37,861 bases of DNA from a virus. The DNA lies in the IMG/VR virus record IMGVR_UViG_3300023083_000103, positions 1 through 37,861 of that record; one strand, given 5' to 3'. The notes beneath the pieces are model-generated. The model did not search any database. It was not told the DNA's origin and was given only the letters and a program-made list of their open reading frames with translations. Shown piece by piece: positions 1 through 37,861 of this stretch (positions within the stretch are counted from its first letter, which is position 1; the number at the start of each line of letters is the position of its first letter). The translations under genes and the position numbers were made by a program.

Positions 1-1353
1 ATGAAAACCAGATCCAAAATTACTCCTGAACTGTCCTTTACTTACTCCAAATTACAGCTGAATACTACTGATGATACCAAATGGTATGTAGGTTATCTAT
101 TACATTTTGAAAATAAAACTGTTTACAGGGGGCGGGAACACGGGAAAAGAAACTACAATATATCTTTAAACTCAGAAAAGGATTTAGATAAAAGGGTGAA
201 GCTTGGTAAGAAACTTTTATTGCTAGTTGAACGAGATTTGGAGAGAGGAATCAATCCTTCCAGCCGTGCGGAATCATTAGAGTCGAAAATCAAAAAACAG
301 CAAGAAATCATTGATGAAGCTCAAAAAGCTAAAATCAGTATTGATGCAGCTATCAAAATGACCAAAGAAGAAAAAGGGTGGTTAAATCCAGTACCTTCCA
401 AAGAACGTACAGCATCCAGTTTAACATCTTTTTATAATAATCAGTTGAAAACTTATCTGGAATCAATTGATAAAAGTGATGATGTTCGTAAAGTTACCAG
501 AATAGATATAAAGAAATTGATTGATGCTAAATTTAATCCTGCACCTGGAGTTAAAGGTTGGAGCGCGTCAAGTTGCGCAATCTATAAAGCTTGGATATCC
601 ATTTTATTTGGTGTGTTGTTGGAAAAAGATTTGATTGACATTAACCCTGTGATTGGAATCAAAATAAAATCTGATTTGGAAAAGATAGATAAAACGCAGA
701 TTGACGGTAAGGATAAATTCGAGCCGTGGACTGCTACTGAGGTGGAATACTGGTTTAGAGATCTAAAAGACGGTACAGAATATGAAAGATTGATTCATGC
801 ATCAAGTCACGTCCTCCACTACTCATTTGTTAGATTGACTGAGATTCTACGTCTACAATGTTGGATGGTAGATTTTGAAAATGAACGATTGACAATACCG
901 CCATCAGCTACTAAATCCGCAAGAAAATATACTAACAAGAATCTGATATCGGTAGATATGCCTGATGCACTTGTGGTGGCACTCAAATCTTGGGTAGCAT
1001 ATAAGTATCCAAATGGATTCACCGATGATGATTACTTATTTCCATCCAACTTACATAGCACCAATAAACCATTCGGCTATAAAATGTTTACCAAATTGAT
1101 GCTAGATACCAGAAATAAATTCCAAAAAAAGTACAAATCAGAAAAGCTTTATATCGATAAACAGCCCTACGGACTCAAACACAGTGGTGTTATTAAGCTA
1201 TTTAAGGCTTTGTCAGCCACTCAAAAAACACCTAATCAGATACAGCAAATTGTAAAAGAACATTGTAGACATAGCTCCTTTAGCACTACTGAGACATATT
1301 TACGTAGGTTAAAGTTGGACTTTGATGTTAAACGTGAGAAAGTGAATTTTTAA
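1..1353 (+). CDS. int: Tyrosine-recombinase integrase of the prophage
   Basis: Catalyses site-specific integration and excision of the prophage. The N-terminal part (about residues 25-85) looks like the arm-binding domain of Bacteroidota phage integrases, residues 130-225 like the SAM-like core-binding domain, and 240-445 is the catalytic domain. Visible active-site residues are R278 (box I, in RLTE), a Lys near 305-313, the box II segment PYGLKHSG with Y390 and K393 where many integrases have His and Arg, H424 in CRHSSFSTT, and the nucleophile Y433. As known from related Bacteroidota integrases, the Lys-for-Arg change in box II is common and does not imply loss of activity. The gene begins at the first base of the window; the N-terminus looks complete, but an earlier start cannot be excluded. 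It reads into the prophage, so attL should lie to the left, outside the window. Confidence 0.95.
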   Translation: MKTRSKITPELSFTYSKLQLNTTDDTKWYVGYLLHFENKTVYRGREHGKRNYNISLNSEKDLDKRVKLGKKLLLLVERDLERGINPSSRAESLESKIKKQQEIIDEAQKAKISIDAAIKMTKEEKGWLNPVPSKERTASSLTSFYNNQLKTYLESIDKSDDVRKVTRIDIKKLIDAKFNPAPGVKGWSASSCAIYKAWISILFGVLLEKDLIDINPVIGIKIKSDLEKIDKTQIDGKDKFEPWTATEVEYWFRDLKDGTEYERLIHASSHVLHYSFVRLTEILRLQCWMVDFENERLTIPPSATKSARKYTNKNLISVDMPDALVVALKSWVAYKYPNGFTDDDYLFPSNLHSTNKPFGYKMFTKLMLDTRNKFQKKYKSEKLYIDKQPYGLKHSGVIKLFKALSATQKTPNQIQQIVKEHCRHSSFSTTETYLRRLKLDFDVKREKVNF

Positions 1354-1354
1354 C

Positions 1355-1735
1355 TTAGGAGGGATTTTTGTCCCTCTTTTGTTTAACCCTTTCAATTGCA
1401 ATTTTTTCTAACATTTTTTCGTGTTCTTCTAATTCCTGCTGTTCTCTTTGCTTTTTCGAAATTCTGACTGGCTTAGGTTCAACGGGGACAGGGGCGAAGA
1501 AATCAGCTACTGGATTCAGCTTCACATCTAACGCATTTAGCTTCTCTAAGACCTCATTGTTTCCCTTCGCAGGTGAATGTGTCGCCTCCGCTAATTGGTG
1601 CAACAGGTGGTCTGTATATGCCTTCTGCACCATTTTTTCGGTGCGAACCTGATTAGCATAATCATTGAACGATTTTACCTTGCTTTCTTTAGTTTTATCC
1701 ATTTTTCGAAAATATTGAAAATATTCCTGTTCCAA
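1355..1735 (-). CDS. Small charged coiled-coil protein, unknown function
   Basis: A 126-aa hydrophilic protein that I do not recognise. It is rich in Lys, Glu and Gln, has no membrane segment, and its C-terminal third (about 90-120) is a very basic/acidic helix likely to be a coiled coil. A Pro-rich linker (VPVEPKPV) separates the two helical parts. It is the last gene of a leftward chain; its start overlaps the 3' end of the membrane gene at 1695-1832 by 41 nt, so the two are probably translationally coupled. It converges on the integrase and shares its terminator hairpin. The start at 1735 is the first ATG and gives the longest frame. Confidence 0.55.
   Translation of the reverse strand: MEQEYFQYFRKMDKTKESKVKSFNDYANQVRTEKMVQKAYTDHLLHQLAEATHSPAKGNNEVLEKLNALDVKLNPVADFFAPVPVEPKPVRISKKQREQQELEEHEKMLEKIAIERVKQKRDKNPS
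1358..1380 (+). terminator. Integrase terminator, possibly bidirectional
   Basis: GAGGGA (1359-1364) pairs with TCCCTC (1371-1376) over a 6-nt loop and is followed by TTTTGTTT. It starts a few bases after the integrase stop. On the minus strand the hairpin lies in the last codons of the 1355-1735 gene and has only a weak T tract. Confidence 0.7.
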
Positions 1736-1832
1736 CCATTTTAATAATTTTCAGCAATACCATTGCCACCACAACGGGAATCAGAACGGTAGCACCTACT
1801 GCATGCATTATTATCATAACCATATTTTTCAT
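1695..1832 (-). CDS. 45-aa single-pass membrane protein
   Basis: Reading from the ATG at 1832, preceded by an AGG ribosome-binding site about 6 nt away, gives 45 residues, almost all of them one hydrophobic helix (about residues 4-33) followed by a short polar tail. The frame could start further upstream at 1904, but that would overlap the previous gene. The chosen start lies right after the stop of the 1834-2046 gene and has the best ribosome-binding site. It overlaps the start of the next gene downstream. Function unknown; small membrane proteins near integrases are often lysogenic accessory genes, but this is only context. Confidence 0.45.
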   Translation of the reverse strand: MKNMVMIIMHAVGATVLIPVVVAMVLLKIIKMVGTGIFSIFSKNG

Positions 1833-1833
1833 T

Positions 1834-2046
1834 TTACCTGATCTGAAATAATTCACTGATCTCAATCTCGACAATCCTATTCTGTAGTCTATCACAGGCT
1901 TCATAATTTTCTATTTCTAGCATGACTTCTAGCCCTTTTGCGAGGCTCAATTTCAAGAGCTTGTTCATTCTGTCATTATCAAATGGGTGTGCTGGTAGCG
2001 GTTTATTCATTGGTGGAATTTTAAAGTGAGTAAAAGGATCGCACAT
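1834..2046 (-). CDS. 70-aa protein with UvrB/UvrC-motif-like helix pair
   Basis: Small protein, unknown function. Residues about 28-65 contain the pattern LEVMLEIENYEACDRLQNRI, which resembles the short UVR motif (helical hairpin, E-x-Y-E-x-A-x-x-L-R-D-x-I) seen in UvrB, UvrC and ClpC-type proteins. The resemblance is short and could be chance. The start at 2046 has AGGG about 9 nt upstream; an internal Met at residue 13 is an alternative. The start codon sits in the loop of a perfect 8-bp inverted repeat (2036-2056). The stop is directly followed by the ATG of the next leftward gene. Confidence 0.5.
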   Translation of the reverse strand: MCDPFTHFKIPPMNKPLPAHPFDNDRMNKLLKLSLAKGLEVMLEIENYEACDRLQNRIVEIEISELFQIR

Positions 2047-2056
2047 GATGCGATCC
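2036..2056 (-). promoter_or_regulatory. Perfect 8-bp hairpin or operator holding a start codon
   Basis: GGATCGCA (2036-2043), 5-nt loop, TGCGATCC (2049-2056). The loop contains the start codon of the leftward 1834-2046 gene and one arm covers its AGGG. It could act as a protein-binding dyad on DNA or as an RNA hairpin that limits translation initiation. Confidence 0.4.
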
Positions 2057-2071
2057 CTATGTTTATCAATT

Positions 2072-2458
2072 TTATAGTGTCGCTAGATACGATACATCGA
2101 ACTTCCTAGTATTTTCTAAACCTGATTTATTTAAAAATTCTATAGTGGGGATATTCAAATCTGGGTTTTGAAGCAGAGCTTCTGCTGTAGCTGTAGCGTA
2201 AACGTTTGTGAAGACTTTTTTGAAAAACGTATTGGTAAATAAATCATCGATATCAGGTACGATTGCACCGTAAGTTTTTTCTATGCACTCTTTTACGGAA
2301 GTTCCTTTTTTAGGTGTAAATATGAGTTGCATCTCTACGATAAAGGTTCTTTGAAAACCTGTTCTTTTCCAAAAAAATGTTGATTTGGATAATTTTTCAA
2401 ATTGTTGACAGATAGCGTCTAACGTGTTTTCGGTGTTTGTTGTAATTTCTGTTTTCAT
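2072..2458 (-). CDS. Hypothetical protein, 128 aa
   Basis: I do not recognise this protein. It is soluble, with no signal peptide or membrane segment. It has a helical N-terminus (LDAICQQFEKLSK) and a central mixed segment with many aromatic residues (FFWKRTGFQRTF). The start at 2458 is the first ATG of the frame and has an A-rich leader of the type common in Bacteroidota instead of a clear Shine-Dalgarno site. It lies 25 nt upstream of the next leftward gene and is likely cotranscribed with it. A possible promoter lies at 2508-2515. Confidence 0.6.
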   Translation of the reverse strand: MKTEITTNTENTLDAICQQFEKLSKSTFFWKRTGFQRTFIVEMQLIFTPKKGTSVKECIEKTYGAIVPDIDDLFTNTFFKKVFTNVYATATAEALLQNPDLNIPTIEFLNKSGLENTRKFDVSYLATL

Positions 2459-2475
2459 ATATTTTTCTTTTTCTT

Positions 2476-2515
2476 ATAAATAGTCTGGTTATTTCCAGAT
2501 GACAGTACAAATATA
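2476..2515 (-). promoter_or_regulatory. Possible promoter of the leftward 2458 gene
   Basis: On the minus strand TATATTTG (2515-2508) matches the Bacteroidota -7 box TAnnTTTG; no good -33 TTTG is seen at the usual distance. CTATTTAT (2483-2476) follows 24 nt later, the same octamer that precedes several phage genes on the plus strand. Confidence 0.35.
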
Positions 2516-2710
2516 GGTACAAAATCACGATTGTGTTAGCGTTAACTATTTGATTGCCTGGTAAATAGCCTTTTATTTCTAGATCTAAAAATAAATCACT
2601 AATAATCGATGTTGGCACCTGGATAGAGGCTGATTTTTGGAAAAAGTCAATAAATAAAAATAGACGAAAATAATTGTGTCATTTTTTTTGTGACAATTAA
2701 ATTAAGGGCA

Positions 2711-2742
2711 TAAAAAAGGGTAACCATGATGATTACCCCTTA
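2711..2742 (-). terminator. Rho-independent terminator of the 2764-3495 unit
   Basis: On the minus strand AAGGGGTAA pairs with TTACCCTT (one bulged base) and runs into TTTTTTA. It lies about 20 nt past the stop of the 2764 gene. Confidence 0.7.
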
Positions 2743-2763
2743 AATTTCGATTGGAAGATACTA

Positions 2764-2967
2764 TTAGGAATAAGACACAATGAGTAAATCACTTACTTCA
2801 ACAGGTGTATTTAATGTTACCATTCTTTCGAAAATTGTGTAGTCCAGTCCGAGAAATAATCTCTTTCCATTGAGATAGACTGATACTGATTTTTCATTAC
2901 CAGTAAATGTCAGATAATGCTGATGGTTCTCACTATCCGTGATAATTTGTTTGTAATCTGACTGCAT
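2764..2967 (-). CDS. 67-aa protein resembling a phage tail-fibre repeat domain
   Basis: The segment VSVYLNGKRLFLGLDYTIFE, followed by a VTLNTP...SDLLIVSY ending, matches the small all-beta domain (pattern YLNGxxLxxGxDYT...VTL...GDxVxVxY) that occurs repeatedly in phage tail fibres and neck appendages. Here it is a complete free-standing protein, with no collagen-like or trimerisation part. It lies far from the virion genes and on the opposite strand, 15 nt after the 2983-3495 gene, so it is probably cotranscribed with it. It may be a small virion decoration or a lysogeny-expressed product; the family match is from memory of the pattern, not from a search. Confidence 0.6.
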   Translation of the reverse strand: MQSDYKQIITDSENHQHYLTFTGNEKSVSVYLNGKRLFLGLDYTIFERMVTLNTPVEVSDLLIVSYS

Positions 2968-2982
2968 ATGGGTTTATACTAA

Positions 2983-3495
2983 TTATGATATTTTATGTTT
3001 AAGCTTATATGCTTTAATAATAGAGTAGAACTCAGCTCGTAGATCTTCTGTAATGGATTCAAATGACGCGTCAACGTTTGTCTCAAATTCAAAATTAGCA
3101 TGAAGAAATTTTTGATAACCTTTACCTTCAATCACAATAAAGTATTCCTCACCTCTTTTTTCGACGTGATAGGACTCATTTTTAATCAGCAATTCTCTTG
3201 CCCTCTTATCGTATTCCAATATTATATTGCTTTCAGTTTCGGCTTTAGCAACTGCTTCATCTATTGAAGCCATTACTGAGGCATTATTAATTAATTTAGT
3301 ACCTAATTTCCATACAGGTTTAATTTGAAGTTGCAAATTATCACCAACTATGGTTACTGTGAAGGGGCTATCAGTTTCGTAATTAAATCCAATGGAGATT
3401 GCGTCATCGCCATCAGGATCAACTACTATCCCTTTAATTTTTGTGACTTTACTGATTATTGCATTGTCTACTAACGTTTGTGTTGTTGGATTCAT
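2983..3495 (-). CDS. Hypothetical 170-aa protein
   Basis: I do not recognise this protein. It looks soluble and mostly beta in the first half, with alternating hydrophobic stretches such as PFTVTIVGDNLQLQIKPVW. A charged middle helix (about 75-105) and a helical C-terminus rich in Lys follow. The sequence includes an acidic DPDGDD stretch near residue 27. It is the first gene of a leftward pair with the tail-fibre-like 2764 gene and ends at the terminator near 2711. The start at 3495 is the first ATG, with an A/T-only leader. Confidence 0.6.
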   Translation of the reverse strand: MNPTTQTLVDNAIISKVTKIKGIVVDPDGDDAISIGFNYETDSPFTVTIVGDNLQLQIKPVWKLGTKLINNASVMASIDEAVAKAETESNIILEYDKRARELLIKNESYHVEKRGEEYFIVIEGKGYQKFLHANFEFETNVDASFESITEDLRAEFYSIIKAYKLKHKIS

Positions 3496-3802
3496 GAGTA
3501 TTATTTATTTTTTATAAATAAATATATATAAGATTATTGGAAACTTTTCTGGTTTACCGTAAAGTACCCGTACCATTGGAAGGATTTATACCCTCCCTGA
3601 CTTTTTCATGGGAAATCTTTCTCCAAAATCACTGTTTAAATACATTTAGAAGCTATTTCTTGTCTACTGCCCTCTCTATAGTAAGAGATGGGTTGTGTTT
3701 GATGATATGAATGAATAAATGAATAATGAAATATAATATGTGATTGATAGACTTGATAAATTTCGGCTTTGGGTTATTTTAGTATTAATATGAAAATAGT
3801 TA

Positions 3803-3831
3803 GATCAATTCTTGATCAGCCTACTATTTAT
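3803..3831 (+). promoter_or_regulatory. Dyad followed by CTATTTAT, possible early promoter
   Basis: GATCAA-ttc-TTGATC (3803-3817) is followed 6 nt later by CTATTTAT (3824-3831). The TTGATC / 9-10 nt / TATTTAT layout resembles the right half of the late-gene elements at 17064 and 26771, but the upstream 25-nt box of those is missing here. Confidence 0.4.
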
Positions 3832-3872
3832 ATATAGATAGTTCAATTATTAAAAAAATGTTCTGGTAAAAT

Positions 3873-3901
3873 GGGCGGGAATAAGCTCCCCGCCCTTCTC
3901 T
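3873..3901 (+). terminator. GC-rich hairpin in the leader of the 3972 gene (attenuator-like)
   Basis: GGGCGGG (3873-3879) pairs with CCCGCCC (3889-3895) over a 9-nt loop, followed by TTCTCTTT. It stands out in AT-rich DNA. It lies between the possible promoter at 3803-3831 and the gene start at 3972, so it could attenuate early transcription. Confidence 0.5.
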
Positions 3902-3971
3902 TTAACAAATAATAGAACATAAAGAGAATACCAGCGGACAATCAGGGTTCGCAAAAGAATACCCTAATTAA

Positions 3972-5555
3972 TTGAATAATTTAACCACTAAAAATTTCTT
4001 TACTACATACTCACTGTACCAAAGAATCCAAGAACAAACATTACAGAAAACAGGTGTAAACCAGTATATCCAGTTCTACAAATACCTTTATATAATTCAT
4101 AAGATCATCGCAGACAAGACATTTCACAAGGGTGACTACGTTGGATGCAAAATGAATATTGATATCCTCACAGCATTGTTTGGTGGTAAGGATCAAAGCA
4201 CCTCAAGGATCATTAAAGATTTGGTTTCATGGGGTTTTATAACAAAATCAGAAAACTATACATTCAAAAAATCATCATCACGTTACGTACTTTCCAGTGA
4301 ATATTCAAATGGTGGTATCCTTATATTATCTGTAGATATCACTGATGCAGGTTTTGTTAAAAAACTTATTGATTATGACAAAATTGAAATCAATAAAACT
4401 GTTAAACAGTTAGCTATTAACATTTCCAATTTATCTCTAACTCCTTCTTGTTACTCTTATATTAATAACAAATACAATTTATCCATATCTCATACTATAG
4501 AGAGGGTAGTAGACCAAGAAACTGTCTTTAAGGTGTCTAAAACATTGATTTTAGATGATAAATCACCTGTATTTTTGCTAGGGGGGGTACCGATCGATAT
4601 GGTGGACTTACCATTAATTCAGATTCATTTAAAAGATTTTAACAGCAGTAGACCAGATGAGAAAAGTAGGATATATAACAATTTGACGAATTTGAAAAGG
4701 GAATACAGACAGTATATTTCTTTCAACGGTAAACCTTTAATGATGACAGATATTTCCAACAGTCAGGTTTTGCTATCGGTAGCAGCAGTAAAAAATCAAT
4801 ACAGTATCACATCTGGCAGAGGTTTAAAAAATTTACCAGCAGATATTAAAAAATATCAGGATTTAGCTGAATCAGGTAAATTCTACGAATACATCATGGG
4901 AAAAGCTGGTTATACAGGTGACCGCAATAAATTCAAGAAACAATTTTTTACCGATGTATTCTTTTCCAAGGTTACTGAAGCGTGGTCAACCGCGATTAAG
5001 GATGTTTTCATGCAAGAATTCCCAACTGTATATAAAATTATCAACGAACTTAAATCTAAAGATTATAGAAATTTTGCTATTAGCATGCAGCGTTTGGAAG
5101 CGTCGATTATGATAGACACCGTAGCTAAAAAGATGATTAAAGCTGGAAAATGCATACTGACATTGCATGATGCAATCGTAACGGACAATGATGATGATCT
5201 AATCATGGCAGAACAGCTAATCAGTGATGCTATGGTGAAATACGATATCAATCCTAAGTTCAAAAGAGAAACAGCTGAAAAATATATAGAAAAAACTGAA
5301 CCAATTATGGAAAAAAATGAAATGGTAATAGACCACTACATTGAATCATTTACAGTATCAAATTATAACGATTTAGAGCCTGTTACAGCTAGTCTAACTG
5401 ATCAACAGGTGGAAATATTAATGGAGCAATTTGCAATCGCCTCAATTGGGCACAGAGATGTTTTCGTTGATAGCATGCAGTTCAACATCTATATCAAGTA
5501 CGATGACGATGACCAAAAAATAATCAATTTTAAAAATTTTAGAAAAGCAGCATAA
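3972..5555 (+). CDS. Winged-helix protein with family-A polymerase-like palm (replication protein candidate)
   Basis: A 527-aa protein. Residues 30-110 look like a winged helix-turn-helix (MNIDILTALFGGKDQSTSRI and following). Residues 255-405 carry all three signatures of a PolA-type palm: motif A, D260-I-S-N-S-Q265; motif B, R318-x3-K322-x3-F326-x3-F330, with the exact spacing of E. coli Pol I R754/K758/F762/Y766; motif C, LTLHDAIV with H399-D400. A Gln sits where Pol I has its steric-gate Glu. The B-C distance (82 residues) is shorter than in Pol I (128). I see no 3'-5' exonuclease domain; a 120-residue C-terminal extension follows. The start is TTG directly after an in-frame TAA; the next Met is residue 61, inside the winged helix, so the TTG is preferred. 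First gene of the early operon; no other replication enzyme is visible, so it is probably the replication initiator/polymerase. The assignment rests on motifs only. Confidence 0.65.
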   Translation: MNNLTTKNFFTTYSLYQRIQEQTLQKTGVNQYIQFYKYLYIIHKIIADKTFHKGDYVGCKMNIDILTALFGGKDQSTSRIIKDLVSWGFITKSENYTFKKSSSRYVLSSEYSNGGILILSVDITDAGFVKKLIDYDKIEINKTVKQLAINISNLSLTPSCYSYINNKYNLSISHTIERVVDQETVFKVSKTLILDDKSPVFLLGGVPIDMVDLPLIQIHLKDFNSSRPDEKSRIYNNLTNLKREYRQYISFNGKPLMMTDISNSQVLLSVAAVKNQYSITSGRGLKNLPADIKKYQDLAESGKFYEYIMGKAGYTGDRNKFKKQFFTDVFFSKVTEAWSTAIKDVFMQEFPTVYKIINELKSKDYRNFAISMQRLEASIMIDTVAKKMIKAGKCILTLHDAIVTDNDDDLIMAEQLISDAMVKYDINPKFKRETAEKYIEKTEPIMEKNEMVIDHYIESFTVSNYNDLEPVTASLTDQQVEILMEQFAIASIGHRDVFVDSMQFNIYIKYDDDDQKIINFKNFRKAA

Positions 5556-5556
5556 T

Positions 5557-5745
5557 ATGAAAGAATTGAAAAGGCATGATAAATTCAGCTACATCAATAG
5601 GTGGGGTACGGTGTATACAAAAATTACCGAAGGGTGGATGATGAGCAATAGCATTGACTGTGATGATCTGGTACAGGTGGTAACTACATCTCCAACATTC
5701 GAAGAATCAATTGAAGATTTGTTGGAAATGGAATGTTTAGTTTAG
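5557..5745 (+). CDS. Hypothetical 62-aa early protein
   Basis: Starts 1 nt after the stop of the polymerase-like gene, so it is almost certainly cotranscribed and translationally coupled. The N-terminal half has several aromatic residues (FSYINRWGTVYTKITEGW) and looks beta-rich; the C-terminal half is strongly acidic (EESIEDLLEMEC). I do not recognise the family. The size and acidity would suit a partner of the upstream protein, but this is only context. Confidence 0.6.
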   Translation: MKELKRHDKFSYINRWGTVYTKITEGWMMSNSIDCDDLVQVVTTSPTFEESIEDLLEMECLV

Positions 5746-5782
5746 AATATAATTATATCTTACAAAAAATTAAATTATAATT

Positions 5783-6067
5783 ATGAATGAAAAAATTAAT
5801 GAAGCCAGTGGTAATTCTCCAGCGGGCAACGAAATGCGAAAACAAATCGATCTGACAAATGAAAAACTAAAAGGTAAAATAAGCAATCAATTTGATTCGT
5901 TAGTGGAAGGGAAATGTTACAAAGTCATAAAGAAAAATGGGGATATATTGGAATTTAAATTCATTTCCTCTACACCATTTACAGGTATAATCAAAGGTGA
6001 AACTAAGCACATTGATTTCGATTTACTCACAGATTTTCCATTGACATTTTCAGAAATTCAATGTTAG
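5783..6067 (+). CDS. Hypothetical 94-aa early protein
   Basis: Hydrophilic N-terminus (about 1-35), then a compact beta-rich part (GKCYKVIKKNGDILEFKFIS...FTGIIKGE) that looks like a small barrel or SH3-like fold. It lies 37 nt after the preceding gene, in the same direction, and is the last gene before the terminator at 6147. The start has an A/T leader with no Shine-Dalgarno site. Function unknown. Confidence 0.55.
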   Translation: MNEKINEASGNSPAGNEMRKQIDLTNEKLKGKISNQFDSLVEGKCYKVIKKNGDILEFKFISSTPFTGIIKGETKHIDFDLLTDFPLTFSEIQC

Positions 6068-6146
6068 GACTTGATTTTTTGAGATCTTGCCTGATCTTAG
6101 TAATAGGTAGATCAGTGAGGTAGATGATTATTTCTTTTTTTGATTA

Positions 6147-6176
6147 GGTGGTAGCAATTGGTTACCACCTTTTTTT
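6147..6176 (+). terminator. Rho-independent terminator of the early unit
   Basis: GGTGGTA (6147-6153) pairs with TTACCACC (6162-6169) over an 8-nt loop and is followed by TTTTTTT. It ends the 3972-6067 unit just before the convergent 6185 gene. Confidence 0.85.
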
Positions 6177-6184
6177 ATTTTTAA

Positions 6185-6760
6185 CTATCTGTGTTTGCCG
6201 AGAATAGGGTGAAATTCTTGGGCTATTTTCAGTTCATACACGCTACATAGGGCTTTCATTTCCGCTGGAAGATATATTATATTGATCCTCAGTTTTAGTC
6301 CCTTTAATTCGCCAAGATAGTCCCAATGAGAGAGTTGAAGACCTTGCGATTGTCCCATTTTCTGATAACCTAAATGCAAAAACATTCGACCAGAAATATT
6401 AGCTTGCCCCTTTCCAACATAAAGCACTTTAGAGTCACGGTCGTAGACCTTATTTATTGCAGGAATGGTTCTTGATCCAATACGTTCTTTCAACAGGGAA
6501 TATGAATTGCGAATCATTTCCGCAGTATGATCTGAAGTAATTTCGAACCAGTAGATTGCTGGTCTACCATTCATACCATTATTATGTAGCTTTTCGAACA
6601 CTTTATCAGATTCGCTGGTACCGTGGCATCCCATTTCCAACGATGCTAATTGTTCACAATCGATATCCAATGTGATCACTTCATCAAAAATTGATTGATC
6701 TAAAGTATTTAAAGACTCAATCATTGAATTAGTATAGGATTTCATTAAAGAAGATATCAT
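6185..6760 (-). CDS. GIY-YIG-like domain protein
   Basis: Residues 66-191 follow the GIY-YIG nuclease plan: PAIYWFEI (AIY at 68-70 for GIY), KVLYVGKG (YVG at 114-116 for YIG), an Arg in ISGRMFLHLGY (R125) at the expected catalytic position, and a late Glu (E176) in SVYELKIAQEF before PILGKH. The first 60 residues are a separate helical/acidic part. Homing endonucleases, UvrC and Eco29kI-type enzymes use this fold. Here it may be a nuclease or a non-catalytic DNA-binding protein. It is cotranscribed, leftward, with the secreted protein upstream (2 nt apart) and converges on the early unit. Its strand, opposite to its neighbours, suggests an accessory cassette. Confidence 0.65.
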   Translation of the reverse strand: MISSLMKSYTNSMIESLNTLDQSIFDEVITLDIDCEQLASLEMGCHGTSESDKVFEKLHNNGMNGRPAIYWFEITSDHTAEMIRNSYSLLKERIGSRTIPAINKVYDRDSKVLYVGKGQANISGRMFLHLGYQKMGQSQGLQLSHWDYLGELKGLKLRINIIYLPAEMKALCSVYELKIAQEFHPILGKHR

Positions 6761-6762
6761 GA

Positions 6763-7293
6763 TTATTTAGTCAATATAAATGATGCAGCTTTCAGAACTT
6801 GTTTTCTATTCTTTTTGGTAAACAGTGTCGATTCAAGATCTACACCAACATCATCTTTGATCCCTATTCTTAATAACGATATTTCATGCTGAGATAAATA
6901 ACTAAGCTCGTTATCGCTGATTGGCGAAATGATGGTCATAATACTTGAATTAGAAACATTTCCGATTTTCGAAGTAATCGTATCAGCTTTGAATTTCAAA
7001 ATTGTGTCTGTATCCATCTTCATTAATAAACTTAAATCCTTGACATTACTGTTATTAAAAGCACCGTTTTGACCGCTAGGTGCTGACCAGACGAAAGTTA
7101 TGTATCGATTGCCCTTGTCTTCAGCAAAGCTCAAAAACATTCCTGTCGGGGCTAACATACTACCTAAAAGCACGATGGAACTTTTTACAACCTGACCAGT
7201 AAATGGATCTTTTTTATTCACTAGAGTTTGGGAGTATGACTTAAATCCCAATAGTATAAGTAAAGAGAGGGTTAATAGATTTTTCATCATCAA
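6763..7293 (-). CDS. Secreted or periplasmic protein, unknown function
   Basis: The N-terminus MMMKNLLTLSLLILLGFKSYSQ is a typical Sec signal peptide with likely cleavage after SYS. The mature part (about 155 aa) is beta-rich with no Cys and no membrane anchor. I do not recognise its family. It forms a leftward two-gene unit with the GIY-YIG-like gene, 2 nt apart. An exported protein among early phage genes, on the reverse strand, fits a lysogenic conversion or superinfection-exclusion gene, but this is inference. Any of the first three Met could be the start. Confidence 0.6.
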   Translation of the reverse strand: MMMKNLLTLSLLILLGFKSYSQTLVNKKDPFTGQVVKSSIVLLGSMLAPTGMFLSFAEDKGNRYITFVWSAPSGQNGAFNNSNVKDLSLLMKMDTDTILKFKADTITSKIGNVSNSSIMTIISPISDNELSYLSQHEISLLRIGIKDDVGVDLESTLFTKKNRKQVLKAASFILTK

Positions 7294-7440
7294 TGATAAA
7301 CAATTAAGTTTTCATTTTAGCAGATCACTTGATTGAATTTTTAATGGTTGCAATTTGGTAGCCCTTTTTTGTGCCTAAAAATTCTATTGTCATTTAATTG
7401 TCATTTCGAAAACGCGAATGATATTCCGTTTCCGACAATA

Positions 7441-7457
7441 CTATTTATGATAAATAA
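7441..7457 (+). promoter_or_regulatory. CTATTTAT within a small palindrome before the 7463 gene
   Basis: CTATTTAT (7441-7448) overlaps the dyad TATTTAT-g-ATAAATA (7442-7456), a few bases before the ATG at 7463. The octamer recurs before other genes in this prophage. AAGG in the same stretch may serve as ribosome-binding site. Confidence 0.3.
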
Positions 7458-7462
7458 GGAAA

Positions 7463-7924
7463 ATGTATATCATCAGTAACAACACAGTAAACAATCAGGA
7501 AGAAAAAGGCAGGGGTGTTTTCCTCTCTATTTTCAGTGGCATGACTTGGACACAGAACCAAGATAAATTTGGAGTCTGGGATGCCAGCGGAAGCACAAAA
7601 ACAACCGATATGTATTGCGAGGTAAAATCACGGGCAATAAAATCGAATGAATTTTACACGACTTTTCTAGAAGTCAAAAAGTACAACCACCTGATGAATC
7701 TGGCTGATCTATCTCCAACGGGCAAAGCATTCTATTTCGTCACTTTTACAGATGGTGTATCATATTTATACGACCTGAAGAAAATAGAAAATATCGAAAT
7801 ATTTAGAGATCAGAGACTGATGAAGGAAGTGACACTTGAAGGTCAAACCAAAATGGTAATGAAAGATATCTATGCTATTCCGTTATACGCGAAAATGCCT
7901 GGAGTAATTAAATATAAATCATAA
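7463..7924 (+). CDS. PD-(D/E)XK-like nuclease-fold protein
   Basis: The segment FGVWDASG...TTDMYCEVKSR contains an acidic residue (D49) followed by E53-V-K55, the core of the PD-(D/E)XK fold. A second helix-strand unit (FLEVKKYNHLMNL) and a strand with FYFVTFTDG follow, as in Holliday-junction-resolvase-like and VRR-type nucleases. At 153 aa it is the size of a minimal single-domain enzyme. A role in phage recombination or DNA processing would fit its place in the early region. The motif is short, so the call is tentative. The stop overlaps the next ATG (TAATG), showing translational coupling. Confidence 0.45.
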   Translation: MYIISNNTVNNQEEKGRGVFLSIFSGMTWTQNQDKFGVWDASGSTKTTDMYCEVKSRAIKSNEFYTTFLEVKKYNHLMNLADLSPTGKAFYFVTFTDGVSYLYDLKKIENIEIFRDQRLMKEVTLEGQTKMVMKDIYAIPLYAKMPGVIKYKS

Positions 7925-8100
7925 TGAACAGGAAAGATATTAGTTGGGGAATATTCCTCATTCTTAGTGTAGTTGTACTAGCCATATTGGAGCCAAAACA
8001 CACATTTGGATATAATATAGTGCTATATACAATCAATATGCTCGCAGTGATAGGATTACATACGGTATTTAAAAAAGTTAAAACTGTATGGGGGTCGTAG
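7924..8100 (+). CDS. 58-aa two-helix membrane protein
   Basis: ATG overlaps the stop of the upstream gene. The product has two hydrophobic stretches, about residues 8-22 (WGIFLILSVVVLAIL) and 29-48 (GYNIVLYTINMLAVIGLHTV), and a basic C-terminus (KKVKT), so it is probably an inner-membrane hairpin. Its end overlaps the start of a possible 19-codon frame. No family recognised. Confidence 0.55.
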   Translation: MNRKDISWGIFLILSVVVLAILEPKHTFGYNIVLYTINMLAVIGLHTVFKKVKTVWGS

Positions 8101-8147
8101 GCTCAATAATCATCATCCTCTGGATAGTGTCAGAGGTGGTAAAATAA
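8088..8147 (+). CDS. Possible 19-aa hydrophobic microprotein
   Basis: A 19-codon frame starting inside the end of the 58-aa membrane gene and ending TAATG on the start of the 8147 gene. The product is one short hydrophobic helix (VVGSIIIILWIVSEVV). Overlaps at both ends suggest a coupling cistron, or chance in a tightly packed region. Very short, so low confidence. Confidence 0.3.
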   Translation: MGVVGSIIIILWIVSEVVK

Positions 8148-8491
8148 TGAATAACAACAAATTGGAAATAGAAAAATTTAAGAATATCAAAGATTTTATT
8201 ACGGATTTGCAAGTACAGTATCTGGATAAGATTGCAAACGTAATTCTTGCTGATCAGCCTTATACGAGAACACAGATAAGAGCAAAAAACCGTAGTCATG
8301 ATCAGACGGACATCAGAAGGAAAATCGCTTACATAGCCAGAATCAAGTATAATATAGCTGGTTTGATCATAGCGGATTACTTGAATGTGTCAGCAGTACA
8401 GGTATCAGAATACATACACTCAGCATATAATCGCGCATCAGTGGATAAGAATTATTCCAAGGTGATAGTGGAGCTATTAAACAAATCATAG
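8147..8491 (+). CDS. DnaA-domain-IV-like helix-turn-helix protein
   Basis: The C-terminal half (about residues 56-105: RRKIAYIARIKYNIAGLIIA, then DYLNVSAVQVSEYIHSA and a late Asp) follows the order of the DNA-binding domain of DnaA and Trp-repressor-like proteins: a helix with R and Y, then a helix-turn-helix whose second helix normally reads DHSTV. The N-terminal half is a charged helical region. No AAA+ domain is present. It may bind the phage origin or act as a regulator. The start codon overlaps the stop of the preceding microORF. The similarity is by pattern only. Confidence 0.5.
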   Translation: MNNNKLEIEKFKNIKDFITDLQVQYLDKIANVILADQPYTRTQIRAKNRSHDQTDIRRKIAYIARIKYNIAGLIIADYLNVSAVQVSEYIHSAYNRASVDKNYSKVIVELLNKS

Positions 8492-8492
8492 T

Positions 8493-8693
8493 ATGGGAGC
8501 TAAAAAAGGCTACGTAATGTCCCAAGACACAAAAGACAAAATCAGTGAAAAACGTAAAGGCAAACAGCCAGCCCTAGGGCATAAGAAAACGGCAGAGGCC
8601 ATTGAAAAAATAAGACAAGGAAATTTAGGCCAGAAAAGATCAGACGTGACACGAGCCAGAATATCGGCAGCACAGAAAAAGAGATATAGATAA
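8493..8693 (+). CDS. Free-standing NUMOD3-type DNA-binding protein
   Basis: The 66-aa sequence is made of repeated short modules, MSQDTKDKISEKRKGKQP and later VTRARISAAQKKR, of the NUMOD3 type that normally follows GIY-YIG or HNH homing endonucleases and helps them grip DNA. No nuclease domain is attached. It begins 1 nt after the preceding stop, so it is a regular member of the operon, not an obviously broken gene. It could be a remnant of a homing endonuclease or a small DNA-binding protein in its own right. It is very basic. Confidence 0.65.
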   Translation: MGAKKGYVMSQDTKDKISEKRKGKQPALGHKKTAEAIEKIRQGNLGQKRSDVTRARISAAQKKRYR

Positions 8694-8806
8694 AAATCCT
8701 ATTGGTTAAAGGAATTAATTATTTATCTTACGATATGCAAAGTCACGTGATCGAAGCTGATTTCAAATGTTAAATAACTGTCAATACTAAAACTTATTGA
8801 CTTTAT

Positions 8807-8840
8807 TTTGGTTTATTTACATATTATATTCTTAAGTTTG
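8807..8840 (+). promoter_or_regulatory. Bacteroidota-type promoter
   Basis: TTTG (8807-8810) and TAAGTTTG (8833-8840, TAnnTTTG) are 22 nt apart. Transcription would begin near 8846, which makes ATG 8853 the usable start of the next gene and excludes the ATG at 8808. Confidence 0.6.
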
Positions 8841-8852
8841 TACAATAAAATT

Positions 8853-9032
8853 ATGGCTGACTACACACATATTGCAAAATTCTATGGTATACCTTGTTTT
8901 TTCAATGAGAATACGATGGAAGTGAAGGGCACGAATAAAATCTACGATTTGCTAATAGACCTGCGTCTTCTTATAGAAGAATATTTTCCTTCTGAATCTG
9001 GATTCAGGATTGAACTCATAAAACCTATTTAA
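8853..9032 (+). CDS. Hypothetical 59-aa protein
   Basis: The frame is open from 8808, but the promoter at 8807-8840 lies across that part, so the start is set at 8853 (MADYTHIAKFYG). The product is a small mixed alpha/beta protein with a hydrophobic centre (YDLLIDLRLLIEEYF), no signal peptide and no known family. It is transcribed on its own and ends about 10 nt before the structured region at 9043. Confidence 0.5.
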   Translation: MADYTHIAKFYGIPCFFNENTMEVKGTNKIYDLLIDLRLLIEEYFPSESGFRIELIKPI

Positions 9033-9042
9033 AAAATTTTCC

Positions 9043-9160
9043 TCCAAAAGGTGGTTGTAAAAGCAAGGCTGATACGGATCAGTACCAACCTGCTTTAATT
9101 AAGCTGGCTGACTTAATTTACTATATAGCTACTTCAAAACGGTAGACACCACCTTTTGGA
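9043..9160. ncRNA. Multibranched structured element
   Basis: A perfect 13-bp stem, TCCAAAAGGTGGT (9043-9055) with ACCACCTTTTGGA (9148-9160), encloses three consecutive hairpins. These are AAAGCA..GG/CC.TGCTTT (9060-9096) with an inner CTGAT-acgg-ATCAG, AATTAAG/CTTAATT (9097-9118, 8-nt loop), and CTAC/GTAG (9129-9145). Expected strand is unclear: on the minus strand a T run follows the stem (9042-9031), and the arm at 9148-9160 codes the C-terminus of the 42-aa gene. It may be a transcript end, a mobile or regulatory RNA, or a DNA structure. No known RNA family recognised. Confidence 0.5.
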
Positions 9161-9249
9161 TGATATATCTTCTTCCCGTTTCTGGTAATGAATCTGGTAT
9201 AAACCACTTTATAGGTCTTACCATCACGTACTATGTACTCTTCTTTCAT
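9121..9249 (-). CDS. 42-aa protein with a strong ribosome-binding site
   Basis: Leftward frame from ATG 9249 to TAG 9121, 42 residues, basic and beta-rich (GKTYKVVYTRFITRNGKKIY and then HPKGG). GGAGG stands 6-7 nt before the ATG, the strongest Shine-Dalgarno site in the window and unusual for Bacteroidota, which argues that the frame is used. The 3' third of the gene lies in the multibranched element at 9043-9160, and the ribosome-binding site can pair with a perfect complement at 9378-9386. No family recognised. Confidence 0.5.
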   Translation of the reverse strand: MKEEYIVRDGKTYKVVYTRFITRNGKKIYHPKGGVYRFEVAI

Positions 9250-9251
9250 AA

Positions 9252-9386
9252 TTGTCCTCCTTTCTACAATTTGATTGTGGTACAAATCATCTAAACCCTT
9301 CTCAGTTGATCCTAAGAGCTTTGTAAACTGAGAAACAAAGCAATAAGTAGTTGTCTAATTGTCATGAAAGTTGTTTCGGAGGACAA
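9252..9386 (-). promoter_or_regulatory. Leader that can mask the ribosome-binding site of the 42-aa gene
   Basis: On the minus strand TTGTCCTCC (9386-9378) is a perfect complement of GGAGGACAA (9260-9252), which contains the Shine-Dalgarno site of the 42-aa gene. Between them a 9-bp hairpin, TTCTCAGTT/AACTGAGAA (9299-9307 / 9326-9334), competes with CTTTGT/ACAAAG (9319-9324 / 9335-9340). A further ACAAT/ATTGT hairpin lies at 9266-9278. This is the layout of a translational switch. Function not known. Confidence 0.45.
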
Positions 9387-9472
9387 AACTAATTCCAGCT
9401 CTACAAAGATAATACGAAAATGTATAAATTATGTAGATGTTAACAATTATATCGACTTATACACATAGACTA

Positions 9473-10015
9473 TTAAAATGGAGCATCGTCGTCTTCGACC
9501 TCAAATTTTGTCGTCTTTATCTCATCGTCAAATTTTAAATAATACCTATTTCTTTTCCCTTCCTTTTTAGACGAGATCTCTTGGGATATATTTAATGCTG
9601 ACGCAGCCATTGTGAGGCCATTGTACAATTTTTTTTCATCAACACTCTCATCATACATTCTAATTACATCTACCATTTCGTGCACGGTAGCTGATTTTAC
9701 CTTTGTTAATGCGAAATGTACCTTGTCATTATAAGTGAATGAATTATTGTACTTGGAAAACTTTTTGAATTGTTTTATTTGAAATTCACTGATCTCTCTA
9801 TCAAAGTCCAATCTTGGAATTTTAGGAATATCTCTTTCCGACGAGCCATTAATTGAAGGAACGTCCTGTTTAATATTTTTATTCTGATCCTTACCAAACA
9901 ACATCAGATTCCATTCAATATTATCTATAATAATATTAATTGAATCTAATTCTTGCATTAACAACCTGCGTCGAGCTAAGTAATGATCTAGAATTTTTTG
10001 CTCATCTATTTGCAT
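9473..10015 (-). CDS. Winged-helix-like protein with an SSB-type C-terminal tip
   Basis: A 180-aa protein. Residues 1-40 form a helix with coiled-coil character, 45-75 a polar linker. Residues 93-165 (FTYNDKVHFALTKVKSATVH, EMVDVI ... NRYYLKF) look like a winged helix. The last residues, EVEDDDAPF, match the acidic tip of bacterial SSB (DDDIPF/DDDLPF), which recruits PriA, RecQ, RecO, Exo I and others. I infer that the protein docks on host SSB partners, or competes with SSB for them. It is not SSB itself, having no OB fold. It is transcribed leftward from its own promoter at 10020-10050 and could also be a regulator. Confidence 0.55.
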   Translation of the reverse strand: MQIDEQKILDHYLARRRLLMQELDSINIIIDNIEWNLMLFGKDQNKNIKQDVPSINGSSERDIPKIPRLDFDREISEFQIKQFKKFSKYNNSFTYNDKVHFALTKVKSATVHEMVDVIRMYDESVDEKKLYNGLTMAASALNISQEISSKKEGKRNRYYLKFDDEIKTTKFEVEDDDAPF

Positions 10016-10019
10016 AAAT

Positions 10020-10050
10020 CAAATGTATATATTTTTTTCTAATCTGCAAA
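10020..10050 (-). promoter_or_regulatory. Bacteroidota-type promoter of the 9473 gene
   Basis: On the minus strand TTTG (10050-10047) and TACATTTG (10027-10020) are 19 nt apart, the expected spacing. The -7 box ends 5 nt before the ATG, so the mRNA would have almost no leader. Confidence 0.6.
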
Positions 10051-10205
10051 TCTTTCTTTAATAATTTAGTTATTTTAATATATGCAAAACATATATTATA
10101 CTTCTCTTTCGACACCCGCTGATAACATCTGGATATTGGTTGTATAACGTTTAATTTAGTTTTGAAGGCATTTTTGTAATTGAAGTTGTTATTCTTTACC
10201 TTTTA

Positions 10206-10469
10206 CTTGTCTTTGTTCGTGTCTGTTTCCTTGTCTTTGTTCGTGTCCGTTTCCTTGTCTTTGTTCGTGTCTGTTTCCTTGTCTTTGTTCGTGTCCGTTT
10301 CCTTGTCTTTGTTCGTGTCTGTTTCCTTGTCTTTGTCCTTGTCTGTTTCCTTGTCTTTGTTCGTGTCTGTTTCCTTGTCTTTGTCCTTGTCTGTTTCCTT
10401 GTCTTTGTTTGTGTCCGTTTCCCTGTCTTTGTCCTTGTCTGTTTCCTTGTCTTTGTTCGTGTCCGTTTA
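10206..10469 (+). repeat. 24-bp tandem repeat, 11 head-to-tail copies
   Basis: Eleven 24-bp units begin CTTGTCTTTGT and end GTTTC or GTTTA. Units differ at a few fixed positions (TTCGTG or TCCTTG in the middle; GTCTG or GTCCG near the end), and the first five alternate, so a 48-bp higher-order unit is visible. Each unit also reads as two related 12-mers. Strong strand bias: T/G/C-rich on the plus strand, almost no A. No spacers, so not CRISPR. Confidence 0.95.
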
Positions 10470-10599
10470 CCTGTTCTTTCCAATATATTATACTGTGTGT
10501 CTTTAGGCGGTTTTATTAACTCTAAATACTTTGGATTACAGGTTATAGCTTGTGGTGCTATTCAGTCTGCAACGTTAGGTGATGATAACACAAGCAGAG

Positions 10600-10657
10600 A
10601 TAAGCAAATAGTATTCTGTTTTCAAATCATGATTTAACCTGATCGGTATCTATTTAT
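10600..10657 (+). promoter_or_regulatory. Late promoter-like element, copy 1 (before terS)
   Basis: AAGCAAATAG..TTCTGTTTTC (10602-10623), a 27-nt spacer with the palindrome AAATCATGATTT (10624-10635) and TAACCTGATC (10635-10644), then CTATTTATC. The same parts at the same spacing occur at 17064 and 26771 and, with one extra base, at 22971. Confidence 0.6.
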
Positions 10658-10674
10658 CTGTAAACAACAGATAA
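10654..10674 (+). promoter_or_regulatory. Hairpin in front of the terS start codon
   Basis: TTATCTGT (10654-10661) pairs with ACAGATAA (10667-10674) over a 5-nt loop; the last A is the first base of the start codon. Nearly the same hairpin precedes the prohead protease gene (17118-17140). Confidence 0.45.
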
Positions 10675-11081
10675 TGGCAGGTAAAAAAGGGAACAAAAAT
10701 GCGCAAAAGTGGGATAAAGCCACTCTTTTGAAGGTTCTGCACACGTTTTATAACGATATACGAGATGAAAAAATAGTTTACTTAGGTATCATCCTAGCGA
10801 AATATCAGCTCTACAACGACATATGGAGCGATTGGACGAATAAATTCAAAGATGATCAGGTCGTTTCTCTAACTATAAAAAGGGTTGAAGCCCTAATTGA
10901 GGCGAACCTGTTGGAGCAAGCACTTTCCAACAAGGTCAATTCCACCATTGCCATTTTCGTATTAAAAAATAAATATAGGTGGGCAGATAAGCAGGAGATA
11001 GACCATACCAGCAAGGGTGAATCGTTATCCATAAACATCACCAAAACATATAAAAATAAAGATGAAGGAGACTCCAATTAG
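10674..11081 (+). CDS. terS: Terminase small subunit
   Basis: Recognises the packaging site on concatemeric phage DNA and hands it to the large subunit. The basic N-terminus (MAGKKGNKNAQKW) and the helical core with YLGIILAKYQLYNDIWSDWT and then IEANLLEQAL..KVNSTIAIFVLKNKYRWADKQEIDH match the TerS family seen in Bacteroidota phages. At 135 aa it has the usual length. The stop (TAG) overlaps the GTG start of the large subunit by 1 nt, the classical terS-terL pair. It is preceded by a late promoter-like element and by the 24-bp repeat array. Confidence 0.85.
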   Translation: MAGKKGNKNAQKWDKATLLKVLHTFYNDIRDEKIVYLGIILAKYQLYNDIWSDWTNKFKDDQVVSLTIKRVEALIEANLLEQALSNKVNSTIAIFVLKNKYRWADKQEIDHTSKGESLSINITKTYKNKDEGDSN

Positions 11082-12382
11082 TGGAGTTGACTTTAAAACA
11101 GACTGAAGTATTTGATCTATTGCAGGATGATGTTACTACAGAGATCATTTATGGAGGTGCAGCAGGTGGTGGAAAGAGTATACTAATTGTCACTTGGTTG
11201 ATTAATAACTGTATCGCATACCCTGCTACACGATGGTTATTAGGTAGATCAAAACTAGAAGCACTGAAGAAAAGTACATTAAACAGCTTCTTCGATGTAT
11301 GTAAGATACTGAAATTGGTCAATGGTGAACATTATAATTACAACCAACAATCAAACATCATCAGGTTTCAAAATGGTTCTGAAATCATTTTAAAAGACCT
11401 TTTCACTTATCCAGCAGATCCAAACTTTGATTCGTTGGGATCAATAGAATTAACAGGGGCAGCAGTAGATGAGTGCAACCAGATCAGCGATAAATGTTGG
11501 AATATATTAAAGACTAGGATACGTTACAAACTAGATGAATATGGTTTAATCCCAAAATTATTAGGGACTTGTAATCCTGCAAAGAATTGGGTTTACAGTG
11601 AGTTTTACAAAAAAAGCTTGGATAGTACTATTGAATCACATAAGCGATTCATTCAGGCATTAGTTACCGATAATCCTTATATCACCAAGCATTATATTAA
11701 TAATCTCCAACAGAATCCAGATAAGGCAACTAGAGAAAGATTACTGCATGGAAATTGGGATTATGATAGTGATCCATCATCATTATTATCATTTGATCAA
11801 ATACTTGACTTGTTCTCTAATGACCATATCAAGCCTGATGATAGTAAAAAGGCACTAATATGTGATATTGCTATGCAAGGTAATGATCGTTTTATTCTCA
11901 GTTATTTTTCTGGCTTTGTAGTGAAGGACATTCAGTCTATCGCAAAATCTGATGGTAAAGAGGTCATAGATGCCATTGAAGCAATGGCTAAAAAGCATGG
12001 GATTCCAAAATCTCGTATAGTCTATGATGCTGATGGGGTAGGTAATTTTGTCGGTGGATTTCTTCAGGGCGCAAAGGCATTCCATAATGGTGGAAAAGCA
12101 TTGAATAACGAAAATTACAAAAATCTCAAAACCCAATGTATTTATAAATTCTGTGAAAGAGCAGCGGCAGGTGGTTACTGGATCAAAGATCAGAGGTATA
12201 AACAAGAAATTATACCTGAATTAGAACAACTGAAATCCTGCAATGCAGATAACGATACAGGTAAGCTAGAGGTAGTTTCCAAAGACAAGATCAAGCAGAT
12301 CATAGGTCATTCCCCCGATTTTTCAGATAGCCTCATCATGAGAGAATACCTAGAATTGAAACAACCGTTCTTTTTCGTTTAA
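11081..12382 (+). CDS. terL: Terminase large subunit (packaging ATPase/nuclease)
   Basis: Motor that pumps DNA into the prohead and cuts the concatemer. ATPase domain: Walker A GGAAGGGKS (25-33), Walker B LTGAAVDEC with D130-E131, coupling motif LLGTCNP (160-166). RNase H-like nuclease domain: D261 in LICDIA, D315/D317 in VYDADGVGN, and D414 in SPDFSDSL. At 433 aa it is a normal length. GTG start with GGAG about 10 nt upstream, overlapping the terS stop. Followed by a 67-nt gap with the palindrome CCCAATTGGG (12405-12414) before the portal gene. Confidence 0.96.
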   Translation: MELTLKQTEVFDLLQDDVTTEIIYGGAAGGGKSILIVTWLINNCIAYPATRWLLGRSKLEALKKSTLNSFFDVCKILKLVNGEHYNYNQQSNIIRFQNGSEIILKDLFTYPADPNFDSLGSIELTGAAVDECNQISDKCWNILKTRIRYKLDEYGLIPKLLGTCNPAKNWVYSEFYKKSLDSTIESHKRFIQALVTDNPYITKHYINNLQQNPDKATRERLLHGNWDYDSDPSSLLSFDQILDLFSNDHIKPDDSKKALICDIAMQGNDRFILSYFSGFVVKDIQSIAKSDGKEVIDAIEAMAKKHGIPKSRIVYDADGVGNFVGGFLQGAKAFHNGGKALNNENYKNLKTQCIYKFCERAAAGGYWIKDQRYKQEIIPELEQLKSCNADNDTGKLEVVSKDKIKQIIGHSPDFSDSLIMREYLELKQPFFFV

Positions 12383-12449
12383 ATGAACTATTTATAACAT
12401 ATATCCCAATTGGGAATTACAACACAATGAAAAAATACAATAATAATAA

Positions 12450-13718
12450 ATGGGATTCTTTGATCTACTATTTTATAAAACAACACCCGAGCCTATCCAA
12501 AAAAAGGCAGCATCAGCACCAATAGTTTACCCATTAATGGGTACTGGTGGAGTACAATGGTACAACGATAACCCTACCCAATATATAACCAACGGTTACG
12601 CTAGTAATCCAATAGTATATAGTATTGTTAAGCAGATTAGCGACAAGATAGCAGCAGTGCCGTTCTACCTGTATACTGTTGAAAAGGATAAGCACAAAGA
12701 TTTCAAACGTTACAAATCATTCAATACCTCCAATAACCTGATGTCCACTGAAGCATTCAAATGCAAGGCATCAAGCATGAAAGAAGTGGATAGCCACGCT
12801 ATCATGAACATTTTAGAACAGCCAAATCCCACTCAGGGATGGTCTGATTTCGTTAAAGAGGTTGTAGGTTACAAACTAGTAACAGGAAACAGCTATGTGT
12901 ACGGATCAAAGCCAGAATTCGGAAAAAACATTGATAAGATTGTATCACTTACCTGCTTGCCAGCCCAATTGATGAATATCGTTGCAGTCAACAATCAAGT
13001 TGATTATTATAATTTATCTGGATCAAACCAAAGGTTGGAAAAGGAAAATGTTTTACATCTAAAATACTGGAATCCCGATTTTTCATCATCAATGAATGTG
13101 TATGGTATGTCTCCATTGAGAGCAGGACTAAAAGTTATGGCTCTGAATAACGAAGCATACAAGGCACAAGCAGAAATCCTAGCAAATAAAGGTGCTCACG
13201 GATTTTTAAGTGCAGAAGATGCGTTGCCAGAACAATTGGAGCAATTAAAGGATAAATTCAAAAATGCTGAAACTGGTGAGATTCTAATCACATCACAAGA
13301 AATGAATTGGACTCAGGTAGGTCAACCCACAGATGAATTACAGATTTTGGAATCAATGGGGTTAAATCTCAGGGATCTTTGTAACCTGTATGGATTTCCA
13401 TCACTTCTAATGGGGGATGATAACCAGAAGACTTATAGCAATTATGAGCAAGCGGTAAAAAGCATGATATTTAATTGTGTCGTTCCACTCATCACAGAAT
13501 TACGCGATAACCTAAACAAGTGGCTTGTACCAGCATATTCAAAGGCTGAAGGAAGACAGTATTATATTGATTTTGATATTACGGTTTTACCTGAACTAGC
13601 TGAAGATATGGACAAATTGGTCAGTCAGCTCAATGCACAATACTGGTTAACACCTAATGAAAAAAGAGAAGCAGTTAAATACGGTACATTACCAGATCCA
13701 GCTATGGATAAGGTTTAA
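12450..13718 (+). CDS. Portal protein, HK97 type (C-terminus cut by an in-frame stop)
   Basis: Forms the dodecameric ring at the capsid vertex through which DNA passes. Typical portal features: a membrane-like N-terminal stretch, VQWYND...YASNPIVYSIVKQIS, the clip/stem region with NILEQPNPTQGWSDFVKEVVGY, AQAEILANKGAHGFL, and a C-terminal helix with LTPNEKREAVKYG. At 422 aa it is slightly short. The stop TAA at 13716 follows LPDPAMDKV. The same frame continues for 27 codons (IPMNMVPIQDQG ...) that look like the normal end of such portals, which read V-[YF]-I-P at this point. So the stop looks like a nonsense change, or readthrough. Confidence 0.93.
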   Translation: MGFFDLLFYKTTPEPIQKKAASAPIVYPLMGTGGVQWYNDNPTQYITNGYASNPIVYSIVKQISDKIAAVPFYLYTVEKDKHKDFKRYKSFNTSNNLMSTEAFKCKASSMKEVDSHAIMNILEQPNPTQGWSDFVKEVVGYKLVTGNSYVYGSKPEFGKNIDKIVSLTCLPAQLMNIVAVNNQVDYYNLSGSNQRLEKENVLHLKYWNPDFSSSMNVYGMSPLRAGLKVMALNNEAYKAQAEILANKGAHGFLSAEDALPEQLEQLKDKFKNAETGEILITSQEMNWTQVGQPTDELQILESMGLNLRDLCNLYGFPSLLMGDDNQKTYSNYEQAVKSMIFNCVVPLITELRDNLNKWLVPAYSKAEGRQYYIDFDITVLPELAEDMDKLVSQLNAQYWLTPNEKREAVKYGTLPDPAMDKV

Positions 13719-13802
13719 ATACCTATGAATATGGTGCCTATTCAAGATCAGGGAATCAGTCTCAATACAGATACCAATCAAGATTTATCTGATTACCAGT
13801 AA
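13719..13802 (+). other. In-frame continuation of the portal gene after its stop
   Basis: 27 sense codons in the same frame as the portal gene, ending at TAA 13800-13802. The translation starts IPMNMVPIQDQGISL and ends DLSDYQ. It could also be read as a 25-aa frame from ATG 13725, but with no ribosome-binding site a lost portal tail is more likely. Confidence 0.55.
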
Positions 13803-13820
13803 TCGATAATAAGCTCTAAG

Positions 13821-13836
13821 ACCCCTTAAATGGGGT
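13821..13836 (+). promoter_or_regulatory. Small hairpin over the start codon of the minor head gene
   Basis: ACCCC (13821-13825) pairs with GGGGT (13832-13836); the ATG at 13830 spans loop and stem. A related AAGACCCCTTA sequence starts the terminator at 28027. Possible control of translation, or a remnant of a terminator. Confidence 0.3.
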
Positions 13837-15512
13837 TTGTCGTACTAATAAATCCATTGAATCTTAAACTTTACTACCGTCAATATAATGATCTCATAAA
13901 AAAGCATGAGCGTATAAGTTACCGTATTGCCCTCAATGGGCTGAAAAGTATTTATAAGGATGCTAGTGAGCTGTATGCAGAAAACCCTCAGATACCGATT
14001 GAATTATTGGTGAAAGAATCAGATACACTAGAAATTCTAAAGAAGATATATGATTCTGTAGGTATTGCCACTGCTGTATTTGTGAATTCTACATTCCCTA
14101 AATTAAAGCATGCTGGTTTAGTACTGGAAACTAAGGCCAAAAAGCCTAAGCCTTATGTAATTGATAATTCTGACAAGATAAACTACTGGAAGCAAGAATT
14201 CCTGAGGTACACCCAATCGGCTGATTGTGCGAAGAAAGTAACTGGTGTAACCAATACCACTAAGGATCAGATCCGCACGATCATGACTGATGCGGGAGAA
14301 TCAGGAGCAAGTCATAAGCAGGTTGCAAAAAGCATATTAGGTCTAGGCGGGGAGATCAGTACAAAGAAAAGAGCCTTACTCATAGCACGTACTGAAAATG
14401 CAGTAGCATCTAATAAGGGTGCTATGTACGCAGCACAAGCATCAGGGCTGGTACTTTACAAACAATGGATTGCCAGAAGCGGAGATGATAAGACAAGGGA
14501 TGCTCATGCTGGTATGGTCGGTAGTGATCCTATTCCAATGGATTCACTTTTCACTGTTGGTGATCAAAAAATGTTGCACCCAGGTGATTCCAGCAATGGA
14601 GCTACAGCAAAAAATATCTGTAACTGTAGATGTATCGTTGCATTTATTCCTGCATCTGAGGTTATTTCACCTGCAATCACATCCCAACAGCAAGAGCCAG
14701 TAGTAAACAAACCACACCAACTTGATATATTCGAGACCGTAAAGCCTGTAAAAAGAGAATTTACACCTGCTAAAAATCTTTATGAGGCTGAAAAGTTCAT
14801 CACTGAAAACAAGATATCAAGGAATGTGGATTATGTATGGATTAAGGATATTGATGTTGCCAATGAAGTTAACAAGACGCTATTTGAATTAAAAGAATCC
14901 TACGGATTGAGAGAATTGGAAGTTGTAGGGAAGTCACCTAAGTCTGCAAATGCATTGATGAGTGCTAACTATACCGCACTAAATATTAATCACACTATTT
15001 TCAAAACAATGCAATCAGCCAATGCTGCATATCAAAAATACGAAGCAGGATATGTAGGTATATTGGAAAGAAACATTGCAATAGTCAAGAACAGGGTGCA
15101 GACCACCGCTGTCAGAAAGCAATTAAAAGAACTATATGAGCAACAAAAATATTCCAGATTCACAGTGCATTATACGGAAGAAAACTTCATCAGTGATACA
15201 ATTACGCATGAATATGGACATATTATGTCGGATCAACTTACAGGACATATAAACGGCAGATCAGCTATCAACAAATATATGTTGGGATTAGACGGTCAAC
15301 CGAATGAACTGGCAAAATATTTGAATAGAGATGTAGCTAATAACTACATTAAAGCCAAAAATAATGGCGACATTTACAATGTAAGTTATTATGCGTCAAC
15401 TACTAAAGATGAGTTTTTTGCTGAGACGTTTTTGATGTACACCAAGAAAGATCCTCAGTTGATGGATTATATGTATGAATTTTTTGACCGATATTTTGCA
15501 TTAACTAAATAG
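13830..15512 (+). CDS. Minor head protein (MuF/SPP1 gp7-like) with C-terminal HExxH metallopeptidase domain
   Basis: N-terminal and central part: head-morphogenesis protein. KQWIARSGDDKTRDAHAGMV (211-230), then PGDSSNG (251-257) and NICNCRCIVAF (262-272), the MuF signature. After a Gln/Pro-rich linker (280-310), residues 310-560 form a second domain with HEYGH (H460-E461-H464), a zincin zinc site, and DEFFAETF (E528/E532), a likely third ligand as in gluzincins. MuF proteins often carry fused C-terminal enzymes that can be carried in the virion and delivered with DNA, so this domain could be a head-carried peptidase or toxin. The start at 13830 overlaps a small hairpin and has no clear ribosome-binding site. 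Confidence 0.85.
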   Translation: MGFVVLINPLNLKLYYRQYNDLIKKHERISYRIALNGLKSIYKDASELYAENPQIPIELLVKESDTLEILKKIYDSVGIATAVFVNSTFPKLKHAGLVLETKAKKPKPYVIDNSDKINYWKQEFLRYTQSADCAKKVTGVTNTTKDQIRTIMTDAGESGASHKQVAKSILGLGGEISTKKRALLIARTENAVASNKGAMYAAQASGLVLYKQWIARSGDDKTRDAHAGMVGSDPIPMDSLFTVGDQKMLHPGDSSNGATAKNICNCRCIVAFIPASEVISPAITSQQQEPVVNKPHQLDIFETVKPVKREFTPAKNLYEAEKFITENKISRNVDYVWIKDIDVANEVNKTLFELKESYGLRELEVVGKSPKSANALMSANYTALNINHTIFKTMQSANAAYQKYEAGYVGILERNIAIVKNRVQTTAVRKQLKELYEQQKYSRFTVHYTEENFISDTITHEYGHIMSDQLTGHINGRSAINKYMLGLDGQPNELAKYLNRDVANNYIKAKNNGDIYNVSYYASTTKDEFFAETFLMYTKKDPQLMDYMYEFFDRYFALTK

Positions 15513-15529
15513 CATGATATTTATTAGAT

Positions 15530-15778
15530 ATGGAACAAGATATTAACACCCGTTATTGCAGAAAATGCCTTCATTTTGATGGAGATACTTTGACGTGCTC
15601 TGCATTTCCAATGGGTATTCCTGTAGACCTTTTGTCTGGTAAAGTCAAACACCTATCGAAATTCCCCGAGCAAGTTGGGAAAGATGTATTTGTCAATTCA
15701 GCAGAATATTGGGAAAAAGAGGGATTGCAGGTACATTGGATGGAATTCGGGGGTGACATTGAGGTCGTTGGAGATTAA
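15530..15778 (+). CDS. Small Cys-motif protein of the head module
   Basis: 82 aa. YCRKC (C-x2-C) then, after 12-13 residues, TCSAFPMGIP, a pattern found in small proteins next to minor head genes of many phages (C-x2-C...CxAFPxGIPxxIxxGxxxH). It may bind a metal through the Cys residues and His54. The C-terminal half is acidic and contains VFVNSAEYW. It lies 17 nt after the MuF gene and overlaps the convergent membrane gene by 4 nt. Function unknown. Confidence 0.65.
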   Translation: MEQDINTRYCRKCLHFDGDTLTCSAFPMGIPVDLLSGKVKHLSKFPEQVGKDVFVNSAEYWEKEGLQVHWMEFGGDIEVVGD

Positions 15779-16395
15779 AATTTAGCAACCTTCTCTTCTA
15801 TATACCTTATTACCGTATTTTCCAGCCCATCCATTTCAAAACATTCAATATTTTGAAAGCCCGCACATTTTCTACAGTAGAAAGTACTTGTAATTCCATA
15901 ACTACTGTTAGAAAGCGGTGTGAAATTACATTCTGGTTTTGAACAGCATGGCGCTAGGTATTTTGGTTCGTATATTTTGATTCTGTCATTGTATACCCAT
16001 TTCCATTCCCACGTAAAATTGAAAAATTTGTCTGCGGTGTAAGCAAATGTTTTTGTTAACTTATAAGTTTTGGTATTCTCTTCATCTATTACCGTATCCA
16101 AAACTGCTACTGTAAATTCGCCATTTCCATCTACAAGTACCCTTGAATCCTTTCTGTATTTCAGATAGATACCTACACATAATGTCATTAATATTGTAAC
16201 GCATATGATCCAAACTTGAATTTTGAATGTCAGGATTATCACCGCCCATTTGATTATCCAATGATATATAGATATGAAGGACGTTGTAAAAGGAACCTTA
16301 GTATACCAATCGGTGAAGATAGGAGACAAAATGGCACCTCCCAATAGAAGCATCCAAGGATAATTAAGAAAATCACCAATTTTTTTTAATGTCAT
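15775..16395 (-). CDS. Two-helix membrane protein with a Cys-rich zinc-ribbon-like domain
   Basis: Two transmembrane helices (about 12-30 and 45-77) followed by a cytoplasmic beta domain. A Cys cluster at the C-terminus, PCCSKPEC ... FYCRKC, looks like a zinc ribbon. No family recognised. It is the second gene of a leftward pair placed among rightward head genes, 20 nt after the 16416-17033 gene. The opposite strand, distinct content and own promoter suggest a moron expressed from the prophage. Membrane anchoring in both genes fits a lysogen-protecting or exclusion role; this is inference. Confidence 0.6.
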   Translation of the reverse strand: MTLKKIGDFLNYPWMLLLGGAILSPIFTDWYTKVPFTTSFISIYHWIIKWAVIILTFKIQVWIICVTILMTLCVGIYLKYRKDSRVLVDGNGEFTVAVLDTVIDEENTKTYKLTKTFAYTADKFFNFTWEWKWVYNDRIKIYEPKYLAPCCSKPECNFTPLSNSSYGITSTFYCRKCAGFQNIECFEMDGLENTVIRYIEEKVAKF

Positions 16396-16415
16396 TTGGA
16401 ATCTAAAATAAAATA

Positions 16416-17033
16416 CTACGGAATTATTTTTACACTAACAGGGGGAGTATTTTGATAATGCTTAATCATTAAAGTCTGTAATTCCATCTGTTTTGCTATA
16501 TATTCTTCGTTAATTTTAATAGCATCTTCGGTAGAATCGGCTTGCATTAACAAAGGTGATTGCCCTTTCAATACACTTACCAGCAATTTTCTAATTTCAC
16601 TTAATTCATTTTCAGTTTCAAAATGTCCTTTAGGAGCATAAATGTTTCTCTTTATTTGGGCTATATTAAATTCATATCCCAAAGAAGATCCCATTTCAAA
16701 TAGAAGACTAGCCAAATGATCAGCAATTTTATCATTCCAAATAGCTAATTCTTGCTCAGTGGAACTTTTCACATTTAGGTGATTAAAATATAAGTTCCAA
16801 GAGGAGATAACTTTTGTATATTTTTTTGAATTTGAAAACTCCAAATCAATTCTGTTTAATGCTGCAACGTGTTCAATTGATAAAATCGAACCCCGTGATG
16901 CCATAAGGATCTTGAAAATATCTATTTTTCGTTTTTTACTTTCGCCACTTTTCCTCAATATTTTATCTACCTGTAATGCGATAACAGGGCTTAGGAGAAC
17001 TGCTATAATTTGAAGAATTTCATTTGTTGTCAT
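16416..17033 (-). CDS. Membrane-anchored protein resembling DUF6680
   Basis: Starting from ATG 17033 (residues MTTNEILQIIAVLL), it has one N-terminal membrane helix. A helical domain with KIDIFKILMASRGSILSIEH, then VAALNRIDLEF and VISSWNLYFNHL follows. That pattern (FxxLMAxR...LSxxHVxALNxIDxEF...W) is how I remember the uncharacterised DUF6680 family. A start 15 codons earlier (17078) is open, but the promoter box at 17053-17060 lies inside it. First gene of the leftward cassette. Its function is not known; membrane helix plus helical domain suggests a sensor or exclusion protein. Confidence 0.6.
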   Translation of the reverse strand: MTTNEILQIIAVLLSPVIALQVDKILRKSGESKKRKIDIFKILMASRGSILSIEHVAALNRIDLEFSNSKKYTKVISSWNLYFNHLNVKSSTEQELAIWNDKIADHLASLLFEMGSSLGYEFNIAQIKRNIYAPKGHFETENELSEIRKLLVSVLKGQSPLLMQADSTEDAIKINEEYIAKQMELQTLMIKHYQNTPPVSVKIIP

Positions 17034-17052
17034 AGAGAGATTTAATTTCTTA

Positions 17053-17060
17053 CAAATATA
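17053..17060 (-). promoter_or_regulatory. Probable -7 box of the leftward cassette
   Basis: TATATTTG on the minus strand (TAnnTTTG), 19 nt before ATG 17033. TTG lies 15 nt upstream. It sits next to the late element of the opposite strand (17064-17122), so the two promoters face away and overlap. Confidence 0.45.
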
Positions 17061-17063
17061 ATA

Positions 17064-17122
17064 TAAAAGCAAATACAATTCTATTTTCTACGTGATCATA
17101 TCTTGATCACGAGGCTATTTAT
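17064..17122 (+). promoter_or_regulatory. Late promoter-like element, copy 2 (before prohead protease)
   Basis: The 25-nt box at 17064-17088 (TAAAAGCAAATAC...TATTTTC) is identical to 26771-26795. A 27-nt spacer with the inverted repeat CGTGATCA/TGATCACG and TATCTTGATC follows, then CTATTTATC. Confidence 0.65.
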
Positions 17123-17140
17123 CTGAAACAAGCAGATAAA
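17118..17140 (+). promoter_or_regulatory. Hairpin in front of the protease start codon
   Basis: TTTATCTG (17118-17125) pairs with CAGATAAA (17133-17140) over a 7-nt loop; the last base is the A of the start codon. It matches the terS hairpin (10654-10674) in sequence and position. Confidence 0.45.
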
Positions 17141-17898
17141 TGTCTAAAAAAATACAGCACAAATCTTTTGAAGTTGCAGATCTAAAAGTTGATACTGATA
17201 GCAGAACCATATCTGGGTATGCCTCTGTATTTAACGTTGTCGATTCAGATGGTGATCTAATTTCTCCAAATGCATTTGCCAAAACACTTGGTGAAAACGG
17301 AGTAGATTCTGTTAAACCTAGAATCGTTCACTTATATCAACATAATCCTAGTCAACTACTTGGTAGACCTCACATCCTTAGGGAAGACAGTAAGGGTTTG
17401 TATTTTGAGACCACAATTGCGAAAACAGCACTTGGTGATGAAGTACTAGAGTTGTACCGTAATGGCACAATCAAAGAACACAGTATTGGTTTTCAGACTA
17501 TCAAATCTGTAGACCAAGGAAAATATCATGAGATCCAAGAAGTAAAATTATATGAATTTTCATCTGTAACGTGGGGTGCAAACTCTGATGCACAGTTTAC
17601 AGGATTCAAAGCGGAATTCGGATCAGATTCAATCATAGAGAACTGCGATAAAATGTTAAAAATGTTGAAAGCTGAAGTCAATCAGGACTCAGTTGATCAA
17701 CTATCCATATTTCTAAATCAGGTTAAGACCACACACCTAGAACTATCCGAAAAATCAGTTGAACCTATTGACCCGTTGGAAGACAGTCAATCAGATGAAA
17801 TCAACCCGATGGAACCAGAGCCAGTTGTAGTGCATAAAAACATCGATTCAGAACTTATATCAGCCTTTATATCGGGCTATAATAACAACAAAAAATAA
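17140..17898 (+). CDS. Prohead serine protease, HK97 family
   Basis: Cleaves the capsid delta domain and itself during prohead maturation. N-terminus reads IQHKSFEVADLKVDTDSRTI with SGYASVFNVVDSDGDLI. Catalytic candidates are H68 in LYQHNPSQLLGRP, S115 in IKEHSIGF, and E139 in LYEFSSVTWGAN, as expected for the U35/S78-type triad. After residue 160 there is an acidic Pro-rich extension. 252 aa is usual. Followed 15 nt later by the major capsid gene. Transcribed from a late promoter-like element. Confidence 0.93.
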   Translation: MSKKIQHKSFEVADLKVDTDSRTISGYASVFNVVDSDGDLISPNAFAKTLGENGVDSVKPRIVHLYQHNPSQLLGRPHILREDSKGLYFETTIAKTALGDEVLELYRNGTIKEHSIGFQTIKSVDQGKYHEIQEVKLYEFSSVTWGANSDAQFTGFKAEFGSDSIIENCDKMLKMLKAEVNQDSVDQLSIFLNQVKTTHLELSEKSVEPIDPLEDSQSDEINPMEPEPVVVHKNIDSELISAFISGYNNNKK

Positions 17899-17913
17899 GA
17901 ATACCATCCAATA

Positions 17914-18966
17914 ATGGAATTAAACGAAAAAATGGAAGCATTAGGTGCAACCATTAAAACTGACTTAGAGTCGAATAAAAATGAGTTAAAAAACGAAATC
18001 AAAGGTTTACAAGATCAATTTGATTTATTGTCTGCTAAAAATGTAGAAATTACAGCTAAAGGAATGACATTCGCAGACGAATTGAAATCTAAGTTGTCAG
18101 CCACAAGCACTGACTTACTTGAAAAAGGTTTCAAATTTACTTTGAAAGCTACAATGACTCCTTCTATTGCTCCTGAGCAAGTTGCAGGGATTTACAACTA
18201 CGCAAATAGAAAAGTAAATGTAAGGAACTTACTTTCAATAGGTTCTACATCGCAAAATGCAATCTCATACGTACAAGAGCAAACTTGGACTTCATTCACT
18301 GGTACTACTGCTGAAGGTACAAAAAGACCACAATCTGAATTCTCTTTAGTTGGTAAAATCGCTAACGTAATGACTGTAGGTACTTTCTTGAAAGTGACCA
18401 AAGAAGCACTAGCAGATGTTGATGGTATCGCAAGTTACATTTCTAACAGAGGTCCAGCTAAATTAAAAGAAGTAGAAGATAGTAAGATTTTAGCTATCAT
18501 CAAAGAAGCAGCACAACCAATTTCTGGTGCTACGTTAACATTCGGGACTGGCTTCACAGCTAATGAATATGATGTATTAAGGGTTGCAATTCAAATGGTT
18601 GCAAAAGAAAACTTCACTGCGTCAGCAATTTTATTGTCAGTTGAAGATCGTGCACGTCTAGAATTAACCAAAGATAGTACAGGTGCATACTTATTCCCTG
18701 CAGGGAATATGAGCGTTGCTGGCGTACCAGTTATCGAATCAACTTGCATCGCTGCTGGTGATTTCTTGGTGGGCGATTTTAAGGGAGCTGCTGAACTGAA
18801 GGAACGTCAAGGTATTTCAATTGATTTCTACAATCAAAATGCAACTGACATCGAAGACGGTTTGGTAACTGTTGGAATTGAAGAAAGATTTGCATTACCT
18901 GTTTACAATCCGAAAGCTTTTATTTCTGGTACGTTTACAGTAGGTAAAGCAAAATTGAAATCGTAA
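17914..18966 (+). CDS. Major capsid protein, HK97 fold
   Basis: Residues 1-60 are a charged coiled coil, the scaffold-like delta domain that the upstream protease should remove. Residues 80-350 follow the HK97 capsid plan: EQVAGIYNYANRKVNVRNLL, a Thr-rich EQTWTSFTGTTAEGTKRPQ loop region and the VGTFLKVTKEALADVDGIASY spine helix. P-domain and A-domain follow (AAGDFLVGDFKGA, FALPVYNPKAFI). 350 aa is a normal length. A strong terminator 25 nt downstream probably sets a high capsid:connector ratio. Confidence 0.94.
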   Translation: MELNEKMEALGATIKTDLESNKNELKNEIKGLQDQFDLLSAKNVEITAKGMTFADELKSKLSATSTDLLEKGFKFTLKATMTPSIAPEQVAGIYNYANRKVNVRNLLSIGSTSQNAISYVQEQTWTSFTGTTAEGTKRPQSEFSLVGKIANVMTVGTFLKVTKEALADVDGIASYISNRGPAKLKEVEDSKILAIIKEAAQPISGATLTFGTGFTANEYDVLRVAIQMVAKENFTASAILLSVEDRARLELTKDSTGAYLFPAGNMSVAGVPVIESTCIAAGDFLVGDFKGAAELKERQGISIDFYNQNATDIEDGLVTVGIEERFALPVYNPKAFISGTFTVGKAKLKS

Positions 18967-18992
18967 TCATAACCGATTAAATAATACAATAG

Positions 18993-19023
18993 AAGGTGGT
19001 GGGGAAATCCATCACCTTTTTTT
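18993..19023 (+). terminator. Terminator after the major capsid gene
   Basis: AAGGTGGTGG (18993-19002) pairs with CCATCACCTT (19009-19018) with one G-U over a 6-nt loop, followed by a T run (19017-19023). Confidence 0.88.
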
Positions 19024-19039
19024 ATACAATAAATATATC

Positions 19040-19318
19040 ATGATAACACTCAGTTTAACCAAGCAATACTTAAATATCCATCCTTCCAATACAGTTGAAG
19101 ATGTAATAATCCAACTACTAATGGATGCTGCTCTTATTCAAGCAACACAGATTGCTGGTGATACTGATAATGCTCTAGTGGATCTCAGTTTGCTTAAAGA
19201 TATAAGTACAAATTATATGCACCGTGAGAACTACTTGGATGTAGATAATGGTGGTTTAATTCTATCTATTGGAACGATTCAGATCTTAAACAAATTCAGA
19301 AAGGTTATCATATTCTAA
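19040..19318 (+). CDS. Head-tail connector, HK97 gp6-like
   Basis: Small helical protein of 92 aa that binds under the portal. The N-terminus reads LTKQYLNIHPSNTVEDVIIQ, then LLMDAALIQATQIAG, as in the gp6/gp15-type adaptor family. The stop overlaps the next ATG (TAATG). It follows the capsid terminator, so it needs readthrough. Confidence 0.8.
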   Translation: MITLSLTKQYLNIHPSNTVEDVIIQLLMDAALIQATQIAGDTDNALVDLSLLKDISTNYMHRENYLDVDNGGLILSIGTIQILNKFRKVIIF

Positions 19319-19743
19319 TGAAAACAGCCTCACGATATAATAAGACAATCGAGTTCTGGATAGAATCATTAGTTCCTGATGGTATTGCTGGTACATATGT
19401 ATCTTATGCATTGTTGGCAACAGATTATGCATCGATAATTCCAAAGCAGGAAAAACGAGGATTGCAAGAAGGTCAACTGATACTAGCTGGATATTTTGAT
19501 ATTTCATTCAGATTTAGACGAGATATAAGCCTTGGAAAAAAAGTGATACTAAAGCATGAAAATGATTTCTACGTAATCCAATCGGTAATAAATGACAGGA
19601 ACAAAGAATATCAGTTGATCTGCATTGCCACTGATCATAATCAAGAAATATTCGAGTTGAGCAATCCATACCTGCCAGTACCCATAATAGATACACGTGG
19701 GGATTTCCCATATACCTTACCAGTTTCGTTGATACTGGAATAA
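19318..19743 (+). CDS. Head closure protein (SPP1 gp16-like adaptor)
   Basis: 141 aa. TASRYNKTIEFWIESLVPDG, GTYVSYALLATDYASIIPKQ and a beta-barrel body with ISFRFRRDISLGKKVILKHEN match the head-tail joining (head closure) family. It acts after the connector to seal the capsid. Translation is coupled to the upstream connector through a 1-nt overlap. It is followed not by gp10 but by two adhesion-type genes. Confidence 0.8.
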   Translation: MKTASRYNKTIEFWIESLVPDGIAGTYVSYALLATDYASIIPKQEKRGLQEGQLILAGYFDISFRFRRDISLGKKVILKHENDFYVIQSVINDRNKEYQLICIATDHNQEIFELSNPYLPVPIIDTRGDFPYTLPVSLILE

Positions 19744-19783
19744 CATACCAGCAGGGGGATACCTGCAATTGAATAAATAATAA

Positions 19784-21271
19784 ATGTCACAAGTACAATT
19801 TACCGACAAAATACAAAATGTCGAATATTTAGCCGACAAAATAAATGCCCAAGACCTAAATGAATTGAAGGCTGCAACTAATTCCAAGGCTGATCTTTCA
19901 ATCCTTAAACCTGTAGCACTCACTGGATCATTCAATGATTTAATAGACAAACCAGCTATAGGTGGTGGTAATGCTTCAATCAATGATGGAGTTGTTTCAC
20001 CAGATAGCACTTACAGTTCAACAAAAGTTGAAAACTCCTTAGCACTTAAAGCAAGTAGGATCAGCGGTAAAATTCCATTGTCAGAACTGCCAGATGTGAA
20101 TTTGATCCAATATTTTGATTCTGCACAATTTAGTGTAGTAGATGGAAAGATAACTTTTGTGGGATCAGGAACAGGTACTCCATCGCTACCAGCAGCTGCT
20201 GCTCCAACAAACGGTGTAGTGAATGACAGTGCAAACACTTTCGGTTTCACATTAAATCCATCATATCCAAATCTTTCAGATTATGAATATCAAATCAATT
20301 CGGGAACGATTACTACGGTATCTGCAAATCCCATAAGTATAGGGGATATAGCATCAAATGTGGGTGGTGTGCGTTGTAGGGTAAAAGCAGTGTCAGGAGT
20401 TAGTTCAGCTTCTGCTTGGCTGACAAATGCAACAGCATATACAGCAACTCCAGGACTTACAACACCAGCAGCACCAACAGCGGGAATTGTTAATGATACT
20501 GCTAATACTTTTTCGTTTACCCTCAATCCATCATATCCAAATCTAAGTCAGTATGAATATCAAATTGGTTCAGGTACAATCAATACCGTAACAAGTAACG
20601 GAATCGCAGTTGGTGATATCAGTGCAGCAGTTGGAACTGTGAAAGTTCGTGTAAAAGCTGTTTCAGGTGTCAGCAACGTTTCAGCTTGGTTGACAAATCT
20701 GACAGCCTTTATAGGTACAGTACAAGATAATTTAACCCCACTTACAAGCTGGTATTTAGATCCTAGTTTATCACTGACTGGTACAGATGGAAATAATTTA
20801 GTCTTCAATGCAGCAATACAAGGTGGTTACGGCCAAACTTGGGCACGTATGGATGCAGAACCAAATGCAATATTTACAGTTCAAATGGATTCACCATTAA
20901 CTGCTAATGGTGGTGCACTTAGTGTCGATCCGACCGAAAACGATGGCAATAATGATGTGCTTTTAGGTGCAGCTTGGTCTAGAGGTAGTAGCAACACTAA
21001 CGGTAGATGGAGTCTACGAATAAACGGTGTTTCATTCAATGGTACCAATAAATCATTTGCTGCTGGAATTATTCCTAAAGGTAGATTTAGATCTGATGGT
21101 GCAAGACTTTATTTTGAAGAATCGTTTGATAATGGAGCAACTTGGATTGATGTTAATCCAACAGCTATTGCAGCAGTACCTAGCACACCGTTACACGTTA
21201 AAACATTTTATGGTGATTCGGGAGCGATAAATAACATCCGTTACACAGGATTAGTAGCAAGAATAGATTAA
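19784..21271 (+). CDS. Virion adhesin with two Ig/FnIII-like repeats
   Basis: 495 aa. The N-terminal 130 residues are helical with fibre-type phrases (SINDGVVSPDSTYSSTKVEN, where many phage tail proteins have similar phrases). Two beta-sandwich repeats of about 85 aa lie at 145-232 and 233-315; they share APTxGxVNDxANTFxFTLNP and VKAVSGVSxxSAWLTN. The last 170 residues, starting TSWYLDPSLSLTG, are a lectin-like beta domain. Most likely a tail fibre or capsid decoration that binds the cell surface. It forms a pair with the deacetylase-like gene (2-nt gap) and interrupts the connector series. Confidence 0.7.
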   Translation: MSQVQFTDKIQNVEYLADKINAQDLNELKAATNSKADLSILKPVALTGSFNDLIDKPAIGGGNASINDGVVSPDSTYSSTKVENSLALKASRISGKIPLSELPDVNLIQYFDSAQFSVVDGKITFVGSGTGTPSLPAAAAPTNGVVNDSANTFGFTLNPSYPNLSDYEYQINSGTITTVSANPISIGDIASNVGGVRCRVKAVSGVSSASAWLTNATAYTATPGLTTPAAPTAGIVNDTANTFSFTLNPSYPNLSQYEYQIGSGTINTVTSNGIAVGDISAAVGTVKVRVKAVSGVSNVSAWLTNLTAFIGTVQDNLTPLTSWYLDPSLSLTGTDGNNLVFNAAIQGGYGQTWARMDAEPNAIFTVQMDSPLTANGGALSVDPTENDGNNDVLLGAAWSRGSSNTNGRWSLRINGVSFNGTNKSFAAGIIPKGRFRSDGARLYFEESFDNGATWIDVNPTAIAAVPSTPLHVKTFYGDSGAINNIRYTGLVARID

Positions 21272-21273
21272 TT

Positions 21274-22395
21274 ATGGCACAACTAAAACTTAATATAACA
21301 TTTGCAACGGCACCTTCCGGTGCTGTTGCTTCTGTTGCTACACAAAAATTCAATAAAATAGGCTTCATTACACCTCAATTTGATGACGGCTCCCCTGGTG
21401 CAAAGCGTGCTAAAGAATTAATTTTCAACACGATGTCGTATACCGATGGTTGCGGTAATAACATACCATACAGAGGTGATATGGCACTTAACGGTGCATT
21501 CAGCGAGGGTTTGTCTGGATATGACCCATCATATATCACACCAGCTGGGATGTTGGAACTGATAAATGCGGGTTGGAATATGAGCAACCACACAAATACT
21601 CACGGTGGCGAAGCACTACAATACAATGATATCAACGATCTTGATATTCGTATGATTGCAGCTACGGGTTATAAATTCAATGACTTGGTAGTGCCTGGAG
21701 CAGATAATGGATTTGCAACAGGATCAAGGGACTACGGTTATAGGATGATTACGTCACAAAACGGGGCGACATTTGACGGTATTCCAGCTACTCATAAACT
21801 ATTTCCAACGGGGTTGACCACGAATGAATTTTTTTGTTTTGTCCGTGATTTTGATGACACTTGGTGGGAAGGTGAACAACCTCTATGGTATTATCAGGAG
21901 CAACAAGCACTATTTCTAACGGGAGAACGAAACTTCCACATCTTCGGTACGCACGCATATCTTGAACAGCCCGAAGAACAAGCAGGATACAGATCTGTAT
22001 TTACCAATGCTAGATCAGTATTAGGTGATAGGATAATGGTTTGTCCAACAAGGGAAATTGTTGAATATAGGCAACTGAGGAAGATGCCGTTGAGTCAACA
22101 ACTAGTTGGAAACGTACTTACTGTAACTATCAATACTGATAATCTTCCTGATAGAACACGTTGGAGAGATATCTCATTGAACGTTTCTGGTGGTACAATC
22201 ACTGGTGTTAGTGCCGATGGATTTACCTCTACATCTTTTAATAGTAGTACTGGATTAGTCAATGGTTTCTTACAAAAAACCAGCTGGAATGATGTAATTA
22301 TCATACCTCCAACTGATCCTACCGATCCAACAGACCCTACTGATCCATCAACGGATAGTGTCTTAGTAAAATTAGGAAGATGGATAGTACAATAA
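21274..22395 (+). CDS. Virion polysaccharide deacetylase-like protein (CE4/NodB)
   Basis: Residues about 25-280 follow the NodB homology plan: FITPQFDDGSPGAKRAKELI with D37-D38 (motif 1, base and metal ligand), then NMSNHTNTHGG with H106-x3-H110 (motif 2, H[ST]xxH). A later FHIFGTHAYLEQP is a candidate for motif 5. The usual GxxTFDDGP is changed to PQFDDGS. The C-terminal 100 residues form a beta domain and a TDP repeat linker (PTDPTDPTDP). I infer that it removes acetyl groups from host capsule or O-antigen during adsorption. Not a secreted enzyme: it has no signal peptide and lies among virion genes. Confidence 0.72.
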   Translation: MAQLKLNITFATAPSGAVASVATQKFNKIGFITPQFDDGSPGAKRAKELIFNTMSYTDGCGNNIPYRGDMALNGAFSEGLSGYDPSYITPAGMLELINAGWNMSNHTNTHGGEALQYNDINDLDIRMIAATGYKFNDLVVPGADNGFATGSRDYGYRMITSQNGATFDGIPATHKLFPTGLTTNEFFCFVRDFDDTWWEGEQPLWYYQEQQALFLTGERNFHIFGTHAYLEQPEEQAGYRSVFTNARSVLGDRIMVCPTREIVEYRQLRKMPLSQQLVGNVLTVTINTDNLPDRTRWRDISLNVSGGTITGVSADGFTSTSFNSSTGLVNGFLQKTSWNDVIIIPPTDPTDPTDPTDPSTDSVLVKLGRWIVQ

Positions 22396-22406
22396 ACTGT
22401 TTTAAA

Positions 22407-22511
22407 GCTATCTAATGGCGATAATAGCAGTAATGAATAACGTGTTGGACACGCTGAGATAGTTCCTTATATAGACTATAATAAGGTCGGGTTTTCATAT
22501 AAGGAATTATC
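22407..22511 (+). other. Series of inverted repeats after the adhesion genes
   Basis: GCTAT/ATAGC (22407-22428), CGTGT-tgg-ACACG (22441-22453) and a 14-bp near-perfect pair GATAGTTCCTTATA (22458-22471) / TATAAGGAATTATC (22498-22511, one G-U). No T run follows. It is between the deacetylase-like gene and the gp10-like gene and may be a processed leader or a recombination scar. Confidence 0.45.
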
Positions 22512-22530
22512 TTTAAATCTATAAATAATA

Positions 22531-22971
22531 ATGGCATCAAAATTTAATATACGGGTAGAAGGTTTAGATCAAACCCTAGCTAAACTTGCAAAACTGAAGG
22601 AACAAAATATGGTATTGGCGAAGCAAGCCATCAATGAAACAGCCATTAACATTGAAAGAAAAGCGAAAATGAATCTGGCTGCATTGCCGTTCAAGGATTC
22701 CGTTGGAGGTATTGCCCAATCAGGATATATATTATATGATGCAAAGGGATATGGTACATCTGTTGGTTTCAATAAACATTACGCTCCATATATAGAATAT
22801 GGAACAGGAACAAACGTAGATGTACCTGCTGGATTTGAAGACTTTGCTATGCAGTTTATAGGGGATGGAATCAGACAGGTAAATATTAAGCCGATGCCAT
22901 TCTTTCATCCTGCTGTCAATAGTGAGTTGGAAAATCTTAGAAGGAAGCTAGAACGATCAATGAAGCCTTAA
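22531..22971 (+). CDS. HK97 gp10-like tail-completion/connector protein
   Basis: 146 aa. Signature YAPYIEYGTGTNVDVPAGFE followed by IKPMPFFHPAV is diagnostic of the HK97 gp10 family, which acts at the head-tail junction or as a tail-completion protein. N-terminal helix (VEGLDQTLAKLAKLKEQNM) is usual. The stop TAA overlaps the start of the third late promoter-like element. Confidence 0.85.
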   Translation: MASKFNIRVEGLDQTLAKLAKLKEQNMVLAKQAINETAINIERKAKMNLAALPFKDSVGGIAQSGYILYDAKGYGTSVGFNKHYAPYIEYGTGTNVDVPAGFEDFAMQFIGDGIRQVNIKPMPFFHPAVNSELENLRRKLERSMKP

Positions 22972-23029
22972 AAAGCAAATTCTATTCTATTTTTCACTAG
23001 CATGCTATAGCAATGTCGGAGCTATTTAT
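22971..23029 (+). promoter_or_regulatory. Late promoter-like element, copy 3 (before tail terminator)
   Basis: AAAAGCAAATTC..TTCTATTTTT (22971-22994), a 28-nt spacer with the palindrome TAGCATGCTA (22998-23007), then GCTATTTAT (23021-23029) 5 nt before ATG 23035. Confidence 0.55.
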
Positions 23030-23034
23030 GGTGA

Positions 23035-23472
23035 ATGACAAACATAGCTAAAGATCCTTCCAATACCTACCGCAAGGCTTATTTCGATAAGTTGAACGGC
23101 CAAATTTCCCTTCTAACGGGTAAATTCATACCTGTTTTTGATGTTGTTCCTGCTGATGCAGTTACGCCATACATCATTCTTTCATCAACTATTTTGACCC
23201 CCATTGCCAATTCGGATGCCTTTATTTACTCAGGATCGGTTGTCATAGATATCGTAACAAGGTTCCCAACTGGTGGGGGTCAAAAATTGGCAAATGATAT
23301 AGCAAATGCAGTATTTGAAAAAATACTTGTAAGGGGAAATTTTCATACCGATGAGGATTGGAATATCTATACATCCAGCCTAAACGATACCAGAATATTG
23401 GAATCCCAATCTCAGACTGGATATGTGATCAGGAAACTGATAACGTTCAAAAATTCTATTCAACAATTATAA
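23035..23472 (+). CDS. Tail terminator protein (DUF3168-like)
   Basis: 145 aa. The pattern YFDKLNGQISL...VPVFDVVP-like start, DAVTPYIILSS, SGSVVIDIVTRFPTGGG and VIRKLITF strands fits the tail-completion proteins that cap the tail tube (gp17-like). Starts 5 nt after the element at 22971. Stops 2 nt before the fibre gene. No homology beyond family patterns was tested. Confidence 0.7.
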   Translation: MTNIAKDPSNTYRKAYFDKLNGQISLLTGKFIPVFDVVPADAVTPYIILSSTILTPIANSDAFIYSGSVVIDIVTRFPTGGGQKLANDIANAVFEKILVRGNFHTDEDWNIYTSSLNDTRILESQSQTGYVIRKLITFKNSIQQL

Positions 23473-23474
23473 GC

Positions 23475-26400
23475 ATGCAGAGAAATATAATTGAAGGAAA
23501 CGAATTCATGCTTTTTGACATTGACGAAAATCCCGTTGCATATTCAAAGAACGTATCCTTATCTATCAAACAAAGCCTAATTGATGTAACATCTAAGGAT
23601 TCCCAAGGGTGGGCTGAATCAATCACAGGGAGTAGGGACTTTTCATTATCATTTGATGGTTTGGTTTCTTATGACAAAGCATTTGATGTAAGATATTTCA
23701 CAGACTCAATCAGTACTGGTACACCATTTTTTATAAAATTAGGTGTATTGCAATCGGATTTTGAGTACAGCTATTGGGGTGAAGTTTCAGTTGAAAATAT
23801 AGAAATATCTGCTCAAAAAGATGAGATAACCAGCTACAGCGGTAGTTTGAAAGGCATCGGAGCACTACAATTCACCAACTCAGGTAGTCCTCAACAATCA
23901 GGATATATAAAGACTGAGACAGATCCAATATTTGTATCATCACCTTCTTATAATATCACCAGCGGAAATATTTCCAACTGGAATGAAGCGTACAATAAAA
24001 AGCTGATCAGTAATGAATTTTCAACTGCTGGTAACAGGGTAACACTTACAACCACTTTGACCGATGGTAGTAAATATTCTGCTGGCTTCAATTATAATTT
24101 AAGCGGTTATTATAACCAGCAAGAAATTGATGATCGGATTGCAGTTGCTCAACAGGCTGCAAATACTGCTAATGACTTGATAGATGATATTGCATCTGAC
24201 TCCAAATTAACACCATCTGAAAAGCCAAATGTCTTAAAAGAATGGCAAATCATTTTTGATGAATATCCAAAAATAACGAGTCAGGCACAGACCTATGGGG
24301 TAGAAACGTTGGGATATGATATCTCCTTTATCCAACTCGATGAATATTTGGATGATTATTTATTTGACTTAACCACAACCAGTAATATTAACGGGAACGA
24401 GTTCAGGACTATGTTCAGGTCATATTATGACTCAAAAGTTTTGTTATTGAAGGATATTGGAGAAGCCCAAAAGAACTACGTAGACAACATCAGTTTTGGT
24501 TTGAGGAACTACTTTTTTAACGGAGATAAATCTGTTTATATTAATGCAACAAATCCTTTCCAACTACAGGATGGGAATTTTGCTAATGATAGTGAGTTTG
24601 CAATCTCCTTCAATGCTAGATCAACATCAGGGTTAGCCACGCTTTTATTAAATTTTTATGGATCTGAATCTCATACATTCTTGGTAAATAATGATTGGGG
24701 TTATTACACTTTCGTTTCCAAGACAACTCAGTTGCCTAGATTTTACGCCTGTTTAGCAGAATCGATGACTAACGATCTGGATTTCCCGTATACGATGCCA
24801 ATCAACTTGAATTTTGGTGTAGAATTGAAAGAGATCATGATAGTTGCTGGTAATAAGCCGATCAAGTTTTCAAATGCTCCAGAAGATTTTTATCAATTAA
24901 TCAATGATGCAAAAGCAGAAGCAGTTGCAGTTGCTGGACAATATACACAGGCTCAAACTGATTTAGCAAAAATTGAAGCTGCTGCATATGCAGATGGAAA
25001 AATAGATCAACTGGAACAGATCAACATAGATTTAGCTCAACAAAACTTAATTGCTACGAAAGCATATGCTGATGCACAGGATTTATATTCGAGAACTATT
25101 GCTGCTGCTTATGCAGACGGCAAGATTACAATCGAAGAACAAGCAAGAATAAATTCAGTGGCAGCAGTACTTGCATCTGCAAAAACTTATGCTGAAGCAC
25201 AAAAAGCCTTGGCAATTGTAGTAGCAAATGCATATGCCGATGGAATCGTAACTGAAACAGAACAAGCCTTTATTAATATTGCTAATGGCAATTTAGCAGC
25301 AGCAAAATTATATGCTGAACAACAATCTGCACTGGCTAAAGAGGTTGCAGCAGCATATGCAGACGGAAAAATAAGTGCTGAAGAACAAGCCCGTATTACA
25401 GCAGTACAAAACGCGGTTAATGCTGCACAAGCATATACAGTTGCCCAACGTAACTTGTCAGAAATCACTACTCAGGCATATGCTGATGGCATTGTTAGCG
25501 CAGAAGAAGCTAGAGCAATAGCAGATGCACAAGCAAAACTTGATCTTGCTAAAGCATACGCATTAGCTCAGGCCAATGCTGTAAAACAAGAATTAATTGT
25601 CATTATAGGTGATAGTATTGCACAAAGCGCAGCTGATCTGATTGCAAAATATACATCAGCAATTAATGTGGCAAACACTGCTGCATTGAATTCTGCTCAG
25701 GCTGATGCTACAGCGAAAGCTGCTGCTGCACAATCTGCTAGTTTAGCTGCTGCAATAAGTCATGCTAATGCACAAGCAGCCTATGAACGTGAGGTTGCAA
25801 TTGCAAATGCAGATGGAAAAATTTCAGCTGAAGAACAAGCCCGTATTACACAGGCACAAAACAATCTAACGGCAGCATATAACGATGCAACAAACAAGGC
25901 AAATGCAGCAGCTCAATACGGTTTGGCTGCACAGGCACTTCACAATGCATTAGTTTCCAATTTAAGGAGTTTAGCTTATGAGGATGTAGTTGAAGTTGGG
26001 AAACTAGGTTCAACAGTGATTCAGGGTGGATTTATAAAAACTACCCTTTTGGATGCTGAATATATAAAAGCCAGTATTATTAATGCTCAATATATAAATG
26101 CATTGGTTACTACATCAACTACCCTGCAAACTTCTGCGTCTGGAAAAAGGATTGTGATCAGCGGTGCCAACAACAATATGATCTTCTATGACCAAGAAAA
26201 TCATGAAGCACTTCGAATTGACGCGAATATTGATGCAGGTACAGCTGGAAATCCTTTGGGCGGGATGAGAATGACTACACCAGCCGATGACGTGGCCTAC
26301 TGTAGCGGTAATGGATTTTTCGCAAATGGATCAGGCATGCAGTTTTTTTCCCTTACTACTGGTAGAAATACAAATGCTTCAGTGGTGGGAATGTTGAGAT

Positions 26401-26645
26401 ACAAAAATTCTGATACCAGTGGCATATCTGCTGGTGTAGTTGGAATTGATGTTAGTCCAGCTGGAAATTCAAAATCTTATGCTGTTGCAAGTATTGGTAA
26501 TACATTATTAACAGGTTCTATTGCAACAAATATTGACGGTACGGGACTTGGGCTTACTGGTAGATTCAATTATTCGCTTGGTTCTCAGGTTTACTACAAT
26601 GAGTACAAAAACGGAATCATGATAGGTAATGGATTAGTCAGTTAA
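23475..26645 (+). CDS. Long tail fibre with an N-terminal tail-tube-like domain
   Basis: The start is set at 23475, right after the preceding stop; an earlier in-frame ATG (23358) would overlap the tail terminator. 1056 aa. Residues 1-135 resemble the phage's own tail tube protein at 26881 (SLSIKQ...TSKDSQGWAESITGSRDF and SFDGLVSY). About 235-350: SDSKLTPSEKPNVLKEW domain, known in siphovirus tail proteins. About 500-785: six ADG[KI][IV] repeats (YADGKISAEEQARI) in an Ala-rich coiled coil. From about 830: receptor-binding beta part ending NGIMIGNGLVS. Most likely a side fibre anchored through a tube-like domain. Followed by a hairpin at 26650. Confidence 0.8.
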   Translation: MQRNIIEGNEFMLFDIDENPVAYSKNVSLSIKQSLIDVTSKDSQGWAESITGSRDFSLSFDGLVSYDKAFDVRYFTDSISTGTPFFIKLGVLQSDFEYSYWGEVSVENIEISAQKDEITSYSGSLKGIGALQFTNSGSPQQSGYIKTETDPIFVSSPSYNITSGNISNWNEAYNKKLISNEFSTAGNRVTLTTTLTDGSKYSAGFNYNLSGYYNQQEIDDRIAVAQQAANTANDLIDDIASDSKLTPSEKPNVLKEWQIIFDEYPKITSQAQTYGVETLGYDISFIQLDEYLDDYLFDLTTTSNINGNEFRTMFRSYYDSKVLLLKDIGEAQKNYVDNISFGLRNYFFNGDKSVYINATNPFQLQDGNFANDSEFAISFNARSTSGLATLLLNFYGSESHTFLVNNDWGYYTFVSKTTQLPRFYACLAESMTNDLDFPYTMPINLNFGVELKEIMIVAGNKPIKFSNAPEDFYQLINDAKAEAVAVAGQYTQAQTDLAKIEAAAYADGKIDQLEQINIDLAQQNLIATKAYADAQDLYSRTIAAAYADGKITIEEQARINSVAAVLASAKTYAEAQKALAIVVANAYADGIVTETEQAFINIANGNLAAAKLYAEQQSALAKEVAAAYADGKISAEEQARITAVQNAVNAAQAYTVAQRNLSEITTQAYADGIVSAEEARAIADAQAKLDLAKAYALAQANAVKQELIVIIGDSIAQSAADLIAKYTSAINVANTAALNSAQADATAKAAAAQSASLAAAISHANAQAAYEREVAIANADGKISAEEQARITQAQNNLTAAYNDATNKANAAAQYGLAAQALHNALVSNLRSLAYEDVVEVGKLGSTVIQGGFIKTTLLDAEYIKASIINAQYINALVTTSTTLQTSASGKRIVISGANNNMIFYDQENHEALRIDANIDAGTAGNPLGGMRMTTPADDVAYCSGNGFFANGSGMQFFSLTTGRNTNASVVGMLRYKNSDTSGISAGVVGIDVSPAGNSKSYAVASIGNTLLTGSIATNIDGTGLGLTGRFNYSLGSQVYYNEYKNGIMIGNGLVS

Positions 26646-26649
26646 TAAA

Positions 26650-26687
26650 TAGGGGGGAAAGAACAAAACACGTGAGCAATCCCCCTA
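26650..26687 (+). terminator. Possible terminator after the fibre gene
   Basis: TAGGGGG (26650-26656) pairs with CCCCCTA (26681-26687) over a 24-nt loop. No T run follows, so factor-dependent ending or RNA processing is also possible. Confidence 0.4.
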
Positions 26688-26770
26688 CTTAATTATTTAT
26701 CACAATAAATTTATACAATCTATAATATTTTACAAAATTTATTTACAAATCTATCTATTAGCGATAAGAG

Positions 26771-26829
26771 TAAAAGCAAATACAATTCTATTTTCCATTG
26801 TGCCATAAGCTGATCAGCAAGCTATTTAT
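26771..26829 (+). promoter_or_regulatory. Late promoter-like element, copy 4 (before tail tube)
   Basis: 25-nt box identical to copy 2 (26771-26795), a 27-nt spacer with TAAGCTGATCAGC (26806-26818), then CTATTTATC. The ATG of the tail tube gene follows 51 nt later, after a small CCCC/GGGG hairpin (26839-26853). Confidence 0.65.
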
Positions 26830-26880
26830 CAGAAATGACCCCAACGAATGGGGATTAAAATTTCAAAATAAATATCAAAA

Positions 26881-27309
26881 ATGGCAACAGCTCCAATATT
26901 ATTTAACGGTAGTGATCTACTTTTTTACATCGGGTCAGGTTCTACTGCAACCCCTATCGCAATGAGCACTTCATGCTCTCTTTCAATTGCATCAACATCA
27001 GTCGATACTACAACCAAAGATTCAGTTGGCGGTTGGGCAGAAACTCTAATGCTAGGTCGTTCTTGGAGCGGTACAGTAGATGGTTTAGTTGTTTGGGGAT
27101 CAAATGTAACCGTATTTACGGACGCATTATTCAATAGAGTTCCACTAGATATTAAACTACAACGTAGGGATGGTGTAGCAGGTGATATCATTTTTGAAGG
27201 TACAGCTTGGATTGAATCGTTTGATATGACTGCTGGAAAAGATGAAGCAGTATCATATAGTGTAAAAATCACTGGTAACGGTGCCTTAACCAAAACAGTA
27301 AAAGCATAA
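26881..27309 (+). CDS. Major tail tube protein
   Basis: 142 aa, all-beta. SCSLSIASTSVDTTTKDSVG, GWAETLMLGRSWSGTVDGLV and a C-terminal EGTAWIESFDMTAGKDEAVS match the TP901-1-type tail tube family. Polymerises around the tape measure. Has its own late promoter-like element. It is followed, 2 nt later, by the tail chaperone gene. A related domain begins the fibre gene at 23475. Confidence 0.88.
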   Translation: MATAPILFNGSDLLFYIGSGSTATPIAMSTSCSLSIASTSVDTTTKDSVGGWAETLMLGRSWSGTVDGLVVWGSNVTVFTDALFNRVPLDIKLQRRDGVAGDIIFEGTAWIESFDMTAGKDEAVSYSVKITGNGALTKTVKA

Positions 27310-27311
27310 GC

Positions 27312-27701
27312 ATGAAAGGAGTATTAGAAAATTTCGATATCCAAGGAAAAAAGATAACTGCATTTTTCGGGATGTATGCTATTAAGTTGCTTACTGAAAA
27401 GAGAAATATCACAATGAATGATCTTGGTGAACTTTTCAATGGTGTAGATGATGATGCTATTAAAGCATTTGACCTTATGGTTGACTTGCTTTATTGTGGA
27501 ATCCAAAATCATAATCTGGTTAACGGTATTACTGAAAGTGTTAATTATCATTTATTGTACAACGACTTTGGATCGGTAGATCAAGCAAAATACAAAGACA
27601 TTTTTGACGCATTTTTGGAGACTCAAATCAATGGTAAAGCATTAAATAGCTCTGTTGAAAAAGACGAGCCAGAAGCAAAACCACTGTCTAAAAAAAAATA
27701 G
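27312..27701 (+). CDS. Tail assembly chaperone, G part
   Basis: 129 aa, helical, acidic. Position between the tail tube and tape measure genes and a frameshift product downstream identify it as the lambda gpG analogue. It ends KKK then TAG on a nine-A run. Ribosomes that slip back one base continue into the next frame and make the G-T fusion. The chaperones coat the tape measure before tube assembly and are not expected in the virion. Confidence 0.8.
   Translation: MKGVLENFDIQGKKITAFFGMYAIKLLTEKRNITMNDLGELFNGVDDDAIKAFDLMVDLLYCGIQNHNLVNGITESVNYHLLYNDFGSVDQAKYKDIFDAFLETQINGKALNSSVEKDEPEAKPLSKKK
27690..27701 (+). promoter_or_regulatory. Programmed -1 frameshift site
   Basis: A9 run (27690-27698) followed directly by the TAG stop of the G frame. 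Slippage by -1 opens the frame through 28003 (ATA GAA TTC TTT ...). Position and shift direction are those of the conserved tail-chaperone frameshift. Confidence 0.75.
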
Positions 27702-28003
27702 AATTCTTTGAATTGCAGGGTATGGCAATTGGGAAAATAGGGATGAATCTAATGGATTTTTACCGATTGACCTTTCTGGAATACCATTATGTTGCTGAAG
27801 GATATATGTTAAAAGATGAAGCAGACTGGCAAAGAATGCGATTGCATGCAACGCTAATGATAAATCTTCAATTGGAAAAAGGTAAACATATTGAACCTGA
27901 AGAACTGATTAAGTTACCTAGTGATGAAGTCAAATTGACAAAAAAAGCTCTACCAACATATGAAGATATGATGGCAGCAGCCGAACGATACCGCAAGGAA
28001 TAA
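27698..28003 (+). CDS. Tail assembly chaperone, T part (made by -1 frameshift)
   Basis: The frame begins at the slippery A run and has no good start of its own (TTG 27713 and ATG 27722 have no ribosome-binding site). The product is helical: MNLMDFYRLTFLEYHYVAEG, then DWQRMRLHATLMINLQ, a pattern typical of GT partners in siphoviruses. It should be made only as fusion to the G part. After its stop a strong terminator precedes the tape measure gene. Confidence 0.75.
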   Translation: MEFFELQGMAIGKIGMNLMDFYRLTFLEYHYVAEGYMLKDEADWQRMRLHATLMINLQLEKGKHIEPEELIKLPSDEVKLTKKALPTYEDMMAAAERYRKE

Positions 28004-28026
28004 ACAGGCATTACGCCCTGATCAAG

Positions 28027-28071
28027 ACCCCTTAGATAACCTTTATATAAGGAAAATTTAAGGGGTTTTTT
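28027..28071 (+). terminator. Two-tier terminator before the tape measure gene
   Basis: ACCCCTTA (28027-28034) pairs with TAAGGGGT (28059-28066), with an inner CCTT-tatat-AAGG hairpin, followed by TTTTTT. The tape measure gene starts at 28085, so its expression needs readthrough. Confidence 0.75.
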
Positions 28072-28084
28072 AATACAAAATAAA

Positions 28085-30607
28085 TTGTCGGAAAATTTAA
28101 GTTTTAAGTTTACAGCAGACATTTCTGAGTTCCAAAATGCTATAGCATCAGTAACCGCTGGGTTAAAAAGTACTGGTGATAAGTTAAAGGATATAGGTGG
28201 ACAACTGTCTACATATGTTTCTTTACCACTGGCAGCCCTTGGTACAGCAGCCATTAAAGCATTTGGAGATATCCAAGCCTTGAAAAATGGATTAACCGCA
28301 GTGACTGGTTCTGCATCAATTGCTGAAAAACAATTCACACGATTAAAAGAAATTGCAAAATTGCCTGGCCTCGGTCTACAGGAAGCAGTTAAGGGAGCAA
28401 TCAATCTCCAAGTAATTGGATTCAGTGCTGAAAAGGCTGAAAAGGCAATGATGTCTTTTGGTAATGCTGTTGCTACAGTCGGAAAAGGTAAAGAAGACTT
28501 TCAAGGTGCTCTTTACGGTTTGCAACAATTGGCAAACACAGATTTACCACTGGCAGAAGATTTAAATATAATCAAAGAACGTATACCACAAGTTACACCT
28601 TTATTGAAGGAAGCATTTGGGACTGCTAGGTCTGATGAATTGGCTAAAATGGGTATTACGTCAGCTAAACTGGTTGATACTATTATCGATGGTCTGGCAA
28701 AGTTGCCTCCTGTAACGGGTGGTATAAATGCAGCGTTTGAAAATTTAGGTGATGGTATAAAAAACAATCTTGCTGATGTAGGTGAAATCATTAATAATTC
28801 ATTTGACATATCAGCGATTATCGATAAAGTGGTTTCCAGTCTTACAGAATTGGTTAACTACTTTAAGGGGTTATCTCCTGAAATACAAAAAACTGTAGTT
28901 TCATTTGGTGCCTTAGGCGTTGTACTTCCTCCTTTATTGGTAGCAATCGGTGTATTTGTAGGTACAATCTTACCTGCACTAATAGCTGGATTTGCTGCTT
29001 TGTTATCACCAATAGGACTTGTTGTAGTTGCCATTGCTGGCGCAGCTGTATTGATAGTTGAAAATTGGGATTCAGTTGTTAAATATTTCCAATCTGGTGA
29101 AGGTGCTGGTATTTGGGATGGAATTAAAGAAGGAGCATCTGACTTATTCGGTTCACTTTCTGATATTTTTAACTCGATAAAAGATCTTGTTTCTACTGTC
29201 TGGAACCTTATTGGGACTGATTTGATTACTATCACATCATCAGCATTTGGTGAATTAAGTTCGATAATTTCCAATGTCTTATCTGGCATAGCCTCAGTAT
29301 TTAAAATTTTCACTTCTATACTTAAAGGTGATTGGGCTGGATTTGGTGAAGGATTAGCTGGATTAACCCATGCTATTTGGAATGGTGTAGTTGATATTAT
29401 CAAAAATGCCTTAAAAGTTACTGCTAGTTTATTAGCAGGATTTTTCAAACTAATAGGGATGGAAACACTTGGTAATAGCCTCACAGCTACAACTAAGAGT
29501 TATGACACTCTATTCAATTCAATAAAATTTGGCGCTGATAAAGCAACTAAAGCTATTCAATCGCTGAAAAAGGAAACGGTAGTTGAAGATGAAACTGTAA
29601 TTACCAAACCAAAAGGTAAAACTGTTACTAAACAAACTGCTGGTGAAAAACAGGTAGCAGGTGTCTTTAACGAATTAGCTATTGGCCTGAAACAAATTGA
29701 CGCTGGTTTCCAAACGTCATTCGATGAAAAAGCATCTAAGAAAATTGATGAATACCAAAAAGCAATTGAGGCACTTATCAAAAATGGTGTAGATCCGCTT
29801 GGTAGTGCTATCAAAAATCTGAAGACTGAACAGCTTAGGAATTTACAACTTCCAACAATTTCAGATACTCCATCACTGGCTGGATCAACAGGAAATCAAT
29901 TCAATTCGAAAGGTCAGGCATACATCAAAGATGGTAAATCAGTAGATGTTAAGGTCGATCAAACACGTCCTACTGATGCATTTAAAAATGTAACGTTGGC
30001 TCAACAACAGTTGATGAAACAGACTCAAAAGTTCAATAATGATTTCAACAGTCTTATTGAAGGTGGTTTAGGTTCTAGTATATCAGATGCATTTTCTTCA
30101 ATAGGGGAAGCATTTGGTGCTGGGGAAAGTGTTATGGCAGCCTTTGGTGCTTCAATCTTGAAATCATTCTCAGGATTCTTAGGGAAATTTGGTGATTTAT
30201 TAATCGAATACGGGACAGCAGCAGTATTGAAGGGTAAACTGGATTTAGCAACACTGATTCCTGGAGGTGGTATAATCGCTGGTGGTCTAGCTATCGCTGC
30301 TGGGATCGCTTTAAAACTAGCATCTGGTGCCTTTGCAGGGCTATTAGGTAGTGGCGAAAAGGGTAAAAATGATAAAAAACCAACTGCATTTGCCAATGGT
30401 GGGATCGTTTATGGACCAACTTTATCAATGACAGGTGAATATTCAAATGCAAAAAATAACCCTGAGGTCATTGCACCACTATCAAAATTGAAACAGATGT
30501 TACCTCAAAATTCGGGTAATAACGGATTTGTATCCTTTGAAATTGAGGGAACAAAATTAGTTGGCATTTTAAAAAATGTTGACAGAAGAAATGGAAGAAC
30601 CTACTAA
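28085..30607 (+). CDS. Tail tape measure protein
   Basis: 840 aa. Sets tail length. N-terminal domain (FKFTADISEFQNAIASVTAG, then a KAFGDIQALKNGLTAVTGS region) is the TP901-type tape measure head. A strongly hydrophobic part at about 275-325 (LPPLLVAIGVFVGTILPALI, then AGFAALLSPIGLVVVAIAG) should form membrane or channel helices. A helical middle and Gly-rich C-terminus follow. The start is TTG, 14 nt after the terminator hairpin; the first ATG lies far inside the conserved domain. At about 0.15 nm per residue the tail would be about 125 nm. The stop overlaps the next ATG. Confidence 0.9.
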   Translation: MSENLSFKFTADISEFQNAIASVTAGLKSTGDKLKDIGGQLSTYVSLPLAALGTAAIKAFGDIQALKNGLTAVTGSASIAEKQFTRLKEIAKLPGLGLQEAVKGAINLQVIGFSAEKAEKAMMSFGNAVATVGKGKEDFQGALYGLQQLANTDLPLAEDLNIIKERIPQVTPLLKEAFGTARSDELAKMGITSAKLVDTIIDGLAKLPPVTGGINAAFENLGDGIKNNLADVGEIINNSFDISAIIDKVVSSLTELVNYFKGLSPEIQKTVVSFGALGVVLPPLLVAIGVFVGTILPALIAGFAALLSPIGLVVVAIAGAAVLIVENWDSVVKYFQSGEGAGIWDGIKEGASDLFGSLSDIFNSIKDLVSTVWNLIGTDLITITSSAFGELSSIISNVLSGIASVFKIFTSILKGDWAGFGEGLAGLTHAIWNGVVDIIKNALKVTASLLAGFFKLIGMETLGNSLTATTKSYDTLFNSIKFGADKATKAIQSLKKETVVEDETVITKPKGKTVTKQTAGEKQVAGVFNELAIGLKQIDAGFQTSFDEKASKKIDEYQKAIEALIKNGVDPLGSAIKNLKTEQLRNLQLPTISDTPSLAGSTGNQFNSKGQAYIKDGKSVDVKVDQTRPTDAFKNVTLAQQQLMKQTQKFNNDFNSLIEGGLGSSISDAFSSIGEAFGAGESVMAAFGASILKSFSGFLGKFGDLLIEYGTAAVLKGKLDLATLIPGGGIIAGGLAIAAGIALKLASGAFAGLLGSGEKGKNDKKPTAFANGGIVYGPTLSMTGEYSNAKNNPEVIAPLSKLKQMLPQNSGNNGFVSFEIEGTKLVGILKNVDRRNGRTY

Positions 30608-32577
30608 TGGCATACGGAATAAAATATAAATGCCAATTCTACAGCATGCAGAATAGGAAAATCAATGTAAATATTCTAAAAAAAGATTATGACAGTGCTC
30701 AGGTTGATCTACGGATGAGCGGGGAACCTGTAAAAATCAATTACGTTGGAGATGAATCAAAATTTGATATTATTCGAGGCTCTGAATGTGTACTTGAATT
30801 TTTCAGTGAGTATGATCAGCAATTTGCGGAAATAATGGATGCTGATGCTCAGGAGTACCAGATACAGGTATGGCGTGATGATATAATGATTTGGACTGGT
30901 TATGTTGTCCAAGAAAATTATACAGAGCCTTTTCAAACTGCTCCATATAAGATATCAATCAGAGCAACTGATGGACTTGGGAATTTAAAACACTACGATT
31001 TCCAAAGTGATGATACTTCATTCTTTCTTACTTCAATGACACTGATAGACGTAGTGCAGAAATGTCTGGCTAAATTGAAAAATGCTACTCAGGTGATTAC
31101 TTCTGTTGACTTATATGAGTCTAGAATTGTAAGAACGGATAGTAAGAATGAAGCACTTAACAGTACTACAGTCAACCCGTATCTGTTTATCAAGGATGAT
31201 CTATCGGCACTTACCTGTGATGTTGTCTTAAAATATGTTCTTGAAATCTTCAATTGCTACATCTATTATAGAAACGGGTCATATTATATTGAAAGAATAC
31301 CATACAAGCTGAATGATAACCTCCTTAGAAGAATCTACGACCTAAATTATGATGGAGTTCTTACTCCCGTAAAATCAGTAGTAACTGAATATGTTGCAAA
31401 AGGTATTGGTAGAAACACAGGTTTAGTCCTAACGGATGCCAATGCAAATTGGACGCGTATAGCTCCTTATTCCAAAGTTCAGATTGACAGTGATATTATC
31501 TCCATTAACAGTATGGTAGTTAACGCCTATTTCCGCAATTGGAATAACGTCAATAATATGCCCTTCAACTGGGTTAAGAGCGGAAATTTTTCAATAGAGA
31601 AAGTGAATTATCCAAATTCTGGAGATGCAATTCACGTTATGCAGAAGGTTCAAAATGATGCTGATATAAATTATACTACCAATAAACTTACTGCACAACG
31701 GGTGAATTTTTCAGGTATCAGCACTAAAGACAGAAAATTGTCTATCAAAATTGCATCATTTGGAAACGTTCGGGTGATGGTTAAGGCCATATATGCTGCT
31801 GGTGCTCGTTGGCTGGAATGCAAATCAAACCTTGATAATGGTGAATTACATTGGACAGGTGAATGGAAGGACTATGCAACATTCTGCAAAATCGAAAGAA
31901 ATATGCTTGCCTCTGGATTCGATCAGGGTGAATGGTTCGTGACCGAAATCAAGGATATGGACATTCCCAATTATGTTTCCAGCCTTGAATTTGCTCTATT
32001 ACCAAGTTATGACAGCGTTGTTCCTGATAGAAACAATACTCCTTATTTAGACGGTTACAGAATCAGAGAGTTTACTCCAACTTTGAGCGATGTTGAATCT
32101 GCTGATATTGACGGTCAACGTTACAGTACTGTTGCTCAAAAGGTAAACAAGGAAATGTATACTGATCTCACACCATCAATAGGGGAGTTTGCCAATGCAA
32201 ACTATGTAAATCAGCTATTGATCAACAATCTTCCAACTGTAAACTGGTATAGAGAAGGTAGAACCGAATCCAGACCACTATTAGGATTGGCTTCACAATC
32301 AATTCTAAATCAACATAGAATCAATTACAAGCAATTTAGCTGTTCAGCATTGGGTGATTTTGACTTTGGTAAGGTTTATACAATCGTTGGTTTGCACAAC
32401 AAATATGTGCCTTATACGGCAAAGATGAATTTAAAAAGCGATATCAGTGAGATCGAACTTTTTGAATTATTAAGCGATGTAGATGATCCAACAGATGTAA
32501 GTCAAAGGGTAATCAACTACAGGGCTAATTACACCGTGAGATGGAATCCTATCTCTAGGTTGCCAATAGTGAATTAA
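30607..32577 (+). CDS. Distal tail / hub protein
   Basis: 656 aa. N-terminal phrases (GIKYKCQFYSMQNRKINVNI, LRMSGEPVKINYVG, EYQIQVWRDDIMIWTGYVVQ) are typical of the large tail-tip proteins of Bacteroidota siphoviruses, which combine distal-tail and hub roles. The middle and C-terminal parts are beta-rich (carbohydrate-binding-like: DRKLSIKIASFGNVRVMVKA). Directly coupled to the tape measure (ATG on its stop) and to the endolysin (ATG on its own stop). Confidence 0.72.
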   Translation: MAYGIKYKCQFYSMQNRKINVNILKKDYDSAQVDLRMSGEPVKINYVGDESKFDIIRGSECVLEFFSEYDQQFAEIMDADAQEYQIQVWRDDIMIWTGYVVQENYTEPFQTAPYKISIRATDGLGNLKHYDFQSDDTSFFLTSMTLIDVVQKCLAKLKNATQVITSVDLYESRIVRTDSKNEALNSTTVNPYLFIKDDLSALTCDVVLKYVLEIFNCYIYYRNGSYYIERIPYKLNDNLLRRIYDLNYDGVLTPVKSVVTEYVAKGIGRNTGLVLTDANANWTRIAPYSKVQIDSDIISINSMVVNAYFRNWNNVNNMPFNWVKSGNFSIEKVNYPNSGDAIHVMQKVQNDADINYTTNKLTAQRVNFSGISTKDRKLSIKIASFGNVRVMVKAIYAAGARWLECKSNLDNGELHWTGEWKDYATFCKIERNMLASGFDQGEWFVTEIKDMDIPNYVSSLEFALLPSYDSVVPDRNNTPYLDGYRIREFTPTLSDVESADIDGQRYSTVAQKVNKEMYTDLTPSIGEFANANYVNQLLINNLPTVNWYREGRTESRPLLGLASQSILNQHRINYKQFSCSALGDFDFGKVYTIVGLHNKYVPYTAKMNLKSDISEIELFELLSDVDDPTDVSQRVINYRANYTVRWNPISRLPIVN

Positions 32578-33020
32578 TGAAAATCGATAAAACAGGACGT
32601 GACTTTATCTACAAAGAAGAAGGGGTTGTCCTCAGTGCCTACTTGGATCAAGTTGGGATACCAACTATAGGAGTTGGTTTTACTTATTACCCTGGGACTG
32701 GGAAGAAAATTAAAATGGGTGAAAAAATTACCCAAAAACAGTGTGATGAAATCTTTGACCAAATCATAAAATTATATGAAGAAGGGGTTAACGGTGCTAT
32801 AAAGGTGGTTTTAACACAGAATCAGTTCAATGCATTGGTATCACTTTGTTTCAACATTGGGGTTACTGCTTTTACAAAGTCAACGCTTGTTAAAAAAATA
32901 AATGCTAAATCTCCAATTGGAGAAATTGAGAAATGGTTATTGGTATGGTGTAATGCTGGAGGAAAACCAATACTACTTCCCCGCAGAAAAAGAGAGTTCA
33001 AACTTTACTGTACCAAATAA
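32577..33020 (+). CDS. Endolysin, glycoside hydrolase family 24 (T4-type lysozyme)
   Basis: Cleaves peptidoglycan at lysis. Active-site triad visible with exact T4 spacing: E15 (in YKEEG), D24 (in YLDQVG) and T30 (in PTIGVGFT), equivalent to E11/D20/T26. A conserved helix NQFNALVSLCFNIGVTAF and a late PRRKREFKLY follow. 147 aa, a single domain with no signal sequence, so it needs the holin next door. Starts on the stop of the hub gene. Confidence 0.95.
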   Translation: MKIDKTGRDFIYKEEGVVLSAYLDQVGIPTIGVGFTYYPGTGKKIKMGEKITQKQCDEIFDQIIKLYEEGVNGAIKVVLTQNQFNALVSLCFNIGVTAFTKSTLVKKINAKSPIGEIEKWLLVWCNAGGKPILLPRRKREFKLYCTK

Positions 33021-33028
33021 TATAATGA

Positions 33029-33523
33029 ATGAAAAGTCTAATACATAACTATAAAATGAATTTCAATTACAAGGTTATTTTTGAATTGATAACCTCAAAT
33101 ATAACCTTGTTTTTCGTTTGGTTATTTACCGTTTACCTGTTACCAACCTATGAATTTTGTGCTACACTAGTGTTTCTGGTGATGATTGACCTAGTTTTAG
33201 GAATCTGGAAATCTAAGAAACAGTTGATTCCAATCACTTCCAAAGAGATAAACAGAAGCATTGAAAAAGCCTTTATCTATATGTTGGGAACAATTGTCAG
33301 TTATGTGATTCAACATCATATAACTAAGGATCTGGTTCCAGTGATGTATTTATGGGCTGCTCTAATCTCCCTGAGGGAGTTCAAATCCATCGTTGAAAAT
33401 ATAGAAATTATCACAAATATCCAAGTGTGGAAGCAGCTCATTGCATTGATCCAAGACAAAATTATACCAAAAATTCCCGCTGAGAAATCAGAAAATACTG
33501 AGGAGAAAACTAATGAAACTTAA
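33029..33523 (+). CDS. Holin, phage holin family 4-like
   Basis: Membrane protein with helices at about 25-45 (ITLFFVWLFTVYLL) and 45-60 (CATLVFLVMIDLVLGIWKSK), and two more near 85-110. The D-LVLGIWKSKKQ.. motif is common in this holin family. A charged tail (EKSENTEEKTNET) ends the protein. 164 aa is usual. A start at Met10 (33056) is equally possible. Overlaps the next gene by 11 nt; the endolysin lies directly upstream. Confidence 0.82.
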   Translation: MKSLIHNYKMNFNYKVIFELITSNITLFFVWLFTVYLLPTYEFCATLVFLVMIDLVLGIWKSKKQLIPITSKEINRSIEKAFIYMLGTIVSYVIQHHITKDLVPVMYLWAALISLREFKSIVENIEIITNIQVWKQLIALIQDKIIPKIPAEKSENTEEKTNET

Positions 33524-34148
33524 AAAATTATGGATATTTATAGCTATCGCTGCTGTGATTGCACTGCTTTATACGGTGTTCATCCAACACGATAAAATTG
33601 AATATAGCAGATCTCAGATCATCGCTTTAACCGATACAGTTACGTTATATAAAACCAAACAAGGAAAGAATGGTGCGATCAAAACGGTTTACATAGGCAC
33701 CAGACCTGCTATGTTGGAAGCTGTCAAAAGGAGCAATCCAACGGTTTATGCCACCATCAAGAATGTCAAAAATATTCAATCTTACACTGAATTAAAGACA
33801 GTAACCCGCATTGACACCGTTGTAAAAGTTGATACCGTATATATAAATCATGGCATTCGCCATACGGAATCTAGCGTTACAAATCCATATTATACTGCTG
33901 ATGTATCACTGGTAAATGATAGTTTAAAGCTTGGATTGACAGTGAAAAATGATTTTGACATCGTTACCCGTTACCAATCCAATGGCTTCTTAAAGCCTAA
34001 AACACTGGTTGTAGACGTAGTAAACAAAAATCCCTATACCGTAAATTCTGGTTTAACCAGTTTCCAGATCCAGCCAAAAAAACGTACAGGGATTAAAATA
34101 TCGATTGGATTGGGAGTAGCAGTGGGGGCGTACCTATTACTGAGGTAA
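33513..34148 (+). CDS. Spanin-like membrane protein of the lysis cassette
   Basis: 211 aa with one N-terminal transmembrane helix (LWIFIAIAAVIALLYTVFI) and one at the very C-terminus (GIKISIGLGVAVGAYLLL). The central part is a periplasmic beta domain with a VTRIDTVVKVDTVYI repeat. In Bacteroidota phages the gene after the holin often has this form, which is suggestive of a spanin role (outer-membrane disruption), though no lipobox or classical coiled coil is present. Overlaps the holin gene by 11 nt and the convergent 34137 gene by 12 nt. Confidence 0.5.
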   Translation: MKLKKLWIFIAIAAVIALLYTVFIQHDKIEYSRSQIIALTDTVTLYKTKQGKNGAIKTVYIGTRPAMLEAVKRSNPTVYATIKNVKNIQSYTELKTVTRIDTVVKVDTVYINHGIRHTESSVTNPYYTADVSLVNDSLKLGLTVKNDFDIVTRYQSNGFLKPKTLVVDVVNKNPYTVNSGLTSFQIQPKKRTGIKISIGLGVAVGAYLLLR

Positions 34149-34856
34149 CTCGTCTTCTTGCGCAATATCTTCATCTGGCATATCACTGAAGACCTTTTGC
34201 AGCTCTAAAATTTTGTTTAATAAATCGTAATTAGTAGTAAGACTTGCAAACCTTTTAAGTTCATCCTGAAAGGTCGTCTGTTTAAATTCCATTAGGTAGA
34301 CAATATCGCTCTTTACCACTGTATCAATATTATTTATTAACGCGTCTAATGTTATTTTGGAATGAAAGTCATCGCTAAGTTCTAAATAACTTGATGTTGA
34401 TAAGTAGAAAAGGTAAAACGATCTGATATAATCCTTTTGTTGCAGTTCCATTAGTCCTTGAAGATAGTTTGTTCTAGCACCTACTTTCTTACTCAGTTTT
34501 GTTTCTAAAGCAGTTAAATTTTCATTGTTTTTGGACGACAGTTCGATGATGGCATTATCATATTCTGTTTTAATATAAGCTTTTAATCGTTTTTCACTGT
34601 CTTTTATATCTTTTTTAAGTTTTTCTTCGCCAAGTTTTAATTCTCGTTTTTGAATTAAAAGAGTTATTACTGGTGTAACTACTGCTATAACCGTAAAGAA
34701 GATTCCAATAATCCAAATTAACTTAGTCCAAGCATTGTTGTAAAATGCATCTACTTTACTTATAAGATCTAATGATGATGCCGATGAAATCTTTACTGTA
34801 TCCAGTATTGTTGTTGTTGTTTGAATAGAAATTGCGAGAGTATTAATCATTCCCAA
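34137..34856 (-). CDS. Membrane-anchored coiled-coil protein, probable moron
   Basis: 239 aa. N-terminal 40 residues polar, then a transmembrane helix (about 43-68, LIWIIGIFFTVIAVVTPVITLLI), a basic/acidic coiled coil (70-130, KRELKLGEEKLKKDIKDSEK), and a helical C-terminal domain resembling a TPR-like pair (LQQKDYIRSFYLFYLSTS). Ends with an acidic tail. No family recognised. Leftward in a rightward lysis region, so likely a separately expressed accessory gene. Single-TM proteins of this kind at the end of lysis cassettes may act in lysogens; this is inference. Confidence 0.6.
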   Translation of the reverse strand: MGMINTLAISIQTTTTILDTVKISSASSLDLISKVDAFYNNAWTKLIWIIGIFFTVIAVVTPVITLLIQKRELKLGEEKLKKDIKDSEKRLKAYIKTEYDNAIIELSSKNNENLTALETKLSKKVGARTNYLQGLMELQQKDYIRSFYLFYLSTSSYLELSDDFHSKITLDALINNIDTVVKSDIVYLMEFKQTTFQDELKRFASLTTNYDLLNKILELQKVFSDMPDEDIAQEDELPQ

Positions 34857-34921
34857 TAATAATCAATATTTTCAACACTACATTATACTAAAAATATTAG
34901 TAAATAATTTTGGTTTTGATT

Positions 34922-34942
34922 TACAAAGTTCTGTACTTTGTA
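34922..34942 (+). promoter_or_regulatory. 8-bp palindrome before the terminal small genes
   Basis: TACAAAGT (34922-34929) and ACTTTGTA (34935-34942) flank a 5-nt centre. The right arm contains TACTTTG, close to the Bacteroidota -7 box, so this could be an operator over a promoter for the 34962 gene. Confidence 0.4.
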
Positions 34943-34961
34943 TAAATAATTGTTGAAGCAT

Positions 34962-35285
34962 ATGGAAGCGGAAAAAAGAACTATCATGAAACCACTGTAT
35001 GACGTGAATGTCACATCTAGGGATAATCTTGTACAGCAGGCGCAAAGAGTTGATTTTTGGTTATTCGATACAGCTTCGAAAGAATGGTTCACGCCAGAAG
35101 AATTTGTACTTCGTTACAGTATAGATTTATTTGAACGTGGCTGGTACAAAAATATTAAGGTACTAAATCCAAAGGATGGACTGAATGCTGCTGATATTCA
35201 AATCCAAAAAATTATGGAAAAGCGGGCGGTTTTACAGGAAAAGATTATTGATTATTACCGATCAAAACAGGCTAAATTAAAATAA
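34962..35285 (+). CDS. Hypothetical 107-aa protein
   Basis: The start is set at ATG 34962 (MEAEKRTIMKPL); an earlier TTG at 34950 is in frame but less likely. The protein is helical and charged, with WLFDTASKEWFTPEEFVLRY in the middle and a long basic helix at the end (about 70-107, KIMEKRAVLQEKIIDYYR). I do not recognise it. Possibly controlled by the palindrome at 34922-34942. Cotranscribed with the next gene (1-nt gap). Confidence 0.55.
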   Translation: MEAEKRTIMKPLYDVNVTSRDNLVQQAQRVDFWLFDTASKEWFTPEEFVLRYSIDLFERGWYKNIKVLNPKDGLNAADIQIQKIMEKRAVLQEKIIDYYRSKQAKLK

Positions 35286-35286
35286 G

Positions 35287-35490
35287 ATGATTGATTATAG
35301 TAAAATTGACATAAGATATGCCGATGGTCGTTATTACATTAATAGTGATAAGTTGGAGTTAGGATATCTGTTCGTTAAAGATATTGATACTGATCTGGGT
35401 ATTCCAATTTGGGAGGGTTCAACACCATTATTAAAATATTATGCCTCTGGATTTGGGAGTTATATAGTGCAATCTGATTTCGATAGATAA
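35287..35490 (+). CDS. Hypothetical 67-aa protein, last phage gene
   Basis: Small beta-rich protein with many Tyr and Asp (DIRYADGRYYINSDKLELGY). Starts 1 nt after the preceding stop. No family recognised. The sequence after its stop turns AT-rich, then host-like; the right attachment site should lie between here and about 35900. Confidence 0.5.
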   Translation: MIDYSKIDIRYADGRYYINSDKLELGYLFVKDIDTDLGIPIWEGSTPLLKYYASGFGSYIVQSDFDR

Positions 35491-35549
35491 TTTAAGAATT
35501 GCATTCACCTGAAAACCTTCGAAATTGATATCAAAAACCGTGTTTTCTT

Positions 35550-35590
35550 AGGCAAGAAAGTGTAAAAAAAGTGACAATTCGCCTTTTTTT
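35550..35590 (+). terminator. Weak terminator-like hairpin at the phage right end
   Basis: AGGC (35550-35553) and GCCT (35581-35584) with additional GAA/TTC pairs, then TTTTTTT. Long loop, so uncertain. Confidence 0.3.
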
Positions 35591-35681
35591 ATAAAAATAT
35601 TTCAAATTTAATATTTCCGATTATTTAATCAAAAACTGTATTTAAATGCTATTTGAGTAGGATTTTGTGACATATGGATAA

Positions 35682-35711
35682 TTTGACGTTAACATTGAAA
35701 ATCTACTTTTG
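35682..35711 (+). promoter_or_regulatory. Canonical Bacteroidota promoter
   Basis: TTTG (35682-35685) and TACTTTTG (35704-35711) with an 18-nt spacer. It is the best match in the window, yet no protein gene follows; a terminator stands 51 nt downstream. Confidence 0.6.
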
Positions 35712-35716
35712 CTACC

Positions 35717-35789
35717 AAAGGGTATTTGGTTAGTATTCCTTGTTAAGGTTTAGTTGATATGAAAACCCGGGTGGATGTCCGGGTTTTTT
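35717..35789 (+). ncRNA. Candidate small RNA of about 73 nt
   Basis: Inferred transcript from the promoter at 35682-35711 to the terminator at 35762-35789. It contains a 10-codon frame (MKTRVDVRVF) across the terminator hairpin, likely chance. It could be a host or phage small RNA, or a leader of the downstream gene. Confidence 0.4.
35762..35789 (+). terminator. Strong rho-independent terminator
   Basis: AAAACCCGG (35762-35770) pairs with CCGGGTTTT (35779-35787) over an 8-nt loop, with a run of T at the end. Confidence 0.88.
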
Positions 35790-35910
35790 AATGTCTCGAA
35801 TCTTGATAAGATTCATTATAAATAAGCCTTTAAATGATGTCTAAACGTATTTTCTATGAGGCAGATGTCATTTTTTTGGCTTAATAACTACCATTTCTAT
35901 ATAGAATGTA

Positions 35911-35918
35911 TATATTTG
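35911..35918 (+). promoter_or_regulatory. Possible -7 box of the host reductase gene
   Basis: TATATTTG fits TAnnTTTG, about 60 nt before the ATG at 35978. No clear TTTG at -33. Confidence 0.35.
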
Positions 35919-35977
35919 AATCATAGAGAGGGTTTTCCCGCTCTTTGCAAAACAATTCCTAACCAAGATTTATTGAA

Positions 35978-37861
35978 ATGCAGAGTTTTAGAACGGAGTT
36001 TGAAAATCCGATAGTTGAAAAAGATATCATAGATCTTGAGAAAAAGATCCGTGCCTTTCGTGAGGGAACAATTCACGATGAGAAGTTCAGGAGTCTGAGA
36101 CTGGCCCGCGGCGTTTATGGTCAGCGTCAGCCTGGTGTTCAGATGGTTCGTATTAAACTTCCTTTTGGTAAAGTAACTTTTCAGCAATTGCTGCGTATTG
36201 CGGATGTTTCTGATGAATACGGCAGTGGTAACCTGCACCTTACTACCAGACAGGATATCCAGATCCATTATGTCAGCCTTGATCGTACCCCGCAATTGTG
36301 GGCCGAGCTGGAACGTGATGATATTACTTTACGTGAAGCCTGCGGAAATACTGTAAGGAATGTAACATCTTCTCCTGATTCTGGAATTAATCCTGATGAA
36401 CCATTTGATGTATCGCCATATGCACAGGCAGTATTTAAATACTTTCTGCGTAACCCTATCTGCCAGGAAATGGGCAGGAAGATTAAAATATCATTTTCAT
36501 CCACTGAAAAAGACACAGCTTTCAGCTATATCCATGATCTTGGTTTTATTCCGAAAATCAATGAAGCGGGTGAACGCGGTTTTAAAGTCATGTTTGCAGG
36601 AGGCTTAGGAGCGCAGCCATTTTTAGCCAGTGTTGCACATGAATTTTTGCATGAAGACCTAATTATTCCCTATACTGAATCCGTGTTGCGTGTGTTTGAT
36701 CGTCATGGGGAAAGAACCAACAGGAACAAAGCCAGGATGAAATACCTTGTGCAGAAGCTTGGATTAGAAGAAGTAAAACAACTGATCGCTGAAGAGGTAA
36801 CCGCCAATAAATCCAAAGTATTTAAAATAGATACAGGAACAGTGCCGTTACCGGCATTTCCTGCCCCGGCTGAGCATAATGAAGAGCCTTCGAATGCCGT
36901 ACACTACCAGCAATGGCTTGATACGAATGTATTTGAGCAAAAGCAAAGCGGTTTTTATGGTGTGTATATTAAAATACCGGTAGGTGACATCAAAACTGAC
37001 AAAGCGAGATTGTTCGTAGAGGCAATAAGACCATATGCCGCGGATGAGATACGTATTACGCAAAACCAGGGGCTACTGTTGAAGTTTGTACGAAAAGAGT
37101 CGCTGGTTCCACTTTTCAACAGCCTTAATGAACTGAATTTTGCGGTTCCCGGCTTCGATAGTATTGCTGATGTAACTACCTGCCCTGGCACTGATACGTG
37201 TAATTTGGGTATTTCCAATAGTATGTCGCTAGCCGTTGTACTGGAAAATGTAATCTATGATGAATATCCCGACCTTATTTATGATAAGGACATTAAAATA
37301 AAGATCAGTGGCTGTATGAATTCCTGTGGTCAGCATGGACTCGCACATATTGGTTTTCATGGAAGTTCTGTAAAAGCCAATGGTAAAGTTGTTCCGGCTG
37401 TACAGGTTATGCTGGGTGGCGGAACGGTTGGAAATGGCGAAGGCCGCGTAGCGGAGCGTGTGATTAAAACGCCAACAAAACGTGCCCCTGCAGTACTGCG
37501 TGCGGTACTTGATGATTTTAATGCGAATTCTGCTGAAGATGAAAGTTTTCACCAGTATTATGATGCAAAAGGAAAAGACTATTTCTACCAGTTGCTGAAG
37601 CCAATTGCTGATCTTTCTACATTGAGAGACGACGAATACGTTGATTGGGGACATGAAGAAACATTTGAAACAGCGATTGGTGTTGGTGAGTGTGCCGGTG
37701 TGGTTATCGATCTTGTAGCTACGCTGTTACTGGAAGGTGAAGAAAAACTGCAATGGGCTGGCGAAGCATTTGAAGCAGGTGCCTGGTCAGACGCAATTTA
37801 CCACTCTTATAGTGTAATGGTAAATACAGCAAAAGCACTGTTGCTGGATAAAGGCATTAAT
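35978..37861 (+). CDS. Siroheme-dependent sulfite/nitrite reductase with C-terminal HEPN-like domain (partial)
   Basis: Host gene, cut by the window end (628 codons seen, no stop). Reduces sulfite to sulfide or nitrite to ammonia. Two ferredoxin-like/siroheme repeats: GNLHLTTRQDIQIHYV near the start, and a Cys cluster TTCPGTDTC (C-x5-C) with ISGCMNSCGQHG (C-x3-C), which ligates the 4Fe-4S-siroheme centre. The last 60 residues (LLEGEEKLQWAGEAFEAGAW, then SDAIYHSYSVMVNTAKALL) look like a HEPN domain, known as a C-terminal extension in Bacteroidota members. The sequence is more GC-rich than the prophage. The start ATG 35978 fits the family start (RTEFENPIVEKDIIDLE). Confidence 0.9.
   Translation, partial: MQSFRTEFENPIVEKDIIDLEKKIRAFREGTIHDEKFRSLRLARGVYGQRQPGVQMVRIKLPFGKVTFQQLLRIADVSDEYGSGNLHLTTRQDIQIHYVSLDRTPQLWAELERDDITLREACGNTVRNVTSSPDSGINPDEPFDVSPYAQAVFKYFLRNPICQEMGRKIKISFSSTEKDTAFSYIHDLGFIPKINEAGERGFKVMFAGGLGAQPFLASVAHEFLHEDLIIPYTESVLRVFDRHGERTNRNKARMKYLVQKLGLEEVKQLIAEEVTANKSKVFKIDTGTVPLPAFPAPAEHNEEPSNAVHYQQWLDTNVFEQKQSGFYGVYIKIPVGDIKTDKARLFVEAIRPYAADEIRITQNQGLLLKFVRKESLVPLFNSLNELNFAVPGFDSIADVTTCPGTDTCNLGISNSMSLAVVLENVIYDEYPDLIYDKDIKIKISGCMNSCGQHGLAHIGFHGSSVKANGKVVPAVQVMLGGGTVGNGEGRVAERVIKTPTKRAPAVLRAVLDDFNANSAEDESFHQYYDAKGKDYFYQLLKPIADLSTLRDDEYVDWGHEETFETAIGVGECAGVVIDLVATLLLEGEEKLQWAGEAFEAGAWSDAIYHSYSVMVNTAKALLLDKGIN

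Follow-up and report, generated by a model that had tools for sequence, protein, structure and literature searches.

Whether a Pol I-like enzyme can start DNA replication is the question raised by virus record IMGVR_UViG_3300023083_000103, analyzed here over its full 37,861 bases ("the window"). Primases are taken to have two unrelated folds, DnaG/Toprim and archaeo-eukaryotic primase (AEP; PMC5862659). In the window, the place held in sister phages by an AEP-type gene is filled by a lone family-A enzyme, which makes the question directly testable. The window encodes a tyrosine integrase, a terminase, a portal, a Mu F-like head protein, a protease, a capsid and a tape measure; because of the integrase and this structural gene set it is classified, by gene content, as a temperate siphovirus-like phage, a small prophage of the Bacteroidota type.

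The gene in question (3972-5555, plus strand, TTG start) encodes a protein of 527 aa, described here as short and family-A polymerase-like on the grounds of fold and family evidence. Among the window ORFs scanned, none was found to encode a helicase, a primase or a second polymerase, so that the initial annotation, which had called this protein the only replication enzyme of the window, is right as far as enzymes are concerned; a second gene, at 8147-8491, may encode a DNA-binding protein. Sequence searches with the protein gave no Pfam family at E 1 and no match among PDB sequences, while the sole matches in PHROG and NCBIfam were at chance level (E 0.32 and 0.017, well short of the cut-off). 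No iterons were found beside the gene: a lone 11-nt repeat in two copies precedes it, probably by chance.

Motifs A, B and C of family-A polymerases had been proposed from the sequence, in this order. The residues concerned (D260, Q265, R318, K322, F326, F330, H399 and D400) are all found at these positions, and the ordered pattern D-x4-[QE], R-x3-K-x3-[FY]-x3-[FY], HD recurs just twice when the protein is shuffled 5000 times. On the plus strand, motif A (D260-I-S-N-S-Q265) lies at 4749-4766, motif B, or the O helix (R318-x3-K322-x3-F326-x3-F330), at 4923-4961, and motif C (H399-D400) at 5166-5171. Two further elements accompany them: a DxxGR-like motif at 4656-4709 (D229EKSR233, followed by N236LTNLKREYR246 with its LK(x)3R246), which corresponds to the Pol I region of the R668 type, and Q373-x-x-E376 at 5088-5099, equivalent to the MQGTAAD region of Pol I. 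Six residues (R233, D260, Q265, K322, E376 and D400) are invariant in 43 out of 43 aligned family members; R246 is kept in 41 and Q373 in 42. Position 399 is His in 39 members and Phe in 4, position 318 is Arg in 33 and Lys in 7; motif B carries an aromatic residue at K+8, mostly Phe across the family, and another at K+4. The invariant residues are taken by us to be those of family-A motif A, the steric gate, motif B, the Q helix, motif C and the DxxGR/TGR arginine. A subgroup features Phe in place of the motif C His (LFDA) and keeps the Asp (contigs L032, 9013-10224, and L111, 5266-6522).

The Gln noticed at the steric-gate position does occupy the place of the Pol I gate Glu, and it replaces the PF00476-type Glu in all 43 members. 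The use of ribonucleotides had been suggested from this residue and from the short distance between motifs B and C. The Gln gate leaves the choice of sugar undecided, and the short distance, common to the whole family, is not by itself evidence of ribonucleotide use.

A structure was predicted by AlphaFold with 25 family sequences. The core (residues ~230-440) is modeled with pLDDT mostly 89-97, and includes a helix at 318-330, corresponding to the O helix, and a beta hairpin at 396-404 around motif C; much of residues 113-230 and 440-527 is poorly modeled. The winged helix anticipated at the N-terminus also appears in the model, with moderate confidence (pLDDT ~60-82): a winged-helix-like region at residues ~30-107 (4059-4292, plus strand) is predicted, in which helices 30-51, 63-70 and 76-86 are followed by a beta hairpin at 90-107 (strands 90-92 and 104-107). 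No exonuclease domain is recognized, as had been stated, nor is a thumb, in a model with low confidence for much of the stretch 113-230. The predicted fold contains a palm, and the protein has no HUH, PriCT or AEP match in Pfam, findings which speak against the Rep-type identity that had been named as the alternative. According to the model, the product of 3972-5555 is a family-A palm with intact catalytic residues.

Comparison of the model with known structures, as proposed for Pol I and for the DNA and RNA polymerases of T7, gives family-A DNA polymerases as all top matches. In Foldseek these are T7 DNA polymerase (1zyq, E 1.2e-4, probability 1.0), Taq and Pol theta. The VIA comparison, which re-examines the Foldseek matches, gives Z scores of 13.9 to 12.4 over 50 family-A DNA polymerase entries (13.9 to 9au8; 13.7 both to T7 6p7e and to Bst 4dsj); the lack of RNA polymerases in this top 50 is no proof against them. 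The matches in a library of viral structures include short proteins from phages (400-450 aa); a "Putative DNA polymerase I" is one of these, and a barbavirus "DNA polymerase" another. With T7 gp5, Taq and Bst Pol I and Pol theta (PF00476) the window protein shares the palm/fingers fold and motifs A, B and C; it differs from them in having no PF00476 match, no exonuclease or recognized thumb, and Gln for the gate Glu.

These comparisons bear on the idea that the protein is a single-subunit RNA polymerase, transcribing phage genes or making RNA at the origin. Its HD[S/A] motif C and DxxGR-like motif resemble, in our reading, those of T7-type RNA polymerases, and an RNA polymerase role has been raised by Yutin et al. 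2024 (PMC11348598) for the related divPolA2 proteins. In Foldseek, however, no RNA polymerase scores better than E 0.07 (yeast mtRNAP), far below the DNA polymerases, and no promoter-binding domain is recognized. No significant profile match was obtained to T7-type single-subunit RNA polymerases or to N4 RNAP II gp16, whereas the structure ranks with DNA polymerases. Single-sequence hhalign comparisons with E. coli Pol I, T7 gp5, T7 RNAP, N4 gp16 and the second PolA of a huge phage (see below) gave nothing significant, a result from which it follows only that single-sequence targets are too weak. Overall, an RNA polymerase seems improbable.

The relationship to divPolA2 decides how novel the protein is. 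The divPolA2 proteins of barbaviruses, their relatives and Vibrio phages are described as having a palm, no thumb, no exonuclease and an N-terminal globular domain; they are reported alongside a regular DNA polymerase, and a repair polymerase is the other role suggested for them (Yutin et al. 2024, PMC11348598). Proteins of this type were also found by our search in Vibrio phage ICP1 and Aeromonas phage 2L372X. When the window family is compared by hhalign with an alignment of nine divPolA2-type proteins, one of them from ICP1, a match over the palm is obtained at 97.7% (E 1.9e-12); for the set made of the window and bacterial proteins it is 97.9% (E 3.3e-13). Both groups have a size near 430 aa and a family-A palm with motifs A, B and C; the other divPolA2 traits, no exonuclease, no recognized thumb and an N-terminal globular domain, are consistent with the model of the window protein, in which confidence is low for much of residues 113-230. 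They differ at the gate position (invariant Gln in the window family, E/H/W in divPolA2) and at position 376 (invariant E, against G/D/E). In a midpoint-rooted tree the nine divPolA2 proteins and the 43 family members form separate clades, with 100/100 support. Because of the significant profile match and of this separation, the window family is placed, from sequence comparison, as a sister branch of divPolA2, and the "undescribed class" of the initial annotation has to be given up: this is no categorically new class, although the branch holding the window protein itself appears to be unnamed so far. The lone position of the window protein in the replication slot of a temperate phage also suggests a function for the recently described and still unassigned divPolA2 proteins, including that of ICP1. 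The ICP1 protein (L101, 1501-2805) is annotated merely as hypothetical, and some ICP1 and related records contain a longer, weaker-matching divPolA2-type protein.

Another short family-A palm protein of Bacteroidota phages, divPolA1 of the Flavobacterium immuto phages, keeps a degenerate exonuclease region (Yutin et al. 2024, PMC11348598); the hhalign comparison with its single sequence is not significant (E 0.36).

A scan of viral sequences with the window protein alone found no relatives, an alignment being required as query. Distant relatives were detected by tblastn in huge phages and on one Hymenobacter plasmid; alignment-based scans found the family on 28 viral contigs and in 17 genomes out of a sample of 395 from the phylum Bacteroidota. 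Its carriers are Bacteroidota integrative elements, the Hymenobacter plasmid, huge phages and temperate phages. Two chromosomal copies form a group with the window protein in the tree (99/91). Neighbors of the chromosomal copies include tyrosine integrases at some loci, AAA_24 genes, DNA methylases, restriction genes and genes termed DUF932-like, a name that is our own reading of their sequence. One Bacteroidota copy (L071, 9023-11083) carries a C-terminal GIY-YIG/NUMOD1 homing-endonuclease extension.

Given the restriction-modification genes adjoining some chromosomal copies, the family might be seen as an enzyme of defence, counter-defence or cargo type with no part in replication. This is very improbable: no PADLOC match was obtained, except for the homing-endonuclease extension of one member, the family spans huge phages, temperate phages, integrative elements and a plasmid, and it exchanges with an AEP-type gene at one locus, as described below.

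The genetic setting differs between small and large elements. The window family, unlike divPolA2, which accompanies a regular polymerase, also occurs in Bacteroidota elements, on a plasmid and in a small temperate phage, there as the only polymerase seen: no regular DNA polymerase was found in the main window ORFs (37.9 kb), and one is present in most large phages of the family. Of 13 large phages, 11 have PolB and 9 have DnaB over cut-off, and Toprim primases are found in some. Since these enzymes are present, the family protein is not the sole replication enzyme there, and its role in large phages may be different. In four large phages (W03, W04, G003 and G004) PolB matches lie far apart in separate frames of less than 520 aa, which suggests a split PolB. 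In the huge phage L004 (LR756511.1, 4446-6892) the family protein is directly followed by a second short PolA, matching PF00476 at E 1e-19, and a Pol III alpha gene is present too. Two ideas were discarded: that huge phages lack a primase, since Toprim searches gave primase-like ORFs in several of them, despite a nearly empty search for the DnaG zinc ribbon; and that the protein acts as a plasmid Rep, the Hymenobacter plasmid having a separate annotated initiator.

The evidence for a role in starting replication comes from the sister phages, picked by terminase relatedness (70-72% identical): a small sample of three close sisters, L109, L110 and L125, with TerL identity to the window of 72% for L109 and 71% for L110. 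Window and sisters share a gene order made of an early slot, homologues of the window genes 7463-7924, 8147-8491 and 10674, and then TerL, with an integrase upstream in L110. In the window, the upstream neighbor of the slot is the tyrosine integrase (1-1353, plus strand; PF00589, E 2.7e-5; PHROG 216, E 1.2e-6; 30% identity to the L110 ORF), and the downstream limit is the conserved early gene 7463-7924 (plus strand), 44-53% identical in L109, L110 and L125. The homologues (35-36% identity) of the second conserved early gene (8147-8491, plus strand) carry a DnaA C-terminal HTH, matching PF08299 in L110 (7754-8134, E 1.4e-7) and L109 (7433-7801, E 1.7e-5); because of these matches, the window gene may encode a protein similar to DnaA domain IV, possibly an origin- or DnaA-box-binding protein of this phage group.

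In L109 and L110 the slot contains a 480-aa protein with PF08800, the BT4734-like N-terminal domain (E 9e-9, over cut-off, in L110; weaker in L109), which is absent from the window. Its motif I is of the form Y-I-D-[IV]-D, and the L110 protein also matches a PHROG "DNA primase/helicase" (E 5e-11). From these profile matches and motifs, it is probably an AEP of the BT4734 type, this family being listed among the AEPs (PMC5862659); the AlphaFold model of the L110 protein, built from two sequences, has a pLDDT of 32. The fold family of BT4734-type AEP primases and Prim-Pol Rep proteins is unrelated to that of the window protein. The slot of L125 contains a 313-aa winged-helix-like protein without family matches, and L125 has neither the polymerase nor the AEP gene; no homology was detected between the L125 protein and the N-terminal domain of the window protein. 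L111, a more distant terminase relative, has another gene of the polymerase family upstream of its terminase. In searches of whole records, the polymerase and the PF08800 gene were never found together in the records tested. The exchange seen among the three close sisters is read as the replacement in place of one replication gene by another, an event described for main polymerases by Yutin et al. (PMC11348598).

Because a replication gene of primase type fills the same slot in the closest relatives of the phage, the window protein is proposed to be a replication initiation enzyme, with a probability of roughly 0.55. The N-terminal winged helix would bind the origin, the exonuclease-less palm would synthesize there a short initial piece of DNA or primer, and host helicase and DNA polymerase III would then take over, so that the protein would do the job of the AEP of the sister phages. 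These three steps, binding at the origin, priming de novo and recruitment of the host replisome, are all inferred, and the polymerase may, in the best reading, bind the origin, make primers or carry out short-patch synthesis. The putative initiation or priming role of the initial annotation is strengthened by the AEP-type slot exchange; similarity of the modeled fold to DNA polymerases does not show priming.

On this point the proposal competes with a primer-extending DNA polymerase, which would elongate or fill gaps from host-made primers and make none itself. Such enzymes are the best structural matches, the aromatic residue at motif B K+4 is as in DNA polymerases, PolB, DnaB and Toprim primases coexist with the family protein in large phages, and the repair role proposed for divPolA2 (PMC11348598) points the same way. 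Yet the window protein is the sole occupant of a slot that in sister phages belongs to an AEP primase-type gene and, unlike replicative polymerases, it has no exonuclease or recognized thumb; primer extension only is considered unlikely, if to be kept in mind. Returning to the initiation enzyme, a wider generalization is tentatively put forward, to which less belief is attached: the family-A palm, with its Gln gate, would be a self-sufficient initiator/primase of small mobile elements, interchangeable with AEP, and would represent a third primase fold.

Three other features of the window were observed. An ORF on the minus strand (6185-6760) contains a GIY-YIG-like stretch (KVLYVGKG), with no significant family match. 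The Mu F-like head protein (13830-15512) shows weak metallopeptidase matches in its C-terminal region. Eleven copies of a 24-bp tandem repeat (~90% alike) are found at 10202-10468, inside the ORF at 10180-10506.
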